Shown piece after piece: positions 1 to 64,000 of a stretch of DNA of 64,000 nt. Below the pieces are notes generated by a model that did no database searches, was not told the DNA's origin, and saw only the letters and a program-made list of their open reading frames with translations. The DNA lies in assembly GCF_017654485.1 (NCBI RefSeq), contig NZ_CP061093.1, positions 38,715-102,714 of the forward strand, given 5' to 3'. Source of the stretch: Roseomonas marmotae. Its GTDB lineage: Bacteria > Pseudomonadota > Alphaproteobacteria > Acetobacterales > Acetobacteraceae. Position 1 is the stretch's first letter. The number at the start of each line of letters is the position of its first letter. The position numbers and the translations under genes are program-made.

Positions 1-449
1 CCATCGACATTGTTGTCGCCCAGGGTGCCGAGCGGCAGGCCATCGGCGCCGAGCTTCACGCCCTGCAGATAGTAGCCCCCGGCATTGACCAGGTTCCCGT
101 TGGCGTCCGGGCGGAAGGAGCCCGCACGGGTAGCGAGATATTTGCCGTTGCTGCCCGGGGTTTCGTTCACCACCAGGAAGCCGTTTCCATTGACGGCGAT
201 ATCGGTATCGACGCCGGTACTCTGCACCTGGCCGAGCTTTGTGATCTCCACCCGGTTATGCGCGGCGGTGCCGGCCAGCGCCGAGCTGCCATGGCTGGAG
301 CCTTCCAGCACCAGGCTCTCGAACTGTGTATCGATCCGCTTGTAGCCAACAGTGGAGCTGTTGGCGATGTTGTTGGAAATGCCGGAGAGCTTCGTGGCCT
401 GGGCATTCAGGCCCGAGACGCTGGTCCGGAGAGCGTTGATGGCCGTCAT
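1..449 (-). CDS. flgE: Flagellar hook protein FlgE (N-terminal part, cut by window edge)
   Basis: Subunit of the flagellar hook, exported by the flagellar type III system. From the ATG at 449 the reading frame stays open for 149 codons to the window edge. The N-terminus has the rod/hook signature SGISNNIANSSTVGYKR at about residues 22-38, followed by a D1-type stretch with NGNGFLVVNETPG and TRAGSFRPDANGNLVNAGGY. The phrase TRAGSF...G.L is typical of FlgE/FlgG-type proteins. FlgF or FlgG would look similar over this span, but complete flgF and flgG genes lie elsewhere in the window. The C-terminus is missing, so hook versus another rod-family protein rests on the N-terminal match and on motB and a FliK-like gene lying just upstream on the same strand. 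Confidence 0.85.
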   Translation of the reverse strand, partial: MTAINALRTSVSGLNAQATKLSGISNNIANSSTVGYKRIDTQFESLVLEGSSHGSSALAGTAAHNRVEITKLGQVQSTGVDTDIAVNGNGFLVVNETPGSNGKYLATRAGSFRPDANGNLVNAGGYYLQGVKLGADGLPLGTLGDNNVD

Positions 450-606
450 CGGCGATCCCTGCGGTGGTTGCATGTCACGGAAGTGACGATCTGGGGAAAT
501 GGCGGGCGCGTGCTCCGCCGCTTGAGGTCAGGCTCGGGGCAGGCGGGCCCGTTTCGGGCAGGTCCGGCGCCGGCTTCTGCCGGAGGGCCGGGGCAGTGCG
601 GAGGTG

Positions 607-1515
607 TCATCGGCGCGGCTCCGCGGCGGCGCGTTGCGTGACGAGGCCGGCGCGCATCACCGTAATGGCGATGCGGCGATTGCGGGGGTCGTTCGGCGCC
701 TCCCGCAACAGCGGTTCGACCGAGGATTTTCCCTCGATCCGGTGCATCCGCGCCGCCGGCACGCCCTCCTGCTCCAGCACCCGGCGCGCGCTGTTGGCGC
801 GGTCGCTGGACAGTTCCCAGTTGCCATAGGCGCCGCGGGAGAAGGCCTGCCCATCCGTGTGGCCGGCCACCACCACCGCGTTCGGCACCGTGGCCAGGAT
901 GCCGCCCAGCACATGCAGGATACGAGCGAGGCGCGGGGTCGGCTCGGTGGCGCCGGCGGCGAACATGGGCGCGCCGTCGCGATCGAAGATCTGCAGCCGC
1001 AGCCCTTCCGACGTCATCTCGACGCGCAGATTCTGTACGAAGTCGCGCAGCGTGCCATCCGTCGTGCCGAGCTGCCGCTCCAGCTCCGCCTTCATGGCTT
1101 CCAGCCTCTGGCGGTCGATCGGGTCGCGCAACCCGCCATCCTGAGCGGCGGCGGCCTCGGCTGCCTCACCGTTATTCGCGGACTCCCCGCCATCGCTGTC
1201 CCGCCGCAGCCCGCCCTCACTGACGGTGGTCAGTGGATCGGTGCGGGATTCCCCGGCGACCAGCATGGAGGTGCCGCCGCTCAGCACGCCGTTGCCGGCC
1301 GGCAGATCAAGAATGCTGGATGCGTTGAAGAACTGGGCGATGCCGTCGCGCTGCGCCTCGGTGGTGGAGGAGAGCAGCCACATGACCAGGAAGAAGGCCA
1401 TCATCGCCGTGACGAAATCGGCGTAGGCGATCTTCCACTGGCCGCCATGATCCTCGTCACGCGCCACGTGGTGCCTCTTGACGATGATCCGACGCTTGTC
1501 GTTCTCGGCGCTCAT
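607..1515 (-). CDS. motB: Flagellar motor stator protein MotB
   Basis: Stator subunit that couples ion flow to rotation and anchors the motor to peptidoglycan. It has 302 residues. The N-terminus is basic. One membrane helix (about 29-50) includes YADFVTAMMAFFLVMWLLSS, with the conserved ion-binding Asp at residue 33. A linker follows, then a C-terminal OmpA-like peptidoglycan-binding domain (about 165-295) with the typical VVAGHTDGQ and LSSDRANSARRVLEQEGV segments. The motif TGCGAAAAATCT lies on the coding strand about 46 bp before the ATG. Its partner motA is 12 kb away, an unusual separation. Confidence 0.95.
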   Translation of the reverse strand: MSAENDKRRIIVKRHHVARDEDHGGQWKIAYADFVTAMMAFFLVMWLLSSTTEAQRDGIAQFFNASSILDLPAGNGVLSGGTSMLVAGESRTDPLTTVSEGGLRRDSDGGESANNGEAAEAAAAQDGGLRDPIDRQRLEAMKAELERQLGTTDGTLRDFVQNLRVEMTSEGLRLQIFDRDGAPMFAAGATEPTPRLARILHVLGGILATVPNAVVVAGHTDGQAFSRGAYGNWELSSDRANSARRVLEQEGVPAARMHRIEGKSSVEPLLREAPNDPRNRRIAITVMRAGLVTQRAAAEPRR

Positions 1516-1560
1516 GCGGCGGGGTAATCCGGGCTGATGCTGGTTCGCAGCCTATACCGG

Positions 1561-1572
1561 AGATTTTTCGCA
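1561..1572 (-). promoter_or_regulatory. TGCGAAAA-type motif upstream of motB
   Basis: Reads TGCGAAAAATCT on the minus strand, ending about 45 bp before the motB ATG. It is one of a set of near-identical motifs found before flagellar genes in this window. Function inferred from recurrence only. Confidence 0.4.
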
Positions 1573-1573
1573 T

Positions 1574-2287
1574 TCAAGGGCGTTGATCCTCGCCACGGTG
1601 CCTCACCGTCAGGCTGCCCGACAGCGCCAGGCGGTGCAGCACGGCCTCGAAGGCCTCCTCGAGCTCCGCCACCATGGCAGGCGGCAGCCTGCGGACGGTC
1701 TCCAGCACCGCGTCCAGCCGCCGTTCCTCCAGCCGCCCGCGCAGTTCGATGCGCCCGCTGACAGGCAATGCAAGGCGGATGGCGAAGGCCCCTCGTCCGG
1801 CCTGGTTGCCGCCGGTGGCGCCTGGCGGCCTCACGCGGTCGGGGCGCCAGAAAAGGTCGATCCAGGCCAGGCCCTCGCCGCTCCGCAACGGCAGCCGCTG
1901 CCCGGCCCAGAAGGCCGCCTCCCCCAGCGAGGCCGGCGGCTGTGGCGCGCCACCCAGCAGAGTCAGCATCGCCTTCCGCGGCAGATGCAGCGCCTCGCCC
2001 AGACGGGCCAGACGCTCCTCGCCCAGCCAGAGGCCGGGATCCGGCCGCAGCGCCGCCAGGGCCAGGGGCAGGACCAAGCCGGCCCCGCCGCCCGGCAGCA
2101 GCGCCTCCAGCCCCGGCAGCGCGGGGGGCGGCGCCAGGAGGCGTGCCTCCCCCTGCTCCTCCGCAGGGCTGCCGCGTGGCGGCACATGGCCCACGGCACG
2201 TGCCGCCGCGGCATAGCCTGCCTCAGCCTCCCGCCCCGGCGCGCCGGGGCGGAAGACGGGGTCGATGGGCGCCACCTCCCCGTCCAT
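1574..2287 (-). CDS. FliK-like hook-length control protein (tentative)
   Basis: 237 residues. It begins two bases after the fliG stop codon, so it is almost certainly cotranslated with fliG. The first half is rich in Pro, Ala, Gly and Leu with no domain I recognise. The C-terminal ~80 residues (FAIRLALPVSGRIELRGRL...RLDAVLETV..LP..MVAELEEAFEAVL..LALSGSLTVRH) have the alternating strand and helix pattern of alphaproteobacterial FliK-type C-terminal domains, which end in a Gly-Ser-Leu-x-hydrophobic strand. The place next to flgE and motB fits a hook-length or export-specificity role. This is a fold-level impression, not a firm family match; it could equally be a lineage-specific flagellar protein. 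Confidence 0.45.
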   Translation of the reverse strand: MDGEVAPIDPVFRPGAPGREAEAGYAAAARAVGHVPPRGSPAEEQGEARLLAPPPALPGLEALLPGGGAGLVLPLALAALRPDPGLWLGEERLARLGEALHLPRKAMLTLLGGAPQPPASLGEAAFWAGQRLPLRSGEGLAWIDLFWRPDRVRPPGATGGNQAGRGAFAIRLALPVSGRIELRGRLEERRLDAVLETVRRLPPAMVAELEEAFEAVLHRLALSGSLTVRHRGEDQRP

Positions 2288-2289
2288 GG

Positions 2290-3333
2290 CTAGCCGGCAG
2301 TGCCGATCTCATCCTCTTCAAGGATGAAGATGCGGCCCTCATCGGCCAGGCGCTTGGCGATGGTGATGATGTCGGTCTGCGCCTCCTCGACCGCCTTGCG
2401 CCGCTGCGCCGGCATGTTCTCGATCTCGTCGCGCATCATGGTGGCGGCGCGTTCGGACATGCTGGCCAGGAACAGTTCGCGCAGCTCCAGGCTGGCGGCG
2501 GTCAGGGCCACCTGCAGCCTGTCGGCCGGGCATTCCGCCACCAGCGTGGCGAAGGTGGTGCGATCGACGCGGATCAGGTCGTCGAAGGTGAACATGATGC
2601 GGCGGATGCGGCTGGCGGCATGTGGCTCGCGCACCTCGATGTGCTTCATCAGATGCTCGACCAAGCCCTTGTCGGCGCGGTTCATGATCTCCGCCACGAT
2701 CTGAGAGCTGTCGCGCTCGTAGCTGCGGTTGAGGTTGGTGATGAATTCCTTCTGCAACGTCTGCTCGATATCCTGCAGCACGCCCTTCTGGATGCTGTCC
2801 ATCCGCACCATACGCAGCACGATCTCGTCCACCGAGGCCTCGGGCAGCAGCGCCAGCACACGCGCCGCATGCGCGGCCGGCAGCTTCGCCAGAATCACCG
2901 CCGCGGTCTGCGCCAGCTCGGTCCGCAGATAGGTCGCCAGCACCTCCGGCGAGATATTCGCCAGTTTCTCCCACATGGTCTTGCCCTCGGGACCACGGAT
3001 CTCGTCCATGATCTCGCTGACCTTCTCGCTCGGCAGCAGGCGCTTCAGCAGGCGCTCGGTGGTCTCGGCGGTGCCGAAGACAGTGCCGGTGCGGCCGACC
3101 TCGGCGCGGAAGCGCATGATCACGCGCTCGACCGTGTCGATATCCACCTTGCCCAGATGGGCCATGGCGCGGCTGACGCGGCGGATCTCCTGTTCCTCCA
3201 GCCGGCCGAACAGAGTCTGGATGCGGTCCTCATCCAGCGTCATGAACAGCACGGCCACATCGGCCAGCGGATCGATCTTGGCGGGGGGTGCGTCCACCGG
3301 ACGGATGGCGCGGCGCGCCTCGGGGGCTCTCAT
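2290..3333 (-). CDS. fliG: Flagellar motor switch protein FliG
   Basis: Rotor/C-ring protein that links the MS ring to FliM/FliN and meets the stator. 347 residues, normal length. The FliG N domain starts near residue 22 (LADVAVLFMTLDEDRIQTLFGRLEEQEI). The middle domain carries the usual EHPQ motif in altered form, ELAQ, within RTELAQTAAVILAKL. The C-terminal torque helix DRTTFATLVAECPADRLQVAL leads into ELRELFLASMSERAATMMRDEIE. The ATG overlaps the stop codon of the preceding 95-residue gene (ATGA). The second gene downstream is motB. Confidence 0.95.
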   Translation of the reverse strand: MRAPEARRAIRPVDAPPAKIDPLADVAVLFMTLDEDRIQTLFGRLEEQEIRRVSRAMAHLGKVDIDTVERVIMRFRAEVGRTGTVFGTAETTERLLKRLLPSEKVSEIMDEIRGPEGKTMWEKLANISPEVLATYLRTELAQTAAVILAKLPAAHAARVLALLPEASVDEIVLRMVRMDSIQKGVLQDIEQTLQKEFITNLNRSYERDSSQIVAEIMNRADKGLVEHLMKHIEVREPHAASRIRRIMFTFDDLIRVDRTTFATLVAECPADRLQVALTAASLELRELFLASMSERAATMMRDEIENMPAQRRKAVEEAQTDIITIAKRLADEGRIFILEEDEIGTAG

Positions 3334-3617
3334 CGGTCGGTGCTCCGGACAGGCGGAGTGAGGAGGGGGGTGAGGAGCGCGGCGAGCATGGCCACCACCT
3401 CGGGCGGCGCCACGCCTCCGGGGGCGATGCGCGCCAGTTGCTCCGGCAGATCGGCGCCGGCCGGGATGGAGAGCTGCTGGGCCCCGGCGATGGCGGAGAG
3501 GCGCTCCTCCAGCACCGCCAGCGCCACGGGAGGCGGGGCAGGCTGCCGCGCCGCCGCCCAGCGCAGGGCGGCGGCCAGGCGGCGCTTGCGGCGGATGCGG
3601 CGCGATGTCCCGCTCAT
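3330..3617 (-). CDS. Small unknown protein between fliP and fliG
   Basis: 95 residues. Its ATG overlaps the fliP stop and its own stop overlaps the fliG ATG, both as ATGA, so it is translationally coupled on both sides and very likely real. The start is strongly basic (MSGTSRRIRRKRRLAAALRW). A Pro-rich and helical remainder follows, with PEVVAMLAALLTPLLTPP near the C-terminus. No signal peptide or clear membrane segment. I do not recognise a family. Position suggests an accessory protein of export gate or C-ring assembly; that is inference. Confidence 0.65.
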   Translation of the reverse strand: MSGTSRRIRRKRRLAAALRWAAARQPAPPPVALAVLEERLSAIAGAQQLSIPAGADLPEQLARIAPGGVAPPEVVAMLAALLTPLLTPPVRSTDR

Positions 3618-4399
3618 GTCGAGAAGCCCCGCGTCAGCGCGCCCGCCACCAGCGCCCAGCCGTCGATCAGCACGAAGAAGATCAGCTTGAAGGGCAGGCT
3701 GACCACCGAGGGCGGCAGCATCATCATGCCCATTCCCATCAGCACCGAGCTGATGGCCATGTCGATCGCCAGGAAGGGCAGGAAGAGCAGGAAGCCGATC
3801 TGGAAGGCCTTGGTCAGTTCCGAGACCAGGAAGGCGGCCGCCAGGATATGCAGCGGCACCTCCGCCCGCTGCCCGCGCGGCAGCGGGGCCGTGAGGGCGC
3901 CGGCAGGCGGCTTCCATTTGGCGATGTCGATGAAGAGCATCAGCTCCTGCTCCCGCACATTCGCCTCCATGAAGTCCCGGAAGGGACGGATGGCGCGTTC
4001 GGCGGCCTGTTCCTCGGTGATGCTGCCTTCGATCAGCGGGCGTCCCGCATCATCCCAGCTCCGCTCCAGCACCGGCGCCATGACGAAGGCGGCGAGAAAC
4101 AGGGAGAGGGAGACGATGACCGTGTTCGGCGGCGACTGCTGCAACCCCAGCGCGGTGCGCAGCATGGAGAGCACGACGACGATGCGGGTGAAGGCGGTCG
4201 CCACCACCAGGATGCCCGGCGCCACGGCCAGCAGCGTGGTGATGACGATCAGCCCGACGACATTGGTCGTCAGGCTCTGCCCGCCGCTGGCCACGGCATT
4301 GGCGCCCTGCGGCCCAAGGCTGAGCGAGACGCTCTGCGCCAGGGCCGGCGGCGCGGCCAGCAGCAGCACCGCCAGCGGCGCGATGAGGGGACGCGGCAT
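3614..4399 (-). CDS. fliP: Flagellar export gate protein FliP
   Basis: Core channel subunit of the flagellar type III export gate, in the inner membrane. 261 residues when started at the ATG at 4399. That start gives a clean signal peptide (MPRPLIAPLAVLLLAAPPALAQ), as is usual for FliP; an upstream ATG would add a Pro/Arg/Ser-rich extension that hides it. Characteristic stretches: TTLLAVAPGILVVATAFTRIVVVLSMLRTALGLQQSPPN, then RPFRDFMEANVRE, then FQIGFLLFLPFLAIDMAISSVLMGMGMMMLPPSVVSLPFKL. It follows fliN after 28 bases. FliQ and FliR are not in the window. Confidence 0.95.
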   Translation of the reverse strand: MPRPLIAPLAVLLLAAPPALAQSVSLSLGPQGANAVASGGQSLTTNVVGLIVITTLLAVAPGILVVATAFTRIVVVLSMLRTALGLQQSPPNTVIVSLSLFLAAFVMAPVLERSWDDAGRPLIEGSITEEQAAERAIRPFRDFMEANVREQELMLFIDIAKWKPPAGALTAPLPRGQRAEVPLHILAAAFLVSELTKAFQIGFLLFLPFLAIDMAISSVLMGMGMMMLPPSVVSLPFKLIFFVLIDGWALVAGALTRGFST

Positions 4400-4427
4400 T
4401 CTGCCGGTCTCTGTCAGGAACGGTCGG

Positions 4428-4715
4428 TCAGGCGGCGGATGAGACGATCTCGGTGATCGAGATCGAGAGCCGGCCGTCATCGGTGATCTGGATCTCGCCG
4501 CGCGCGATCAGCCGCTCATTGGCCAGCAGGTCCACCGGCTCCCCCACCTTCTTGTCGAATTCGATGACGGAGCCCCGGCTGAGATTGAACAACGCGGCCA
4601 TCGGCAGGCGCTTGTTACCCAGCACCACCTGCACATTGACGGGAATATCCATGATGCGCGGCTTGCGCTCGCTCAGGAACGGGTTGTCGCTGTCCAGGGG
4701 AAGTTCGCTGGTCAT
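4428..4715 (-). CDS. fliN: Flagellar motor switch protein FliN
   Basis: C-ring component that works with FliM and FliG in switching and helps cargo dock through FliH. 95 residues. A short N-terminal tail leads into the SpoA domain (about 22-90): DIPVNVQVVLGNKRLPMAALFNLSRGSVIEFDKKVGEPVDLLANERLIARGEI, an unmistakable FliN signature. The ATG overlaps the fliH stop by four bases (ATGA), so the two are coupled. Confidence 0.95.
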   Translation of the reverse strand: MTSELPLDSDNPFLSERKPRIMDIPVNVQVVLGNKRLPMAALFNLSRGSVIEFDKKVGEPVDLLANERLIARGEIQITDDGRLSISITEIVSSAA

Positions 4716-5389
4716 GGCTTGATCTCCTGCGAAGGCTCGGCGGGGGCGCGGGGCGCCTCCAGAATGGCGATGGCCTGTGCCGCCAGGACATCGGGACGAT
4801 AGACAAGGCCGCCGGAGACCCAGCTGGCCTCGGCGCTGCCGGGCGGCATGGCGGGCTCCGGCAGCAGCCGCAGGCGGGAAGGCGCATCCCCCGTCGGGGG
4901 GAACCCATCCCGCTGCAAGGCAGCCAGAGTTTCGGGATGGGCCGTCAGGAGGATGACATCCTCGCCGCGCATACTGACCGCCTCGGCCAGCATGGCCGCC
5001 ACCTCGGCCCCGGCGGCGCGCGCCAGCAGCTGCGGGAAGACGGCCTCCAGCGCCGCCACGACAGCGGCGCGGGCCTCGCCATCCATCACCCGGCGCTCCT
5101 CGGCGCGTTCGGCCAGCAGGCGCTCCAGCGCCTGGGCGGCCAGTTGCGCGCCCTGCGCGGCACGGCGGGACAATTCGTCTTCCAGCCGCGCCGCCGCCGC
5201 GGCCTCCGCCTGCGCGGCGCCCTCGCCACGGCCCTGGGCCAGGCCCTCCTCATGGCCGCGGCGGCGGCCGGCCTCGAAGGCGGCGGCGCGCAGGCGCTCC
5301 TCCTCCCGCAGCCGGGCGGCGGAACCATCCTCCCCCGCCAGCAGGGCGCCCAGCGAGGGCGGCAGATAGGGGCGGGCCATCGGGGTCAT
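4712..5389 (-). CDS. fliH: Flagellar assembly protein FliH
   Basis: Regulator of the FliI export ATPase that links it to the C ring through FliN. 225 residues. An N-terminal tail is followed by a long Ala/Glu/Arg/Gln helix with the GxxxG-like pattern AGRRRGHEEGLAQGRGEGAAQAEA (about 38-61), the classic FliH coiled coil. The C-terminal domain has VAALEAVFPQLLARAAGAEVAAMLAEA and a later WVSGGLVYRPD. Sequence identity in this family is low, so the call leans on architecture and on its exact place between fliF and fliN, with four-base overlaps at both ends. The FliI ATPase gene is not in the window. Confidence 0.85.
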   Translation of the reverse strand: MTPMARPYLPPSLGALLAGEDGSAARLREEERLRAAAFEAGRRRGHEEGLAQGRGEGAAQAEAAAAARLEDELSRRAAQGAQLAAQALERLLAERAEERRVMDGEARAAVVAALEAVFPQLLARAAGAEVAAMLAEAVSMRGEDVILLTAHPETLAALQRDGFPPTGDAPSRLRLLPEPAMPPGSAEASWVSGGLVYRPDVLAAQAIAILEAPRAPAEPSQEIKP

Positions 5390-6984
5390 GCCGGCGCCCC
5401 TTCCTGGATCCAGGCCCGCACCACGGACAGAGCTTCCTCCGGCCGCGTGTCGATCAGTTCATTCAAGGCATTCAGGGAGGAGATGCGGATCTGGATATCC
5501 TGGCCCACCGTGGCGATGGCCTCCTCCATCGGATCCAGCGCCATGGCGGCTTCCGCGGCGGCGGCATCAGCGACGGCGAGGGCAGCGGCCAGGCGGCGCA
5601 GGCGGCTGCGGCGGCGCAGCAGGAACAGGATGGTGCCCAGGCTTCCCACCAGCAGCAGCCCGGCCACCAGCAGCTGGGCGTTGCTCATCCGCCATCCGCC
5701 CGGGTCGTCGGCGGAGGCGAGGCTGCCCGCGCCCTCATCGGGGATGAAGCGCAGGGTATCGACCGTCACGCGGTCGCCGCGCTTCTCGTCGAAGCCGACA
5801 GCCGAGCGCACGAGCGCCGCCAGCCGCTCCAGTTCCTCCCTGGGGCGTTCCTGCACTTCACCATCCGGCCCGGTCACGCCATCCACCACCACGGCAATGC
5901 TGACACGCTTCACCGCGCCCGGCTCGCGCGTCGTCTCCTCGACCTTCGAGGAAATCTCGTAGTTGATGGTCTCGTTGCTGCGCTGGGCGGTGCTGGCGCT
6001 CCGCTGCGCAGTGCCACCGGTCTGCTGGTTGGGCAGGTTCTGGCCGACCGTCACGGGCTGCTGGCCACGCCCGTCCTCGCTGCTCTCGGCCTCCGTCTGG
6101 CTCTGCCGGCCGCGCTCCACCTGCCCCATGGGGTCATAGGTTTCCGCCCGCGCGACGGTGCGCGCGCCCTCGATCTCCACCGCCGCCACGGTCCGTACCC
6201 TGCCGCGCCCGACAATGGGTTCCAGCAGGTCCAGCACCGCCTGGCGCAGCGCCTGTTCCTGCGCCTGCCGCAACTCGCCGATCCGCCCCGCCACGGCGCC
6301 GCTGCCGCCATCGGCCGCGAGGACGATGCCGGAGGGATCGACCACCGAGACATCCTCCTGCCGCAGCCGCGGCACGGCACCCGCCACCAGCAGCCGGATG
6401 GCGGAGGCCTGGGAGGCCCCGAGCCGCTGGCCGGTGGCGGTGATGACGGTGACGGAGGCGGTGGGCGGCGGCGCGTCGCGGGAGAAGCTCTCACGCTCCG
6501 GCAGCACGATATGGACGCGGGCGCTGCGCACCCCCTGCATGGTGATGATGGTGCGCGCCAGCTCCCCCTCCAGCGCCCGCACCCGCTGGATGCGCTGCAT
6601 GAAGGAGGTCATCTGCATCGGGTTCGCCTGGTCGAGCAGCTCGTAGCCGGCGCCGCCCTGGCGTGGCAGGCCCTCGCCGGCCAGCTGCATCCGCAGCCGC
6701 GCCACCTGCTCGGCCGGCACCAGCACCGTTCCGTCGCCGCGCGCCTCGACCGGCACCTTCATCTCTTCCAGCCGCGCGACGATGCGCCCGGCCTCCGAGG
6801 GCTCCAGCCCGGCATAGAGCAGCCCGTTGGTCGCCTGCGGCGCGCGGGCCACCAGCACCACGGCCAGGATGGCGGCGGCGGCCACCGCGGCCATCGCACC
6901 CAGCTTCACCGGGCCCAGCCGGGCCAGCGCGGGGCCGAGGGCGCCAAGGTCGAATCCGGGTCGGAGGGTGCTCACCTGCTGCAT
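5386..6984 (-). CDS. fliF: Flagellar MS-ring protein FliF
   Basis: Forms the MS ring in the inner membrane, the base on which the rotor and export gate assemble. 532 residues from the ATG at 6984; an in-frame ATG at 7011 would add nine residues. The first membrane helix (about 30-47) is AMAAVAAAAILAVVLVAR. The ring-building motifs include NGLLYAGLEPSEAGRIVARLEEMKVPVE and GGAGYELLDQANPMQMTSFMQRIQRVRALEGELARTI. A low-complexity Ser/Gln/Thr loop follows. The second helix (about 428-445) is followed by the FliG-binding tail with PEEALSVVRAWIQEG. It overlaps fliH by four bases. Confidence 0.95.
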   Translation of the reverse strand: MQQVSTLRPGFDLGALGPALARLGPVKLGAMAAVAAAAILAVVLVARAPQATNGLLYAGLEPSEAGRIVARLEEMKVPVEARGDGTVLVPAEQVARLRMQLAGEGLPRQGGAGYELLDQANPMQMTSFMQRIQRVRALEGELARTIITMQGVRSARVHIVLPERESFSRDAPPPTASVTVITATGQRLGASQASAIRLLVAGAVPRLRQEDVSVVDPSGIVLAADGGSGAVAGRIGELRQAQEQALRQAVLDLLEPIVGRGRVRTVAAVEIEGARTVARAETYDPMGQVERGRQSQTEAESSEDGRGQQPVTVGQNLPNQQTGGTAQRSASTAQRSNETINYEISSKVEETTREPGAVKRVSIAVVVDGVTGPDGEVQERPREELERLAALVRSAVGFDEKRGDRVTVDTLRFIPDEGAGSLASADDPGGWRMSNAQLLVAGLLLVGSLGTILFLLRRRSRLRRLAAALAVADAAAAEAAMALDPMEEAIATVGQDIQIRISSLNALNELIDTRPEEALSVVRAWIQEGAPA

Positions 6985-7011
6985 CGGTACCTGTCGTCCC
7001 GCTCTGACCAT

Positions 7012-7023
7012 CCATCTTTCGCA
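7012..7023 (-). promoter_or_regulatory. TGCGAAAG motif upstream of fliF
   Basis: Reads TGCGAAAGATGG on the minus strand, about 30 bases before the chosen fliF start. It is the shorter form of the recurring flagellar motif. It lies back to back with plus-strand copies that face fliL. Confidence 0.35.
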
Positions 7024-7083
7024 TATCCCCCCGCGGTCATAGAAGCCGTGGGCTTTGCGGTGCCAGACGTTTTTGGCATGGAA

Positions 7084-7141
7084 TGCGAAAGCGCATCGGG
7101 TTACATCTGCCGCCGCTGCTCTTGTCGCGCGAAAAATCGCA
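7084..7141 (+). promoter_or_regulatory. Two GCGAAA motifs upstream of fliL
   Basis: TGCGAAAGCGCA starts at 7084 and GCGCGAAAAATCGCA ends at 7141. Both lie on the fliL strand in the divergent fliF/fliL spacer; the second ends 20 bases before the fliL ATG. Recurrence at many flagellar starts is the only evidence of function. Confidence 0.4.
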
Positions 7142-7161
7142 TCTGCCGGGAGTTCCCCGCC

Positions 7162-7674
7162 ATGTCCGCCTCAATCATCGACCTTTCTGCGAAAAACCAA
7201 CGTAGGGGCGGCGGCCGTATGCTGCTCTTCTGCCTGGGAGCGCTGCTGCTCTTGGGCGGCGCCGGCACCGCTGCCTGGACCCTGGTGCCAGGCCTTCCCG
7301 ATTCCATGCGAAAAATTCTTCATTTCAGCATGGCTGCGGATGCCGGGGAGGAGGGCGCCCTGCCCCCCCTGGCCCGGCCCGTCTTCGTCGAGCTGCCGGA
7401 GATGACGCTGACCCTGCCCAATGCCGGCCGCCCACGTCAGCTGCGGCTGAAGCTGGCCATGGAGATGGTGCCCGACCCCGACCAGCCGTCGGAGCGGCTC
7501 AGTCCCCGCATCTATGACAGTCTGGTGCTCTATCTCCGCACGCTGCGGGACGGGGAACTCGACGGGGCTCTGGCCATGGACCGTCTGCGTGGCGACCTGC
7601 ACCGCCGCCTCGACCTGCTGCTGGGCGAGGGGCGGGTGCGGGATGTACTGATCACCGGCCTGGTCCTGGCCTGA
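7162..7674 (+). CDS. fliL: Flagellar basal body-associated protein FliL
   Basis: Membrane protein that surrounds the stators and supports torque. 170 residues. A short cytoplasmic start is followed by one membrane helix (about 20-40: GRMLLFCLGALLLLGGAGTAAW). The periplasmic domain has PVFVELPEMTLTLPN and the expected helix region SPRIYDSLVLYLRTLRDGELDGALAMDRLRGDLHRRLDLLLGEGRVRDVLITGLVLA, which matches the FliL C-terminus. The ATG at 7162 places the basic residues before the helix. It heads the plus-strand operon, with fliM four bases downstream. A TGCGAAAAAT copy also falls inside the coding region near 7307. Confidence 0.9.
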   Translation: MSASIIDLSAKNQRRGGGRMLLFCLGALLLLGGAGTAAWTLVPGLPDSMRKILHFSMAADAGEEGALPPLARPVFVELPEMTLTLPNAGRPRQLRLKLAMEMVPDPDQPSERLSPRIYDSLVLYLRTLRDGELDGALAMDRLRGDLHRRLDLLLGEGRVRDVLITGLVLA

Positions 7675-7678
7675 CGCC

Positions 7679-8761
7679 ATGAGCGGAACCGAGGACAATG
7701 GCGCCGCCGGGGAACCGGCGGAGGATCCGATGGCCGACTGGGGTGCCGCCGGCATGGCCATGGGCCAGGGCGACATCGACAGCCTCTTCGGCGGCCCCGA
7801 TCCGGCGGCGACCGAAACGGCGCGTACCGGGCTGGAAGCTCTGGTCGGCGGCGCGGTGCGCCACGAGAAGCTGCCGATGCTGGACATCGTGGTGGACAGG
7901 CTGGCCCGGCTGCTGACCACCAGCATCCGCAAATTCACCGCCGACAATGCCGATGCCATGATCGACCGCATGCGCCCCGTGCGCGTCGGCGCCTTCCTGG
8001 ACACCGTCACCCTGCCGGCGATGATCGGCATCATCCGCATCGAGGAATGGGACGGCTATTGCCTGGCTGCCCTCGATTCCCGGCTGATCGGCTCCATCGT
8101 CGATATCCTGCTCGGCGGCCGCCGCAATGCGGTGCAGCCGATCGAGGGCCGCCCCTATACGCCGATCGAGCGCGCCTTCGTCGAAAAATTCGTAGGCGTG
8201 CTCACGCAGGATATGGGCCGCGCCTTCGAGGCCGTCTCCCCCGCCACCTTCCGGCTGGAGCGGTTCGAGATCACGCCGGGCTATGCGCTGATCACCAAGC
8301 CCACCGCCGCCGCCCTGACCTTCCGCGCCGAGATCACCATGGAGGGGCGCGGCGGGCATATCGACTTCCTGCTGCCCTATGCCTCGATTGAGCCGGTGCG
8401 CGACCTGCTGAGCCAGGAGGTGCTGGGCAAGAAGGTCGGCGGCGACACCATCTGGCGCAGCCATCTGGCGGAGGAGCTGCCACGCGCCAGCGCGGAGCTG
8501 ACGGCGGTGATCGACAGCCGGACCATGTCCTTCGCCGAGGTGGCGCGCTGGCAGCCCGGCTCCGTCATCGCGCTGGACCGTCGGCCCGAGGACAATCTGG
8601 ATGTCTTCTGCCAGGGCCTGCTGGTCTGCCGCGCCCGCATGGCCGCGCGTGACGACCGCGTGGTGCTGCGGGTGGAGGATTGCGTGATCGAGAAGACCTG
8701 GCCCGGCGACACGCCCGTCCCCGAGGACCGCGGAGAAACCCTGATGGAGACGCCCCGATGA
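7679..8761 (+). CDS. fliM: Flagellar motor switch protein FliM
   Basis: C-ring protein that receives phosphorylated CheY and switches the direction of rotation. 360 residues. Near the N-terminus, QGDIDSLFGG (about 30-39) is the CheY-P docking segment seen in FliM proteins. The middle domain has RFEITPGYALITKPTAAALTFRAEI and the dimer and FliG-contact region GGHIDFLLPYASIEPVRDLLSQEVLGKK. The C-terminal SpoA-like part includes FAEVARWQPGSVIALDRRPEDNLDVFCQGLLVCRARM. The stop codon overlaps the next ATG (ATGA). Confidence 0.95.
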   Translation: MSGTEDNGAAGEPAEDPMADWGAAGMAMGQGDIDSLFGGPDPAATETARTGLEALVGGAVRHEKLPMLDIVVDRLARLLTTSIRKFTADNADAMIDRMRPVRVGAFLDTVTLPAMIGIIRIEEWDGYCLAALDSRLIGSIVDILLGGRRNAVQPIEGRPYTPIERAFVEKFVGVLTQDMGRAFEAVSPATFRLERFEITPGYALITKPTAAALTFRAEITMEGRGGHIDFLLPYASIEPVRDLLSQEVLGKKVGGDTIWRSHLAEELPRASAELTAVIDSRTMSFAEVARWQPGSVIALDRRPEDNLDVFCQGLLVCRARMAARDDRVVLRVEDCVIEKTWPGDTPVPEDRGETLMETPR

Positions 8762-9324
8762 CATTCGTGCAGATCCTCGACGCCGGCGCCATTGCGGTGC
8801 TGGTGGCGCAATCCGGCTGGATCCTCCTGCTCTATCGCCGGATGGGCCGGTTGCGCGTGGCGCTGGATTCCGCCGGCGATGTCATCGATCAGCTCGATGC
8901 CGCTTCCAGGCGGCTGGACGGTTCGGCCGGCGGCATCGTGCAGAAGGTGAAGGACGGCATCGGCGAGGTGGACAGCAAGATTCAGGCCTGCCGCCGCGTG
9001 GCGCAGGAGCTGACCGCCGCCTCCCGCCAGGCGGAGGAAGTGGCGGCGCGGCTGGACCAGGCACTGCGGCAGAACCGCCGGCTGCAGGCGGCCCGCGCCG
9101 CTGCGCCACCACGTGAGCTGGCCGAGCCGCTGGGCCTGGCCGAGCGCCTGGCCGGCCGCGCCCCACCACTGCTGGAACTTGCCGCCACTCCCTTGCCGGG
9201 CCATCCGGCATCGGACGAGGTGCTGGCCGAACTGGCGGTGGAGCGGCTGCTGGCCAGGGAAATGCCCTTTCCTGCCATGCCGGAGGCGGCGGAGCGGCGG
9301 GTCTTCCGCCTGACGCTGGACTGA
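8758..9324 (+). CDS. Membrane-anchored coiled-coil flagellar protein (DUF6468-like)
   Basis: 188 residues, coupled to fliM by a four-base overlap. One N-terminal membrane helix (about 3-24: FVQILDAGAIAVLVAQSGWILLLY) is followed by a long heptad-like helix (about 30-120, with VIDQLDAASRRLDGSAGGIVQKVKDGI and ELTAASRQAEEVAARLDQALRQNRRLQ) and a Pro/Ala/Leu-rich tail. This layout resembles the DUF6468 proteins encoded after fliM in Rhodospirillales, as I recall that family. No function is known to me. The site between fliM and the MotE-type gene suggests a basal-body or stator accessory role. Confidence 0.6.
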   Translation: MTFVQILDAGAIAVLVAQSGWILLLYRRMGRLRVALDSAGDVIDQLDAASRRLDGSAGGIVQKVKDGIGEVDSKIQACRRVAQELTAASRQAEEVAARLDQALRQNRRLQAARAAAPPRELAEPLGLAERLAGRAPPLLELAATPLPGHPASDEVLAELAVERLLAREMPFPAMPEAAERRVFRLTLD

Positions 9325-9343
9325 GGCCGGGGAGATCGCATCC

Positions 9344-10033
9344 ATGAGGATTGAGACAAGGACGTTCGGTCCGGCCGCCAGGCTCTTCGGACCCCGGCTG
9401 GGACTGCCGCTGATGGCCCTGGGGCTGGCGGCACTGCTGCCGGGACGGCTGGAGGGATTGACGGCGTTCCTGCCCGTCTGGCCGCCCGAGGCCATCGCTG
9501 CGCCGCCAGCCCCGCCGCCAGCGCCGCCTCTTCACCCTGTCGCCCTGCGCGAGGGGGTGGTGGCGCTGCCGCGTGTCTCCGAGACCCTGGCTGGCCCGGC
9601 ACGCCCCAATCCGCTGGGCGAGGACCGTCCTGGCGAGGGCCGGTTGCTGCTGGAAGTCGGCCGCCGGCAGGCGGAGGTGGAGCGGCGCGAGCGCGCCGTG
9701 GAGCTGCGCGAGGCCCGCCTGCAGGCCGCCGAAGATTTGGCCCGCGCGCAGATCGCCGAACTGACGCGGCTGCGGCAGGAGATGGAGCAGCTGGTGGTGC
9801 GGGAGGGTTCGGCTGCCGAGGCTGATCTCGAGGCGCTGGTGGCGCTCTACGTCAATATGCGGCCACAGCAGGCGGCGAAGGTGTTGGACAAGCTGGAGGC
9901 GCCGCGCGCCGCCATTATCCTGCTGAAGATTCCGGAGCGGCAGGCCGGGCCGATCCTCGCCAATATGGAGCCGCTCTCGGCCCTGGCGGTGACGCAGGAG
10001 ATCGCCGGGCGGCGCGACGCCTTCCGGCGCTAG
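9344..10033 (+). CDS. MotE-family periplasmic stator chaperone
   Basis: 229 residues. One N-terminal membrane segment (about 20-45) is followed by a Pro-rich linker and a long coiled coil (about 105-165: RRQAEVERRERAVELREARLQAAEDLARAQ). The C-terminal module LVALYVNMRPQQAAKVLDKLEAPRAAIILLKIPERQAGPILANMEPLSALAVTQEIA is the MgtE-N-like domain typical of the COG3334/MotE family. In rhizobia MotE is a periplasmic partner that stabilises MotC, a motility protein that interacts with MotB; here the exact client is inferred. It is the last gene of the fliL operon and is followed by a GC hairpin. Confidence 0.75.
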   Translation: MRIETRTFGPAARLFGPRLGLPLMALGLAALLPGRLEGLTAFLPVWPPEAIAAPPAPPPAPPLHPVALREGVVALPRVSETLAGPARPNPLGEDRPGEGRLLLEVGRRQAEVERRERAVELREARLQAAEDLARAQIAELTRLRQEMEQLVVREGSAAEADLEALVALYVNMRPQQAAKVLDKLEAPRAAIILLKIPERQAGPILANMEPLSALAVTQEIAGRRDAFRR

Positions 10034-10048
10034 GGCCGGCGGGTCCGT

Positions 10049-10068
10049 GGCGCCCGGCGACGGGCGCC
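10049..10068. terminator. GC-rich hairpin between convergent genes
   Basis: Perfect 8-bp inverted repeat GGCGCCCG / CGGGCGCC around a GCGA loop, 15 bases after the MotE-type stop and 45 bases before the stop of the convergent gene. There is no clear T tract, so transcription stop is likely but not certain. Confidence 0.45.
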
Positions 10069-10113
10069 GGCAGGACGCCAACCGGGCGGGGGTGAGCGCC
10101 CCGCCCGCGGCCT

Positions 10114-10761
10114 TCAGGCGGCGGAGACCATGCCGCCGCGGCGGATCATTCCTTCCGCCCAGGCCGGGATGACGGCGCGGCAGCCCTCCGGCCCCAGCAG
10201 CGCATAGCCGCCCTCCGCCAGCGCCGTGACGGCACCGCCCTGCCGATCGAGCCCGGAGAGCGGGAAGCAGAGGTCGCAATCCAGCAGGCTGGCCAGCCCG
10301 GGTTCCGCCATCCGCGGCAGGAGTCCACGTGCCAGCCGCAGCAGCGCGTCCAGCGACCCGGCGCTGGCCAGGGGCTGCGCCGGCTGCGGGCTATCCAGCC
10401 GCGCCAGAAGCAGTTGCCAGGCCAATTCCCCTTCGCCGTGCCGCAGGTCGATCTGCCAGCCCTGACGCCGGGCCCGCCACAGGCCGCCGCCGGGCTGGAA
10501 GGCCAGTGCCTCCCCGCCCAGGCTTTCGGGCGGGATGGGCAGGGCCACGCGGATGCGCAACCCGCGCAGCCGGGCAGCGATGCGCCGTTCCTGCCGTTGC
10601 CGCAGCCAGAGCGCCAGGCCAAACAGCGGCAGCGGCGCGGCGGCCCAGGGCTGCGGCACGGCCAGCCCTGGCAGGGCGCCGAGCGCGGCACCGGCGCCGG
10701 CCAGCGCGATCAGGGCGGTGGAAGTCAGCAGGCTGAAGCCGTGTTGGCGCTGCGGCGGCAT
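10114..10761 (-). CDS. Unknown two-helix membrane protein in flagellar cluster
   Basis: 215 residues from the ATG at 10761, chosen because the upstream extension crosses the motif-rich spacer. Two membrane helices near the N-terminus (about 8-30 and 35-50: LLTSTALIALAGAGAALGALPGL and AAPLPLFGLALWLRQRQER). A soluble domain follows, rich in Leu, Arg and Trp, with GEALAFQPGGGLWRARRQGWQIDLRHGEGELAWQLLLARL. A Cys pair (LLDCDLCFPLSGLD) lies near residue 170. I do not recognise a family. The TGCGAAA-type motifs in the shared promoter region suggest that it is part of the flagellar regulon. Confidence 0.55.
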   Translation of the reverse strand: MPPQRQHGFSLLTSTALIALAGAGAALGALPGLAVPQPWAAAPLPLFGLALWLRQRQERRIAARLRGLRIRVALPIPPESLGGEALAFQPGGGLWRARRQGWQIDLRHGEGELAWQLLLARLDSPQPAQPLASAGSLDALLRLARGLLPRMAEPGLASLLDCDLCFPLSGLDRQGGAVTALAEGGYALLGPEGCRAVIPAWAEGMIRRGGMVSAA

Positions 10762-10820
10762 GGCGGCACTCCGCGAGGATGGGTTTTCCGCTGGCCAGCC
10801 TGCCACGTGGGATCGTAATA

Positions 10821-10863
10821 TTTCGCGAATTTTCGCACGAAATACGGGTTTTATGCGAAAATC
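10821..10863. promoter_or_regulatory. Cluster of TGCGAAAA-type motifs in a divergent promoter
   Basis: Two minus-strand forms (TTTCGCG at 10821, TTTTCGCA at 10830) and a plus-strand TGCGAAAATC at 10854 lie in an AT-rich island within a GC-rich background. They sit between two divergent genes, about 60 bases from each start, as expected for a shared control region. Confidence 0.45.
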
Positions 10864-10927
10864 TTTTGACGAGGCCCGCTCCCCTTGCGAAGAAAGATCA
10901 TCCCCTAACCTGCCAGAAAGGCTCCCC

Positions 10928-11254
10928 ATGCCGATGCAGACCCTCCCGAACGAGATCGCCCAGAACAAAGCCGCACCCTGGCCCGCCCTGGGCGAGGCCG
11001 CCATGGTCAAGGCTGCCGCGCTGGGCCGGCGAGACGGGCTGGCCGGCCGCTTGCGCGATTTCAACCTGGAGGAAAGGGAGGGCGGGCTGGCTGTGGTCGA
11101 TGCCGCACAGCGCGAGCCGATGCCGGGCGCCCCGCTGTCCTGGCAGCATTCCCGGCTAATGCTGGCGGCAGTACGCCAATGCTATGCCGCCGGCCTGCAC
11201 CACGGCGCCGATGTGCGACGGGAGAAGGAGCGCCGCGCCGCCACGGCCGCTTAG
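10928..11254 (+). CDS. Small unknown protein in flagellar cluster
   Basis: 108 residues, starting at the first of two adjacent ATGs after a TGCGAAAATC motif 64 bases upstream. A GAAAGG-like ribosome site precedes it. The protein is Ala-rich and mostly helical, with a mid-protein DFNLEEREGGLAVVDAAQ and a His-rich AAGLHHGADVRREKERR tail. No signal peptide or membrane helix. I know no family match; it could be an export chaperone by size and context, but nothing in the sequence proves this. It ends two bases from the stop of the convergent methyltransferase gene. Confidence 0.5.
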   Translation: MPMQTLPNEIAQNKAAPWPALGEAAMVKAAALGRRDGLAGRLRDFNLEEREGGLAVVDAAQREPMPGAPLSWQHSRLMLAAVRQCYAAGLHHGADVRREKERRAATAA

Positions 11255-11256
11255 TG

Positions 11257-12054
11257 TCAGGAAGACCCATATTCGGCGATAACCGCACTGGCTCGCCGCT
11301 CGATCGGCGAGCCAGTGCGGGCGAACAGTATGTCTGTCTGAGCCAGCACCGTGCCGATGCGCCGCAGGTCGAGGATGTCGAACGGCAGGAACCCGAGTTG
11401 GTGCAGATGCGCCACGATCTCCGCCATACGCGGCGCGCCAGCATTGTAATCGACCAGCGAGACTTCCAGCAGGATCAGCTCGGTGCGGTCCAGGACCGTC
11501 TTCGCTCCGGCCAGGACATCAAGTTCGGCACCTTGCACATCGAGCTTCAGAAACACGTTCTTCCGCTGCACATGCGACGCGAGTGCTTCGTCGAGCGTAC
11601 GCATTGGCAGCGTGACCTCCTGGCGCGCGAATGCCGTATTCTCGGCGTAGAGGGATGAGCCCGTCTCGGCCAGGAAGAACGGCACGCTCTCGGCACGGCG
11701 GGAACCGAGCAGGCCGCTCACCACCTCGACGCGCCCAGGCGCAAGCGCCGCGGCCTGGTGCAGCACTTCAGCCTTCTCCGGCTGTGCCTCCAGCATCACG
11801 AACTGCGCGCCGGGGAACAACGGGAGCGCCATGCGCGTCCAATCGCCGCGATAAGCGCCGATGTCGACGACCAGGTCCGGTGCATAGCCAAACCGCTGGA
11901 CACGCCGCAATCCGGCCTCCACGCGGTTTTCCATCGCGTTGGCCAGCGGTTCGAGATCCGGGTGATTGCTGAGCTTGGAGAGCCAGTACCGCCCGGTACG
12001 CGAAACGGCAAGGTTACGTGCCAATCTGCCTAATACGCTCGACCTCAGCGCCAT
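11257..12054 (-). CDS. FkbM-family SAM-dependent methyltransferase
   Basis: 265 residues. FkbM enzymes place methyl groups on sugars or small molecules. Visible signs: the SAM-binding loop LVVDIGAYRGDWTRMA (about 60-75), the acidic strand FVMLEAQPEKAEVL, and the FkbM block VTLPMRTLDEAL...KNVFLKLDVQGAELDVLAGA, with a late ILLEVSLVDYNAGAPRMAEIV. The codon use looks less GC-extreme than its neighbours, and a gene-free stretch lies upstream, so it may be an insertion into the flagellar cluster. A role in modifying flagellin glycans would fit the setting but is inference. Confidence 0.8.
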   Translation of the reverse strand: MALRSSVLGRLARNLAVSRTGRYWLSKLSNHPDLEPLANAMENRVEAGLRRVQRFGYAPDLVVDIGAYRGDWTRMALPLFPGAQFVMLEAQPEKAEVLHQAAALAPGRVEVVSGLLGSRRAESVPFFLAETGSSLYAENTAFARQEVTLPMRTLDEALASHVQRKNVFLKLDVQGAELDVLAGAKTVLDRTELILLEVSLVDYNAGAPRMAEIVAHLHQLGFLPFDILDLRRIGTVLAQTDILFARTGSPIERRASAVIAEYGSS

Positions 12055-12445
12055 AGCCCCTCGCCCCGCCTGGTGAGAATCCTATGGCAGTTTCGTTTTT
12101 ATTTGTGAACAATATTCAGCCGGCGCTGGGATCGCGATCATCGCGATGCCTGTGCCCAGGCTGATCTTGATAGCCAGGTGTCTCGACCGGGCTCGCATGG
12201 ACTGACAAGCATGCACGAGCGGATCGGCGCCGCCAGCCGAGGCGATAAGCTGGTGTTCCAGATGCTCGGAGTGCTAGCCGGGTGATCTTCCACCAGATGG
12301 CCGAAAGGGATTCAGCGCGTGGACGCCCGCGTACAGGTGGAGGGCGTCTTTGCCTGCGAGGTGGAACCGTAACCCGCCAGCGAGACGGTGACACCGTAAT
12401 GGAGCACGCTCGAAGACCGCGGCCACGGCATGGAGTGATCGCGGT
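12055..12445. other. Gene-free stretch of about 390 bases
   Basis: Begins with a short AT-rich piece (12085-12118) that may hold the promoter of the minus-strand methyltransferase gene. The rest has only short interrupted frames in all directions and no recognisable protein remnant, although its look is that of decayed DNA. No tRNA-like fold or repeat was seen. Confidence 0.4.
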
Positions 12446-13459
12446 TCACGACCCATAGGCCCGCTGCGCCGAGGCCGCATGGCCGGGCATGGGCTCCTGC
12501 CGCAGCGCCTCCAGCAGCGGGGCGGGCAGGCGGGTGCTCTCGCCGGGCGCGGTGCCGGTCTCCTGGACCGCCTGCCCCCGCCCCATGCGGCTGAAGACCT
12601 CGACCAGCGCCGAGGCCATCATCCGCTCAGGCGTATGGGCCACGCGGGCCGGGGCGCCGCTGCCCCACCAGAAGGGCTCGGCGCTGGCGATGGCTTCCCC
12701 CGGCTGGGTCGCGCTGGTGACAGCGGCGAATTCCACCGGCCCCTTCGGTGCCTCTAGGCCGAGTTGGGCATAGACCCTCCCCACCCGGTCGCGGATTCCA
12801 TCCAGGAACTGGCGGGCGGATAGCGGCGCGCCATCGCCGCCATGGAACAGCCTGGCATTGGCCCGCGCGGCGCCGGGCAGCAGGTCGGCTGCGGCGCGGG
12901 AAGGGTCCTCGGCCACGGCGCGCAGCAGCTTGTCGGCGCCGGCCACGCCCAGGAAATGGCCGAGATACAACTCCCCCACATCCGGCTTGCGCCCCAGCGC
13001 GGGGGTCAGCGCCTCCGACACGTCCTTCAGATGCTCGGCGCCCAGCCGCGCGGAGAGTTCGGGATCGTCGCGCAGCGCCAGGATGCGGGCGCGCTCCGCC
13101 GGCTCGGTCACGGAGAGGCGGCCGGAGGCGGTGCGAATGATGCCCTCGGCCTCCCGCGCCAGCCCATGTGTGGCGCCGTGGCGGTGCACCACATCCAGCC
13201 AGGTCTGGTCGATGAATTGGAAGAGCCCGCGCGCCGAGGAACCGGGCGCCTGCGCGGCAGGCTGGAAGCCGCTTTCGATGGCGGCCTTGGCGGCCAGCAC
13301 GCCGAAGCCGACGCCTGTGCTTTCCGCCGCGCCCCGCAAGGCGCCGGCGACGGGCCGGGAGAGGCTGTAGCGGCCCAGCGTCTCAGCCGTGCCGCCGGCT
13401 TCCGGCATGACGCGGGTAAGGCGCGGGCTGTCCTGCGGGGGGAGCACACTGGGAACCAT
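12446..13459 (-). CDS. Lytic transglycosylase (SLT domain), flagellum-associated
   Basis: 337 residues from the ATG at 13459. The catalytic SLT fold covers about 47-100: VGFGVLAAKAAIESGFQPAAQAPGSSARGLFQFIDQTWLDVV, with the catalytic Glu in AAIESGF and the later motif GELYLGHFLGVAGADKLL. There is no clear signal peptide, so export may be through the flagellar apparatus or by another route. Enzymes of this kind cut peptidoglycan so that the rod can pass, the work done by FlgJ in enterobacteria. It is divergent from motA, with TGCGAAAA motifs in the shared 108-base spacer. Confidence 0.8.
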   Translation of the reverse strand: MVPSVLPPQDSPRLTRVMPEAGGTAETLGRYSLSRPVAGALRGAAESTGVGFGVLAAKAAIESGFQPAAQAPGSSARGLFQFIDQTWLDVVHRHGATHGLAREAEGIIRTASGRLSVTEPAERARILALRDDPELSARLGAEHLKDVSEALTPALGRKPDVGELYLGHFLGVAGADKLLRAVAEDPSRAAADLLPGAARANARLFHGGDGAPLSARQFLDGIRDRVGRVYAQLGLEAPKGPVEFAAVTSATQPGEAIASAEPFWWGSGAPARVAHTPERMMASALVEVFSRMGRGQAVQETGTAPGESTRLPAPLLEALRQEPMPGHAASAQRAYGS

Positions 13460-13478
13460 GAGACCTCCGGCGGGTGTA

Positions 13479-13515
13479 TGCGAAAAACTTCTGTAGCACG
13501 TTGTGATGCGAAATG
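13479..13515 (+). promoter_or_regulatory. Two TGCGAAA motifs before motA
   Basis: TGCGAAAAACTT at 13479 and TGCGAAATG at 13507, 28 bases apart, in the spacer between the divergent transglycosylase and motA genes. The two copies on one face resemble a two-site operator. Confidence 0.4.
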
Positions 13516-13567
13516 ATAAGAGCAAAACCCTGGCACCCCCCGCGTCACAGGCAAGGCCCCCGCATCG

Positions 13568-14461
13568 ATGATCCAGCTCGCCGGAATCCTCGGAGTCTTC
13601 GTCGCCATCTTCGGCGGCTATCTCATCGCCGGCGGCCATATGGCCGTGATCCTGGGCGCCCTGGGGCCGGAGCTTCTGATCATCGGCGGTTCCGGCCTGA
13701 TGACCATGCTCATCGCCAATGACGGTGCCGGCGTCCGCAAGATCCTGAAGTCGCTGGGCCAGGTCTTCAAGGGCCCGCGCTGGAAGAGCACCGACTACAG
13801 CGACCTGCTGAGCCTGCTCTACCTGCTGCTGCGGACGCACCAGAAGGAGGGCGCGGCGAAGCTGGAGAAGCATATCGAGAAGCCGGACAGCTCCTCCATC
13901 TTCTCGCGCTATCCGCGGCTGGCACGCGATGCCGCGGTCAGCGGTCTGGTCTGCGACACGATGCGGACCATCACGCTGAACAACAAGGATCCCCATCTCG
14001 TCGGCGAGATGATGGAGGCCACTATCGAAAAGCGCGCGGCCGAGGATATCAAGCCCGCCAGGGCGTTGCAGACGGTGGCCGATGCCTTTCCCGCGCTCGG
14101 CATCGTCGCCGCCGTGCTCGGCATCATCAAGGCGCTCGGGGCCATTTCCGAAAGTCCGGAGGTGCTGGGCCATATGATCGGCTCCGCGCTGGTCGGCACC
14201 TTCCTCGGCGTCTTTCTCTCCTATGGCCTGGTCGGGCCCATGGCCGCGCGCCTGAAGAGCATCTTCGAGGAGGAGCGGCGGATGCTGGATGTCGCCCGCG
14301 CGGTGATCACCAGCTACCTGCAGAATCTCTCGCCGCAGATCTGCGTCGAGGTCGGCCGGCAATCGGTGCCGACCAAGTTGCAGCCGAGCTTCGACCAGAT
14401 GGAGGAACAGCTGCGCACTGCCGCCCGGTTCAGGACCGATGCCGAAGGTGGGGGCGAGTAA
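13568..14461 (+). CDS. motA: Flagellar motor stator protein MotA
   Basis: Stator subunit that forms the ion channel with MotB and touches FliG. 297 residues, near the length of the alphaproteobacterial long MotA type. First helices at about 1-20 and 28-50 (MIQLAGILGVFVAIFGGYLIAGGHMAVILGALGPELLIIGGSGL). A cytoplasmic loop follows, with FKGPRWKSTDYSDLLSLLYLLLR. The last two helices include ALQTVADAFPALGIVAAVLGIIKALG and MIGSALVGTFLGVFLSYGLVGPMAARL, both hallmarks of MotA. Six bases separate it from the next gene. Confidence 0.95.
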   Translation: MIQLAGILGVFVAIFGGYLIAGGHMAVILGALGPELLIIGGSGLMTMLIANDGAGVRKILKSLGQVFKGPRWKSTDYSDLLSLLYLLLRTHQKEGAAKLEKHIEKPDSSSIFSRYPRLARDAAVSGLVCDTMRTITLNNKDPHLVGEMMEATIEKRAAEDIKPARALQTVADAFPALGIVAAVLGIIKALGAISESPEVLGHMIGSALVGTFLGVFLSYGLVGPMAARLKSIFEEERRMLDVARAVITSYLQNLSPQICVEVGRQSVPTKLQPSFDQMEEQLRTAARFRTDAEGGGE

Positions 14462-14466
14462 GCCCG

Positions 14467-16896
14467 ATGCGCCGCTCCCTGCTGCTGGCCTCGACGCTGC
14501 TGACCCAGGCGGCGCTGCTGTCCCTGCCCGCCGCCGCCCAGCCGGTGCCGGCCGTAATGACCGAGACCGCGGCGGTGCGGCTGCGGAGCGGGCAGCATGC
14601 CGACCGCGGCCGCGTGGTGCTGCATCTCGGCAAGATCCCGGCACACACTATGCGAAAAACAAGCAATGGGTTCGAGCTGCGGCTCCGCGGCCGGCATCGC
14701 CTCGACCTCGCGGGCACCCGCCCGCTACGCGAGGTCGCGGGCCTGGAAGCGCGGCAGGAGGGGGAGGAAACGGTGCTGCTGCTGCGCGGCCCCGCGATCC
14801 AGGCTGAGACCGGATCCTTCGACGGCATGCTCTATATCGACCTGCGCGCCAGCCCCCCGGGGTTGGAGGCGGCTCAGCGGAAGCTGCTGGAGGACGCCGT
14901 GCGGCTGAAGCTGATGCGGCCGGAACAGGCCGAGGCGCTGCTGCATGCAGCCCGTGGTGGAGAGACGCAGCCGGCAGCCACCCTGCCGCGCCCGCCCGAG
15001 CCCGCCGGACCGCAAGCCGCCGCCGCACTGCCGCCGCCCCCGAAGGCGACCGGCGATGATTTCGCGGCCCTGCGGGAAGCGGTGATCGCCAAGCTCGCCG
15101 TGCTGAACGGCCTGCGCCCTGCCGATATGCTGCCTTCGGCACCGTCACCGTCACCGTCTCAGCCCGCCACGCCAGCCCTGGTTTCAGGCCCGCCGGCGGC
15201 GGCTGCCCCTGCGCCTCCTCCCCCCGCACCTCCTCCCCCCCCGCCGCCGCCACTGCCTGCCCCTTCCTGCCCCGCCACCTTCTCCCTGCGGGGATGGACA
15301 GGCCCGCAGAGCTTCGCCGAGGCCCTGCCGGCGCTGCGCGCGGCCCTGGCACGCTCCGACCAGGGCACCACGGAAGCCGTCGCGCTGGCGGAATTCTATG
15401 CCGGCCATGAACTGGCACGGGAGGCGCTGGTGGTGCTGGAAGGCGCCAGGGGCGAGGCCCCCGCCGGCCTGCTGCGGGAGCGGCTGGAACGGGTGCGCGA
15501 TGTCGCCACGCTGCTGCTGGGCCGCCCCATTCCGCCCCATTCCCCGCTGCTGGCCCCGGCCGCCGATTGCCAGCGGGAGGATCTGCCGCTGTGGCAGGCG
15601 CTCGCCGCCATGGCCGGCGATGGCGCGGCCCTGGCGCCGTTGGCCCCCCGCGCCCGCGCCGCGCTGCGGGAGGTGCCGCAGGCGCTGCGCCTGTCTTTTG
15701 TGCAGCGGCTGGCCGATGCGGTGGAGAATGACCCGGCCACGCTGCGCATCCTGCTTGGCGCCATCCGCGCCGATACCGGGCTCAGCCCCACCCAGGCGGC
15801 GGCGCGCAACTGGCAGTATGCGCGCCTCGCCCGGCAGGAAGGCAACCGGGCGGATGAGCAGCAATATCTGGAACAGGCGCTGCGTGGCGGTGGCCGCAGC
15901 CTGCCGGAGATCCAGGCCCGTGCCCGGCTGGCGGCGCTGAACCTGGGCCGCCCGGGCGCCGAGGGCCGGCGGGCGGAGGCGCAGATCAACGATACCCTCC
16001 GCACCTATCGCTACGAAGCGCTGGGGGAGGAAGCCGCCATGGCCTATGCCGACCGCCTGCTGGAGCAGGGGGCGCTGGGCGCCGCCCTGGCGGTGGCCGA
16101 TGGCGCCAGCCAGGCCTCGGCGCGTCCGGGCGTGGAAAGCCGCGGCGCGCGTCTGGCCGCCACGGCGCTGCGCCGCCTGCTGGCCAACCCCGCCCCGGAT
16201 GGCCAGCACCTGCCGCCGCCGGATGAGCGGCTGGGCCTCTTCTGGCAGTATGAGGGCTATGCCACTCCGGGCGAGCGCGGCGACGACATCCGCCTGGCCG
16301 CCGTGACCCTGCTGCTGCGCCAGGGCCTGGCCGAGACGGCGCGCGACCTGGCGCAGCAGATCACCCCCGCGACGATGCAGAGGCCAGAGGCCATGCTGCT
16401 GCTGGCGCGGGTGGAGGCCCTGGCGGCGCAGGGCGATCCCCGGCGCGCGCTGGCGCTGCTGGCCAGCCTGCCGCCCGACGAGGCCAGCCGCCGCGTCGCC
16501 GCCGAGGCCCTGGCCCGGCTGGGACGGATGGAAGAGGCGGCAGCGCAGCTCGAGGGGCTGCGCGACACCGGCGACCTCTCCCGCCGGGCGGAACTGCTTT
16601 TCCAGGCCCGGTCCTGGCGTGCCGCCGGCGCGGCCTATGGCGCCCTGCTGCGCGACCCGGCCCTGCCCGCTCCCGCGCGGGAGGAGGCCACGGCGCGGCT
16701 GGCCACCGCCGCCGCCCTGGCGCGGCAGAAGGCCGATGTACCGGCCGAGTTGCTGGCGCCGGAAACCGGGAGCGCGGCCATGCTGCGCCTGACCGACGCC
16801 CCGCCTTCCTCCACCAGCGGAATCGGCGGGCTGCATGGCGCCCTCGCCCGCAGCCGGGAGATCGAGGCCCTGCTGCCATCCGAAGGGCTCCGCTGA
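14467..16896 (+). CDS. Large exported Pro-rich, helical-repeat protein of the motor operon
   Basis: 809 residues, between motA and flgF. A signal peptide (about 1-24, ending AAAQ) is followed by a beta-rich domain (about 35-125: RGRVVLHLGKIPAHTMRKTSNGFELRLRGRHRLDLAG), which resembles AMIN-type envelope-binding modules. A low-complexity Ala/Pro linker follows, with long proline runs near residues 245-265. From about 270 on it is almost wholly helical, with repeat-like pairs rich in Ala, Leu and Arg (TPR-like look: ALLLARVEALAAQGDPRRALALLASLPPDEASRRVAAEALARLGR). I do not know a characterised family. A periplasmic scaffold for stators or rod is a reasonable guess from its partners. Confidence 0.7.
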   Translation: MRRSLLLASTLLTQAALLSLPAAAQPVPAVMTETAAVRLRSGQHADRGRVVLHLGKIPAHTMRKTSNGFELRLRGRHRLDLAGTRPLREVAGLEARQEGEETVLLLRGPAIQAETGSFDGMLYIDLRASPPGLEAAQRKLLEDAVRLKLMRPEQAEALLHAARGGETQPAATLPRPPEPAGPQAAAALPPPPKATGDDFAALREAVIAKLAVLNGLRPADMLPSAPSPSPSQPATPALVSGPPAAAAPAPPPPAPPPPPPPPLPAPSCPATFSLRGWTGPQSFAEALPALRAALARSDQGTTEAVALAEFYAGHELAREALVVLEGARGEAPAGLLRERLERVRDVATLLLGRPIPPHSPLLAPAADCQREDLPLWQALAAMAGDGAALAPLAPRARAALREVPQALRLSFVQRLADAVENDPATLRILLGAIRADTGLSPTQAAARNWQYARLARQEGNRADEQQYLEQALRGGGRSLPEIQARARLAALNLGRPGAEGRRAEAQINDTLRTYRYEALGEEAAMAYADRLLEQGALGAALAVADGASQASARPGVESRGARLAATALRRLLANPAPDGQHLPPPDERLGLFWQYEGYATPGERGDDIRLAAVTLLLRQGLAETARDLAQQITPATMQRPEAMLLLARVEALAAQGDPRRALALLASLPPDEASRRVAAEALARLGRMEEAAAQLEGLRDTGDLSRRAELLFQARSWRAAGAAYGALLRDPALPAPAREEATARLATAAALARQKADVPAELLAPETGSAAMLRLTDAPPSSTSGIGGLHGALARSREIEALLPSEGLR

Positions 16897-16897
16897 G

Positions 16898-17653
16898 ATG
16901 GAAGGTCCCGGCATCATCGGCCTCTCCGGCCAGATGGCACTGCGCCAGCAGCTGGATGTGGTGGCCAACAACATCGCCAATGCCAGCACCACCGCCTATC
17001 GGGGCGACCGCATGCTCTTCCAGTCGCATATCAGCAGGCTGGATGTGCCGGGGCGCGAGGTCGCCTTTGTGCAGGACCGTGCCACCTATCTGGATAGCCG
17101 CCCCGGCAGCGTCGCCTCCACCGGCAATCCGCTGGATGTGGCGATCGACGGCAATGCCTTTCTGGCGGTGGAGCGGCCCGGCGATGCCGGGCGCGGCTAT
17201 ACGCGCGACGGCAGGCTGCGTATCGCGCCCGACAATGGCCTGGTCGATATCGCCGGCCGTCCGGTGCTGGATGAGGGCGGCGGCCGGATCCTGATGCCCG
17301 AGCGCTTCTCGAGCATTGAGATCCGCGCCGACGGCACCTTGCTCGCCGTCAATGAAGGCCGGACGGAACAGGTGGCGCGTATCGGCCTGTTCCAGGCCGC
17401 CGAGCCCCGCGCCATCCGCAAGGCCGGCGACGGGCTGCTGGAAATTCCCGAAGGCGATGCGCGCCCGCTCGACCCTGCCTTGCGCGAGGCGCGGCTGGTG
17501 CAGGGCGCGCTGGAAGGCTCCAGCGTGCAGCCCATCACTGAGATCGCCAGTCTCACCGCGTTGCAGCGCGCCTATGACAGCGTGCAGCGCATCGTCGCGG
17601 ATGACGACAGCCGCATCCGCAGGATGATCGAGGCGCTGGGGCGCCCGAACTGA
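16898..17653 (+). CDS. flgF: Flagellar proximal rod protein FlgF
   Basis: Axial rod subunit exported through the flagellar gate. 251 residues. The rod signature QLDVVANNIANASTTAYRGDRMLF lies at about 17-40. The core has GNPLDVAIDGNAFLAVERPGDAGRGYTRDGRLRIAPDNGLVDIAGRPVLDEGG. The C-terminal SSVQPITEIASLTALQRAYDSVQRIVADDDSRIRRMIEALGRPN closes the coiled coil typical of FlgF. It starts one base after the stop of the large upstream gene, so the two are coupled. flgG follows after 25 bases. Confidence 0.95.
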   Translation: MEGPGIIGLSGQMALRQQLDVVANNIANASTTAYRGDRMLFQSHISRLDVPGREVAFVQDRATYLDSRPGSVASTGNPLDVAIDGNAFLAVERPGDAGRGYTRDGRLRIAPDNGLVDIAGRPVLDEGGGRILMPERFSSIEIRADGTLLAVNEGRTEQVARIGLFQAAEPRAIRKAGDGLLEIPEGDARPLDPALREARLVQGALEGSSVQPITEIASLTALQRAYDSVQRIVADDDSRIRRMIEALGRPN

Positions 17654-17678
17654 ACCGCATCAGCCAGGAGAGATCACC

Positions 17679-18461
17679 ATGCGCGCCATGAGCATCGCAG
17701 CCACCGGCATGCAGGCCCAGCAGACGAATGTCGAGGTCATTGCCAACAATATCGCCAATGTCTCCACCACCGCCTTCGCCCGCCGCAAGGCGGAATTCCA
17801 GGACCTGATCTACCAGTCCTCCGAACGCGTCGGCTCCTCCTCCTCAGAGGCAGGCACGGTGCTGCCGGTGGGCACGCAGATCGGCCTGGGCACGCGCAAC
17901 GCGGCGGTCAACCGCGTCACCCTGCAGGGCACGCTGACGGAAACCGGCAACAAATACGATCTGGCGCTGGAGGGGCGCGGCTATTTCGGCATCACCCTGC
18001 CCGACGGTACCATGGCTTATACGCGCGACGGCAGCTTCAAGCTCTCGCCCGAGGGGCAGATCGTCACGACCGAAGGCTACCCGCTGGAGCCCGCCATCAC
18101 CGTCCCGCAGGACGCCAAGGATGTGACCATCAACCAGGCGGGCGAGGTCATCATCACCGAGGCCGGCGGGCAGCAGCAGAATGCGGGGCGCATCGCCCTC
18201 TATCTCTTCGCCAACGAGGCGGGGCTGGAAGCGACGGGCGGCAACAAGTTCCTGGAGACCGAGGCGTCCGGCCAGCCCAATGCGGGCCTGCCCTCGGACC
18301 CCGGCTATGCCAAGCTGCGGCAGAGCTACCTGGAAGCCTCCAATGTGAATGTGGTGCAGGAGATCACGCAGCTGATCCAGGCACAGCGGGCCTATGAGAT
18401 GAACTCGAAGGTCATCGAGGCCAGCGACCAGATGATGCAGACCGCCAACAACGTCCGGTAA
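17679..18461 (+). CDS. flgG: Flagellar distal rod protein FlgG
   Basis: Subunit of the distal rod that drives through peptidoglycan and outer membrane. 260 residues, the usual length. N-terminal MRAMSIAATGMQAQQTNVEVIANNIANVSTTAFARRKAEFQDLIYQ is the FlgG start. The typical FlgG phrase AGTVLPVGTQIGLGTRNAAVNRVTLQGTLTETGNKYDLALEGRGYF follows. The C-terminus has SDPGYAKLRQSYLEASNVNVVQEITQLIQAQRAYEMNSKVIEASDQMMQTANNVR. Operon order flgF-flgG-flgA-flgH is classical for alphaproteobacteria. Confidence 0.97.
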   Translation: MRAMSIAATGMQAQQTNVEVIANNIANVSTTAFARRKAEFQDLIYQSSERVGSSSSEAGTVLPVGTQIGLGTRNAAVNRVTLQGTLTETGNKYDLALEGRGYFGITLPDGTMAYTRDGSFKLSPEGQIVTTEGYPLEPAITVPQDAKDVTINQAGEVIITEAGGQQQNAGRIALYLFANEAGLEATGGNKFLETEASGQPNAGLPSDPGYAKLRQSYLEASNVNVVQEITQLIQAQRAYEMNSKVIEASDQMMQTANNVR

Positions 18462-18473
18462 AGGAGACGAAGG

Positions 18474-18923
18474 ATGCGCGCCTTTCCCATCGGCGCGGCG
18501 CTGCTGGCGGCGTCGCTCTGCCATCTGCCCCCGGCCCATTCGCGCGAGGTCTGGCACGCCATGCGCGACCTGCAGCCGGGCGACCTGCTGCGGCCCCAGG
18601 ATATCGACCCGGCCGAGCCGCGCCGCGACAGCACGGGCTTCATCGAGGCCAGCCAGGACATCGTCGGGCAGGAGGTGAAGCGCCGCATCCGTGCCGGCAC
18701 CGCCATCCCCGCCCGCGCCATCGGCGAGCGCGCGCTGGTGCGGGCCAGCCAGCCGGTGCGCGTCTTCTGGAAGGCCGGCGGCCTGTCGCTGGAGATGCAG
18801 GGTAAGGCACTGGAGGACGGGCCGCTGGGCAGGGAGATCCGTGTCCATAATCCCGGCAGTGGCCGCACCATTCGCGCCCAGGTCGTCTCCGAGGGCACGG
18901 CCGAGATTCTGGGCGCACCCTGA
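18474..18923 (+). CDS. flgA: P-ring assembly chaperone FlgA (short form)
   Basis: Periplasmic chaperone for FlgI (P ring). 149 residues, close to half the length of enterobacterial FlgA plus leader, as in many alphaproteobacteria. A signal peptide (about 1-22) is followed by a SAF-type domain: MRDLQPGDLLRPQDID (about 30-45) and IVGQEVKRRIRAGTAIPARAIGERALV, then a second part with GKALEDGPLGREIRVHNPGSGRTIRAQVVSEGTAEI, a typical FlgA ending. It follows flgG after 12 bases. flgI is not seen next to it. Confidence 0.9.
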   Translation: MRAFPIGAALLAASLCHLPPAHSREVWHAMRDLQPGDLLRPQDIDPAEPRRDSTGFIEASQDIVGQEVKRRIRAGTAIPARAIGERALVRASQPVRVFWKAGGLSLEMQGKALEDGPLGREIRVHNPGSGRTIRAQVVSEGTAEILGAP

Positions 18924-18927
18924 TTTC

Positions 18928-18938
18928 TGCGAAAATAC
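18928..18938 (+). promoter_or_regulatory. TGCGAAAATAC motif before flgH
   Basis: Between the flgA stop and the flgH ATG, 17 bases before the start codon. It is the recurring flagellar motif within an operon, so it may act at an internal promoter or at the RNA level. Confidence 0.35.
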
Positions 18939-18954
18939 AGGAAAGGACACGGGG

Positions 18955-19722
18955 ATGACGACGACCGCGGCACGCCCATCGGCGGCACGCGCCCTGGCGG
19001 TGGCCGGACTGCTGCTGACGCTCGCCGCCTGCGACAGCTGGGGGCATATCCAGCGCCCGCCACCGATCTCGGCTCCCGGCTCGCTGGACGGCATCCCCGC
19101 GGCGGGGGAGCCGGACAGCCCGCTGGCCGTCGCCACGCGTCCGCGGCTGGAAGGCACCGGACCCACCGCGCCGGGCTCGCTCTGGCGCCCGGGCAGCCGC
19201 ACCTTCTTCCGGGACCAGCGGGCCCGCGCGGCGGGCGACCTGCTGACCGTGGAGATCGAGATCGACGACAGCGCGCAATTTGACAACAAGACCGATCTCG
19301 ACCGCGATACCACGCAAAGCCTGAAGCTGCCGGCGCTCTTCGGCCTGCAGGGCTATCTCTCCCGCGCCTTCGGCGGCAGCACCGACCCGGCGCTGAGCGT
19401 CGGCGGCGGCAGCAGCACCAGTGGGGAGGGCAGGGTACGGCGCACCGAGAAGATCCGCCTGCAGGTGGCGGCGACGGTGGTGCGCGTGCTGGCCAGCGGC
19501 AATCTGGAGATTGCCGGCTCGCAGGAAATCCGAGTCAATGACGAGCTGCGGGAATTGCAGCTGCGCGGCCTCGTGCGGCCGGAGGATATCCGTCCGAACA
19601 ACCGCATCGCCTCCGAGAAGATCGCCGAGGCCCGCATCTCCTATGGCGGGCGCGGCACCTCCTCCGACATGCTGCGGCCGCGTTGGGGCCAGCAGGTGCT
19701 GGACCGCGTGCTGCCCTACTGA
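18955..19722 (+). CDS. flgH: Flagellar L-ring lipoprotein FlgH
   Basis: Outer-membrane L-ring subunit. 255 residues. A lipoprotein signal ends in the lipobox LAAC (Cys about 27). Then PGSLWRPGSRTFFRDQRARAAGDLLTVEIEIDDSAQFDNKTD is the FlgH core, and VLASGNLEIAGSQEIRVNDELRELQLRGLVRPEDIRPNNRIASEKIAEARISYGGRG matches the family C-terminus. The start at 18955 gives a proper basic n-region. It ends three bases into the convergent downstream gene, sharing stop-codon sequence. Confidence 0.95.
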   Translation: MTTTAARPSAARALAVAGLLLTLAACDSWGHIQRPPPISAPGSLDGIPAAGEPDSPLAVATRPRLEGTGPTAPGSLWRPGSRTFFRDQRARAAGDLLTVEIEIDDSAQFDNKTDLDRDTTQSLKLPALFGLQGYLSRAFGGSTDPALSVGGGSSTSGEGRVRRTEKIRLQVAATVVRVLASGNLEIAGSQEIRVNDELRELQLRGLVRPEDIRPNNRIASEKIAEARISYGGRGTSSDMLRPRWGQQVLDRVLPY

Positions 19723-20267
19723 TAGCGGGCGGCGGCGGCATCCAGCGCAGCGCACAGCCGTTCGGCGGTCGCGGCCTCCAGACCGCTGGCCAGCAGCAGG
19801 GGCGGCGCACCGTCCCGCCGCTCCTGCCACAGCCGCGCCTCGGCAGCGCGCTGGCGGGCGGCGACGGCGGCGGCCAGCCCATGGATGCCGGTGGCGCCGG
19901 CAGGTGGCGCGGTCTCCGGCCGCTCCACCCGGCGCCCGGCCAGGGCATCCCACGACGGGCGCTCGCCCCGGACTTCCAGCCCGGCATCATCCAGCCGCAG
20001 GGTCACGGCCCGGCGCCCGCGCAAGGCACGCCGCAGCGCCCCGCCCGCCAAGGCCAGGATCAGCAGCGCGCAGCCGGCCGCGGTGAGGGAGAGCGGATCG
20101 CGCCGCCCGGGATTCAGCAGCACCGCCAGGGCCGGCAGGCCGAAGAGCCCGCCCAGCAGCACGGCGGCGGCGATGAAGCCGGGTTCGGGCTTGGCCGGGC
20201 GGATCTCGAAGAGCGTGGCATTGCCTTCGGCGCGGATGGTGAAGCGGCTGCTCTCGGTCCGTGGCAT
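19716..20267 (-). CDS. Unknown two-helix membrane protein
   Basis: 183 residues from the ATG at 20267. The short N-terminal beta-rich stretch (RFTIRAEGNATLFEIRPAKPE) is followed by two membrane helices (about 27-47 and 55-77: GFIAAAVLLGGLFGLPALAVLL and PLSLTAAGCALLILALAGGALRRAL). A soluble part with VTLRLDDAGLEVRGERPSWDAL resembles the start of a PH-like membrane-associated domain. The C-terminus is helical and Ala-rich. Convergent with flgH and overlapping its end by seven bases. No family assigned. Confidence 0.5.
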   Translation of the reverse strand: MPRTESSRFTIRAEGNATLFEIRPAKPEPGFIAAAVLLGGLFGLPALAVLLNPGRRDPLSLTAAGCALLILALAGGALRRALRGRRAVTLRLDDAGLEVRGERPSWDALAGRRVERPETAPPAGATGIHGLAAAVAARQRAAEARLWQERRDGAPPLLLASGLEAATAERLCAALDAAAARYQ

Positions 20268-20387
20268 CGGCTCGGTCTTGGCTTTTTTGGAGGCTAGCGC
20301 GGAACGATGATGGCGGCGAGAGCGCCTTTGCGCTTGCATACCGGCCGGCAAATCATTGCCATGCCTGCATCCCCGCCCAGGAGCCCG

Positions 20388-21521
20388 ATGATGACCGGCG
20401 ACCCGCCGCAGGACAGCTGGCCCAGTTCGCCCTGGGAGGGAGAGGAGGAGGCGCCGCGTCCTCCCTGGGCCAGTGGCCCCGCCCCGGCGGCGCCGCTGCC
20501 CGCCGAGGCGCTGTTGCGCCCGCTGGCCGAGGCGGAGGATGCGCTCTCCCGCCTTGATGCCCTGGCGGGGGCCGCGGCGCCAGCGGTGCAGGCCGGTCTC
20601 GCGGCCCGGATGGCGCTGGCGGAGGCGGCCGGCTGGCTGGCGGTCGAGGAGATCTGGGTGCATCCGCGCGACCTGGCGCTGCGCGAGGCGCGGCTGACCG
20701 GCTCCACCGCGGCCGCCCTGGCGGGGGAGAGGCTGGCCGCCGCCCTGCCCTCCACCTTGCGGGAGGCCGAGGCCGCGCCGGCCGAGCCTCCCGCCGATGC
20801 CGCGATCGAGCAGGGCCTGGCCCTGGCCCGCGTCCTGCGCCGGCTGGCGACCCTGCAGACCGTCGATCCACTCGATTCCGCCGAGGCCTTCTCCCATGCC
20901 ATCGGCCCGCTGGGGCCGGCGCTCTGGCCGGCCGCCTCCCACGTCCCGGGCGTGGCGGCGCCGGATTTCGCCCAATGGCGCGCGGGCTTCCTGAAGGCCG
21001 GGGAAGATGCGCCGGCCCTGCTGGCCGCCGCGCGCGGCGCCGCCGCCTGGGCGCGCGAGGCCGCCGAGGCCGATCCGGCCCGCCCCGGCGCCTTGCAGGC
21101 CCTGCTGGTGGCGGCAGTGCTGGTCAAGCGGCGCGGCCGGCTGCGGCATGTGCCCTTGCCCTTCTGGTGCGCCTTCACCGGGCGGATGCGGCGGCAGCGT
21201 CCGCGCCTGCAACAGCCCGGCTGGCCCCTGGCCTTCCTGGATGAGGTGGCGGAGGGCGCGCGGCGGGGTCTCTCGGAACTGGACCGGCTGAATGCCGCCG
21301 CCGCCCGCGCCGCCGCCCTGGCCGCGAAGGAGCGCAGTCACGGCCAGGCCGGCAAGGCCGCTGAGATCGCGCTGCGCCAGCCCGTGCTGACGGCGGCTGG
21401 GCTGGCGGCGCAGCTGGGTGCCACACCCCAGGGGGCGCTGCTGATCATCAAGCGGCTGATGGCCGCGGGCATCCTGCGCGAGGCCACGGGCCGCGCCAGC
21501 TTCCGCGCCTTCGTGGTCTGA
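20388..21521 (+). CDS. DUF1612/HTH protein of the RHE_PE00001 type
   Basis: 377 residues, started at the first of two ATGs behind a good AGGAG site. The opening core is PLAEAEDALSRLDALAG (about 47-63), then MALAEAAGWLAVEEIWVHPRDLALREARLTGS. A Pro/Ala helical middle follows, and the last ~60 residues read like a winged helix (LTAAGLAAQLGATPQGALLIIKRLMAAGILREATGRASFRAFVV). This order matches what I remember of the RHE_PE00001 family, with DUF1612 and an HTH_13 end, often found on plasmids of alphaproteobacteria. It may control neighbours through DNA binding. Role unknown. Confidence 0.6.
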   Translation: MMTGDPPQDSWPSSPWEGEEEAPRPPWASGPAPAAPLPAEALLRPLAEAEDALSRLDALAGAAAPAVQAGLAARMALAEAAGWLAVEEIWVHPRDLALREARLTGSTAAALAGERLAAALPSTLREAEAAPAEPPADAAIEQGLALARVLRRLATLQTVDPLDSAEAFSHAIGPLGPALWPAASHVPGVAAPDFAQWRAGFLKAGEDAPALLAAARGAAAWAREAAEADPARPGALQALLVAAVLVKRRGRLRHVPLPFWCAFTGRMRRQRPRLQQPGWPLAFLDEVAEGARRGLSELDRLNAAAARAAALAAKERSHGQAGKAAEIALRQPVLTAAGLAAQLGATPQGALLIIKRLMAAGILREATGRASFRAFVV

Positions 21522-21562
21522 GCCTCGGCCTTGCGGCCAGATGGCTGGCCGCGCTAGCCTCA

Positions 21563-21572
21563 TGCGAAATTC
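21563..21572 (+). promoter_or_regulatory. TGCGAAATTC motif before the glycosyltransferase gene
   Basis: Lies 26 bases before the chosen start at 21589 and 41 bases after the upstream stop. It is a diverged copy of the recurring motif, at the head of the putative glycan cassette. Confidence 0.35.
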
Positions 21573-21588
21573 TATGACGGAGCGGCGG

Positions 21589-23556
21589 ATGGCCGACCTG
21601 ACCCCGCGCCTGCGGCGGCTCACACGCTGGGCGGAGCTGGACCGGATGCTGCCGGCACTGGGCCGGCCTTCCGGCAAGGCTGCCCAGGCCCTGGCAGAAG
21701 CGCTGCTGCGGCTGGCGAAGCGGGAGGGCGGGGGCCTCGGCCTGAACCCGGCGGTGCTGGGGCGGCTTTCGTCACGGCTGGATGCACAGGGCCTGCGGCT
21801 GGAACATCCCAGCTGGCAGGCCATGACGGCCGTCCTGGCCGGCGCCGCGCCGGCCACCTTCCAGGCGGGGGAGGCCATGCCCGCCGCGCTGGCCGTGGCC
21901 GCGCTGCGGATCAGTCACGGCCATGCGGCGGCGATGCGCTGGCTGCTCACGACTGTCACCGCCCTGCCCGGTACCGCGGCGCTGGATGCCAGGCTGCACG
22001 AGACACTGTGGCGGCTGGACCTGTTGCGGGCTGATGCCGGCATGGCGGCCTGGGCGCCGGACCTGCCGCCAGCGCAGCAGCTCCGCGCGCTGCGGCTGCT
22101 GGGCCTCACCGCCCGCCGCCCCATGCCCTATAGCCAGGCGCTGGTCGAGCATCTGGCGCTGCCCTGGATGGCGCGCTGCACCGTGACAGGCGAGGCGGAA
22201 CCGGCCCTGGTTCTGGAGGGCCTGCTGACCGAGCACTGGCTGAAACGCGAGGAATCAGAGGCACATTACGCACGCTGGACCAGCGCCTGGACACCCGGCC
22301 TCTTCGCACTGGGCCGTGCGGCGCAGGCACCGGAACACCGGCCCGGCCCGGCGGGCGACGGTCCTCCACCCCTGGCTTTCATCGTCCATAACGGCGTGCT
22401 GCTGGCGCATACCGAGGTGCTGCTGCTGGCCCTTCGGCGGCTGCAGCAACGCGGCGATGCCGGCTTCCGCCCGCAGATCTGGGTGCTGGGCGAGATGGAG
22501 GAGCGCTTTCACGCGGCATTCTCGGCGGCGGGGGCGGAGCTGTACGCCCTGGGCGCCTGGTGTGCCGGCCAGGGACTGGCCGCCCGACTGCACCGGTTGA
22601 GGCGGGAGCTAGCGGCACGAGGCTGCGAGGCCGCCGTCTGGCTCTGCCACCCTCATCTCCTGGCCTATGCCGCCGGGCTCGGCATCGCGCCGCGCCTAGC
22701 CTGGTGGTCGTTGAAATACCACCCGCCCATCCCTGGCCCGGATCTGCGGCTCTGCCAGGCCGGCGGTGAGCCGATGGCGGCCGTCACCATCCGCGGCCAG
22801 TCCTGGCACATCCTGCCCCTGGGCTTCATGGCGGTGCCGCCAGGGCCGGAGGCCCGGGCCGAGGCGGCGCGCCTGCGGGCCGGACTGCCACCCGATGCCG
22901 TCCTGCTCTCCACCGTGATGCGGATCGACAAGATGGACTCGCCCGCCTTCTGGGAGACCGCCGCCGCGATCCTGAAACAGGCGCCCCAGGCCATCTGGCG
23001 CTATGCCGGCCAGCAGGATCTGCCTGGGCTGCGCGCCTGCCTGGAGCGCCATGGGGTGGCCGGGCGGGCGCAGTTCGTCGGCTGGGTCAACCCGGCGGTG
23101 GAGGCGGCGCTGGCCGATCTCTACCTGGATGGCTGGCCGGTCGGCTCGGGCGCCACGGCGGCCCAGGCCATGATGGCCGGCATTCCCTATGTCTTCCGCG
23201 TGGCGGAAGCGGCGATGGATGGTTCGACGGGCGTGATGGACACGCTCTGGCTGCTGCCGCGCCGGCGCGGCGCGCTGGGGCCGGAGGCGGAGGCCAGCTT
23301 CCTCGCCTGCTTCGCTGAATCGACGGGCTCGCTGCTGCGGCAGCCGCGGGATCAGGAGGAACAGGTGCGCTGGGCGCTGGACCTGATCGCTGATGCCGCC
23401 TTGCGCCGCCGCACCGGCGCCGCCTTCCAGCGTTTCGCCAGCCGCCATGTCTGCAACCCGGAGGGACTCGCGGAGGGGCTGCGGCGCGCGGCGGCGCAAC
23501 TGCTCCCTGGCCGGAGCTTTGCGAAAAATATTTGCGTGGAGGTTCCAGCCCTCTAG
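21589..23556 (+). CDS. HMW1C-like cytoplasmic glycosyltransferase (GT41-type, tentative)
   Basis: 655 residues. The ATG at 21589 has a GGAG site 6 bases upstream. The N-terminal half is helical, like the all-alpha part of HMW1C enzymes. The C-terminal half is a GT-B fold: AFIVHNGVLLAHTEVLLLALRRL (about 263), LLSTVMRIDKMDSPAFWETAAAILKQAPQAIWRYAGQQ (about 440) and ADLYLDGWPVGSGATAAQAMMAGIPYVFR (about 510). The last block, with its Asp-x-x-Pro-like turn and Gly/Ser-Gly-Ala-Thr, looks like the nucleotide-sugar site of HMW1C/O-GlcNAc-transferase-like enzymes. Such enzymes glycosylate proteins in the cytosol. Flagellin is a plausible target because of the flagellar context. Confidence 0.65.
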   Translation: MADLTPRLRRLTRWAELDRMLPALGRPSGKAAQALAEALLRLAKREGGGLGLNPAVLGRLSSRLDAQGLRLEHPSWQAMTAVLAGAAPATFQAGEAMPAALAVAALRISHGHAAAMRWLLTTVTALPGTAALDARLHETLWRLDLLRADAGMAAWAPDLPPAQQLRALRLLGLTARRPMPYSQALVEHLALPWMARCTVTGEAEPALVLEGLLTEHWLKREESEAHYARWTSAWTPGLFALGRAAQAPEHRPGPAGDGPPPLAFIVHNGVLLAHTEVLLLALRRLQQRGDAGFRPQIWVLGEMEERFHAAFSAAGAELYALGAWCAGQGLAARLHRLRRELAARGCEAAVWLCHPHLLAYAAGLGIAPRLAWWSLKYHPPIPGPDLRLCQAGGEPMAAVTIRGQSWHILPLGFMAVPPGPEARAEAARLRAGLPPDAVLLSTVMRIDKMDSPAFWETAAAILKQAPQAIWRYAGQQDLPGLRACLERHGVAGRAQFVGWVNPAVEAALADLYLDGWPVGSGATAAQAMMAGIPYVFRVAEAAMDGSTGVMDTLWLLPRRRGALGPEAEASFLACFAESTGSLLRQPRDQEEQVRWALDLIADAALRRRTGAAFQRFASRHVCNPEGLAEGLRRAAAQLLPGRSFAKNICVEVPAL

Positions 23557-23596
23557 TATCGCCGCCGGTCGAGCCGTCCTGCCCCGAGAACGGTAG

Positions 23597-23606
23597 TGCG
23601 AAAAAG
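23597..23606 (+). promoter_or_regulatory. TGCGAAAAAG motif before the GNAT/FemAB-like gene
   Basis: Seven bases before the ATG at 23613. A further copy (TGCGAAAAAT at 23520) lies within the end of the preceding gene. Being this close to the start codon would make it unusual as an activator site. Confidence 0.35.
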
Positions 23607-23612
23607 AGAGAC

Positions 23613-24632
23613 ATGCCGGAAGCCCTTCATCTCCGCCCTGCCCCGCAGCTCCCCCTGCCCATGCGGGCGCCCTCGCCAGCGGCCACGCGGCCCGAGGGGT
23701 TTGAGATGCTGGTCGATGCCTTCGTGGCCGACGATGCACCAGATCTCTTCAACCGTGCCGCTTTCCATCGCCTGCACCGGCATCGCCCGGGCATCGGCGC
23801 CGGCGCCTTCCTGCAATGGCGGCAGGGCAGCTCGGGCCGCATCTGCGCCACCTTCCAGGCGTTGGAGACCGAGCCCGGATATTTCGCCAGCCCCGGACGC
23901 GGCTCCTATGGCGGATTCGATCTCGCCGGGGATCTGGGCTGCGCCGAGATCGCCGACTTCGTCACCGCGGCGGAGGCGCATCTGCAGGAGCTGGGGGCGC
24001 GGCGGCTCGGCCTGGTGCTGCCGCCTTTCTGCTACGCCCCCGGCCGCGCGGCGCTGGTGCTAAGCACCCTGCTGGGCGCCGGCTATGTGGTGGAGCGGCA
24101 CGAGCTCAACCAGTCCATCGACCTGCAGCACGCAAGGCTGTCCTCCAGGCGCAACTACCTGATCAGCCGGGCGCGGCGCGAGGGGCTGAGCACCACGCTG
24201 CTGGCGCCGCGCGACTACCAGGAAGCCCATGCGGTGCTGGTGGAGAGCCGGGAGAAGAAGGGCCTCACGCTCAGCATGAGCTGGCCCGACGTGGCGGAGA
24301 TGGCCGAGGCTTTTCCCGATGCCCTGCGCGTCTTCGGCGCCTATCACGGCGGCAGCATGGTCGCGGCCGCCATCTGCATCGCGGTCAATCCCCGCCAGCT
24401 CTACGTCTATACCTGGGGCGAGCGGCGCGGCAGCGAGCCGCTGAGCCCGGTGACGCTGATCGCCGACACGCTCTACCGCCATGCCCGCGCCGGTGGCTTC
24501 CAGCGGCTCGACCTCGGCGCCTCATCCATCGGCGGCGTCGTCAATCACGGCGTGTACGCCTTCAAGAAAAGCCTCGGCGCCACGCCGTCGGTGAAGCTGT
24601 TCCTCGGCAAGACGCTGAGCTGGAGATCCTGA
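23613..24632 (+). CDS. FemAB/GNAT-fold acyl- or aminoacyltransferase-like protein
   Basis: 339 residues. The C-terminal two thirds read as a GNAT-type transferase: HAVLVESREKKGLTLSMSWPDVAEM, VFGAYHGGSMVAAAICIAVNPRQLYVYTWG, SPVTLIADTLYRHARAGGFQRLDLGASS. This is the layout of the double-GNAT 'FemAB-like' proteins found in glycan and exopolysaccharide clusters, where they add acyl or amino-acid groups to sugars. No signal peptide. Its stop overlaps the next ATG as TGATG. Within this cassette it may acylate an amino sugar that the glycosyltransferase transfers. Family call is reasonable, substrate unknown. Confidence 0.6.
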   Translation: MPEALHLRPAPQLPLPMRAPSPAATRPEGFEMLVDAFVADDAPDLFNRAAFHRLHRHRPGIGAGAFLQWRQGSSGRICATFQALETEPGYFASPGRGSYGGFDLAGDLGCAEIADFVTAAEAHLQELGARRLGLVLPPFCYAPGRAALVLSTLLGAGYVVERHELNQSIDLQHARLSSRRNYLISRARREGLSTTLLAPRDYQEAHAVLVESREKKGLTLSMSWPDVAEMAEAFPDALRVFGAYHGGSMVAAAICIAVNPRQLYVYTWGERRGSEPLSPVTLIADTLYRHARAGGFQRLDLGASSIGGVVNHGVYAFKKSLGATPSVKLFLGKTLSWRS

Positions 24633-25345
24633 TGTCCCTCGTCCTGAACCGCGACTACTCCAACACCTATGATCCGGAGGCGGATTTCGACCGCTGGTAC
24701 ACCATCTTCGCGGCACGGCGGATCGCGCCGCGCCTGGGGCGGGGCACGCGCATCCTGGAAGCCGGATCGGCCACCGGGCTGCTGACCGCCGAACTCTGCG
24801 GCGAGGGGCGGCAGATCACCTGCATCGAGCGTTCCGCCAGCTATGCCGCGCTGGCCCGCGCGCGAGGCCTGCCGGGTGTCACGGTGGTGGAGGCGCAGCT
24901 GGAGGAATTCGCGGCCGAGGGCGGCTTCGACCATGTGCTGGCCACCAACCTGCTGCATGAATTTCCAGATCCCGCCGCCATCCTGGCGCGGTTGGCGGCG
25001 CAGCTGGCACCGGGCGGGCTGATGCATGTCACCCTGCCCAACCCGCGTTCCCTGCACCGGCTGGTGGCCTTGCATGCGGGGCTGCTGGAGGATCTCTGCG
25101 CCATGCACCTGCCACCGCCCAACGAGCAGCATTTCCGCCTGCATGAGGCGGCCGAGGTGGAGGCCATGGGCCGTGCCTGCGGGCTGGAACTGCTCTCGCG
25201 CGAGGGCATTCTGGTCAAGCCGCTGCCGAATGCGGAGATGGCCCGGCTTCCGCCGACGGTGCTGGAGGGTTTCGACGCCCTGGCCGCCGGATTGCTGCCG
25301 GAGCATGGCGCGGTGACCTATTTCCTGTTCCGCCGCCATGGCTGA
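24632..25345 (+). CDS. Class I SAM-dependent methyltransferase
   Basis: 237 residues. SAM motif I is RILEAGSATGLLTAELCGEG (about 41-60), motif II-like ITCIERSASYAALARA, and FDHVLATNLLHEFPDPAAILARLAAQLAPGGLMHVTLPNP, the post-I and motif III regions of class I enzymes. The opening, RDYSNTYDPEADFDRWYTIFAARRI, resembles sugar- or lipid-linked methyltransferases in surface-glycan clusters. Coupled to the genes on both sides by overlaps. Methylation of a glycan is the likely role. Confidence 0.8.
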   Translation: MSLVLNRDYSNTYDPEADFDRWYTIFAARRIAPRLGRGTRILEAGSATGLLTAELCGEGRQITCIERSASYAALARARGLPGVTVVEAQLEEFAAEGGFDHVLATNLLHEFPDPAAILARLAAQLAPGGLMHVTLPNPRSLHRLVALHAGLLEDLCAMHLPPPNEQHFRLHEAAEVEAMGRACGLELLSREGILVKPLPNAEMARLPPTVLEGFDALAAGLLPEHGAVTYFLFRRHG

Positions 25346-26726
25346 ACCGCTGCATGTGGTGGGCGGCTCCGTCGCGGCCCTGGTGGCAGCGCTGACGGCG
25401 GCGCGGCACCGGCCAGTGGAGCTGTATCTGGATCCGGCCCGCGCGGGCGGCGGCTTCGCGGGCCTGCGCCTGGGGGGCTCCTGGCTGCCCCTGGGCATGC
25501 GGCTGCTGGAGCTGGATTACGAGGACCCGCTGGAGGCGCGGCGGCCACTGGCGGATTACGACCCGGCGCGGGACGACCACCGTCCCTTCATCGACGTGCT
25601 GCGCCGCCATTTGGAGGAATGGCTGGGGCCGGAGCTGATAGCCGCTCCGGCACCGGAAATGCTGTGGGAGGGGCGCCGCACGACCTGCGCCCTGACCAGT
25701 GCCGATATCGCCACCTTGCCACCGCTGATGGCCCCCTCCCTGCGCGCCCGCATCGCCGCCGAGGCCGGGGCCCTGTTGCGGGACCCCGCACCGCCGGCCT
25801 GGCGCTTCCTGCCCGGCCGTGCCGCGCGACTGGAGGCGGTGGGGCTGGAGGCGGCCTCCCGCGACAACCATGGCGCCACCCTGCACAGCATGCTGCTGGC
25901 GCCACTGGCGGCGCGGGTGGACCCGACCGGCTGGGCCGCCTGCCCGGCCACCGAGCGCCGCAAGCTCTGGGCAGCGCTGTTCCATCCGCGCACGGTGCTG
26001 GAGGCCTTCCGCGACGGCCGCACCAGTTTCCGTCCGCGTCGCCCCTTCGCCACGCTGCGGCGGGGCGGCATGGCCGGCGCGGTGCGGCGGATGCTGGCGG
26101 CGCTGAGAGCATCGCCGGCGGTGCGGCTGCACCGGGTCGGGCGCCTGACCGGACTGGCGCGGCGTGGTGAGGAACTCCTGCTGGATTTCGACGGCCGGCG
26201 CACCCGTCTGCCCACGCGCAGTGCCGCTTTCGGCCTGGGAGCGGAGGAGGCCTTCGCCGCCGCGGGGCTGGCCTATGCGCCCAACCGGCTGCGCGCCGGC
26301 TTTGCCTGGATGGCGGTGCGGGAGGCGGAGCTGCTGCACATCCCTTCCGCTTTGCTGCTCTGCGGCGCGGGCGCCCCTGCCTTCCGCATCTCCGATGGCG
26401 GGATGGTGGCGCCGGGGGAGCGGCGCCTGACCATCGAGTTTGGCGATATGGCGGCCGCGCCGGGGGCCGATGCGGCCCGCGCCGCGCTGGAGGCGGCGGG
26501 GCTGCTGCGACCGGGCGCCGCGCCACGGCTGCTGCATGCCCTGGCCGGCCCCGCGCAGGTCGCGCCCAGCGAGGCCAACCGTCAGGCGCATGAGACGGCC
26601 GCGACAGCCTTCCGCACGGCTCTGGGCGGGCGGCCACGCATTCTCGGCGGCGCCCGGCGCTTCGGCTTCGAGAGCTTCAACGACCAGATGGTGGACGGGC
26701 TGCATTGCGGGCAATGCCAGGGGTGA
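25338..26726 (+). CDS. FAD/NAD(P)-binding oxidoreductase of the glycan cassette
   Basis: 462 residues, overlapping the methyltransferase gene by eight bases. The N-terminus has a Rossmann start, PLHVVGGSVAALVAALTAARHRPVELYLDPARAGGGFAGLRL (about 4-45), with a Gly-Gly-Ser-x-Ala variant of the GxGxxG fingerprint. A later QMVDGLHCGQCQG ends the chain with two close Cys. The overall look is that of protoporphyrinogen-oxidase or UDP-galactopyranose-mutase-like proteins. There is no clear membrane anchor. The reaction is unknown; in this cassette it could oxidise or isomerise an activated sugar. Confidence 0.55.
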   Translation: MAEPLHVVGGSVAALVAALTAARHRPVELYLDPARAGGGFAGLRLGGSWLPLGMRLLELDYEDPLEARRPLADYDPARDDHRPFIDVLRRHLEEWLGPELIAAPAPEMLWEGRRTTCALTSADIATLPPLMAPSLRARIAAEAGALLRDPAPPAWRFLPGRAARLEAVGLEAASRDNHGATLHSMLLAPLAARVDPTGWAACPATERRKLWAALFHPRTVLEAFRDGRTSFRPRRPFATLRRGGMAGAVRRMLAALRASPAVRLHRVGRLTGLARRGEELLLDFDGRRTRLPTRSAAFGLGAEEAFAAAGLAYAPNRLRAGFAWMAVREAELLHIPSALLLCGAGAPAFRISDGGMVAPGERRLTIEFGDMAAAPGADAARAALEAAGLLRPGAAPRLLHALAGPAQVAPSEANRQAHETAATAFRTALGGRPRILGGARRFGFESFNDQMVDGLHCGQCQG

Positions 26727-26935
26727 AGCCAGCCTGACAGGGCCACGCGGCGCGGCGGGGTGGCGCCTGCCATAGCATCCAGGCCGGACAACCCGGCCCG
26801 CCCCGGCACGTTGAAGGACGAGCTTCGCGCCATCCGGCCCGCCGCCAGCGGCTGGCCGGAAGCCTTCGTCCCGACCCCCATCCGGCCCCACCCGCTCCTG
26901 CCCGCCGGTGCGGCCGGCGCCCAGGAGCATGCCCC

Positions 26936-27468
26936 ATGAGCGCCATCAACCCCCTGATCCCCCCCCGGGCGCAGCACCCGGGACATCCGGCGACCGCCAT
27001 TCCCATCATCCTCACCATCAACGGCCGGCGGCAGGAGTTGCATGTGCAGCCCTGGACCTCGCTGCTGGACCTGCTGCGCGAGGAGCTGGCGCTGACCGGT
27101 ACCAAGAAGGGCTGCGACCACGGGCAATGCGGCGCCTGCACCGTGCTGCTGGACGGGCAGCGGGTGAATTCCTGCCTCGCGCTGGCCGTCACCAAGGATG
27201 GCGCCGAGATCACGACCATCGAGGGACTGGCCGAGGCCGATGGCACCCTGCATCCGCTGCAGGAGGCCTTCATCGAGCATGACGCCTTCCAGTGCGGCTA
27301 TTGCACGCCCGGGCAGATCTGCTCGGCGGCGGGGCTGCTGCGGGAGGGGCATGCGCAGAGCCTGGAGGAGATCCGCGAGCAGATGAGCGGCAATATCTGC
27401 CGCTGCGGCGCCTATCCGAATATCGTCGCCGCCATCGACGCGGTGCGGCGGAACGGGGGGGCGGAATC

Positions 27469-27472
<4 letters not shown>
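26936..27472 (+). CDS. paoA: Aldehyde/xanthine dehydrogenase-type 2Fe-2S subunit (PaoA-like)
   Basis: 178 residues, the electron-transfer subunit of a three-part molybdenum hydroxylase. A Pro-rich N-terminal extension is followed by the plant-type [2Fe-2S] site TKKGCDHGQCGACTVLLDGQRVNSC (about 57-81), then the second [2Fe-2S] domain with FQCGYCTPGQICSAAGLL and SGNICRCGAYPNI. E. coli PaoA carries a Tat signal; here no typical twin-Arg signal is visible, so the complex may be cytoplasmic or exported by other means. Four-base overlap with the FAD subunit. Confidence 0.85.
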
Positions 27473-28482
<1,010 letters not shown>

Positions 28483-28495
28483 GGAGGAGCGGAGC

Positions 28496-30721
28496 ATGAC
28501 CTATATCGGCACTCCCCGCAGCCGCGTCGACGGCCGCGCCAAGGTGACGGGCGCAGCGCGCTACGCCGGCGAATTCACCGCGCCCGATCTGGCGCATGGC
28601 TATGTCGTAAGCGGCGCCATCGCCAGGGGCCGCGTGCTGGCAGTGGAGGCGGGCGCCGCCCGCGCCATGCCCGGCGTGCTGGCGGTCCTGACGCATGAGA
28701 ACCGGCCGGACACGGCCCGGCTCAGCAGCAGCTACCGCGACGAGGTGGCGCCACCCGGCTCGCCGCTGCGGCCGCTCTACAACAACCGCATCCAGCACAG
28801 CGGCCAGCCCGTGGCGCTGGTGGTGGCGGAGGATTTCGAGACGGCGCGGGACGCTGCCTCGCTGATCCGCGTCGTCTATGAGGCGGAGCCGCATCAGACG
28901 GATCTGGAGGTGCAGCGCCATAAGGCCTATGTGCCGCCCCGGAAGCGCACGGGCATCTCGCCCCCGCCCAATCCGCGCGGCGATGCCGATGCCGCCCTGG
29001 CCGCCGCGCCTGTGACGGTGGAGCACGAATACCGCATCGCCTTCGAGCACCATAATCCCATGGAGCCACATGCCACCACGGTGATCTGGGAAGGCGGCGG
29101 CCGGCTCACCGTGCATGACAAGACCCAGGGCGCGCAGAACAGCCAGAGCTATGTCACCAATGTCTTCGGCCTGTCGCAGGACATGGTGCTCGTGGTCTCG
29201 CCCTATGTGGGAGGCGCCTTCGGCTCCGGCCTGCGGCCGCAGTACCAGCTGCATCTGGCGGTGATGGCGGCGCTGGCGCTGAAACGCTCCGTGCGGGTCT
29301 CGCTGACGCGGGACCAGATGTTCACCTTCGGCTACCGCCCCGCCACCATCAACCATGTGGCGCTGGGCGCCGATCGCGATGGCGGGTTGCAGGCGGTGAA
29401 GCACGCCGTGGTCGCCAATACCTCGACCTATGAGGACTATCAGGAGGTCGTCGCCAACTGGTCCGGCCTGGCCTATGCCTGCGAGAATGTGGACCTGCAA
29501 TACCGGCTGGCGCAGACCGACCTCCATACGCCGCTGGACATGCGCGCGCCCGGGGCGCCGCTCGGCATGTTCGCGCTGGAATCGGCCATGGACGAGCTGG
29601 CCCATGCGCTGCGGATGGACCCTCTGGCGCTGCGCCTGCGCAACTATGCCGAAACCGACGGCAATACCGGGAAACCCTTCACCAGCAAGGCGCTGCGGGA
29701 GGCCTACCGGCTGGGCGCCGAGCGCTTCGGCTGGTCCCGCCGCAGCCTGGCGCCGCGTTCCATGCGGGAGGGGCGGGAGCTGATCGGCTGGGGCATGGCC
29801 ACCGGCCTCTGGGAGGCCTCGGTCGAGAAGACCAGCGCGCGCGCCACTCTGCTGCTGGATGGGCGGCTGGAGGTGGCGACCGCCACGGCCGATATCGGCA
29901 CGGGCACCTATACCATCCTGGCCCAGATCGCCGCCGAGACCATGGACCTGCCGATGGAGCAGGTGACGGCGCGGATCGGCGATTCCTCCCTGCCGGCCTC
30001 ACCGGTGCAGGGCGGTTCCTGGACCGCGGCCTCGGCGGGCTCGGCAGTGCAGACGGCCTGCCATAAGCTGCGGGAGGAGTTGTTCAACCATGCACGGCGC
30101 ATGGAGGGCTCCCCACTCGCCAATGCAGATCTGCAGCATGTGGTCTTCTCGCAGGGGCGGATCGCGCTGCACAGCGATCCCGCCCGCGCAGTCAGCTACG
30201 CCGATGCGATGCGCGCCGCCGGGTTGCAGAAGCTGGAGGTTGAGGAGACCGCCCAGCCCGATCCGAAAGTCCAGCAGGAATATTCCTCCTATACACATGC
30301 CGCCGTCTTCGCCGAGGTGCGGGTGGATGAGGAACTGGGCACGGTGCGCGTGACGCGCATCGTCGATGCCGTCGCGGCCGGTCGGATCATCAATCCCAAG
30401 ACGGCGCGCAGCCAGATCATCGGCGGCGTGGTCTTCGGCATCGGCATGGCGCTGACGGAGGAGACGATGGCGGACCATGCGCTCGGCCGCTTCATGAACC
30501 ACAACCTGGCCGAATACCATGTGCCCGTGAATGCCGATGTGCCGGAGATCGAGGTGATCTTCGTCGAGGAACAGGAGGACAAGGCCAATCCGCTGGGCGT
30601 GAAAGGCCTGGGCGAGATCGGCGTGGTCGGCACGGCGGGAGCCATCGCCAATGCCATCTTCCATGCCACGGGCAGGCGTGTCCGGGATCTGCCGATCACG
30701 ATCGACCGGATGATCGGCTAG
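28496..30721 (+). CDS. paoC: Molybdenum-cofactor subunit of an aldehyde oxidoreductase (PaoC-like)
   Basis: 741 residues, the catalytic subunit that binds molybdenum cofactor. Features in order: GTPRSRVDGRAKVTGAARYAGEF (about 4-26), the substrate-channel part, TQGAQNSQSYV and VVSPYVGGAFGSGLRP (Mo-pterin binding), RAPGAPLGMFALESAMDELAH, ATADIGTGTYTILAQIAAE, GGSWTAASAGSAVQ, and the catalytic Glu in GVKGLGEIGVVG near 704. These match PaoC/YagR of E. coli (732 residues). Aromatic aldehyde oxidation to acids is the likely job. No dedicated MoCo chaperone gene lies in the window. Confidence 0.9.
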   Translation: MTYIGTPRSRVDGRAKVTGAARYAGEFTAPDLAHGYVVSGAIARGRVLAVEAGAARAMPGVLAVLTHENRPDTARLSSSYRDEVAPPGSPLRPLYNNRIQHSGQPVALVVAEDFETARDAASLIRVVYEAEPHQTDLEVQRHKAYVPPRKRTGISPPPNPRGDADAALAAAPVTVEHEYRIAFEHHNPMEPHATTVIWEGGGRLTVHDKTQGAQNSQSYVTNVFGLSQDMVLVVSPYVGGAFGSGLRPQYQLHLAVMAALALKRSVRVSLTRDQMFTFGYRPATINHVALGADRDGGLQAVKHAVVANTSTYEDYQEVVANWSGLAYACENVDLQYRLAQTDLHTPLDMRAPGAPLGMFALESAMDELAHALRMDPLALRLRNYAETDGNTGKPFTSKALREAYRLGAERFGWSRRSLAPRSMREGRELIGWGMATGLWEASVEKTSARATLLLDGRLEVATATADIGTGTYTILAQIAAETMDLPMEQVTARIGDSSLPASPVQGGSWTAASAGSAVQTACHKLREELFNHARRMEGSPLANADLQHVVFSQGRIALHSDPARAVSYADAMRAAGLQKLEVEETAQPDPKVQQEYSSYTHAAVFAEVRVDEELGTVRVTRIVDAVAAGRIINPKTARSQIIGGVVFGIGMALTEETMADHALGRFMNHNLAEYHVPVNADVPEIEVIFVEEQEDKANPLGVKGLGEIGVVGTAGAIANAIFHATGRRVRDLPITIDRMIG

Positions 30722-31045
30722 CCGGCCGCTCCCTGTCCCGCCCGCGCCCGGGTTCCGCGACGCGTCTGGCGGTGCCACCCCTGACCCGGGCGGTGGTGGC
30801 ACCAAAGCCCACTGTTCACCCTCCCGGACGCATGCCAAGCTGAAATCCGGGCATGGCGGACGGAGTGGTGCTCTCCGCCCGCATGGCCGGTCGCCGCCGG
30901 GCCCTGATCGATCCCACATCCATGCCAGGGGGCACCCCAGGGCGGGAGGCAGGTTCAGACCGCCGCGCTGGCACGGAATTGGCTAGCGATGCCGAGGAGC
31001 CAGTCGCCCACTCCGCTTCTTCCACTCTCGAGTTCAGGACCTTCG
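30722..31045. other. Spacer of about 320 bases before the first TctC gene
   Basis: GC-rich, with no convincing frame, no clear -10/-35 pair and no strong hairpin. It may carry the promoter of the following TctC-type gene, but nothing in it stands out. Confidence 0.4.
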
Positions 31046-32020
31046 ATGCTCTTACGCCGTATGTTTCTTGGTTCCGCCGGTGCCGTCGCCCTTGCCGGCG
31101 CGGCACGGTCCCAGCCAGCCTATCCCGACCGCCCGATCCGGCTCATCTGCCCCTATCCTGCCGGCGGCGCGACGGATGTGCTGACGCGTATCCTGGCGGA
31201 GGGGCTGCGGGAGCGGCTGGGCCAGCCGGTGGTGGTGGAGAACCGCTCGGGCGCGGGCGGGAATATCGGCGTGGATGTCGTCGCGAAGGCCGATCCGGAT
31301 GGCTATGTGCTGGGCACGGCGCCGGTTGGCAACTTCGTCATCAACCCCTTCCTCTACAGCAACATGCCCTATGAGCCCATGCGCGACCTGACGCCGGTCT
31401 CACTGGTCTGGGAGGTGCCGAATGTCGCGGTGGTGTCGGAGAAGTTCGTCCCGGCGCGCACGCTGAAGGACTTCCTGGCCTGGGCGAAGGAGAAGAAGGG
31501 CGGGGTGGTCTATGGCACCTCCGGCGTGGGCACGACCGCGCATCTCTGCTCCGAGCTGCTGTTCAAGCGCGCGGGCGTGGCCTGCACCCATGTGCCCTTC
31601 CGCAGCGCGGCCCAGGTGATCCCGGCGATGCTGTCGGGCGACGTGGATTTCGCGATCGACAACCTGGCTTCCTATGCCGGCGTGATCCAGCAGGGCCAGA
31701 TGGCGGCGCTGGGCATGACGACGGCCGAGCGCTGGCCGACCATGCCGCAGGTGCCGACCATGACCGAGGCCGGCATGCCCGGCTTCGTGGTCACGGCCTG
31801 GTCTGCGCTGATCGGGCCGGCGGGGCTTCCCGCGCCCATCCAGCAGCGGCTGGCCGCGGCGGTGCAGAGCGTGGCGGCCGACCCCGCGATCCAGCAGCGT
31901 TTCCTGGTCGCCGGCGGGCAGGCCCTGTCGACCACGCCGGCCGGGGCGCGGGAGCGCATGGAGCGGGAGCGCCCGATGTGGAAGGAAATGGTGGAACTCT
32001 CCGGCGCCCGGATGGACTGA
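31046..32020 (+). CDS. TctC/Bug-family periplasmic solute-binding protein (1)
   Basis: 324 residues, tripartite tricarboxylate transporter receptor family. A twin-Arg-containing leader (MLLRRMFLGSAGAVALAGAARSQ) is followed by the family opening YPDRPIRLICPYPAGGATDVLTRILAEGLRERLGQPVVVENRSGAGGNIGVDVVAKADPDGYVL. Later hallmarks: THVPFRSAAQVIPAMLSGDVDFAIDN and EAGMPGFVVTAWSALIGPAGLP. Typical ligands are carboxylates and related small acids. No TctA/TctB membrane genes are nearby, so the carrier is encoded elsewhere or is not needed. Confidence 0.9.
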   Translation: MLLRRMFLGSAGAVALAGAARSQPAYPDRPIRLICPYPAGGATDVLTRILAEGLRERLGQPVVVENRSGAGGNIGVDVVAKADPDGYVLGTAPVGNFVINPFLYSNMPYEPMRDLTPVSLVWEVPNVAVVSEKFVPARTLKDFLAWAKEKKGGVVYGTSGVGTTAHLCSELLFKRAGVACTHVPFRSAAQVIPAMLSGDVDFAIDNLASYAGVIQQGQMAALGMTTAERWPTMPQVPTMTEAGMPGFVVTAWSALIGPAGLPAPIQQRLAAAVQSVAADPAIQQRFLVAGGQALSTTPAGARERMERERPMWKEMVELSGARMD

Positions 32021-32315
32021 GCGGAGGCACGGAGCCTGGCGGGGCCGATACGGCACCGCCAGCCTTCATCCCCCGGCGGCGCCAGAACGTCCGCGCCAGC
32101 CCCGCGCTGCCCGGTGCCGCATCATGACCCTGGCGGCCTCATGGGCAAGGGATCGCCTATCAGGCGGGCAGCGCGGCAGGCGGCATGAGCGCCAAGTGGC
32201 CGCTCCTGTTTCCGGCGGGTGCCAGGAGAGTCTTTCCCTCCACCGCCGCCCGCTTCCATGGCGCCTGCCGCTGTTCCGGCGGGCATCATCACCCGGATCA
32301 GGCCCCTTCTCCCGA

Positions 32316-33008
32316 TCAGGATCCGTCCTGGCCTTCGTCGCCAAACATGTAGCCCTGCACGAACAGGATGTGCTCCCGCATCACGCGCCGCGCCTCCGTC
32401 CTGTCCCGCTGCCGGACCGCATCCACCATGGCGTGGTGCTGCACCTGCAGGATGGCGCGCCGCTCCGCCGTGTTCCCGCGCGCCTTGAGCTGCCCCCAAT
32501 CCGTCTGCTCCCGCACCCGCGCGAGGGAGCGTGACATGGCGATGATGGCGCCGTTATGGGTGGCCAGGGCGAAGGCATCGTGCAGGGCGGCGTCCCACCG
32601 CTCGAATGCCGGCAGATCCCCCGCATCATCGGTGCCGCGCAGGCATTCCGTCATCCGCGCGATATCGGTCTGGGTGGCGCGGGCCACCGCCAGGGAGATC
32701 ATTTCCGGTTCCAGCATCAGCCGGCACTCCACGACATCGGAAGGACTGAGCTCCTCCTCCCCCACCGGGGCCGCGCCAGGAGGAGCATTGCGGAAGGTCC
32801 CGCGCCCGACATGCCGGGTGATCAGGCCCTCGGCCTCCAGGGCCTCCAGGGCGCGGCGCACGGTATTGCGCGCGACGCCATAGCGCGTCCCCAGCTCCCG
32901 CTCCGTGGGCAGTTTCTCACCGATGGCCCAGCGGTCCTCACGCAGCTCGCGGGCCAGGAGGTTCCGCAGCGCGGCCGCCCCTCTGCGTTCCGCAACGTCC
33001 TGTGTCAC
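32316..33008 (-). CDS. GntR-family (FadR-type) transcriptional regulator
   Basis: 230 residues from a GTG at 33008 with a strong AAGGGAG site five bases upstream; an ATG at 33047 would add 13 residues that overlap the repeat-containing control region. N-terminal winged helix: LRNLLARELREDRWAIGEKLPTERELGTRYGVARNTVRRALEALEAEGLITRHVGRGTF (about 13-71). The C-terminal FCD-type helical domain (about 87-225) has VVECRLMLEPEMISLAVARAT, ALHDAFALATHN and HHAMVDAVRQRD with metal-site-like His residues. Divergent from the FAH-family gene, which it most likely controls. Confidence 0.85.
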   Translation of the reverse strand: MTQDVAERRGAAALRNLLARELREDRWAIGEKLPTERELGTRYGVARNTVRRALEALEAEGLITRHVGRGTFRNAPPGAAPVGEEELSPSDVVECRLMLEPEMISLAVARATQTDIARMTECLRGTDDAGDLPAFERWDAALHDAFALATHNGAIIAMSRSLARVREQTDWGQLKARGNTAERRAILQVQHHAMVDAVRQRDRTEARRVMREHILFVQGYMFGDEGQDGS

Positions 33009-33030
33009 GAGATCTCCCTTGACGAAATGA

Positions 33031-33087
33031 ACCAATAGGAAGACCATACCGGAACATTGGTCTATAATAAACCTAAATTGGTATAGG
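33031..33087. promoter_or_regulatory. Repeat-bearing divergent control region (GntR/FAH)
   Basis: ATTGGTCTAT at 33056 and ATTGGTATAG at 33077 are direct repeats exactly 21 bp apart, two helical turns. A reverse element, ACCAATAG, lies at 33031. The stretch is AT-rich in a GC-rich background and sits between the regulator and the hydrolase gene, as expected for an operator plus promoters. Confidence 0.5.
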
Positions 33088-33097
33088 AAGCGGCGTT

Positions 33098-34012
33098 ATG
33101 AAGCTTGCGATGATCAAGCGCGGAGACAGTTCCTGCCTGGTGCGCGTGGACCAGTCCGGAAAGCGCTTCTGGCCCGTCGCCGACCTCGCCCCCGGCCTGC
33201 CGAAGGACATGGCGGGGCTGATCGCCGCCCTCTCCGGCGGCGCGGCGCTGCCCGAGCCCTCTGGCACCGGCGAGGCACTGGACCCCGCTCAGTTGCTCGC
33301 CCCGCTGCCCCATCCGCCACGCAACATCTTCTGCGTCGGCAAGAACTACCATGCCCATGCCAGGGAATTCGCCGGCAGCGGCTACGACTCCTCCTCCACC
33401 AGCGCGGCGGATGCCATCCCGAAGGCGCCGATCATCTTCACCAAGCCCTTCACCTCCATCTCCGGCCCCTGGGACGATATCCCGATGGTACCGGGCCTGG
33501 ATGCCGAGGTGGATTACGAGGCGGAGCTGGCGGTGGTCATCGGCCGCGGCGGGCGCTGCATCCCGAAATCCTCCGCCATGGCCCATGTCTTCGGCTATAC
33601 CGTGGTGAACGACGTCACGGCGCGGGACCTGCAGGGCAAGCACAAGCAATGGCTTCTGGGCAAGGGCATCGACGGCTTCTGCCCCATGGGCCCCTGGATC
33701 GTCACCGCCGATGAGCTGCAGGCCGATGCCATGCGCGTCACCTGCAGCGTCAATGGCGAGAAGCGGCAGGACGCGGTCACCGCCGACCTGATCTTCGACA
33801 TCCCGACGCTGATCGAGACCATCTCCCTCAGCATGGCGCTGCTGCCGGGCGACGTGATCGCCACGGGTACGCCGGAAGGCGTCGGCATCGGCTTCAAGCC
33901 GCCGCGCTTCCTGCGTGACGGCGATGTGGTCGAATGCGCCATCGAGGGCATCGGCCAGATCCGCAACACCGTCCGCAAGGCGGATCCGGCGGCGCTGCGC
34001 GGCGCTGCCTGA
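33098..34012 (+). CDS. Fumarylacetoacetate hydrolase-family protein
   Basis: 304 residues. FAH enzymes cleave or hydrolyse beta-diketo or 2-oxo acid intermediates of aromatic breakdown, using Mg2+ or a similar metal. Visible: an N-terminal lid domain, then FCVGKNYHAHAREF (about 71-84), the metal-ligand region GLDAEVDYEAELAVVIGRGGRCIP with two spaced Glu, GYTVVNDVTARDLQ, KGIDGFCPMGPWIVTADEL, and GDVIATGTPEGVGIGFKPPRFLRDGDVVECAIEGIGQIRNTV near the C-terminus. The substrate is unknown. It heads a plus-strand run with two TctC genes and a two-subunit molybdenum enzyme. Confidence 0.9.
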   Translation: MKLAMIKRGDSSCLVRVDQSGKRFWPVADLAPGLPKDMAGLIAALSGGAALPEPSGTGEALDPAQLLAPLPHPPRNIFCVGKNYHAHAREFAGSGYDSSSTSAADAIPKAPIIFTKPFTSISGPWDDIPMVPGLDAEVDYEAELAVVIGRGGRCIPKSSAMAHVFGYTVVNDVTARDLQGKHKQWLLGKGIDGFCPMGPWIVTADELQADAMRVTCSVNGEKRQDAVTADLIFDIPTLIETISLSMALLPGDVIATGTPEGVGIGFKPPRFLRDGDVVECAIEGIGQIRNTVRKADPAALRGAA

Positions 34013-34130
34013 CGCGTGGCACGCCATGCGGCGTGCCATGGGAGGCGGGAGGCGAGGCCGGCGCAAGACCGGCCCGATCCCGGAAACAATCCAGGAAAGG
34101 CGGGGCGGATGTCCCCGCAGGAGGATAGTC

Positions 34131-35108
34131 GTGCTGTCTCGTCGCGACGTGATGATGGCGCTTGCCGCCGCGGGCCTGCCCATGGCGGCAAGCGCGCAGG
34201 AAGCCTGGCCCAGCCGGCCCATGCAGATGACCGTGCCCTTCCCGCCCGGCGGCCAGGCGGATGTCACCGCCCGCCCCGTGGCGGCGGCGCTGGAGCGGGT
34301 CTTCGGGCAGGCGGTGCCGGTGGTGAACCGCCCGGGTGCGGGCGGCATCCTCGGCACCTCCAGCGTGGCCCGCGCGCCGGCGGACGGCTACACGGCGCTG
34401 ATGGCGCTCTCCTCGCATGCCGTGCTGCCGGAGAGCGAGCGCATCCAGGGCCGCACGCCCGCCTATACGATCGAGCAGTTCGCGCCCATCGCGCGCATCA
34501 CCGCCGACCCCACCGTCTTCCTGGTCCCCGCCGATGCGCCCTGGCGCTCGATCGAGGAACTGGTGGAGGATGCGAAGAAGCGGCCTGGCGCCATCACCTT
34601 CGGCTCCGCCGGCAATTACTCCACTTTGCATGTGGCCATGGCGATGTTCACCGGCTCCGCCGGCATCGACATGCTGCATGTTCCCTACCAGGGAGGCGGC
34701 CCGGCGCTGACGGCCCTGCTCTCCGGCACCTTGCACGCCCTCGCCTCCGGCCCCGGCCCGGCGCTGGCGCACGTGAAGGAGGGCCGCCTCCGCGCCCTCG
34801 CCAGCTGGGGGCAAGAGCGGCTTCCGGGCTTCGAGGATGTGCCGACCTTCATCGAGCTCGGCCACCCGGAGGTGGAATTCTACATCTGGACCGCCGTCTT
34901 CGTGCCCGCCGCCACGCCCGCCCCGGTGCAGGATCGGCTGCGGCAGGCGCTGCGCCAGATCTGCGAGAGCGATGAGGGCCTGCGCCGTGCGCTGGACACC
35001 GCCGGCAGCCCCATCGCCTACCAGGAAGGCGCCGAGTTCGACCGGTTCTTCCAGCAGGACAGCGCCCGCCTGATCCGCGCCGTGCAGCGCATCGGCAAAG
35101 TGGATTGA
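34131..35108 (+). CDS. TctC/Bug-family periplasmic solute-binding protein (2)
   Basis: 325 residues from a GTG with an AGGAGG site six bases upstream, which gives a Tat-like leader (SRRDVMMALAAAGLPMAASAQ). Family marks: WPSRPMQMTVPFPPGGQADVTARPVAAALERVFGQAVPVVNRPGAGGILGTSSVARAPADGYTAL, then HVPYQGGGPALTALLSGTLHAL. It ends three bases before the coding start region of the next receptor gene, so the two form a unit. Confidence 0.9.
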   Translation: MLSRRDVMMALAAAGLPMAASAQEAWPSRPMQMTVPFPPGGQADVTARPVAAALERVFGQAVPVVNRPGAGGILGTSSVARAPADGYTALMALSSHAVLPESERIQGRTPAYTIEQFAPIARITADPTVFLVPADAPWRSIEELVEDAKKRPGAITFGSAGNYSTLHVAMAMFTGSAGIDMLHVPYQGGGPALTALLSGTLHALASGPGPALAHVKEGRLRALASWGQERLPGFEDVPTFIELGHPEVEFYIWTAVFVPAATPAPVQDRLRQALRQICESDEGLRRALDTAGSPIAYQEGAEFDRFFQQDSARLIRAVQRIGKVD

Positions 35109-35119
35109 AGGAAGACAAC

Positions 35120-36097
35120 ATGCCCATCAGCATCACGCGCCGCGGCCTCGGTATCCTCGCCGCCGGCGGGCTCGCCGCGCCGGCCCTGGCACAGGAAGCG
35201 GCCTGGCCCAGCCGCGCCGTCCGCATCATCGTGCCCTTCGGCGCCGGCGGCTCGGCCGATATCGCCGCGCGCAACGTGGCGGAGGCCCTGACGCAGGAGC
35301 TCGGCCAGCCCTTCGTGGTGGAGAATCGCCCGGGTGCCGGCGCCACCATCGGCACCGAGGCCGCCGCGCGCGCGGCGCCGGATGGCTACACGCTCCTGAT
35401 GATGTCCAATACGCATACGGCGAATGAGACGCTGCTGCCGAACCGCCCCTATGTGCTGATGCGGGACCTGGCGGCGGCGGCGGCCGTCAATGTGGCGCAT
35501 CACGTGCTGGCGGTGCATCCCTCCCTCGGCGTCAGCAGCGTGGCGGAGCTGATCGCAAAGGCCAAGGCGGAGCCAGGGAAGATCGATTACGCCTCATCCG
35601 GCCCCGGCACGCCCTACCACATCGCGGGCGAGGTCTTCCGCGCCATGGCGGGCATCGAGATCCAGCACGTGCCCTTCCGCTCCTCGGGCGAGGCGCGGAC
35701 GGCGCTGATCTCCGGCACGGTGCCGATGATGTTCGACGCCATCCCGACCATGCAGCCGCATATCGCCGGCAACCGCGCCAGGGCGCTCGCCACCACCGGG
35801 CCGCAGCGGGACCCGCTGATGCCGGAGCTGCCCACCGTCGCGGAATCCGGCCTGCCGGGCTACGAGGCTTCCATCTGGCTCGGCCTGATGGTGCCGGCGC
35901 AGACGCCGCGCCCGGTCGTGGAAAGGCTCAACGCCGCCACCAATGGCTGGCTGGCCCGTCCCCAGACCAAGGCGGCCATGGCCGCCCAGGGCGCGCAGCC
36001 CATGCCCATGTCCGTCGCTGAATTCGACGCCTTCCTCCGCAAGGATGTCGAGACCCAGCGGGACTATGTCAGCATGGCGCAGATCAGGGTGGACTAG
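35120..36097 (+). CDS. TctC/Bug-family periplasmic solute-binding protein (3)
   Basis: 325 residues. The ATG at 35120 follows a GGAAG site; a TTG five codons upstream is possible. Leader with twin Arg (MPISITRRGLGILAAGGLAAPALAQ), then AWPSRAVRIIVPFGAGGSADIAARNVAEALTQELGQPFVVENRPGAGATIGTEAAARAAPDGYTL and HVPFRSSGEARTALISGTVPMMFD. It is only modestly like receptor 2, so a different ligand is likely. The next gene starts directly at its stop codon. Confidence 0.9.
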   Translation: MPISITRRGLGILAAGGLAAPALAQEAAWPSRAVRIIVPFGAGGSADIAARNVAEALTQELGQPFVVENRPGAGATIGTEAAARAAPDGYTLLMMSNTHTANETLLPNRPYVLMRDLAAAAAVNVAHHVLAVHPSLGVSSVAELIAKAKAEPGKIDYASSGPGTPYHIAGEVFRAMAGIEIQHVPFRSSGEARTALISGTVPMMFDAIPTMQPHIAGNRARALATTGPQRDPLMPELPTVAESGLPGYEASIWLGLMVPAQTPRPVVERLNAATNGWLARPQTKAAMAAQGAQPMPMSVAEFDAFLRKDVETQRDYVSMAQIRVD

Positions 36098-36562
36098 GTG
36101 CGGCTCGCCTTCACCCTCAACGGCGCCCCCGCGACGCTGGAGGCGCCGGAGGGCATGACGCTGCTGCAGGCGCTGCGCGGACCGCTCGGTCTGAGCGGCC
36201 CGCGCTTCGGCTGCGGCGCCGAGGCCTGCGGCGCCTGCTACGTGACGCTGGATGGGGTGCCCCAGCCCTCCTGCGCCCTGCCGGCGGAGGCCGTGCAGGA
36301 CCGGGAGGTGGGCACGGTGGAAGGCCTCGGCACCCCGGCGGAACCTCATCCGCTGCAAGCGGCCTTCCTGGCGGAACAGGCCGGGCAATGCGGCTGGTGC
36401 CTCTCGGGCATCCTGGTCAGCGCCGCCGCCCTGCTGCGGCGGAACCCGGCCCCCGACGAGGCGGCGGTGCGCGCGGCGCTGGAGCCGCATCTCTGCCGCT
36501 GCGGCGCGCAGAACCGCATGATCCGCGCCGTGCTGCGGGCGGCGGAGGAGATGCGGGCATGA
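36098..36562 (+). CDS. 2Fe-2S subunit of a two-subunit molybdenum hydroxylase
   Basis: 154 residues from a GTG that follows the upstream stop with no gap. First cluster: RFGCGAEACGACYVTLDGVPQPSC (about 35-58). Second: GQCGWCLSGILVSAAALLRRNP and PHLCRCGAQNRMIRAVLRAAEEM. Closest known layouts are the small subunits of nicotinate dehydrogenase (NicA) and isoquinoline 1-oxidoreductase (IorA). The GWCLSG variation in place of GYCQ/TPG is worth noting. Four-base overlap with the catalytic subunit. Confidence 0.85.
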   Translation: MRLAFTLNGAPATLEAPEGMTLLQALRGPLGLSGPRFGCGAEACGACYVTLDGVPQPSCALPAEAVQDREVGTVEGLGTPAEPHPLQAAFLAEQAGQCGWCLSGILVSAAALLRRNPAPDEAAVRAALEPHLCRCGAQNRMIRAVLRAAEEMRA

Positions 36563-38703
36563 ACCTCGCCTATCATTTCGCCACGGGGGCGAACGGCAAT
36601 GGCCCGGACCTGCCCGGCAGCCTGCGGGCGGAGCCGCGCCTCTCCCGCTGGCTGCAATTCTCGGCCGATGGCTTCGTCACCGTCAGTCCGGGCAAGGTGG
36701 AGATCGGCCAGGGCATCCTGACCGCCCTGGCGCAGATCGCGGCGGATGAGCTGGATGTGACGCTGGACCGCATGCGGATCGCCCCCGCCTCCACCCCCGG
36801 CAGCCCGAACGAGGGCGTGACCTCCGGCAGCCTCTCCGTCCAGGAAAGCGGCACCGCGATCCGCCATGCCTGTGCCGAGGCCCGTGCCATCCATCTCAGC
36901 CTCGCGGCCCATGACGCGGGGCTTGAGCCGGCGGCGCTGCGCGTGGAGGACGGCAGCTTCCTGGCGCCGGATGGCCGCACCATCGGCTCCTACTGGGCAC
37001 AGGCCGGCGCCGGCCTGCTGGAGGTGGAGGCGCGGGGCGACGTGGCGCCCAAGGCGCCGGCGGCGCGGCATCTGGCCGGCCGTCCGGTACCGCGCCTGGA
37101 CCTGCCGGAGAAGATCTTCGGCCAGCCGCGCTACCTGCATGACCTGCGCTGGCCGGAGATGCTGCATGCCCGGATGATCCGCCCGCCCGCCCGCGCCGCC
37201 AGCCTGCGCGCGCTGCGCGAGGGGCCCCTGCCCGGCGATGCCCGCCCGCTGCGCGACGGCAATTTCCTGGCCGCCATCGCCACGGAGGAATGGGCCGCCG
37301 AGGCCGCTGCCGCCCGCCTCGCCGCGCGTGCCGAATGGGAATTGCGCGAAAGCCTGCCGGAGGAGGGCGATCTCACCGCCTGGCTGCGATCAGCCCCGGC
37401 ACAGGAGAGCATCGTCGCGGAGCGGGGGGAACCGGCGCCGCCCGCTGCCCATGGCGTCACCGCCCGCTTCACCCGCCCCTTCCTCGCCCATGCCTCCATC
37501 GGCACCTGCTGCGCCGTGGCGCTGTGGCGGGAGGAGGCGGTGGAGATCTGGACCCACAGCCAGGGCATCTACAATCTCCGCGCCGACCTCGCGACCGTGC
37601 TGCGCCTGCCGCCGGAGCGGATCATCCTGCATCATGTCGAGGCCGCCGGCTGCTACGGCCATAACGGCGCCGACGACGTGGCGCTGGATGCCGCCCTCTG
37701 CGCGCGGGCTAATCAGGGCCGCCCGGTGCGCGCCCTCTGGAGCCGTGCGGAGGAACTGGCCTGGGGCCCGCTCTCCCCCGCCGGCATGGCGGAGATCGAG
37801 GCGGCGGTGGATGCGGAGGGCCGGCTCTGCCACTGGCGCACGGTGCTGCGCGGCAATGGCCATTCCTCCCGCCCTGGCCGCGCCAAGGACCCGACGCTGC
37901 TGGCGGCAGCCTATCTTGATCCGCCCTTCACGCACCCCGTGGCCATCGACGCGCCGATGGCGGCGGGCGGCGGCGGCCAGCGCAACGCGGTGCCGGGCTA
38001 CGAGGTGCCGGTGCTGGATATCCGCATGCACCGGCTGCTGGAGATGCCGATCCGCAGCTCCGCCCTGCGCGCGCTGGGCGGGCTGCTGAATGTCTGGGCC
38101 ATCGAATCCGTCATGGACGAGCTGGCGGAGCGCAGCGGCCAAGATGCGGTGGCCTTCAGGCTGCGTCACCTCAGCCAGGACCCGCGCGCCCGCGCGGTGC
38201 TGGAGGAAGTGGCGCGGATGTGCGGCTGGCCGCGCGCGCCCGCGGGGGAGGGAATCGGCACCGGCATCGCCGTCGCGCGCTACAAGGGCACTGGCGCCTG
38301 GTGCGCCGTGGCCGCCGAGGTGGAGGCCACGGATGCCGTGCGCTGCCGCCGCCTCTGGATCGCCGCCGATATCGGGGAGGCGGTCAACCCCGATGGCGCG
38401 GCCAATCAGCTGGAGGGCGGCGCCATCCAGGCCACCTCCATCGCGCTGAAGGAGGCGGTGCGCTTCGACCGCTTCAACGTCACCAGCCAGAGCTGGGACG
38501 ACTATCCCATCCTGCGCTTTTCCGAGGTGCCCACCGTCGAACTGCGCCTGATCGCCCGACCGGAGGAACCGCCGCTGGGCGCGGGCGAGGCCTCGCTCGG
38601 CCCCACCATCGCGGCCATCGCGGGTGGCATCCGGGTGGCGCTCGGCATCCACCCGCGCGCCATGCCCTTCACGCCCGACAATCTCGCCGCCAGCATGGAA
38701 TAG
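36559..38703 (+). CDS. Molybdenum-cofactor subunit of a nicotinate-/isoquinoline-type hydroxylase
   Basis: 714 residues. The protein opens with the IorB-like order (first Mo-binding part before the a/b hammerhead): LSRWLQFSADGFVTVSPGKVEIGQGILTALAQIAADELDV, then SGSLSVQESGTAIRHACAEAR, PRLDLPEKIFGQPRYLHDL, and late GAGEASLGPTIAAIAGGIR with the catalytic Glu. No leader peptide and no cytochrome tail, unlike NicB. No FAD subunit gene is present, so electrons must go from the Fe-S subunit to another acceptor. Substrate likely an N-heterocycle or aldehyde; FAH and decarboxylase-like neighbours favour a heteroaromatic route. Confidence 0.85.
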   Translation: MNLAYHFATGANGNGPDLPGSLRAEPRLSRWLQFSADGFVTVSPGKVEIGQGILTALAQIAADELDVTLDRMRIAPASTPGSPNEGVTSGSLSVQESGTAIRHACAEARAIHLSLAAHDAGLEPAALRVEDGSFLAPDGRTIGSYWAQAGAGLLEVEARGDVAPKAPAARHLAGRPVPRLDLPEKIFGQPRYLHDLRWPEMLHARMIRPPARAASLRALREGPLPGDARPLRDGNFLAAIATEEWAAEAAAARLAARAEWELRESLPEEGDLTAWLRSAPAQESIVAERGEPAPPAAHGVTARFTRPFLAHASIGTCCAVALWREEAVEIWTHSQGIYNLRADLATVLRLPPERIILHHVEAAGCYGHNGADDVALDAALCARANQGRPVRALWSRAEELAWGPLSPAGMAEIEAAVDAEGRLCHWRTVLRGNGHSSRPGRAKDPTLLAAAYLDPPFTHPVAIDAPMAAGGGGQRNAVPGYEVPVLDIRMHRLLEMPIRSSALRALGGLLNVWAIESVMDELAERSGQDAVAFRLRHLSQDPRARAVLEEVARMCGWPRAPAGEGIGTGIAVARYKGTGAWCAVAAEVEATDAVRCRRLWIAADIGEAVNPDGAANQLEGGAIQATSIALKEAVRFDRFNVTSQSWDDYPILRFSEVPTVELRLIARPEEPPLGAGEASLGPTIAAIAGGIRVALGIHPRAMPFTPDNLAASME

Positions 38704-38707
38704 ACCA

Positions 38708-39700
38708 GTGCCAGAGACCCTTCGCCTCTCCCTCGCCTGCACCACCTCGGACCGCACGCGGCCGATCCTGGATGGCCGCGTCACCCTGCCCGGCGTCAGC
38801 CTGACCGTCTTGCCCGGGGAGCCGGAGGATATCTTCCGCCGCGCCCTGCGGGACCGCGCCTTCGACGTGACAGAACTCTCCATGGGCAGCCATATCGTCA
38901 CCACGGCGCGCGGGGATGCGCCCTATATCGGCATCCCCGTCTTTCCCTCCCGCGCCTTCCGGCACAGCGCCATCTATGTCCGCACCGACCGTGGCATCCG
39001 CACGGCGGCCGACCTCGCGGGCAAGCGCATCGGCCTGCCCGAATACCAGCAGACCGCCGCCCTCTGGGTGCGCGGCATCCTGCGCGAGCATTATGGCGTG
39101 GACACGCAGGGCATCGCCTGGCGCACTGGCGGCATGGAGGAGACCGGCGGCAGCGAGCGCGTGGCGCTGAAGCTGCCGCCGGAACTGGATGTCCAGCCGA
39201 TCGGCGCGGAGGAGACGCTGAACGGCCTTCTGGCGGCAGGCGAATTGGATGCCGTCATCGGCCCCCGCCCGCCCTCCTGCTTCGTCGCGCGCAATGCCCC
39301 GGTGGACCGGCTCTATCCCGACTACCGGGCGGAGGAAGAGGCCTATTTCCGCGCCACCGGCTTCTTCCCCATCATGCATTGCGTGGCGCTGCGGAAGGAA
39401 CTGGCGACGGAACATCCCTGGCTGCCGGTGGAGATTTTCCGGGCCTTCGCACGGGCACGCGCCATGGCGGTGGCAGATCTCTCTCTGGTCAATGTGCTGC
39501 GCGCCTCCCTCCCCTGGATCGCCGCCGAGGCGGAGGCCCAGACACGCATCATGGGCGGTGACCCCTGGCCCTATGGCTTCCGCCGCAACCGTGACGAGAT
39601 CGCCGCCATGATCCGCTTCGCCCGGGCCGATGCACTGGCGGTGCGTGACATCGCGCCGGAGGATCTGTTCCACCCCAGCGTGCTGGACGCTGTGCCGTAG
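38708..39700 (+). CDS. 4,5-dihydroxyphthalate decarboxylase-like protein
   Basis: 330 residues from a GTG four bases after the upstream stop. No leader is visible, so it is cytoplasmic. Family features: LSLACTTSDRTRPILDGRVTLPGVSLTVLPGEPEDIFRRALRDRAFDVTELSMGSHI (about 6-62), YIGIPVFPSRAFRHSAIYVRTDRGI, DLAGKRIGLPEYQQTAALWVRGILREHYGV, and late GGDPWPYGFRRNRDEIAAMIRFA. These match the dihydroxyphthalate decarboxylase group, which has a periplasmic-binding-protein fold. It may decarboxylate a hydroxylated aromatic acid made by the adjacent molybdenum enzyme. Enzyme versus binding protein cannot be settled by eye. Confidence 0.75.
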   Translation: MPETLRLSLACTTSDRTRPILDGRVTLPGVSLTVLPGEPEDIFRRALRDRAFDVTELSMGSHIVTTARGDAPYIGIPVFPSRAFRHSAIYVRTDRGIRTAADLAGKRIGLPEYQQTAALWVRGILREHYGVDTQGIAWRTGGMEETGGSERVALKLPPELDVQPIGAEETLNGLLAAGELDAVIGPRPPSCFVARNAPVDRLYPDYRAEEEAYFRATGFFPIMHCVALRKELATEHPWLPVEIFRAFARARAMAVADLSLVNVLRASLPWIAAEAEAQTRIMGGDPWPYGFRRNRDEIAAMIRFARADALAVRDIAPEDLFHPSVLDAVP

Positions 39701-39703
39701 CGC

Positions 39704-39721
39704 CCCGGGGAGATCCCCGGG
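39704..39721 (+). terminator. Hairpin after the decarboxylase-like gene
   Basis: Perfect 8-bp inverted repeat CCCGGGGA / TCCCCGGG with a two-base loop, three bases after the stop codon. There is no T tract, so the terminator call is modest. Confidence 0.4.
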
Positions 39722-40311
39722 CAACGCCCCCGGAGGCGATGGGGCCACGAGGCCGGAATCATGGTGGTCTGGGCGCAGGCACGATGGCCCTCGCCTGCCG
39801 TACAGCCATAACACGCGCCTGCGATATGCAGCACTTCCTCAGATGTTGCGGACAATACCGTAGGCATCCCACTCCGCGTCTGCTCGAGGGCGCCAAGCTC
39901 TTGGCGGATGCGACATGAGGGCATCGGCATCCTGGACAGCAGTCCTGCCTGACCCGGCTTCTGCTGACGGCTGGGCCGCCGGTACACCCTGCCCAACCGC
40001 CGACTGCCCATGAGCGGCTTGTGCCGGATTCCGTCAGGCCGCCAGCGGCGCCGCTGACGCTTCCTGAGACGGGATGATCCATCCCGGACAGGCGTAGCGC
40101 GCTGCCCGCCAGGGGCCCCTCCGGCCGCTGCGCCACGCGCTCCTGATCTCCTCCACGAGCGGCCGGCCTGACGTTTATCTGCGCCTGAATATCTGCCTTT
40201 TGCGCCACCCGCGCCACCTCCCGCTACGTCTGCAGCGAGATCCTGGAACGGCACCCTGACACAATAGATATCGTTTAATGCGGCGATACGGCCATGACAG
40301 CACAAGGTGCA

Positions 40312-40348
40312 TGATAACCCAAGCTTATCATACAATATTGCTTATCAT
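40312..40348. promoter_or_regulatory. TGATAA repeat array before the HAD gene
   Basis: TGATAA at 40312 and its reverse TTATCA at 40325 form an inverted repeat. GCTTATCAT occurs at 40323 and again at 40340, a 17-bp direct repeat. The zone is AT-rich and lies about 100 bases upstream of the HAD-gene ATG. Operator-like. Confidence 0.4.
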
Positions 40349-40447
40349 GGTAGCCTCGGCCGTGCAGGGCCTATGGAACGCTCCTCACCAGGCACCTGAC
40401 ACAGAGGAACCATTGCAACCCGAAGCGCCATTTGGCATGGGCCATCC

Positions 40448-41080
40448 ATGCACTACGACCTCGCTATCTTCGACTTCGACGGCACACTCGCGGATAGCAG
40501 GGAGTGGTTCTTCGGATCATTGAACGAGGTCGCGGACCGGTTCGGCTTCCGGCAGACCACGCCCGAGGAGCGGGAAGAGCTTCGTCGCCTTGCAACCCGC
40601 GATATTGTCAGGCGCCTCCAGGTCCCTCTGTGGAAGTTACCGGCCATTGCTCGTCATATGCGGCAACGCGCATCGGAAGACATCTCCGCCATCCGCCTCT
40701 TCGATGGCGTTCCGGAGGCTCTGGGCAGCCTCCGTCAACGGGGTATGGCTCTCGCCGTCGTCAGTTCGAACTCAGAGGCGAATGTGCGCCGCGTCCTCGG
40801 CACGGAACTGGCCGCGCAGATTAGCTTCTATGGCTGCGGCTCCTCGCTGTTCGGGAAGGCCGCCAAGTTACGGCAGGCCATGAAGCTCGTAGGGGCCACT
40901 CCTGCCCGCACCATCTGTATTGGCGATGAGAGCCGGGACATCGAAGCGGCCCAGTCCGTGTCGGCAGCCTCTGCCGCGGTGACCTGGGGATATGCGGCAC
41001 CGGAGGCGCTTCGAAGGCTGCTTCCAACGGTTGTTCTGGAAACAGTAGAGGAGATCGCAGTGCTCGGCCTCGATGCCTGA
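40448..41080 (+). CDS. HAD-family phosphatase (phosphoglycolate phosphatase-like)
   Basis: 210 residues, cytosolic. Motif I DFDGTLADSREWF (about 9-21, with the nucleophile Asp), motif II AVVSSNSEA, and motif III/IV CIGDESRDIEAAQSV. The cap domain lies between motif I and II. Resembles Gph/pyrophosphatase PpaX-type enzymes. Its base composition is less GC-biased than the flanks. It stands alone between two gene-poor stretches, so acquisition is possible. Substrate cannot be fixed from sequence. Confidence 0.85.
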   Translation: MHYDLAIFDFDGTLADSREWFFGSLNEVADRFGFRQTTPEEREELRRLATRDIVRRLQVPLWKLPAIARHMRQRASEDISAIRLFDGVPEALGSLRQRGMALAVVSSNSEANVRRVLGTELAAQISFYGCGSSLFGKAAKLRQAMKLVGATPARTICIGDESRDIEAAQSVSAASAAVTWGYAAPEALRRLLPTVVLETVEEIAVLGLDA

Positions 41081-41412
41081 GGCGCAGGGGAATTGCGCCG
41101 ACTATCGGAGCCATTCGGCTGCCGAATACGTCAGATCGGGCTTATAGACTTCGGCCGGAAGAGCAGAACAAACCTATTCGAGCCGCCCTCGATGGCGCTG
41201 CCCAGGCGCATGATCGAGCGCTCAACCGGCTTCTCGGCTACCAGCCGGCAACGCCTCCGACATGCTGAAAGACAGTTCGGCGGAGGGTGTTCCCGGCCAT
41301 CAGCAAACCGGGCGGGGAGACAGGCTGGATCAGCCTGCGCATCGCGGCCTTCTCCGGCCGAGGCCTATGCGCCGGATGGTCGCATTGACCTCCGGCGCAT
41401 CGGCCATCCGGC
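41081..41412. other. Gene-free stretch of about 330 bases
   Basis: Begins with a weak hairpin (GGCGCA / TGCGCC, 7-base loop) just after the HAD stop. Otherwise only short frames with no family likeness; no direct repeats or tRNA-like fold seen. Confidence 0.4.
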
Positions 41413-41790
41413 TCAGGGGTTGGCCAGGAAGGCGATGATATCCTTACGGTCCTGCCCTGCGTTGACGCGCAGCACCATGCGGGTGCCGCGTGCCACGCCG
41501 GTCGGGTTGGCCAGATAGGCGTCGAGCGTCTCCGGCGTCCAGGTCTGGCCCAGCGCCCGCAGCGCCGGCGAGTAGTTGTAGCCCTCGACGCCGGCGGCGG
41601 CGCGGCCCATCACGCCCTGCAGCGTCGGGCCGACGCCGTTGCGCGGCTGCGCCACCTGGTGGCAGGCCTGGCACTGGCGCTGGAACAGGGTGCGTCCACG
41701 GGCCGCATCCCCCTCCTGCGCCTGGGCGGCGGAAGGGGCGAGCAGCGCACCGCCCAAAAGGGCGGCGGCAAGCCAGGGAAGGGTCATCAT
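41413..41790 (-). CDS. Periplasmic class I cytochrome c
   Basis: 125 residues. Signal peptide about 1-24 (ending AAQAQ), then the haem site CQACH (about 40-44), [15 protein letters not shown], and the Met axial ligand in GTRMVLRV near 106. This is a small single-haem cytochrome. It overlaps the end of the upstream molybdenum-subunit gene by four bases (ATGA). The complex probably passes electrons from the 2Fe-2S subunit to this cytochrome and on to the respiratory chain. Confidence 0.9.
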
Positions 41791-44027
41791 ACAGCTCCGA
41801 ACCGGGCCTTGGAGAGGGGCAGGCTGCGGATGCGCTGCCCGGTCAGCGCGGCCACCGCATTGACCACGGCGGGCGGCACGCCGGGCAGGCCGGGCTCGCC
41901 GACACCGCCCATGGGCGCGCCGCTCTCGACGATGCGCACATGCACGCGCGGCATCCGCCCCGGCGGCAGGATCGGGTAGCCGTCGAAGTTACGCGCCTGC
42001 GGCACGCCGCCCTCGTAGATCACCTCCTCCAGCAGCGCCGAGGACAGGCCGAGCGCCACGGCGGAATTCACCTGCGCCGCGATGATCGCGGGGTTGACGA
42101 TGGAGCCCGGATCGATCGCCACCCAGACGTCATGCACCACCACCTCGCCATCCTTCAGCGAGACCTCGGCGATGGTCGCCACCTCGCTGCCGAAGGGCGA
42201 GGCCATGGCGACGCCCCGGGCGCGCCGGGTGCCGTCCGCCGCGTCATAGGGGCCGCGCTTCCAGCCGCCGGAGAGTTCGCCCACCGCCTCCAGCAGCGCC
42301 TTGTGGCGCGGCTTCTCGGCCAGCAGCCGCAGGCGCAGCGCATAGGGGTCCTGCCCGCCGGCCTCCGCCATCTCATCGAAGAAGGTCTCGTAGAAGTAGT
42401 CGTTCATCGAGTGGCCGACGGAGCGCCAGAAGCTGATGATGGCCGGGTGCTTCAGCGGCACATGGCCGACGCGGCGGTTGGGGATGGCGTAGGGCTTGCC
42501 GGCGATGCCCTCCACCACCGTGGAGTCGGCCACGCCGGGCCGGGTGCCGAACCAGCGGCCGGAGGGGCCTTCGCCCACCGCCTCGGCCTCCAGCGCCACG
42601 GGCAGGCCGTCGGCATCGAGGCCGGCGCGGAAGCGCGCCAGCCCCATCGGCCGCAGCCCGTCGCGCAGGAACTCCTCCTCCCGGCTCCAGATCAGCTTCA
42701 CCGGCCGGCCCACGGCCTTGGCGAGCTGGATGGCCTGCGGGAAGGGGCTGGCCGCGTCGTAAAGGAAATGCCGGCCGAAGAAGCCGCCCAGCAGTGGCGA
42801 ATGGATGCGCACCTGCTCCGGCGCCAGGCCGGCCAACTGCGCGGCGGCGCGCTGGAACACCTCGGGCGCCTGGTTGGGCAGCCAGAGATCGAGCGTGCCA
42901 TCGGCGTTCCACCGGGCGGTCGCCGAGGGAGGCTCCAGCTGGCCATGCGCGAGATAGGGCGCGTCGTAGGTGGCCTCGACGGTGCGGGTGGCGCCCTGCA
43001 TCGCCTTGGCGGCGTCGCCCTCGGTCTCGGCGGTGATGCCCGGTCCGGCTTCGGCGGCGAGGGCCGCACGCAGGCCGTGGGAGGAGAAATCCGCCGGCAT
43101 CGCATTGCGCGCCCCGGCGGCGGGCTCGTCCCAGCGCACCTCCAGGGTCTCGACGGCGCGGCGGGCACGCCACCACTGGTCGGCCACCACGGCGACGGCG
43201 CCGGGCAGGCGGTGGACCGAGTGCACGCCCGGCATGGCCCGCACCGCCGCCTCGTTGGCGAGCTCGCCCGGCTCCATGCCCAGGCGCGGCGCGTGCTGCA
43301 CGGCCGCCTGCAGCATGCCCTCGACAGTCAGGTCGATGGAATAGACCGCCTTGCCGGTGGACTTCGCCCGCACATCAAGCCGGGCCACCGGCTTGCCGAT
43401 GTAGCGGAAGTCCTTCTCGGCGCGCAGCGGGGCGCTGTCCGGCACCGGCAGGGCCGCGGCCTCGGCGGCCAGCGCGCCATAGTCCAGGCTGCGGCCGGAG
43501 GCGGCGTGGATCACCCGGCCCGGCTCGGTGGTCAGGCTATCGGCCGGCACACCGAGCCGCGTGGCGGCGGCCTGGATCAGCATGGCCCGCGCCTTGGCGC
43601 CAAGCTGGCGCATCACCGGATAGCTGCTGCGCGTCGAGAAGCTGCCGCCGGTGATGCGCCGGCCATTGACCACCGCGTAGTCCGCACCGGGCGGCGCGCA
43701 TTCGACGACAAAGCGAGCGGGATCGACATCCAGCTCCTCGCCGACGATCTGCGCCATCGCCGTGTCGATGCCCTGGCCACCCTCGATGAAGGGGCTCTTG
43801 AGCAGGACCGAGCCATCAGCGCGGATCTCCAGGAAGGCCGGCACGCGGCTGCCCGGCTTTACCGCGGCGGCGGCGGCCTGCTGGGCACGCGCGGCGCGGG
43901 GCGGCAGCGCCACGCCCAGCACCAGCGCGCCGAGCGCGGCACCGAGTGCGCCACGGCGGGAGAGGTTGACCGGCTGGCCCTCGGGCAGAGCGGCATCGGA
44001 GAAGAGCGTGGGGGGGAGACCGTCCAT
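41787..44027 (-). CDS. Molybdenum-cofactor subunit, isoquinoline 1-oxidoreductase type (IorB-like)
   Basis: 746 residues. Twin-Arg-like leader [29 protein letters not shown] (about 22-50), so it is likely exported folded by Tat with its Fe-S partner. Marks of the family: [74 protein letters not shown], and a C-terminal [25 protein letters not shown] with the catalytic Glu. Paired with a 2Fe-2S subunit upstream and cytochrome c downstream, an arrangement of periplasmic aldehyde or N-heterocycle dehydrogenases. Confidence 0.9.
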
Positions 44028-44037
44028 ATCTGCCTCC

Positions 44038-44487
44038 TCAGCCCTGCGCCGCGGCCTGCCGCACGGCGGCGGCGATGGCGTTGTAGGTGCCGCAGCGGCA
44101 CAGATTGGTCATGGCGCCGGCGATGTCATCGTCGGTGGGCTTCGGCGTCTGCTGCAACAGGGCCGTGGCCGCCATCACCTGGCCGGACTGGCAGTAGCCG
44201 CATTGCGGCACCTGGCTGGCCACCCAGGCCTCGACCACGCGCCGGCCGACCGGGTCCTGCTCGACCGCCTCGATGGTGGTGATGGGGAGGCCCACCACGC
44301 TCTCCGCCGGGGTGACGCAGGAGCGCATGGCCTGGCCATCCACCAGCACGGTGCAGGCGCCACACTGCGCCACGCCGCAGCCATACTTGGTACCGGTCAT
44401 GCCGAGCACATCGCGGATCACCCACAGCAGCGGCGTGTCAGCCTCGGCCTCCACGCTATGGGTCACGCCATTGATCATCAGGTCCAT
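44038..44487 (-). CDS. 2Fe-2S subunit, isoquinoline 1-oxidoreductase type (IorA-like)
   Basis: 149 residues. First cluster TKYGCGVAQCGACTVLVDGQAMRSC (about 33-57), second cluster PQCGYCQSGQVMAATALL and TNLCRCGTYNAI. No leader of its own, as expected if it is co-exported with the Tat-tagged large subunit. Ten bases separate it from the large-subunit gene. First gene of the three-gene minus-strand operon. Confidence 0.9.
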   Translation of the reverse strand: MDLMINGVTHSVEAEADTPLLWVIRDVLGMTGTKYGCGVAQCGACTVLVDGQAMRSCVTPAESVVGLPITTIEAVEQDPVGRRVVEAWVASQVPQCGYCQSGQVMAATALLQQTPKPTDDDIAGAMTNLCRCGTYNAIAAAVRQAAAQG

Positions 44488-44797
44488 GGAAGTCGTCCTC
44501 GCAGGGCAGAGCAGGGAAAGTCAGAAAGAAGGAAGCGGCTGGATCAGGCCTGGCGGAGGAGATCCTTCACCAAGCCTAGCAAGACGTCCCGGAAGAGGGC
44601 GTGAGATCGGGGACAACTACCCGAAGACAGCACTGCACGCAAAACACAGATCTCCTGTTCTGGTACGGGTCCTCACCGCAGTTTTGGAGCGGCATTCCTG
44701 AACCGCAGCTGAACGGAAGGTTCAGGCTGGGTTCAGTCCGATCCCCATAAAACCTCTCCTGCCATCGGTCTTATCCAGATCCTTCAGGAGAAATCTC
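44488..44797. other. Divergent intergenic region of about 310 bases
   Basis: Lies between the IorA-like operon and the small exported protein gene. The right half holds the four-copy GTTCAG array (listed separately). The left half has no clear signal. Confidence 0.5.
44698..44736. promoter_or_regulatory. Four-copy GTTCAG operator with 11-bp period
   Basis: CTGAAC at 44698 and 44709, then GTTCAG at 44720 and 44731. All four hexamers are separated by exactly five bases, giving a mirror-symmetric array. It lies about 62 bases before the ATG of the small exported protein. Tandem hexamers at 11 bp are the usual geometry of OmpR-family response-regulator sites, and such a regulator is encoded 800 bases downstream. 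Confidence 0.65.
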
Positions 44798-45115
44798 ATG
44801 TCTCGCAAAACCTCCCTCGGCCTCGCTTCCATCTTCACCCTGCTGGTCGCGGCCTCTCCCGCCAGCGCGCAGATCGTCGTCCTGTCTCAGGGTGAGTCCT
44901 TCGCCGTGCAACGCGATGCCGGTGACAACGGTAACCTGGTCGGCGGCGGCGCCGTCGATGTGCTCAGCCATGGCGAGAACTTCCACGCCAGCTATCGCGA
45001 TCCCGCTTTCGCTGAACGTACCCCGGGCACTCCGGTCGCGATCGGCGGTGGCAATGGCGATATCGTCTACCTGGCTCCCGGCGCCTCAACCGGGTTCATG
45101 GCCATGGTGAAGTGA
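44798..45115 (+). CDS. Small exported protein of unknown function
   Basis: 105 residues. Signal peptide about 1-24 (MSRKTSLGLASIFTLLVAASPASAQ). The mature part is small, Gly/Asp/Ala-rich, with EIV-like IVVLSQGESFAVQRDAGDNGNLVGGGAVDVLSHGENF and GGGNGDIVYLAPGA. No Cys. I know no family. The operator upstream suggests it is a target of the adjacent two-component system, perhaps a periplasmic or envelope-stress protein. Confidence 0.7.
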   Translation: MSRKTSLGLASIFTLLVAASPASAQIVVLSQGESFAVQRDAGDNGNLVGGGAVDVLSHGENFHASYRDPAFAERTPGTPVAIGGGNGDIVYLAPGASTGFMAMVK

Positions 45116-45132
45116 TCCCTGCTCGGCTGAAC

Positions 45133-45163
45133 CCGGAGGGACTATCCCCGCTGCACCCTCCGG
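45133..45163 (+). terminator. Hairpin between exported protein and PepSY gene
   Basis: CCGGAGGG / CCCTCCGG, a perfect 8-bp stem with a 15-base loop, starting 17 bases after the stop codon. No clear T tract. It would separate the transcript from the PepSY operon, which has its own GTTCAG operator. Confidence 0.4.
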
Positions 45164-45164
45164 T

Positions 45165-45181
45165 GTTCAGCTTCAGTTCAG
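45165..45181 (+). promoter_or_regulatory. GTTCAG direct repeat before the PepSY-kinase operon
   Basis: GTTCAG at 45165 and 45176, 11 bp apart, with the same following bases (CTTCA), 23 bases before the ATG of the PepSY gene. Same motif and spacing as the four-copy array at 44698, which suggests autoregulation of this operon. Confidence 0.6.
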
Positions 45182-45204
45182 CTTCATGCTGGCAGTAAAG
45201 GCTG

Positions 45205-45531
45205 ATGTTCAGTCTCCGTTGCCTGCAGATCCCTCTTTCGGTCGGCCTCCTCACGATGGCGGGTACAGCCTGGGCTGCCGGGCCGCTTGACCAGGAGGAG
45301 GCGAGGAGAGCGACGGAGGCAGGCCAGATCCGGCCGCTCGCGGAGGTCATGACCTCCGTCGAGCAGCGCTTCGTCGGCAAGGTGGTGAATATCGGCCTGG
45401 ATCGGGACCAGGGGCGCTGGCTCTACCATTTCAAGGTCCTGCCTGGCTCCGGGCTGATCTACAAGCTGACGATCGACGCCGCGAGCGGGGATGTCGTCCG
45501 TTCCCACGGCCTGGTACAGGAGCGCCGCTGA
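45205..45531 (+). CDS. PepSY-domain periplasmic protein
   Basis: 108 residues. Leader about 1-24 (LTMAGTAWAAG), then a PepSY-type fold: EEARRATEAGQIRPLAEVMTSVEQRFVGKVVNIGLDRDQGRWLYHFKVLPGSGLIYKLTIDAASGDVVRSHG, with the usual ending of that domain. Genes for such proteins often precede sensor kinases and can bind or modulate them. Stop overlaps the response-regulator ATG by one base, so the three form an operon. Confidence 0.8.
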   Translation: MFSLRCLQIPLSVGLLTMAGTAWAAGPLDQEEARRATEAGQIRPLAEVMTSVEQRFVGKVVNIGLDRDQGRWLYHFKVLPGSGLIYKLTIDAASGDVVRSHGLVQERR

Positions 45532-46190
45532 TGCGTCTGCTGGTGGTGGAGGATAATACGGATCTGGCGGGCCAGCTCGTGACGGCGCTGACCCAGGCGA
45601 GATTCGTCGTGGATCAGGCAGGCGACGGCGAGGAAGCCCTCTTCCTCGGCGAGACCGAGCCGTATGACGCGATCGTTCTCGATCTCGGCCTTCCGGTCAT
45701 GGATGGCCTGTCCGTGCTGCGGCAATGGCGACAGGCCAGCCGCGACACACCCGTCCTCATCCTGACCGCGCGGGATTCCTGGACGGAAAAGGTGGCGGGG
45801 CTGAATGCCGGGGCGGATGATTACCTGTCCAAGCCCTTCGCCATGGATGAACTGGTCGCCCGCCTGCACGCCCTCATTCGCCGGGCCGCCGGGCATGCGC
45901 GCCCCGAGATCGTGGTCGGCCAGCTTTCCCTCAATGCGGTCGCCGGCCAGGCCAACTGGGGCGGGCAGTCCGTGCGGCTGACCGCTCTGGAGTTCCGCAT
46001 GCTGACTTATCTTGCCCAGCATGCGGGACGCATCGTCAGCAAGACGGAACTGACCGAGCATCTCTACGCGCAGGACTTCGACCGTGACTCGAACACGCTG
46101 GAAGTCGTTGTCGGGAGGCTCCGCCGCAAACTGGACGCCGGTTTCATCGAGACCGTGCGCGGGCAGGGATACAGGATCAGTCATGGCTAG
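45531..46190 (+). CDS. OmpR-family response regulator
   Basis: 219 residues. Receiver domain (about 1-115): acidic pair near 8-9, phosphoacceptor Asp51 in AIVLDLGLPVMDG, conserved Thr in VLILTARDSW and Lys in DDYLSKPFAMDEL. C-terminal winged helix (about 128-215): VRLTALEFRMLTYLAQHAGRIVSKTELTEHLYAQDFDRDSNTLEVVVGRLRRKLDAGFIETVRGQGYRI. Closest known relatives are PhoP/QseB/PmrA-type regulators. Likely binds the GTTCAG repeats. Its end overlaps the kinase gene by eight bases. Confidence 0.92.
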   Translation: MRLLVVEDNTDLAGQLVTALTQARFVVDQAGDGEEALFLGETEPYDAIVLDLGLPVMDGLSVLRQWRQASRDTPVLILTARDSWTEKVAGLNAGADDYLSKPFAMDELVARLHALIRRAAGHARPEIVVGQLSLNAVAGQANWGGQSVRLTALEFRMLTYLAQHAGRIVSKTELTEHLYAQDFDRDSNTLEVVVGRLRRKLDAGFIETVRGQGYRISHG

Positions 46191-47586
46191 CATGCCGCGC
46201 CTCTTCCGCTCCCTGACCTTTCGCCTGGCCCTGCTCTCCGCCCTCTGGGTGGCCGGTGGGCTCGGCCTCGCCGGCTACATGCTGCTCGGCCTGATCAACG
46301 CGCAGCTGACCGAGAGCTTCGACCTGCGCACCTCCGCTCTCCTGTACAAGGTGGCCGGGGCCGCCGCCCTGGGGCCGGACGGCCGTCCGAGGCTGGACAG
46401 CAGCGTGCCGGTTCCGGAGTTCGAGCAGCCTCTTTCCGGCTACTACTGGCAAATGGAGGCAGGGGATCTGCGCGCCATGTCCAGATCGCTCTGGGATGGC
46501 CAGATCGCGCTGCCGGGCGCGTCACCCCACAGCAAAGCGCCCGTGATCCGGGACGGGATAGGCCCCCGCGGCGAGCCGCTGCGCGTTGCCGAGCGCCTGG
46601 TGACGATGCCGGAGAGCCGGGAACCTATCCGGATCCGCGTCGGCCTGGACCGGCGGCCGCTCGATGATCAGATCGCGTCCTTCCGGTTGCTGATCCTCAC
46701 CTATTTCGGCGTTATTGGCATTGGGCTGGTGGCGGGGGGCACGGCGCAACTCATCTGGGGCATGCGGCCGCTGCGACAGGCACGCGAGGCGCTGATCCTG
46801 CTGCGTGCCGGTCAGCGCACCTCCCTGGCACATAGCAGTGCACCCAGCGAGATCGCGCCGCTGCTGGAGGAGATCGACGCCCTGGTGCGGCAGAACCACG
46901 ATACGGTAGAACGCGCCCGCTCCCATGTCGGCAATCTGGCCCACGCTTTGAAGACGCCGCTTGCCGTGCAGCGGATGGCGCTCGATCCGGGCACAGCCGA
47001 TACCCGACTGGCGCGGGAGCAGAATCGAACCATGGAGATGTTGATGCAGCATCACCTCTCGCGCGCCCGTGGCGCTGCTCTGGCGGGGGCTGCCGCCACG
47101 GACGCCTCGCCGGTCGAGGTCGCGCGGGAGATCGCGACAGCCTTGTCCCGGATCTTTGCCAATAAGGATCTGGAGCTCGATATCCTGGGTGACGACGCTC
47201 TCCGGGCCAAGGTCGATCGGCAGGATCTGACGGAGATCATCGGCAATCTGCTGGAGAACGCCTGCCAGTGGGCAAGGCATCAAGTAACTCTCGCCGTAGG
47301 CCACAGCAGTGCCAATCTCCTGATCACGGTCACAGATGACGGTCCTGGCGTTGCTTTGGAGGACTACGACACGGTGCTGGCGCGCGGCGTGCGGCTGGAT
47401 GAGGCAAAGCCCGGCAGCGGCCTCGGCCTCGCCATCACGCGGGACCTCGTGAACCTCTATGGCGGCAGCCTTTCCCTGCAAGAGGCCCAGCCCGCCGGCC
47501 TCATGGTGGCCGTCACCCTGCCCCTGAGCTTGCGGCAGGAAGCAAGGCATGCAGAGCAGCGATCACGAGGGCAGGCTTCCGCTTGA
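46183..47586 (+). CDS. Sensor histidine kinase
   Basis: 467 residues. Membrane helix 1 at about 15-36 and helix 2 at about 170-195 flank a periplasmic sensor part. A HAMP-like linker follows (MRPLRQAREALILLRAGQRTSL). H-box NLAHALKTPLAVQRM with the phosphorylated His near 254. N-box EIIGNLLENACQWA, G1 VTDDGPGV and G2 PGSGLGLAITRDLV. This is a PhoQ/QseC-type kinase. It pairs with the upstream regulator. The signal is unknown; the PepSY gene upstream hints at an envelope stimulus. Confidence 0.92.
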   Translation: MASMPRLFRSLTFRLALLSALWVAGGLGLAGYMLLGLINAQLTESFDLRTSALLYKVAGAAALGPDGRPRLDSSVPVPEFEQPLSGYYWQMEAGDLRAMSRSLWDGQIALPGASPHSKAPVIRDGIGPRGEPLRVAERLVTMPESREPIRIRVGLDRRPLDDQIASFRLLILTYFGVIGIGLVAGGTAQLIWGMRPLRQAREALILLRAGQRTSLAHSSAPSEIAPLLEEIDALVRQNHDTVERARSHVGNLAHALKTPLAVQRMALDPGTADTRLAREQNRTMEMLMQHHLSRARGAALAGAAATDASPVEVAREIATALSRIFANKDLELDILGDDALRAKVDRQDLTEIIGNLLENACQWARHQVTLAVGHSSANLLITVTDDGPGVALEDYDTVLARGVRLDEAKPGSGLGLAITRDLVNLYGGSLSLQEAQPAGLMVAVTLPLSLRQEARHAEQRSRGQASA

Positions 47587-47698
47587 ATAATATCGGGCAT
47601 CGCTGGCCGTCGTTCGTGCAAGTCTGCGTGCCGGCTGAGCTGATCTACCTGCGCCCTGTCAGCCCAGGCTCCAATACATACCATGCACCATAAGCTGG

Positions 47699-48673
47699 TT
47701 ATCGGGCATCCCGATCGCCGTATTCCACCGGCACCCATGCGAAGCCGCGCTGCGCGGCCCTGACATGGCCGATGCCGGGGAATGGCAGGTGCGGGGCCGC
47801 CACCAGCTCCCCATCGCGGGCGAAGAGGGAGAACTGCTCGACGCGCCGCTCCGCGGCCTTCTTCGGGTCGACGTCATAGACGATGGTGATGTCCGGCTCC
47901 GGAAACTGGACGGACGACACATGGATGAGGTCGCCGATGAACACGATCCGCTGATCCATGCTCCGGAGTGTGTAGAAGGCGCTGCCTGGCGTGTGTCCCG
48001 GATGCAGGGTCGCCGTGATGCCCGGCAGAATCTCCTCCGTCGCAGCGAAGGTCCTTATCTTGCCTGCATCGAGATACGGCTTCAGCGCGGTGATCGCCTC
48101 CTCGAAATATCTGATGTCGTAATGCGCCTTCGTCGCATTGGAAGGGTCCATGAAGAAGTCGATATCCGGCTTGCCAAGATGCACGGTCGCATTCTCGAAC
48201 ACGGCTGCGCCCGCCTTCACGAGGCCGCCTGTGTGGTCCGTGTGGACATGGGTGATCAGGATATCCGTGATCTGCCCGGGACGGACGCCAGCCAGGGCCA
48301 GGTTCGCGATCAGCTTCCCTCCCATTCCCGGTCCGAACATCTCGCCGGCCCCGGCATCCACCAGGATCCGCCGGTCGCCCATCTCCAGAAGATAGACGTT
48401 GATAGAGGCCTCGACCGGGTTCGTGAGATAGCTCTGCGCGAGCAGCGCGTCCGTCCGGACTTCCGTCGTTCCGAGCAGGAGCTTATGCAGGTCCTGCGGA
48501 ACGCTCCCGTCCGAGAGCGCGGTGATCCGAACCTCCCCGGCCTGGAAGCGGTAAAGACCGGACACCTGCGGCAGGACCCGGGGGGCGGAGAGCCTGGCCT
48601 CATGGGCGAGGGCGGCAGCCGGAGATGCGGCAAGCACGGCGAGAAGAGCTGCGATGATGGGGCGTCGGCGCAT
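47699..48673 (-). CDS. Exported metallo-beta-lactamase-fold hydrolase
   Basis: 324 residues with a signal peptide (about 1-23: AALLAVLAASPAAALAHEA). MBL motifs: the metal site HVHTDHTGG (about 143-151), ILVDAGAGEMFGPG earlier, TLHPGHTPGSAFYTL and a later VFIGDLIH. The order resembles quorum-quenching lactonases and related exported MBL proteins. Activity on lactones, esters or other substrates is not decided by the sequence. Divergent from a LysR-type regulator. Confidence 0.85.
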   Translation of the reverse strand: MRRRPIIAALLAVLAASPAAALAHEARLSAPRVLPQVSGLYRFQAGEVRITALSDGSVPQDLHKLLLGTTEVRTDALLAQSYLTNPVEASINVYLLEMGDRRILVDAGAGEMFGPGMGGKLIANLALAGVRPGQITDILITHVHTDHTGGLVKAGAAVFENATVHLGKPDIDFFMDPSNATKAHYDIRYFEEAITALKPYLDAGKIRTFAATEEILPGITATLHPGHTPGSAFYTLRSMDQRIVFIGDLIHVSSVQFPEPDITIVYDVDPKKAAERRVEQFSLFARDGELVAAPHLPFPGIGHVRAAQRGFAWVPVEYGDRDAR

Positions 48674-48865
48674 CGGGGTGGCCTCTGAACGGTGAGGAGG
48701 CCGATATCGCGGCTGCCGGATGTCTTGAGAAACCTGTCCGCCCGATAGCTGTCATCGACGCGGTTGATCGCTCGCCCGCTCATCCTGTACGCCCAGGCCC
48801 CGGCCATGCTGCCCGTGCGGGACGACGTCAGGTTGCAGATCGGGACCTCGCAGGAACTTCGGAGA

Positions 48866-49804
48866 ATGCCATTGACCGACCGCGGTATCGATCTGGATGT
48901 CGGTCTGCTCCTCGCGCTCGACGCCTTGCTCAAGGACCGGAACGTCACCCATGCGGCGGCCCGGCTCAGTATCACGCAATCCGCGCTCTCCGCCCGACTG
49001 ACGCGGCTCCGTCAGGTCCTGAACGATCCGCTGTTTGTCCCCGCCGCTTCCGGGCGCGGCATGATCCCGACGCCACACGCGCTGGCCTTGCAGCCTGACC
49101 TGAAAAGGCTCCTGGAGGGTCTGAGCGATTTCGCCCGGGGCGCCGCCCGCTTCGACCCCGCCACGAGCCGCCGCGTCTTCCGTATCGCCATCTCCGAAAA
49201 TCCGGCCGCGATCCTGGCCCCCGACCTGATTCCCCTGATCCTCTCGCAGGCGCCGGGGACGCGTATCGCCTTCACCTTGCCCGACAAGCCCCGCATCCCG
49301 GAACTCCTCGAAAAGGGGGAGATCGACCTTTTCATCGGGGCGGCGGAAGATGGCGGGGGCGAGCTTATCGCGCGGCCGCTCTATCAGGAGGAACTCGTCA
49401 CGGCGCAGAGGAAGGGCCATCCGCGTGGCACCGGGCCACTGACGCTCGATGCTTTCTGTGCCCTCGATCACCTCCTGATCTCGACGAGCGGGGGAGGCTT
49501 CGGGGGCATGATCGATGAGGCCCTGTCTAGGACCGGACGCGAGCGTGTGGTGTCCGTCTCGATCCAGAGCTATGCCCTGACGCCGCTCATCCTCACCAGC
49601 AGCGACCTGATCTGCACCCTGCCGCGGCGTTTCCTGACCCGATTTACGGCCGATCTCGATCTTTTCACGACGCCGCTGGACCTTGCTCCCTTCCGGATCT
49701 TCCTGTTCTCGCACCCGAGGATGCGAAGCGACCCGGCACATACCTGGCTGCGCCAACAGGTGCATCGCTGCGCGCAGGCCGCCGCCGGCCGATTCCCCGG
49801 ATAG
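48866..49804 (+). CDS. LysR-family transcriptional regulator
   Basis: 312 residues, started at the ATG behind a GGAG site. An upstream in-frame ATG exists but its extension looks non-coding. N-terminal HTH: LDVGLLLALDALLKDRNVTHAAARLSITQSALSARLTRLRQVLNDPLFVPAASGRGMIPTPHALAL (about 10-75). The C-terminal effector domain begins near 95. The likely target is the divergent hydrolase gene; LysR proteins usually control a divergent neighbour. Confidence 0.9.
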   Translation: MPLTDRGIDLDVGLLLALDALLKDRNVTHAAARLSITQSALSARLTRLRQVLNDPLFVPAASGRGMIPTPHALALQPDLKRLLEGLSDFARGAARFDPATSRRVFRIAISENPAAILAPDLIPLILSQAPGTRIAFTLPDKPRIPELLEKGEIDLFIGAAEDGGGELIARPLYQEELVTAQRKGHPRGTGPLTLDAFCALDHLLISTSGGGFGGMIDEALSRTGRERVVSVSIQSYALTPLILTSSDLICTLPRRFLTRFTADLDLFTTPLDLAPFRIFLFSHPRMRSDPAHTWLRQQVHRCAQAAAGRFPG

Positions 49805-50054
49805 GCCCAGCAGGAGCATCACCGATCAGCGGACGAGGAGACGGCGGAGGACAGGAAGGCGGGATGACATGCGGCCCCGCCCTCCGGCTTCCCCCGCAGG
49901 AGAAGTCGCTGGAAGCATTCCGCCGGAACCCGGGCAAGGGTGACGGCAGGGTCCGGCTTGAAGCCGAACCGGGCAGGTCCGGCCGGCAGCATGATCGGCG
50001 GGTTGCACCGTTATGGCCATGGCGGGCCGGAGGGGCAGCAAGCCCCGCAGCCGC

Positions 50055-50345
50055 CTACATCCGGTGCGCCAGAACGGCATCGGCAATGGCCTCGCCCTCC
50101 GCCTGCGTGGCCCCCTCGGCCACGGGCTTGCCGGCACGGCGGTACCAGTACGCGGCGTTGGGGTGGTCCCCCTCCATCCGGTGCAGCCAGGCATGCACCC
50201 AGGCCCCCTCGGCGCTGTCATCCTCCTGGACGATCTCATGCGCGGCGGCCCATTCGCCGCGCAGGCCGTGCCAGAGGGCCCGCAGCAGCGGGACGCTGGG
50301 AGGGCTGGCGCGGTCGTGCAGGGATGCTGTCATGCCGGCGATCAT
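50055..50345 (-). CDS. Small unknown helical protein
   Basis: 96 residues from an ATG at 50345 with a GGAG site; a start at 50369 (eight residues more) is possible. Middle part LRALWHGLRGEWAAAHEIVQEDDSAEGAWVHAWLHRMEGDHPNAAYWYRRAGKPVAEG has a repeated Trp/His pattern common in conserved hypothetical proteins of proteobacteria. Looks like one TPR-like helical hairpin. No further claim. It lies downstream of the ThDP enzyme gene on the same strand. Confidence 0.65.
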   Translation of the reverse strand: MIAGMTASLHDRASPPSVPLLRALWHGLRGEWAAAHEIVQEDDSAEGAWVHAWLHRMEGDHPNAAYWYRRAGKPVAEGATQAEGEAIADAVLAHRM

Positions 50346-50423
50346 GGCATGCTCCGCGCCCGCCGGCACCGAAAGCCGGCGCTGCTCACGGCCTGTTGGC
50401 CGAAGCCGTGGCAGCGCCGCCGG

Positions 50424-52133
50424 TCAGTAGTCGCAGATGACATTCAGCAGCGCCTGCCGCCGCTCCACCGTCACGGCATGGATGGCGCGGCCGAGCGCCG
50501 CCGGAAGCTCCCGGGGGTCGCTGACCTTCTCGCCATAGCCGCCGCTGGCCTGGGCATAGGCCTCGAAATCGGGGGCCGGGCTCAGATCGGCCAGCAGCGT
50601 GCCGCCATCCCTGGCCGCCGCGCCGTCCCGATACATGGCGAGGGTCGAATTCCGCACCGCGCCATACATGCGGTTGTTGAAGACGATGGCCAGCACCGGC
50701 AGGTCATGCGCCTGCGCCACCCAGTGGCAGGCGGCGGGGTTGTTGAAGACATAGGCCCCGTCGCCCAGCGTCGTCACCACCAGCCGGTCCTTCAGCGCCA
50801 GCTTGGCGCCCAGCGCCGCACCGAAGCCCCAGCCCAGCCCGCCGGCCGTGCTCTGCCCGTAGAAGCTGCCCCATCGCCGGCGCGGGCAATAGGGCTGGCG
50901 CAGCGGGTATTCGTTGACGATGACCGCCTCCTCGCCGACCGCCTCGCCGATGCAATGGCTCAGCCATTCCGGCGTGATCGCACCCGGCGGGGGGGCGGCC
51001 ACGGCGGCGGCCCAGGCGGCCCGCTGCGCGGCGGAGCGGGCGCTGATCCGCTCCCGCCGCGCGGTCAGCGCCGCGTCATCCTCGGGCAGCATCGGCGCCA
51101 GGGCCGCGGCAATGCCCTCCAGCCCCGGCGCGGGATCGGCGGTGATGGCGAGATCGCAGGGAAAGCTCCGCATGGGATAGCGGGTGAAGAGCGGGTCTGG
51201 GCCGAGATGGATCACCCGGCACCCCGCCGGTGGCCCCTCCAGATGCGGGATCCAGGGCACATCCGTATCCACCACCAGCACGCAATCGGCCTCGGCCAGC
51301 AGCGGGCCGGGCTCGTAGCCCATATGCATGGGATGGTCGGCCGGGATGTTCACGAAGCGCGGGGTGAAGGAGATCACCGGGCAGGCGAAGCGCCCGGCGA
51401 AGCGGCTCAGCGCCTCGAACCCCTCCCGCGTCCGCCCGGCGGCGGAGGTGATGATCAGCGGGCGCTCCGCGGCCGCCAGCCACTGCGCCGCCTGTTCCAG
51501 CGCCTGGGGCTCCGGCAGCGGCGCGGCGGGATAGGCCAAGGGCACGGCGGCCACCGCCGCCCGTCGCACCGGGGCCGCCAGGGTGTCGCGCGGAAGCGTG
51601 GCATAGACCGGGCCGCGCGGCGCCGTCATGGCGATCGACAGGCCCCGCCTCGCGAGGTCGCCCGCCTGCTCGGGGTCGCGCAGCTCGCCATCCCATTTCA
51701 CCGCCTCCCGCAGCATGCCGGCTTGGTCGAACATCTCCTGCGCCCAGTGGATGTTGCGGCTGCGGGCGCCATGGCGGCCCTGCTCGGCATAGGGGGTGCG
51801 TCCGGCCAGGACCATCATCGGCGTCTGGTCGCGCGCCGCGTTCAGCACGCCGTTGATGGTATTGGCGGTGCCGACATTGACATGCACCATCACCGCCTGC
51901 GGCCGGCCCAGGATCATGGTCGCGCCATGCGCCATGGAGACGGCCGCATTCTCATGCGGCACCGTCATGGGCACGGGCACCGGATGGTTGCTGCCGGCCA
52001 GCCGCGCATAGGCCTCGACGATCGGCGGGAAATCAGTGCCGCCATTGGCGAAGAGCCAGTCCACGCCGGAGGCGCCCAGCTGCCGCAGGAAGATCTCGGC
52101 GGCATCGGGCTGCTGCTCGGGACGGTCATTCAT
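50424..52133 (-). CDS. Thiamine diphosphate-dependent enzyme (acetolactate synthase-like)
   Basis: 569 residues. N-terminal catalytic Glu in VPMTVPHENAAVSMAHGATM (about 55-74). Central domain with PLIITSAAGRTREGFEALSRFAGRFACPVIS. C-terminal ThDP site GDGAYVFNNPAACHWVAQAHDLPVLAIVFNNRMYGAV (about 443-479, GDG...NN). Related to acetolactate synthase, benzoylformate decarboxylase and oxalyl-CoA decarboxylase-like proteins. The active-site region does not fix the substrate. The TctC receptor gene lies next to it on the same strand, so a keto acid or aromatic acid could be taken up and cleaved. Confidence 0.85.
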   Translation of the reverse strand: MNDRPEQQPDAAEIFLRQLGASGVDWLFANGGTDFPPIVEAYARLAGSNHPVPVPMTVPHENAAVSMAHGATMILGRPQAVMVHVNVGTANTINGVLNAARDQTPMMVLAGRTPYAEQGRHGARSRNIHWAQEMFDQAGMLREAVKWDGELRDPEQAGDLARRGLSIAMTAPRGPVYATLPRDTLAAPVRRAAVAAVPLAYPAAPLPEPQALEQAAQWLAAAERPLIITSAAGRTREGFEALSRFAGRFACPVISFTPRFVNIPADHPMHMGYEPGPLLAEADCVLVVDTDVPWIPHLEGPPAGCRVIHLGPDPLFTRYPMRSFPCDLAITADPAPGLEGIAAALAPMLPEDDAALTARRERISARSAAQRAAWAAAVAAPPPGAITPEWLSHCIGEAVGEEAVIVNEYPLRQPYCPRRRWGSFYGQSTAGGLGWGFGAALGAKLALKDRLVVTTLGDGAYVFNNPAACHWVAQAHDLPVLAIVFNNRMYGAVRNSTLAMYRDGAAARDGGTLLADLSPAPDFEAYAQASGGYGEKVSDPRELPAALGRAIHAVTVERRQALLNVICDY

Positions 52134-52197
52134 CTCGCAAACTCCGTGGTCGGACCTGACGGAAATCGAATCGGTTCGGAGAACGGGCGGCGCGCCG

Positions 52198-53187
52198 TCA
52201 TTCCACCCGGGTGCCGGACAGTTCGATGGCCTGGCGCATGACCGGCGTCATGCGGGCGATGGAATCCGTCATGGCGGCGGGTGTGCTGCAGGCGGGCTCG
52301 GCACCCAGCCGCAGGATCGCGGCGCGGAATTCCTGGTCCTGGCAGGCCGCCGCCATGGCCCTGGCCAGACGGTCGCGGATGGGCTCCGGCAGGGCGGCCG
52401 GCGCGGCCAGGCCGTTCCAGGTGCCCAGCTCGAAGCCGGGATAGCCCTGCTCGGCCACCGTCGGCACATCCGGCAGGTTGCCCAGGCGCTCCGGCGCGGT
52501 GACGGAGATCACGCGCAGCCCCTCATTGTCCAGCAGGCCGGCGATATCGACATAGTTGCCGAGATAGGCGGGCACCCGCTTGCCCAGCAGGTCCTGCACC
52601 GCAAGCGGGCCGCTGCGATAGGGCACATGCTCCATCTTCAGCCCGAGGACATGCAGCAGGTAGCTCATGCCGAGATGGCTCAGCCCGCCCGCGCCGCCGG
52701 ATGCGTAGTTCAGCGCGCCCGGCTTCAGGCCGACGATGTCGCGGAATTCCGTCAGGTTCCTCGCCCCCAGCTCCGGCGCGACGACCAGCACCAGCGGATT
52801 GGTGGCGGTGATGGAGACGGGCGTGAAGTCGCGGGCCGGGTCGAGGCTGATGCGCTGCATCAGCGGCAGGACCACGAAGTTGGAGGCGCTGGCGGCCAGC
52901 AGCGTATAGCCATCCGGCGCGCTGCGGCCCACGGCCTCCAGCCCGATGATGCCGTTGCCGCCGGGGCGGTTGTCGGCCACCACCGGCTGGCCGAGCTGCC
53001 GGCCCAGCCATTCGGCGGCGAGGCGGGCGATGCTGTCGCTGATGCCGCCCGCGGCGAAGGGGATGATCAGCCGGATGGGGCGGTCCGGCCAGTTGTCCTG
53101 GGCCACGGCCGGGCGGGCCGCCCCCATGGCCAGCATCGCCATGGCGGCCGCGCCGAGCAGGCGATGAAGAAGACGGTAGCGAAACAT
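52198..53187 (-). CDS. TctC/Bug-family periplasmic solute-binding protein (4)
   Basis: 329 residues. ATG at 53187 follows an AGGGGG site; a longer frame upstream looks non-coding. Signal peptide about 1-30 (AAAMAMLAMGAARPAVAQD). Family opening NWPDRPIRLIIPFAAGGISDSIARLAAEWLGRQLGQPVVADNRPGGNGIIGLEAVGRSAPDGYTLL, then HVPYRSGPLAVQDLLGKRVPAYLGN. Sits 64 bases upstream of the ThDP enzyme gene. Confidence 0.9.
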   Translation of the reverse strand: MFRYRLLHRLLGAAAMAMLAMGAARPAVAQDNWPDRPIRLIIPFAAGGISDSIARLAAEWLGRQLGQPVVADNRPGGNGIIGLEAVGRSAPDGYTLLAASASNFVVLPLMQRISLDPARDFTPVSITATNPLVLVVAPELGARNLTEFRDIVGLKPGALNYASGGAGGLSHLGMSYLLHVLGLKMEHVPYRSGPLAVQDLLGKRVPAYLGNYVDIAGLLDNEGLRVISVTAPERLGNLPDVPTVAEQGYPGFELGTWNGLAAPAALPEPIRDRLARAMAAACQDQEFRAAILRLGAEPACSTPAAMTDSIARMTPVMRQAIELSGTRVE

Positions 53188-53579
53188 GCGACCCCCTGCG
53201 TGACGGCATGGATGACCGTCGCGAGATGTGGAACTGCCTTGGTTGACGCGTATTCGGAAAGAATGGTGCGGAGTACTGGATGTAAGGTCAACCCGGTTTA
53301 TCTGTGCCGATTCTGACATAGATCGGCACCGCGCCCAGAAACTCCGGGCATCTCAGGAAACGAGCCAAGATCATTTCGACTTGATGATGTTTATGCCTCC
53401 GGGAATGGGTTTGCCGGCGACTGCATCCGGGCAAAATGGGCCAGAACGTTACTTGGCTTGACTGATCCTGCAGGGTTGGCCCGTCTGCGCCCGGGACCGG
53501 CCCCCTCGTTGGCGCCCCCCGCTTTGCCCCTTCATGCACACGTTGCGGTTGCAGGCCCGGCCAAGACTGGCGGATTGTC

Positions 53580-53591
53580 ATGCATATGCAT
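53580..53591. promoter_or_regulatory. Palindrome ATGCATATGCAT before the toxin-antitoxin pair
   Basis: A perfect 12-bp palindrome 31 bases before the antitoxin ATG, with an adjacent TTATAG. Antitoxin complexes of this kind commonly bind such palindromes to shut off their own promoter. Confidence 0.55.
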
Positions 53592-53621
53592 TATAGAGAC
53601 AGGCGACAGAGGGACACCGCC

Positions 53622-53921
53622 ATGCCCGCCAATGCCCTGATCCAGACCCGCATCGACCCACAGGTGAAGGAACGCGCCGGCGCCGTGCTGGAGAAGATGG
53701 GGCTGACCCTGTCGGATGCCGTGCGGATCCTGCTGACCCGCACCGCCAATGAGGGCGCCCTGCCCTTCGCCCTGCTGGCCGATCCCGCCCAGCACGATGC
53801 CTGGTTCCGCGCCAAGGTGCGCGAGGCTCTGGAAGACCCCCGCCCCGCCCTGCCGCAGGAGGAGGCCGAGGCTCTCTTCGCGCGCCGCCGGGCGGAGGCG
53901 CTGCGCGGGCAGGATGGGTGA
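53622..53921 (+). CDS. RelB/DinJ-family antitoxin
   Basis: 99 residues. N-terminal ribbon-helix-helix: NALIQTRIDPQVKERAGAVLEKMGLTLSDAVRILLTRTANEGALPF (about 4-49), typical of DinJ/RelB. The C-terminal helix EEAEALFARRRAEALRG likely wraps the toxin. ATG at 53622 has a GAGGG site. Four-base overlap with the toxin gene. Confidence 0.9.
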   Translation: MPANALIQTRIDPQVKERAGAVLEKMGLTLSDAVRILLTRTANEGALPFALLADPAQHDAWFRAKVREALEDPRPALPQEEAEALFARRRAEALRGQDG

Positions 53922-54205
53922 GGCTGGAATGGTCCGCCCTGGCGCTCGCCGACCGGGCGGCCATCTTCGACCATATCGCGGCGGAGAACCCCCGCGCGGC
54001 CGTGGCGCTGGACCAGCAGCTGGCCGGCCGGATCGCCGCCCTGCCCGAATTTCCGCGGCGCGGGCGCCCGGGACGGGTGGAGGCAACGCGCGAGCTGCCG
54101 CTGCCGCCCACGCCCTATATCGCCGTCTATCAGCTCCGGGGTGATACCCTCCGCATCCTGCGCCTGCTGCACGGCGCCCGGCTCTGGCCCGATGAACGCT
54201 CCTGA
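53918..54205 (+). CDS. RelE/ParE-superfamily toxin
   Basis: 95 residues from a GTG that overlaps the antitoxin stop. Fold marks: LEWSALALADRAAIFDHIAAENPRAAVALDQQLAGRIAALPEFPRRGRPGRVEATRELPLPPTPYIAVYQLRGDTLRILRLLHGARLWP. This order (A.AD...I..YIA..NP.AA) is typical of ParE/RelE. Which target it hits (ribosomal mRNA or gyrase) cannot be told from sequence alone. Confidence 0.9.
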   Translation: MRLEWSALALADRAAIFDHIAAENPRAAVALDQQLAGRIAALPEFPRRGRPGRVEATRELPLPPTPYIAVYQLRGDTLRILRLLHGARLWPDERS

Positions 54206-54425
54206 CGGCCCGCCGCCATGCGCCAGGCGCACCACGCCCCAGCCCATGGCCGGCGGGACAGGCTGACGGATGCGGGATAAACCCGGCGCCCGCGTTGTTT
54301 CCCAGCGCCCTTCGGACTTATTAGACCGCACCGCTTTACGGACGCCTGCTGTGTTACCGGCCCTGCTGCAACCCCTCCCCTTCCTCTCCCCTTTCCATCG
54401 GCTCGCCGGCACCGGGGCCCGCTGA

Positions 54426-55415
54426 ATGGCCCGCTATCTCGTGACGGGCGGCGCCGGCTATGTCGGCAGCCATGCCGTGCTGGCCCTGATGGAGCGCGGG
54501 GACGAGGTCGTCGTCATCGACAACCTGCACCAGGGCCACCGGGAAGCCGTGGCGCCGGGCGTGGAGCTGGTGGTGGCTGACCTCTCCGATCGGCGGCGGG
54601 TGGCCGAGGTCTTCGCGGCCTGGAAGTTCGATGCCGTGCTGCATTTCGCCGCTCTCTCCCTGGTGGCGGAGAGCATGGAGCAGCCACTGCGCTACATCAC
54701 CGAGAATGTCGGCAATACCCTCTGGCTGGCGGAGGAGGCCGTGCGCGCCGGCTGCCTCAGCTTCGTCCTCTCCTCCACCGCCGCCCTCTTCGGCGAGCCG
54801 GAGGGAGAGCCGATGCATGAAGGCTCCCGCCTCGATCCCGTCTCCGCCTATGGCGAGAGCAAGCTGATGGCGGAGCGCGGGCTGGAATGGGCGGAACGGG
54901 TGCACGGGCTGCGCTCCGTCAGCCTGCGCTACTTCAATGCCGCCGGCGCCGACCCCTTGGGCCGGCTGGGCGAGGACCACCGCCCCGAGACGCATCTGAT
55001 CCCCCTGACCATCGATGCCGCGCTGGGACTGGGGCCGGCGCTGACGGTCTTCGGCACGGATTACGAAACCCCCGATGGCACCTGCATCCGTGACTATGTG
55101 CATGTCACCGACCTCGCGGACGCGCATCTGCGCGTGCTGGAGGTGCTGGGGCAGGGCCGCAGCGGCCGCTACAATATCGGCAACGGCAATGGCTATTCCG
55201 TGCGGCAGGTGATCGAGGAGGTGGAGCGCGTCTGCGGCTGCCCCGTCCCTTTCCAGCCCGGCCCGCGACGGCCCGGCGACCCGCCGGTTCTGGTCGCTTC
55301 CAACGCCCTGCTGCGGCGGGAGACGGGATGGGAGCCCAGGCATTCCTCCCTCTCCGAGATCGTGCGGACCGCCTGGGAATGGCGCCGCGCGCATCCGCAG
55401 GGCTATCGTTCTTGA
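54426..55415 (+). CDS. galE: UDP-glucose 4-epimerase
   Basis: 329 residues. NAD-binding GGAGYVGSHAVLALMERGDEVVVIDNLHQGHREAV (about 7-41), the SYK-type catalytic triad region with SSTAALFGEPEGEPMHEGSRLDPVSAYGESKLMAE (Ser...Tyr...Lys), and C-terminal VFGTDYETPDGTCIRDYVHVTDLADAHLRVLE, the GalE signature. Heads a five-gene operon with spacings of only 7-17 bases. It likely supplies UDP-galactose or UDP-GalNAc for the glycan made here. Confidence 0.93.
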   Translation: MARYLVTGGAGYVGSHAVLALMERGDEVVVIDNLHQGHREAVAPGVELVVADLSDRRRVAEVFAAWKFDAVLHFAALSLVAESMEQPLRYITENVGNTLWLAEEAVRAGCLSFVLSSTAALFGEPEGEPMHEGSRLDPVSAYGESKLMAERGLEWAERVHGLRSVSLRYFNAAGADPLGRLGEDHRPETHLIPLTIDAALGLGPALTVFGTDYETPDGTCIRDYVHVTDLADAHLRVLEVLGQGRSGRYNIGNGNGYSVRQVIEEVERVCGCPVPFQPGPRRPGDPPVLVASNALLRRETGWEPRHSSLSEIVRTAWEWRRAHPQGYRS

Positions 55416-55432
55416 AGAAAAGGGAGAACCCG

Positions 55433-56224
55433 ATGGACTACGCGCGGGAGATGGCGGGCAAGCGGGTGGTGATCACCGGCGCCTGCGGCATCATCGGCGG
55501 CTGGCTGGCCGAGACCTTCGGCGCCGCCGGTGCCAGGCTCTGCCTGACCGATGCGCGGGCGTCGGAGCTGGCGGCGCTGGAACGGCAGCCCTGGTTCACC
55601 GAAGGCAGCTTCACCAAAACAGCCGATCTGCGCGACGCGGCCTCGATCGAGGCGCTGGCTGCCGAGGTGGGCGCGCGCTGGGGCGCGGCGGATGTGCTCA
55701 TCAACAATGCCGGCGTCTATCCCAGCGGTTTCCTGCTGGACATCGATGCGGAGGAATGGGACCGCATCTTCGACATCAACCTGCGCGCGCCCTTCCTGAC
55801 CTCGCGCGCCTTCGCCCGGCAGATGATCGCCCAGGGCGTGCGCGGCAATATCATCAACATCTCCTCCGGCGCCGCCCGCAAGATGCGCCGTACCGTCTGC
55901 CCCTACAGCACCTCCAAGACCGCGCTGGACCGGCTGACCAAGGGATTCGCGCTGGAACTGGCGGAATACGGCATCCGCGCCAATGCGCTGGAGCCGGGCT
56001 TCGCTCCCGGCAGCGTGGTCAGTCCGCTGAGCCAGGACCATGTCGACAATATCGGCGGCGGCAATCCGAGCGGCCGCACCACCTCCAAGCAGGATGTGGG
56101 CAATGCGGCGCTGTTCCTGGCCAGCTCCGCGGCCGTCTATATCACCGGCGCATCCCTGCCGGTCGATGGCGGTGGCTCGATCGGGTCGCTGGCGGTCTAC
56201 CAGGACAAGAAGCACGCGCTGTAA
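55433..56224 (+). CDS. Short-chain dehydrogenase/reductase
   Basis: 263 residues. Cofactor site VVITGACGIIGGWLAETFGAAGARLCLTD (about 10-38), NNAGVYPSGFL, catalytic Ser in IINISSGAARKM and Tyr/Lys in YSTSKTALDRL, and GGSLPVDGG-like end SLPVDGGGSIG. Classical SDR. Substrate unknown; in the operon it may reduce or oxidise a sugar. 17 bases after galE. Confidence 0.9.
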   Translation: MDYAREMAGKRVVITGACGIIGGWLAETFGAAGARLCLTDARASELAALERQPWFTEGSFTKTADLRDAASIEALAAEVGARWGAADVLINNAGVYPSGFLLDIDAEEWDRIFDINLRAPFLTSRAFARQMIAQGVRGNIINISSGAARKMRRTVCPYSTSKTALDRLTKGFALELAEYGIRANALEPGFAPGSVVSPLSQDHVDNIGGGNPSGRTTSKQDVGNAALFLASSAAVYITGASLPVDGGGSIGSLAVYQDKKHAL

Positions 56225-56237
56225 GGAGCCCCGCCCG

Positions 56238-57134
56238 ATGGTCCAGCCCTGGCCCCGCTATCACTGGCCCGACGGCAAGCAGGCCGCCTTCTGCTTCACC
56301 GTCGATGTCGATGCCACCGCGCCCTATCTCTGGATGCAGCGCGCTCCCGGTGCCGCCCGCACCCTGGGGCAGCTGGAGCAGCGGCATTTCGGCCAGCGCA
56401 TCGGCGTCTGGCGCATCATGGACCTGCTGGACCGCTTCGGGATCAAGGGTTCCTTCTTCGTCCCGGGTGTCATCGCCGAGGAGAATCCGAACCTCCTGCC
56501 GGCCATTCTGCAGCGCGGGCACGAGGTCGGGCTGCATGGCTGGTTCCATGAGCTGGTGGCCGACAGCTCGGATGCCGAGTTCACCGCGGCGCTGGAGGCC
56601 GCCATCGCGCTCTTCCGCCGCCAGACCGGCGCCGCGCCCCTGGGCTTCCGCTCCCCGGCCTGGGAGATGACGCCGCATATGGTTCGGGAGCTGCGCCGCC
56701 TCGGCCTCTGGGACAGTTCCCTGATGGGCGCCGACCATCCCTATGAGATCGACGGGGTGGTGGAGGTGCCGGTGCAATGGGCCATCGACGACGCCATCCT
56801 CTACAAATACAGCGGCCTGCCAGGCGACCGCACCCCCGCCACCCCCGGCTTGGTGCTGGAGAGCTGGCGCGAGGAATGGGAAGGCCAGCACCAATATGGC
56901 GGGATGCTGATGCTGACCGTCCATGACTGGGTTTCGGGCCGGGTGCAGCGGCTGCGGATGCTGGAGAAGCTGCTGGCGCAGATCACCGCCACTCCCTCCG
57001 CCTGGGTGGCGCGGGTGGGCGAGGTGGCGGCCTGGCATGCCGCCTCCCCCAATGCCGGCCGCTACGCGGTCGAGGCCACCATCCCCGAGCCGGTGGAGCC
57101 GCGCCGCTTCGGCCGCGCCCCAGGGCAAGGATAA
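56238..57134 (+). CDS. Polysaccharide deacetylase-family protein (NodB fold)
   Basis: 298 residues. Catalytic and metal motifs: FTVDVDATAPYLW (Asp-Val-Asp), GSFFVPGVIAEENPNLLPAILQRGHEVGLHGWFHEL (His...His), RSPAWEMTPHMVRELRRLGLWDSS and LMLTVHDW. This group contains bacterial PgdA-like enzymes and uncharacterised deacetylases. No leader, so a cytoplasmic substrate (activated sugar or lipid-linked oligosaccharide) is likely. Between the SDR and a DUF4214-like gene. Confidence 0.8.
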   Translation: MVQPWPRYHWPDGKQAAFCFTVDVDATAPYLWMQRAPGAARTLGQLEQRHFGQRIGVWRIMDLLDRFGIKGSFFVPGVIAEENPNLLPAILQRGHEVGLHGWFHELVADSSDAEFTAALEAAIALFRRQTGAAPLGFRSPAWEMTPHMVRELRRLGLWDSSLMGADHPYEIDGVVEVPVQWAIDDAILYKYSGLPGDRTPATPGLVLESWREEWEGQHQYGGMLMLTVHDWVSGRVQRLRMLEKLLAQITATPSAWVARVGEVAAWHAASPNAGRYAVEATIPEPVEPRRFGRAPGQG

Positions 57135-57143
57135 GGCCGGGCG

Positions 57144-57611
57144 ATGGAGAGCGGTGCCGGGGAACCCTCCTTCGCCGCGCTTGCCCTGCGGCTGCGGGCG
57201 GAACTGCAGGGCATCCTCTCCCCCCTGGCCCGTCAGTGGCTGGAGGCGCCGCCGCTCGAGAGCCCCGGACGCCCCTCCCGCCTGCCCGGCGACACCCCGG
57301 AGGAGGTGCAGCGCCCGGAGGGTCGTGGCCCGCGCGAATGGCGGATCTATGGCCGCCGCCGCCAGGATCCGCAGGCGCCCTTCCTGCTGCGCGCCGTGCT
57401 GCCGGAGGCACGCCCCTTCGCGGGGCTGGTGGATGGCGCCTTCCGGACCCTGCTCCACCGCCCGCCCGATCCCGCCCTCCGCGCCGCTTATGGCGCGGAA
57501 CTGGATAGCGGGCGGCTGAGCGTCGGGCTGCTGTTGCGCGAGATCGCCGCCTCTGCCGAGGCGCGCTCCCGCGAAGAGCAGATCCGCCTCGTCTGTGCCC
57601 CCATTCCCTGA
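57144..57611 (+). CDS. DUF4214-like protein
   Basis: 155 residues. The first ~100 residues have no recognised family. The C-terminal ~50 (AFRTLLHRPPDPALRAAYGAELDSGRLSVGLLLREIAASAEARSR) match the DUF4214 layout (a YR-L-R-PD-G-L-W-L-G pattern ending in SPEF/SAEA), as found in proteins from glycan and S-layer clusters. No leader is seen. Coupled to the glycosyltransferase gene by a seven-base gap. Function unknown. Confidence 0.6.
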   Translation: MESGAGEPSFAALALRLRAELQGILSPLARQWLEAPPLESPGRPSRLPGDTPEEVQRPEGRGPREWRIYGRRRQDPQAPFLLRAVLPEARPFAGLVDGAFRTLLHRPPDPALRAAYGAELDSGRLSVGLLLREIAASAEARSREEQIRLVCAPIP

Positions 57612-57618
57612 CACCGGC

Positions 57619-60267
57619 ATGACCGCGCCCCGCCCTGCGCTGCTGCTGCTCTCGGCGCCCGACAGCCCCGATGCCCTGCCGCTGATGCGCGCCCTCTCAG
57701 AGCAATGGCAACTGTCACACCAGCTGCCTGCCGCCCTGGCCAGCCACCGGCCGGGAGAGGAGGTCGCCTGGATGCTGCGGCGGCAGGCGGCGCGGGCCGA
57801 CCTCGTGCTGCATCTCTCGGCCGATGGCGCGGCGGCCACGGCGGGGCTGGAAGGCCTGGTGGAGGTCTATGCCCCCGCCGAGCCTGCCCTCTGCCGCCTC
57901 TCCGACAGAGAGCGGCTGGACCCGCTGGCCTGGGAGGCACTGTGGCGGCGCGAGCGCGACCTGGTGCGCCGTGCCCGCCTGGTGGTCGTCTCCTCCCCCG
58001 AGGCGGCGCTGGTGATGCGGTTGCTCTATGGCGTGACCGCCGCGCGGCTGCGCCAGGCGCCCCTCGCGGCGCTGCCCGGCCTGCTTCCCCTCGCCTTCGC
58101 CGAAGCGCCCGAGGATCCCGATCCCGAGCCCTTCACGCTAGCCTTGAACGATTATCCCGTGCGGGGGCGGCACAGCGGCGGCGCGGTGCGGGTGCGGCAG
58201 GGGCTGGCGGCACTGGGGCAGGCGACGGTGCTGCTCTGTCTTGGCGGCTCGGGCGAGACGGCCGTGATAGGCCCTGGACTGGTACAGGTTTGCCTGCCCA
58301 AGGGACAGGATCAGCGGGCCATGGAAGCCGACCTTCTGACCCTGACGGGCGATGCTCTGGAGGATATCGCCACTGCCATGCACGCGTCCGCCCATGCGGG
58401 CCTGGTGGCACTGGCTGCCGACCTGGCGACCCGCGCGCGGGTCGCGGTGTTCGAGCATTGCTACCTGGCGCCGCTGCTCGACGCGATGCAGCAGGCGGCA
58501 CCTGGCCTCCCTGCGGTTTATGATGCCCATAACGTCGAGACGGCACTGAAACGCGAACTGCTGCGCGAGCACCCCGCCCGCGAGGCGCTCTGCGGCTTCG
58601 TGGCGGAGACCGAGCGCCGCCTGCTGGCCCGTTCAGCACTGGTACTGGCCTGCAGCGACGGCGATGCGGAAGCCTTCCGTCCGGCGGCGCGGCAGCTGGT
58701 GCTCTTCCCGCACGGCATCCTGCCCGCCTCCAATCCGTCCGCGCCGCCGGCTGAGGAGGCAGCACCGCGCATTGGCTTCATCGGCTCCGGCCATCCGCCA
58801 AATGTCGCCGCCGCACGCTTCATCACCGAGGCTCTGGCGCCGCGCTTCCCCGCTGCCATCTTCGAGTTCATTGGCGGCGTCTGCGCGGCGCTGGATCAGA
58901 CGCCTGCCAATATCCGGCTGCATGGCACCCTGCCGGAGGAAGAGAAAAGCCTCGTCATGGCAGGCTGGACCCTGGCGCTGAACCCGGTGGAGAGCGGCGG
59001 CGGCGCCAGCCTGAAGGTGGCCGATTACCTCGCCCACGGCCTGCCCAGCCTGAACACGCCTCATGCCGCAAGGGGCTTTCCCCTGCTGCGGAAGGGCGCG
59101 GGCATCATCCTCCCGCTGGTCGAATTCGCGCCGGCCTTGCATGGCCTGCTGGCGGCACCGCAGTCGCTGCGGCCGATGGCGCGCGCAGCGTGCGAGGCTG
59201 CGGCGGCTTTGAACTGGCCGGAAGCGGCGCGCGCCGCGCGGGAAGCCATCCGGCGGCTGGCAGCCGCCTACCGGCCGCCGCCTCCGCCGCCGCCCATCCT
59301 CCTGCTGGATGAAGCCGGGCTGCGGGGGACACGCGCCCGCCCCGGCGCGGCGCGGCTGGACGTCCTGACACCGACACCCTCCCTCTCGCCCCTCGCAGAC
59401 CGGATCGTCACGGCGCTGCCCGTCCACCTAAGGGACCTGCCGGGCGACTACGGCATTGGCGCATCCGGGCAGCAACTGGCCCGGTGCTTCGGGCTGTGCC
59501 TGCCGCCCGGCACCAGACGGCTGGCCCTGGACCTGCGCGCCGCGGCGCCGGTACGGCTGCGCCTGGTGCTTCGCACGGAAGCCGGAACCTGGTTGCTCCT
59601 GCGGACGCGGGTGGAAGCTTCCTGCCGTCTGGAGCTGGCCCTACCGGAGAACGGCCGGACGGCGCCCAGGCTGGAGGCTGAACAGCTATCCGGGCCGGCC
59701 TCCGCCTTGCGGCTACGGGCCGTTCTGCTGCGGGAGCCGCAAAGGGTTGCCCTGCCTTTGCCCGAGGCGCCGCTGCCGCGGGAGGGAGAGGTCCGTCAGG
59801 AGGCGGCGCTGGCGGCCTGGACGGCCCGCCACGGCCACCGCTATGCCCCGGTGCCGGATGACCCGGAGCAGGCCACTGCCGAAGCGCTCTCGTCACTATT
59901 GCGGGACGCCGCTTCCACAAGACGGGTCGCGGCGTTGCGCGAGGCGCTCGGGATCACGCAGCCCTTCATCCTGCTCCTGGGTGGAGCTCCGCTGGAGGCC
60001 GCGCCGCCGGAACTGCCGGCGGTTCGTCATGATGGCGCCGATGCCTTCCACCAGGATGCGGACGGCGTCCTGCGCCGGGCGCCTCTGCCCCTCGCCGGGC
60101 TGATCCTGCCGCGATGGCCGGCCTGCCGTGGCATCCTGCCCGGGAACCTGCCGGCAGCACAGGCGGAGGCCGTACGGCGCCTGGCCGCCTGGGCCGATGT
60201 TCCGGTGCTGGAGGAGCGGGGCTCCCCTGTTTCTCAGGCCTCGCCGGGCTCCGCTCCGGTCAGTTGA
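57619..60267 (+). CDS. Large GT4-like glycosyltransferase with C-terminal extension
   Basis: 882 residues from the ATG at 57619 (a GTG eight codons earlier is possible). N-terminal about 175 residues look like a separate domain. The GT-B fold starts with LNDYPVRGRHSGGAVRVRQGLAALGQ (about 180), then AVYDAHNVETALKRELLREHP, GFIGSGHPPNVAAARFI, and NPVESGGGASLKVADYLAHGLPSLNTPHAARGFPLLRKGAG, the nucleotide-sugar site of GT4 enzymes. From about 560 to the end a beta-rich region follows with LRLRLVLRTEAGTWLLLRTR and no assigned family; it may bind a carrier or a partner. The 3' end overlaps a convergent gene by 34 bp. Confidence 0.75.
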   Translation: MTAPRPALLLLSAPDSPDALPLMRALSEQWQLSHQLPAALASHRPGEEVAWMLRRQAARADLVLHLSADGAAATAGLEGLVEVYAPAEPALCRLSDRERLDPLAWEALWRRERDLVRRARLVVVSSPEAALVMRLLYGVTAARLRQAPLAALPGLLPLAFAEAPEDPDPEPFTLALNDYPVRGRHSGGAVRVRQGLAALGQATVLLCLGGSGETAVIGPGLVQVCLPKGQDQRAMEADLLTLTGDALEDIATAMHASAHAGLVALAADLATRARVAVFEHCYLAPLLDAMQQAAPGLPAVYDAHNVETALKRELLREHPAREALCGFVAETERRLLARSALVLACSDGDAEAFRPAARQLVLFPHGILPASNPSAPPAEEAAPRIGFIGSGHPPNVAAARFITEALAPRFPAAIFEFIGGVCAALDQTPANIRLHGTLPEEEKSLVMAGWTLALNPVESGGGASLKVADYLAHGLPSLNTPHAARGFPLLRKGAGIILPLVEFAPALHGLLAAPQSLRPMARAACEAAAALNWPEAARAAREAIRRLAAAYRPPPPPPPILLLDEAGLRGTRARPGAARLDVLTPTPSLSPLADRIVTALPVHLRDLPGDYGIGASGQQLARCFGLCLPPGTRRLALDLRAAAPVRLRLVLRTEAGTWLLLRTRVEASCRLELALPENGRTAPRLEAEQLSGPASALRLRAVLLREPQRVALPLPEAPLPREGEVRQEAALAAWTARHGHRYAPVPDDPEQATAEALSSLLRDAASTRRVAALREALGITQPFILLLGGAPLEAAPPELPAVRHDGADAFHQDADGVLRRAPLPLAGLILPRWPACRGILPGNLPAAQAEAVRRLAAWADVPVLEERGSPVSQASPGSAPVS

Positions 60268-60968
60268 TCGATCTGCCGCAGCCGTGCCTCAACCCGAGCC
60301 AGCGCCGCCGCCAGCGCATCCCGCCGGCCCGCCAGCCTGCGGCGCTCCTCGCGCAGAGCCGCGCGGTCCAGCCGGCCCTTGGGCGGGGCTTCCGGCATGT
60401 CGGCGAAAGGACGAACCTCGCGCCGCAGCGACATGATCTCCCGGCGCGTCACATCCGGCCGGATCAGCCCCCGCCGCTGGGCCACCTCCAACTGGGTGTC
60501 GGACAGCAGTGTGATCTGATAGGCGGTGCCGTAGCTGCCCGGACATTGCTCGCGCGGCAGCCTGCCGGAGTCGACGGCACGCGCGATCTGCCGAAGCTGG
60601 GTGGCCGTGGCGTCGGAAAAGGGAAATAGCCGCTCGCTCTCCTGCCGCAGCCGCTGCCATTCGCTGCGCGTCAGGCTCTCTTCCAGGTTCAGCAAGGCCC
60701 GGCCGATGGCCAGGAAGCTGTCCCTCGCATCGCCCCATTCCTTCTGGATCTCGGCCCGGACCCTCAGGATGCGGGAAACCTTGGCCTGATCCTCCAACAG
60801 CCCCGTGCCGGCGAAGACTTCGTGGATGGCCTGAAGTGCCTCTTCATCGGCCTCGCCCAGCGCCCGCATGGCGGCGGCGCGCGGGTCCTGCGCGGTGGCG
60901 AGATGATGCTCCGGCTCGTCCGAGAGCAGGAAACTCCGCAGCGCGCTTTTCGACCTTTTCCCGCTCAC
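60234..60968 (-). CDS. Partition-type partner protein of ParA (DUF3102-like)
   Basis: 244 residues. Mid-protein SFLAIGRALLNLEESLTRSEWQRLRQESERLFPFSDATATQLRQIARAVDSG (about 84-135) recalls DUF3102-type DNA-binding proteins found with ParA on alphaproteobacterial plasmids. A coiled coil lies near the C-terminus (LREERRRLAGRRDALAAALARVEARLRQID). No ParB N-terminal domain. The ATG overlaps the ParA stop (ATGA), so the two work together. It likely binds DNA and ParA for partition, but the family match is only moderate. Confidence 0.65.
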   Translation of the reverse strand: MSGKRSKSALRSFLLSDEPEHHLATAQDPRAAAMRALGEADEEALQAIHEVFAGTGLLEDQAKVSRILRVRAEIQKEWGDARDSFLAIGRALLNLEESLTRSEWQRLRQESERLFPFSDATATQLRQIARAVDSGRLPREQCPGSYGTAYQITLLSDTQLEVAQRRGLIRPDVTRREIMSLRREVRPFADMPEAPPKGRLDRAALREERRRLAGRRDALAAALARVEARLRQIDQLTGAEPGEA

Positions 60969-61627
60969 AGCCCGATCTCCCGTCGCACGAAGGCCCAGAT
61001 TTCCTCGAATGGCGCGATGCCCCGGCTCTTCGAATAGTCCAGCAGCGTCAGCCCTTTGACAGAGGGAACGTGGATATCCTCGAGTTGCGGGATCTCGGTC
61101 GGGCAGACCGCACCCGCCTTGATGAGCGCACCGCGCATCCGCGCGAAGGAGGAGGTGCGGCGATTGGCGCGGTTTAGCACCACCACGGCCCTGAATCCCT
61201 TGTCGGCGAGACTCCGCAGCCAGGGGCCAACGGCTTCGACATCGTCCTGGGTGCAGACCGCCGGCACCAGGACCAGATCGGCCGCGCGCCCCAGACCATC
61301 GATGGCAGGCAGGTGGTCCTCTACCGACGGCGGCGTATCCAGTACCGCCAGGTCATAGCCATGGGCCTGCCGCAGGCTGGCCCGCCAGTCCTGAAGCATG
61401 GCAGGCTGGACATCAACCTCGGCGAAGTCGGGGAAGGCCTCCCGTGTGCGGGCGCGGCGGGCGCTCCATTTGGTGAGGGTCTGCTGCCGGTCAAAATCCA
61501 GCCCGACAGGACGCAGCCCGGCCTGGGCAGCGCTGATCAGAAGATGGCGCGCCAGGACCGACTTGCCGGATCCTCCCTTCGGTGACGAGATCAGGATGGT
61601 CTTGCCACCTGTTCGGCTCTTGCTCAT
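60965..61627 (-). CDS. parA: ParA-family partition ATPase
   Basis: 220 residues. Deviant Walker A ILISSPKGGSGKSVLARHLLISAAQAGLRPVGLDFDRQ (about 11-49), with KGGSGKS in place of the usual KGGxGKT. Walker B LAVLDTPPS and a later VVVLNRANRRTSSFARM. No N-terminal DNA-binding extension, so it is the small ParA type (like plasmid F/TP228 types). Its product moves replicons apart. A perfect palindrome lies 80 bases upstream. Confidence 0.88.
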   Translation of the reverse strand: MSKSRTGGKTILISSPKGGSGKSVLARHLLISAAQAGLRPVGLDFDRQQTLTKWSARRARTREAFPDFAEVDVQPAMLQDWRASLRQAHGYDLAVLDTPPSVEDHLPAIDGLGRAADLVLVPAVCTQDDVEAVGPWLRSLADKGFRAVVVLNRANRRTSSFARMRGALIKAGAVCPTEIPQLEDIHVPSVKGLTLLDYSKSRGIAPFEEIWAFVRREIGL

Positions 61628-61708
61628 CCGCCGCTCCTGCCTGTGTCGCGGCAGATTTACCTACGGCGGGGCTACTGTCCATCCCGGCGATCAAGGCCCC
61701 TGGAAAGA

Positions 61709-61730
61709 TGAATTAGACATGTCTAATTCA
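61709..61730. promoter_or_regulatory. 22-bp perfect palindrome upstream of parA
   Basis: Half-site TGAATTAGACA followed at once by TGTCTAATTCA, no mismatch, in an AT-rich island. It lies about 82 bases before the ParA ATG and 12 bases beyond the stop codon of the next upstream gene on the same strand. Candidate partition site (parS-like) or operator of the cassette; only one copy was found in this window. Confidence 0.6.
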
Positions 61731-61742
61731 GCTGGTGCCTCA

Positions 61743-62384
61743 TCAGTGGCGGCTGTGACGGAGCACATCCTGGCCTAGAATCCCTTTACAAGCAGCTTCC
61801 ACTGCATCGGCGAGACTTTCAAACGACCAATGCTGGAGGCGTAGCTGCCCGGCGCGTTCTTTCCATTCCCAGGTGCAGATGAAGCGCGGCAAGCCGTGGG
61901 AGAGACGCTCGCGGATGAAGCAGAGGCGGATGGCCGCCGCCTCACCTTCGGCGGTTTCTTCCGGTGCCACCACAGCACCACAACCCCAGACCCGCGGTTC
62001 CCCCGGCAGGCGCGGAAGCGCCACGCAGGCCGGGCCCAGCTTCAGCTGGCCGGCCATGCTCCCGGCGAGCCGGAGCGCGGAGCTGAGCGCAGCTTCCTGC
62101 GCGATCTGCAACGTCGCGGCCTCTCCTACAACGACACGGGCTGGAACGGGTGCCAAGGCATCCAGCGGCTGGCTCTCCAGCCTCCAGGAAACGGGCGCCG
62201 AGGACGGATCGGAGCGGGCTTCGGTCTGGAAGTGGCAGCGGTGGATGTGGTGGTGATCATCGGCGATCCTACCGAGGCCCGCCATCTGCGTCGTAAATCC
62301 GGCGATCCAGCCGACCTGCCCATGGGATTCAGCACTGCTCATACGCAGCAGGTGCGGGGCGATATAGCGCGCCAGCGGCTTCAC
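61743..62384 (-). CDS. Unknown protein upstream of parA
   Basis: 213 residues; internal ATGs (for example 14 codons on) could be the start. The last ~150 residues look like a real protein: LESQPLDALAPVPARVVVGEAATLQIAQEAALSSALRLAGSMAGQLKLGPACVALPRLPGEPRVWGCGAVVAPEETAEGEAAAIRLCFIRERLSHGLPRFICTWEWKERAGQLRLQHWSFESL. No known family, no signal peptide. Same strand as the partition pair but separated by the palindrome. May be an accessory plasmid gene. The first part is His-rich and could be non-coding. Confidence 0.45.
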   Translation of the reverse strand: MKPLARYIAPHLLRMSSAESHGQVGWIAGFTTQMAGLGRIADDHHHIHRCHFQTEARSDPSSAPVSWRLESQPLDALAPVPARVVVGEAATLQIAQEAALSSALRLAGSMAGQLKLGPACVALPRLPGEPRVWGCGAVVAPEETAEGEAAAIRLCFIRERLSHGLPRFICTWEWKERAGQLRLQHWSFESLADAVEAACKGILGQDVLRHSRH

Positions 62385-62586
62385 GGCCTGTCAGCTGAGC
62401 GGAGAAGGGAAGGGATCACGGTAGCTGCTCCGTATCATCCATTCCTGTTTGCCACGACTGGCCGGTTTTGTGGCGCGGCTGGTGCCTCAGTCGTCGCTGT
62501 AGCCCGGGCAAGGATGACAAGTCTTGCCAACCTTAAGGATTTGTTCATAAATGAGACAAATCTCAGATTAGGGGCGATTTCAGCCT
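62385..62586. other. AT-shifted spacer with small inverted repeat
   Basis: About 200 bases. The right part is AT-rich (62535-62570) and holds TGAGA / TCTCA at 62552 and 62561 around a CAAA loop. It could be a promoter and operator for the small gene that follows or for the minus-strand gene. Confidence 0.35.
62552..62565. promoter_or_regulatory. Inverted repeat TGAGACAAATCTCA
   Basis: Five-bp arms with a four-base loop in an AT-rich patch, 20 bases before a small frame at 62587. Operator or hairpin; weak evidence. Confidence 0.3.
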
Positions 62587-62796
62587 ATGGGAAAGCCGCG
62601 ACAACTGCTGCTGCTGACATGCAGCGTCTTGGTGGGGTCCGCCGGCTTGGTGGCCTCTCACGCCCTTCGGCACGAGGTCTCCGTGGCGCCATCAACGGTG
62701 CCAACCTGCCAGCTCCGTCCCGCCTGCGCGGATGGCCTGCGCCTCCGGCTGGATCCGGAGAAAGCGCGGCGCTTTTCCAAAGTCTTCAGATCCTGA
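62587..62796 (+). CDS. Possible small exported protein
   Basis: 69 residues. MGKPRQLLLLTCSVLVGSAGLVASHA has a signal-peptide look, followed by a Cys-containing, Arg-rich tail (STVPTCQLRPACADGLRLRLDPEKARRF). No strong ribosome site. The two Cys in the tail could form a disulfide. It may be a real small gene or chance; nothing in the window supports it except the leader pattern and the AT-rich upstream patch. Confidence 0.3.
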   Translation: MGKPRQLLLLTCSVLVGSAGLVASHALRHEVSVAPSTVPTCQLRPACADGLRLRLDPEKARRFSKVFRS

Positions 62797-62810
62797 CATA
62801 TGAAATCGCG

Positions 62811-63077
62811 TCAGGCAGGAAGGCTCTGTCGTGCCTGGTTGAGCGCGTCCTGTAGCCGGATCAGCGCGTCCTCGGCCGCCAGGGCCCGTGCCTCGTGCCG
62901 GCGGGCATGGGCCGCCTGTCGCGCCGCCAGCAACTCTGCCCGCGCCAGTCGGTCGGCCATGGCTTCCAGCGTCAGTTCCAGGGCACGAAGTTGATGATCC
63001 TGACGCTGGGCTGGCCTGGGAAGGCAGGCGCGCCGGATGATGGCCCGCAATCCGTCACCAGGCCGGCGCGATGTCAC
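62811..63077 (-). CDS. Small coiled-coil protein
   Basis: 88 residues. A basic start (TSRRPGDGLRAIIRRACLPRPAQRQ) is followed by a long charged Ala/Arg/Glu/Leu helix (LRALELTLEAMADRLARAELLAARQAAHARRHEARALAAEDALIRLQDALNQARQ) that looks like a coiled coil. Its ATG overlaps the stop of the DUF4170-like gene (ATGA), so the two are coupled. Family unknown. Confidence 0.5.
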   Translation of the reverse strand: MTSRRPGDGLRAIIRRACLPRPAQRQDHQLRALELTLEAMADRLARAELLAARQAAHARRHEARALAAEDALIRLQDALNQARQSLPA

Positions 63078-63298
63078 GCGCGCTTGCCTACAGGCATCGC
63101 GCGCAGCACGAAAAGCCGATGGGAGGCGATATCAACCATCCGCCGCATCCGCTCCAGCCAGGCTTTTTCTGCCGCTTCCTCGCTATGGAAAGGGCCGTGC
63201 AGTTCTTCGGTGCCGGGTTCCAGTTCGCTGAAGCTGGTGTCGCGGAAGATGCCCCCCCAGACGACCCAGATCTCTCGCTTATCCAACGGGTTTTCCAT
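63074..63298 (-). CDS. DUF4170-like protein
   Basis: 74 residues from the ATG at 63298, which has an AGAGGA site six bases upstream; in-frame ATGs at 63304 and 63319 are alternatives. EIWVVWGGIFRDTSFSELEPGTEELHGPFHSEEAAEKAWLERMRRMVDIASHRLFVL matches the DUF4170 layout (W-V-x-GG-x-x-DTSF-x-x-L-x-PGTEE...GPF...A...W...VD...R), a family common in Rhodospirillales and relatives. Function unknown. Confidence 0.7.
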   Translation of the reverse strand: MENPLDKREIWVVWGGIFRDTSFSELEPGTEELHGPFHSEEAAEKAWLERMRRMVDIASHRLFVLRAMPVGKRA

Positions 63299-63359
63299 GC
63301 TCATTCCTCTCACGGCCATTCTGGGCGCTGGCGGGTCGGCAGAAAGGTCCGGCTGACCC

Positions 63360-63614
63360 TTAACGGCTGCAACGTATGCGTATGGTCATACGCTGGGCCG
63401 GGGGGCATGTCAGGACAGTGGGTTGCACGCCCAGGCCATCGCGCCAGGAGGCCAGTAGCATTAGGACGCCCATGGCCGCCAGGGCCAGCGCCCAGGCACC
63501 GTCTTCCGCCCCGGCGGTATCTCTCATTACCAGCAGAAGGCTGCTCCCCAGCAAGGCCAGGGCGCCGAAAAGACGGAACTGGTGCATCGGATTCTTCCTC
63601 GGGTCGAAGGCCAT
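63360..63614 (-). CDS. Small two-helix membrane protein (possible)
   Basis: 84 residues from the ATG at 63614; an ATG at 63587 is an alternative. Two membrane-like stretches at about 13-28 and 37-55 (RLFGALALLGSSLLLVM and GAWALALAAMGVLMLLASW). The tail is basic. The minus-strand motif TGCGAAAAATCTTGG lies about 46 bases upstream. No family known. Confidence 0.4.
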   Translation of the reverse strand: MAFDPRKNPMHQFRLFGALALLGSSLLLVMRDTAGAEDGAWALALAAMGVLMLLASWRDGLGVQPTVLTCPPAQRMTIRIRCSR

Positions 63615-64000
63615 TCCGGCCCTGCGGCATGGTAGCTCAGGCCTGTATCTCTTCCAAGATTTTTCGCACACCGTCCTTGGCAAAAGGCGACCTTCCCGCG
63701 ACAGAACAAAGCCCGATCGCAATGTCGGTTAAAAGACGACCAAGCATCTTGCTGCCATTACGCAATGATAAGTGGGGAATTCATAGCGTCTGGAAATAAT
63801 CAACCTAAGGTTGATAAGCTGCGCCAAGAAGGAGCTGCTATTCGTCTTTTTACCGACATCCTCCCAATGCCTCTTTCTGCTCGGGTCCGGGGCCTCCGGC
63901 GCATGGGCTGGTGCGGAGGAGGCGTGGCCAGCTTCTTCTGGAGAAGAGTCAGAGAATCAGAAGAGTTAGATAGTTACAAAGTTATGGTCCGGGAAATTCC
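63615..64000. other. Right-end stretch without a recognised gene
   Basis: About 390 bases. Holds a TGCGAAAA-type motif (minus strand, 63660-63668) and an inverted repeat at 63799. Frames are short. GC content falls toward the edge. A gene starting beyond 64000 cannot be judged. Confidence 0.4.
63799..63815. promoter_or_regulatory. Inverted repeat ATCAACCT-A-AGGTTGAT
   Basis: Eight-bp arms, one-base centre, in an AT-rich patch. The compact symmetric form is typical of a repressor site, such as MerR- or TetR-like operators; the gene it would control is not visible here. Confidence 0.35.

Follow-up and report, generated by a model that had tools for sequence, protein, structure and literature searches.

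A four-gene cassette bordering a plasmid-like flagellar cluster in Roseomonas marmotae as a probable flagellar glycosylation island

Four co-oriented genes (g1 to g4) in a 64,000-nucleotide stretch of Roseomonas marmotae DNA, hereafter the window, probably form a flagellar glycosylation island. We consider it very likely that their target is flagellar and, judging from gene content and context, likely that it is flagellin itself. Flagellar glycosylation is well supported, if indirectly, because relatives of g1 and a relative of g4 lie in flagellar contexts, because the cassette carries a motif in common with flagellar genes, and because the cassette looks inserted. The glycosyltransferase, g1, belongs to an apparently undescribed family.

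Results

The cassette occupies positions 21589-26726 (reading frames within the window; Table 1). To its left a plasmid-like flagellar cluster ends with its flgH side, and to its right lies an operon for a xanthine-dehydrogenase-type enzyme. The original prediction took the four genes as one unit, overlapping among the last three, and named g2 a FemAB/GNAT-like transferase and g3 a SAM methyltransferase. All of this stands: the frames share one orientation, g2/g3 and g3/g4 overlap, only 56 bp separate g1 from g2, and the domain matches agree with both names (PF13480 above cut-off, E 1.2e-7, for g2; PF13489, Methyltransf_23, E 7e-16, for g3). The mechanical open reading frames of g2 and g3 are longer than the genes, the true starts being internal, and that of g1 runs to 671 aa from 21541; because 8/8 homologs found begin at the methionine at 21589, we take the gene to be 21589-23556. 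Some names in this report were given by eye, namely RmlA, RmlB, FdtA, FlaF of the flagellar contig C3, flgA, flgF, flgG, flgH, MinD and xanthine dehydrogenase, together with FliI of genomes G009 and G014 and the aminotransferase of G730.

Table 1. Features of the cassette and its surroundings (positions in the window)
Feature	Position	Strand	Basis or remark
flgH-like gene, end of the flagellar run flgF-flgG-flgA-flgH	18955..19722	+	synteny; names by eye
Left neighbour, HTH_13/DUF1612 (RHE_PE00001-like) gene	20307..21521	+	left edge of insertion
TGCGAAA motif	21563..21569	+	starts 26 bp upstream of g1 start
g1, GT-B-type glycosyltransferase, undescribed family, 655 aa	21589..23556	+	homologs, profile comparisons
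TGCGAAA motif, form TTGCGAAAAATA	23520..23526	+	inside g1 3' end, before g2
TGCGAAA motif	23597..23603	+	starts 16 bp upstream of g2 start
g2, FemAB/GNAT-like acyl- or aminoacyltransferase, 339 aa	23613..24632	+	PF13480, FemX profile
g3, SAM-dependent methyltransferase, 237 aa	24632..25345	+	PF13489; 1-nt overlap with g2
g4, flavoprotein-like enzyme, 462 aa, dinucleotide-binding-type N-terminus	25338..26726	+	8-nt overlap with g3
Right neighbour, [2Fe-2S] subunit of xanthine-dehydrogenase-type enzyme	26936..27472	+	right edge of insertion; name by eye

The cassette looks inserted at the flgH-side edge of the flagellar cluster, since in two congeners (L073 of G001 and L075 of G007) the two genes that flank it here are adjacent and the cassette is missing. 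Two further loci, L074 and L076, are not clean empty sites because nothing in the stretch read matched the right flank. The HTH_13/DUF1612 gene lies near flgH in the four congeners read. No sugar-nucleotide synthesis gene was recognised inside the cassette, and the donors must therefore come from elsewhere; contig C1 of the same genome carries three strong DegT aminotransferases.

The motif TGCGAAA lies before flagellin and other flagellar genes as well as in the cassette, where the core of the TTGCGAAAAATA copy is identical to the motif upstream of flagellin. On C3, the 102.7-kb flagellar contig, it occurs 29 times, against a mean of 6.45 (range 4-13) in 20 first-order Markov simulations. The 60.2 kb on the left of the cassette contain 25 of these copies, the 5.4-kb cassette itself has 3, and a single one falls in the 37 kb on the right. 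Eight of the ten exact sites of the long form ATGCGAAAAA in the whole 4.83-Mb genome are on C3, and the remaining two lie inside two near-identical genes, replication-like by eye, on C6 and C7; the three cassette copies are long-form variants outside these ten. In four of the five congener g1 loci scanned (L033 and L034 were left out), L029 being the exception, the motif stands upstream of g1 itself (L031), of a DegT aminotransferase gene (L032) or of an HMGL-like gene near g1 (L030, L041). The peptides of metagenomic g1 relatives end differently, and each of these ends may code for TGCGAAA, read in different frames. No -35 partner stood out around it. Two further claims of the original prediction thus hold, that the cassette is joined to the flagellar cluster, at whose edge it sits carrying the flagellar contig's motif, and that flagellar-type motifs precede two of its genes (g1 at 21563; g2 at 23520 and 23597). 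A sigma-54-type pattern, TGGC-N7-TTGC, of which one copy precedes g2, was rejected as being at chance level (5 found against 3.5 expected in the window, 2 against 1.1 in L003, 3 against 1.3 in L004).

Family-library and profile searches gave g1 no Pfam, NCBIfam or PDB family of its own; PDB profile searches returned nothing meaningful, and PF13844 (GT41) matched neither g1 nor its relatives in Pfam scans. The C-terminal nucleotide-sugar half resembles GT41 and GT4. Compared with glycosyltransferase sets that were small (3-6 rows each), the g1 profile reached HHalign 97.1% over 183 columns with bacterial GT41/OGT enzymes of SPINDLY type, a match that is not exclusive because GT4 reaches 94.3% too; a control comparison with g4 gave 0.3%. 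The sole part aligned confidently to a known glycosyltransferase is residues ~428-638, some 200 columns of weak similarity, so that direct transfer to protein is not readable from the g1 family. The N-terminal ~430 residues are without detectable relatives, and all four glycosyltransferase sets compared with them failed to match. A 'DKMDSP' segment contains a lysine that does not vary across the 14 rows of the g1 alignment; its counterpart in the GT41 set, likewise a lysine in all 6 rows, is one that we take to be the catalytic lysine of OGT. At a position in the nucleotide-binding loop the g1 family has an invariant glutamine; the GT41 set has aspartate in 5/6 and glutamate in the TPR-GT41 protein of G730.

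Flagellin was found in 15/17 genomes of the genus and g1-family genes in 6/17, all six among the flagellin bearers; the other 9/15 flagellin-bearing genomes had no detected g1. A first g1 search gave matches in 9 of 78 relatives. Relatives at 35-39% identity occur at seven places besides the window, in neighbourhoods taken from genome searches. The five of these whose surroundings can be read all lie within or close to flagellar genes, which agrees with the original prediction of a flagellum-linked glycosylation set, as does the motif common to the cassette and flagellar genes. In G005 a g1 relative on C122 lies between a DUF1217 gene and FliI; those of G009 and G014 are near genes named FliI-like by eye, very similar to the Pfam-confirmed FliI of G005; and that on the P. 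cervicalis plasmid pL11-D adjoins FliI. The weakest case, on C169 of G005, is ~9 kb from a flgH fragment at the edge of the locus. The contigs that carry the relatives in G010 and G011 are too small (4.1 and 6.8 kb) for flagellar context to be judged. A methyltransferase gene is directly beside g1 in 7/7 of these places, as detected with a profile built from four of the same seven, and two genes away in the window; a g3 profile made from the window and phage proteins also matches at 7/7, with E 5.2e-5 or better. Weaker matches in three of the nine genomes of that first search (G022, G043 and G046) and at extra places in G010 and G011 (E 1e-4 to 1e-6) were set aside and read as TPR-type GT41.

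A plasmid search with g1 returned one record, a flagellar plasmid, with 78% of g1 covered; scanning genome contigs for g1, by itself or together with A2, gave no confirmed match. In the large profile searches only 3-4 candidates were scored per genome, so misses are possible. Among metagenome and isolate homologs, g1, g2 and g4 occur on contigs of equal size (18238 and 43227), as do g1 and g4 (473772) and g1 and g2 (966372); equal size presumably means the same contig.

A profile built from 27 g2 homologs finds FemX in the PDB (E 8.7e-5). The window g4 protein has no Pfam match, and PF13450 (NAD_binding_8) appears at E<=0.1 in 19/24 members of the g4 family, not including it. PDB searches with the g4 profile found gamma-carotene desaturase (2.2e-5) and, more weakly, renalase (1.3e-4), both over its first ~60 residues; its flavoprotein matches are confined to the first ~30-100. 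It is plausible, from these family assignments, that the cassette enzymes oxidise, acylate and methylate a sugar.

The original prediction had proposed a profile search for the cassette in other genomes; the g1 part of it recurs at the seven places above, whereas g4 was detected in only 1/397 genomes of the bacterial family and 3/385 of the class, with at most four candidates scored per genome. G730 comes from a different family of Alphaproteobacteria. Its g4 relative (31%) is 3-6 kb away from three flagellin genes, which were detected with a profile seeded with two of the three and Pfam-checked on one of the three. Methyltransferase, FemAB and formyltransferase genes are nearby, as are aminotransferase and RmlA-like genes named by eye, and a TPR-GT41 gene is 6 kb off. 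A viral scan with g4 found one phage contig, which carries a g2-g3-g4 module, its methyltransferase 42% identical to g3, and also encodes a DegT aminotransferase, as well as a multi-domain glycosyltransferase; because of this contig the module is not flagellum-specific. No viral match was confirmed with the g1 or the g2 profile, and a plasmid search with g4 gave no match. Besides the g1 family, the g2-g3-g4 module and the TGCGAAA motif are apparently new.

Discussion

If the cassette is a flagellar glycosylation island, g2, g3 and g4 would tailor a nucleotide-activated, probably amino-dideoxy, sugar, g2 by N-acylation or aminoacylation, g3 by methylation and g4 by a flavin redox step or isomerisation. 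The tailored sugar would then be moved by g1 in the cytoplasm, ahead of export, either to flagellin directly or to a first sugar that the FlmG-like TPR-glycosyltransferase, whose gene precedes flagellin, has attached.

Two other explanations of the cassette have to be weighed against this proposal. The original prediction called g1 HMW1C-like, which would make the cassette an HMW1C-type N-glycosyltransferase system acting on flagellin or an adhesin. HMW1C (PMC3958885) and NGT enzymes are cytoplasmic and of the GT-B type. The g1 protein, presumably cytoplasmic too, has a GT-B-type nucleotide-binding half in common with them and a weak profile match, but the diagnostic domains HMW1C_N and HMw1_D2 are absent from g1 and 13 relatives (full Pfam scans at E<=0.1, and for 8 of them at E<=10), and an HMw1_D2 search of the R. 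marmotae genome was negative although the same search was positive in 4/349 genomes. Against four HMW1C-type proteins obtained by family search the g1 profile reached HHalign 17.2% overall and 23.5% for the glycosyltransferase part, far from its own GT41 and GT4 values, whereas HMW1C itself reaches 98.8% with GT41 over 303 columns. No adhesin or partner-secretion gene was noticed among the neighbours looked at. The profile comparison already largely refutes an HMW1C-type system, which we regard as highly improbable. The genes could instead tailor a lipopolysaccharide, capsule or exopolysaccharide and merely lie beside the flagellar cluster. The GT4 similarity of g1 would fit such a role, as would the company the module keeps on the phage contig and the other class-level g4 match, G707, where flagellin and TPR-glycosyltransferase profiles were negative in the 57 kb read; on both counts the products can decorate other things. 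This second alternative is nonetheless improbable in our view, because g1-family genes are at flagellar sites in every readable place, TGCGAAA is common to cassette and flagellar genes, and the g4 relative of G730 lies near flagellins.

A further possibility, compatible with flagellar glycosylation, is that the glycan has two layers, the FlmG-like enzyme adding the first sugar and g1 acting only as an extender, with the g2-g4 sugar as the cap that it adds. We give this slightly less than an even chance. In the window genome, in G005 and in P. cervicalis, the gene immediately before flagellin encodes a FlmG-like TPR-glycosyltransferase; the one of the window genome (L004:1015-3018) has a TPR match and a glycosyltransferase domain without Pfam match. 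Neither Pfam scans nor profile comparisons found a TPR or other known protein-binding domain in g1, whose likeness to GT4 is nearly as strong as that to GT41. On the other side, the large N-terminal part of g1, partly conserved within its family, could bind a protein acceptor, and the best g1 match is to GT41, many members of which act on proteins. That g1 transfers sugar directly onto protein nevertheless strikes us as somewhat doubtful. The FlmG protein of Caulobacter crescentus has been proven to O-glycosylate flagellin, which it binds through a TPR domain (PMC7591256). Like g1 it is a soluble GT-B enzyme of an alphaproteobacterium, with flagellin as its substrate, the presumed one of g1; unlike FlmG, g1 lacks TPR, and a comparison with the FlmG-like proteins of the genus gave HHalign 0.5%. 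The flagellin glycan of Pseudomonas syringae, in which a modified amino sugar caps rhamnose (PMC3958885), is a precedent for the two-layer arrangement.

In the literature searched we found no described flagellin pathway with exactly the g1-g4 set, nothing relevant on flagellin glycosylation in Roseomonas or with FemAB, and nothing relevant on a Roseomonas flagellar plasmid. The modified viosamine of P. syringae is made by enzymes of the vioA, vioB, vioT and vioM types, and to our knowledge that pathway includes no FemAB or g4-like flavoprotein. The product is an acylated, O-methylated amino-dideoxy sugar on flagellin (PMC3958885), and the cassette may yield a counterpart. Closer in gene content are the islands for flagellin glycosylation known from Enterobacteriaceae, which lie in flagellar loci, vary in their genes, show signs of horizontal transfer, are absent from most strains, and include eleven GT41 enzymes with a SPINDLY domain, AdoMet methyltransferases, acetyltransferases, aminotransferases and formyltransferases (De Maayer and Cowan 2016; PMC4875605). 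The cassette is like them in combining a glycosyltransferase with genes predicted, from their families, to act on sugars, in a flagellar cluster and with variable presence. It differs in position and composition: the enterobacterial inserts are at the fliDC/AZ loci and carry GT2, GT25 or GT41 enzymes, while the cassette lies on the flgH side, its g1 has no family, and its partners include FemAB and a flavoprotein-like enzyme, the word "oxidoreductase" not occurring in the main text of that study (PMC4875605). The claim that no such flagellin pathway had been described therefore survives for the exact set, but the kind of cassette is already known, because these islands with GT41, methyl- and acetyltransferases have been published.

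Taken to its limit, the evidence could be read to mean that g1 is the first member of a new family, whose enzymes glycosylate flagellar proteins in the cytoplasm and work with a partner methyltransferase, that FemAB, methyltransferase and the new flavoprotein form a mobile module common to bacterial flagella and a phage, that the product is a sugar not seen before (aminoacylated, methylated and flavin-oxidised, for instance), and that a new flagellar control element of TGCGAAA type turns the module on with the flagellum. We think it rather unlikely that all of these hold together.

The cassette offers a readable test case of glycan-gene swapping by a plasmid-like flagellar cluster. It also directs attention, within flagellar glycosylation, to a glycosyltransferase family not yet described and to an unassigned flavoprotein-like enzyme. 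Protein engineering would benefit from new transferases of the cytoplasm. Flagellin glycans affect motility and host recognition, and the distribution of g2-g3-g4 suggests a module travelling between flagellar islands and a phage.

Results

Four co-oriented genes stand at the right-hand edge of the flagellar cluster and form what we call the cassette: a glycosyltransferase (g1), a FemAB/GNAT-like transferase (g2), a SAM methyltransferase (g3), and a flavoprotein-like enzyme (g4). The original prediction of one gene unit with overlaps among the last three genes, including a FemAB/GNAT-like protein and a SAM methyltransferase, was borne out; both families were found, g2 overlaps g3 by 1 nt, and g3 overlaps g4 by 8 nt, so g2, g3, and g4 are probably translated as a set. 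A gap of 56 bp precedes g2, and all eight g1 homologues found (8/8) place the g1 start at 21589, not 21541. The left side has flgF-, flgG-, flgA-, and flgH-like genes (names by eye) as well as one short gene in reverse orientation and an HTH_13/DUF1612 gene; to the right lies a xanthine-dehydrogenase-type operon (named by eye). The g4 family has a weak NAD_binding_8 N-terminus in 19 of 24 members at E ≤ 0.1, with no match in the window protein.

Locations of cassette genes and other features (window coordinates unless a stretch, L, is named; L003 and L004 are further parts of contig NZ_CP061093.1)
Feature	Location	Strand	Remark
g1 glycosyltransferase	21589-23556	+	start is methionine common to homologues
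g2 FemAB/GNAT-like	23613-24632	+	PF13480 and FemX-like profile matches
g3 SAM methyltransferase	24632-25345	+	family search
g4 flavoprotein-like	25338-26726	+	no curated family annotation
RepA, MinD-like, and partition-like	L003:175-1329, L003:2004-2864, L004:6931-8691		RepA by PF10134, the other two by eye
HSP90	L004:8753-10588
FlmG-like TPR-glycosyltransferase	L004:1015-3018		directly upstream of flagellin
Different insert, congener G003	L074:12671-16521		between flgH and next reverse gene
g4-relative locus, genome G707	L048:1-12852
Phage module	L085:3232-11245		contig IMGVR_UViG_3300032770_000017

The window g1 protein had no Pfam, NCBIfam, or PDB family match, and a weak Glyco_trans_1_4 match appeared in 7 of 14 aligned family members (best E 1.1e-4). 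By HHalign profile comparison, g1 residues ~428–638 matched bacterial GT41/OGT-type enzymes at 97.1% and GT4 at 94.3%, versus 17.2% for g1 against the HMW1C type, 0.5% against a FlmG-like set, and 0.3% against an unrelated profile; HMW1C matched GT41 at 98.8% over 303 columns. We therefore reject the HMW1C-like identity first proposed for g1. Given these scores, and since the first ~430 residues matched none of the four glycosyltransferase sets compared, g1 is by profile evidence of the GT-B type and forms a family of its own, with GT41 nearest.

A g1-family gene occurs in 6 of 17 genomes of the genus, all six among the 15 of 17 that carry flagellin; in a wider-family sample, with three candidates scored per genome, relatives were found in this genus only (5/397 genomes, 1/102 genera). 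Relatives 35–39% identical to g1 (BLASTP) occur at seven further places. The five readable ones lie in or near flagellar genes, and those of congeners G010 and G011 are on short contigs. In congener G005 one relative lies between DUF1217 and FliI, 4.5 kb from flagellin (contig C122); those of G009 and G014 are near FliI-like genes; that of pL11-D, a named plasmid of Pseudoroseomonas cervicalis, adjoins FliI across the record's origin; and the weakest of the five, on G005 contig C169, is ~9 kb from a flgH fragment, with DegT aminotransferase, hexapeptide transferase, WbqC, and PhyH genes among its neighbours. A hexapeptide transferase gene is also near the G014 relative, and a methyltransferase gene adjoins the relative in all seven places (profile search). 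Separately, the genus genomes differ in their number of Flagellin_N matches: there are five in every one of the five congeners that have a g1 relative (G005, G009, G010, G011, and G014) and 0–3 in the other twelve genomes (G000 included). These five may possess two flagellar systems.

The flagellar-type motifs reported before two cassette genes correspond to TGCGAAA. The contig has 29 copies of it, whereas 20 first-order Markov simulations of the contig averaged 6.45. The stretch to the left of the cassette (60.2 kb) has 25 of these and that to its right (37 kb) has one. The cassette itself (5.4 kb) has three, at 21563, 23520, and 23597, all on the coding strand, where 0.34 copies would be expected (Poisson P ~0.005 for at least 3, calculated by hand from the Markov rate). 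The form ATGCGAAAAA has 10 matches genome-wide, 8 on this contig and 2 within two near-identical replication-like genes, and its reversed control has none in the whole genome. The cassette copies are variants outside those ten, and the copy at 23520, TTGCGAAAAATA, matches that preceding flagellin. The contig consensus is about TATGCGAAAAA (window 1–27000 plus L003 and L004). Among five congener g1 loci scanned, TGCGAAA in four precedes g1 (L031), a DegT aminotransferase gene (L032), or an HMGL-like gene (L030 and L041); in L029 it is at flagellar genes only. The motif may be a flagellar control element of this genus that has yet to be described, perhaps a promoter or a leader element.

Stretches from two congeners (L073 of G001, L075 of G007) have no cassette, the dehydrogenase gene directly following the DUF1612 gene; L074 and L076 are less informative because the right flank had no match in the stretch read. 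The cassette looks like a probable insertion between the DUF1612 gene and the dehydrogenase operon. The G003 insert, which includes a substrate-binding-protein-like gene (by eye), is a second one at flgH, which would make the flgH side a possible hot spot for insertions. The contig (102,714 bp; the genome has 10 contigs and 4.83 Mb) encodes RepA together with flagellin, FlbT, a DUF1217 gene product, FliI, and FliK among its flagellar genes and is therefore probably a flagellar plasmid; pL11-D is similar in content.

Homologues of g1, g2, and g4 were found on contigs of equal size (18238 and 43227), as were g1 with g4 (473772), g1 with g2 (966372), and g2 with g4 without detected g1 (5195 and 4925); we infer that equal size means one and the same contig. 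In G730, which belongs to a different alphaproteobacterial family, three flagellin genes are 3–6 kb from a g4 relative. This relative adjoins methyltransferase and FemAB genes; also present are a formyltransferase gene, aminotransferase and RmlA-like genes (by eye), and a TPR-GT41 gene 6 kb away. The G707 relative is beside RmlA/RmlB-like, DegT-like, PhyH-like, and metallo-beta-lactamase-like genes (by eye), and flagellin and TPR-GT profiles had no match in the 57 kb read. A phage contig, which has a weak match to a major tail protein (E 4.9e-6), contains FemAB, methyltransferase, and g4 genes in the window's order (33, 42, and 34% identity, with one small ORF in between), beside genes for a DegT aminotransferase and a 1057-aa multi-domain glycosyltransferase. 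In the latter, the g1 profile matches the first glycosyltransferase part at 3.9e-7. A second methyltransferase gene lies just past the module and a tail-protein-like gene is near; the phage glycan module may glycosylate the virion.

Discussion

It had been suggested that no described flagellin pathway contains this gene set. Literature searches on flagellin glycosylation found no paper with this set, and to that extent the suggestion stands. The kind of system, a flagellin glycosylation island, is already known, since such islands in Enterobacteriaceae are described as combining GT41 enzymes with methyl-, acetyl-, formyl-, and aminotransferases (PMC4875605), and the P. syringae flagellin glycan is capped by an acylated, O-methylated amino sugar (PMC3958885).

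In the scheme we favour, g2, g3, and g4 would tailor a nucleotide sugar by acylation or aminoacylation, methylation, and flavin chemistry, and g1 would transfer the product in the cytoplasm. The contig's FlmG-like protein shares 47–50% identity with its counterparts in G005 and pL11-D, and Caulobacter FlmG is a proven flagellin O-glycosyltransferase (PMC7591256). With such a gene upstream of flagellin, g1 could therefore either act on flagellin as a second transferase or extend the sugar added by FlmG, and we lean slightly toward the extender role. The flagellin (561 aa) is 20% Ser+Thr across residues 151–451, a stretch that offers glycosylation sites but is no proof of their use. As far as genomics can tell, the linkage, the motif, and a flagellar setting that recurs among g1 relatives agree with the role originally predicted, and the cassette would serve flagellar glycosylation.
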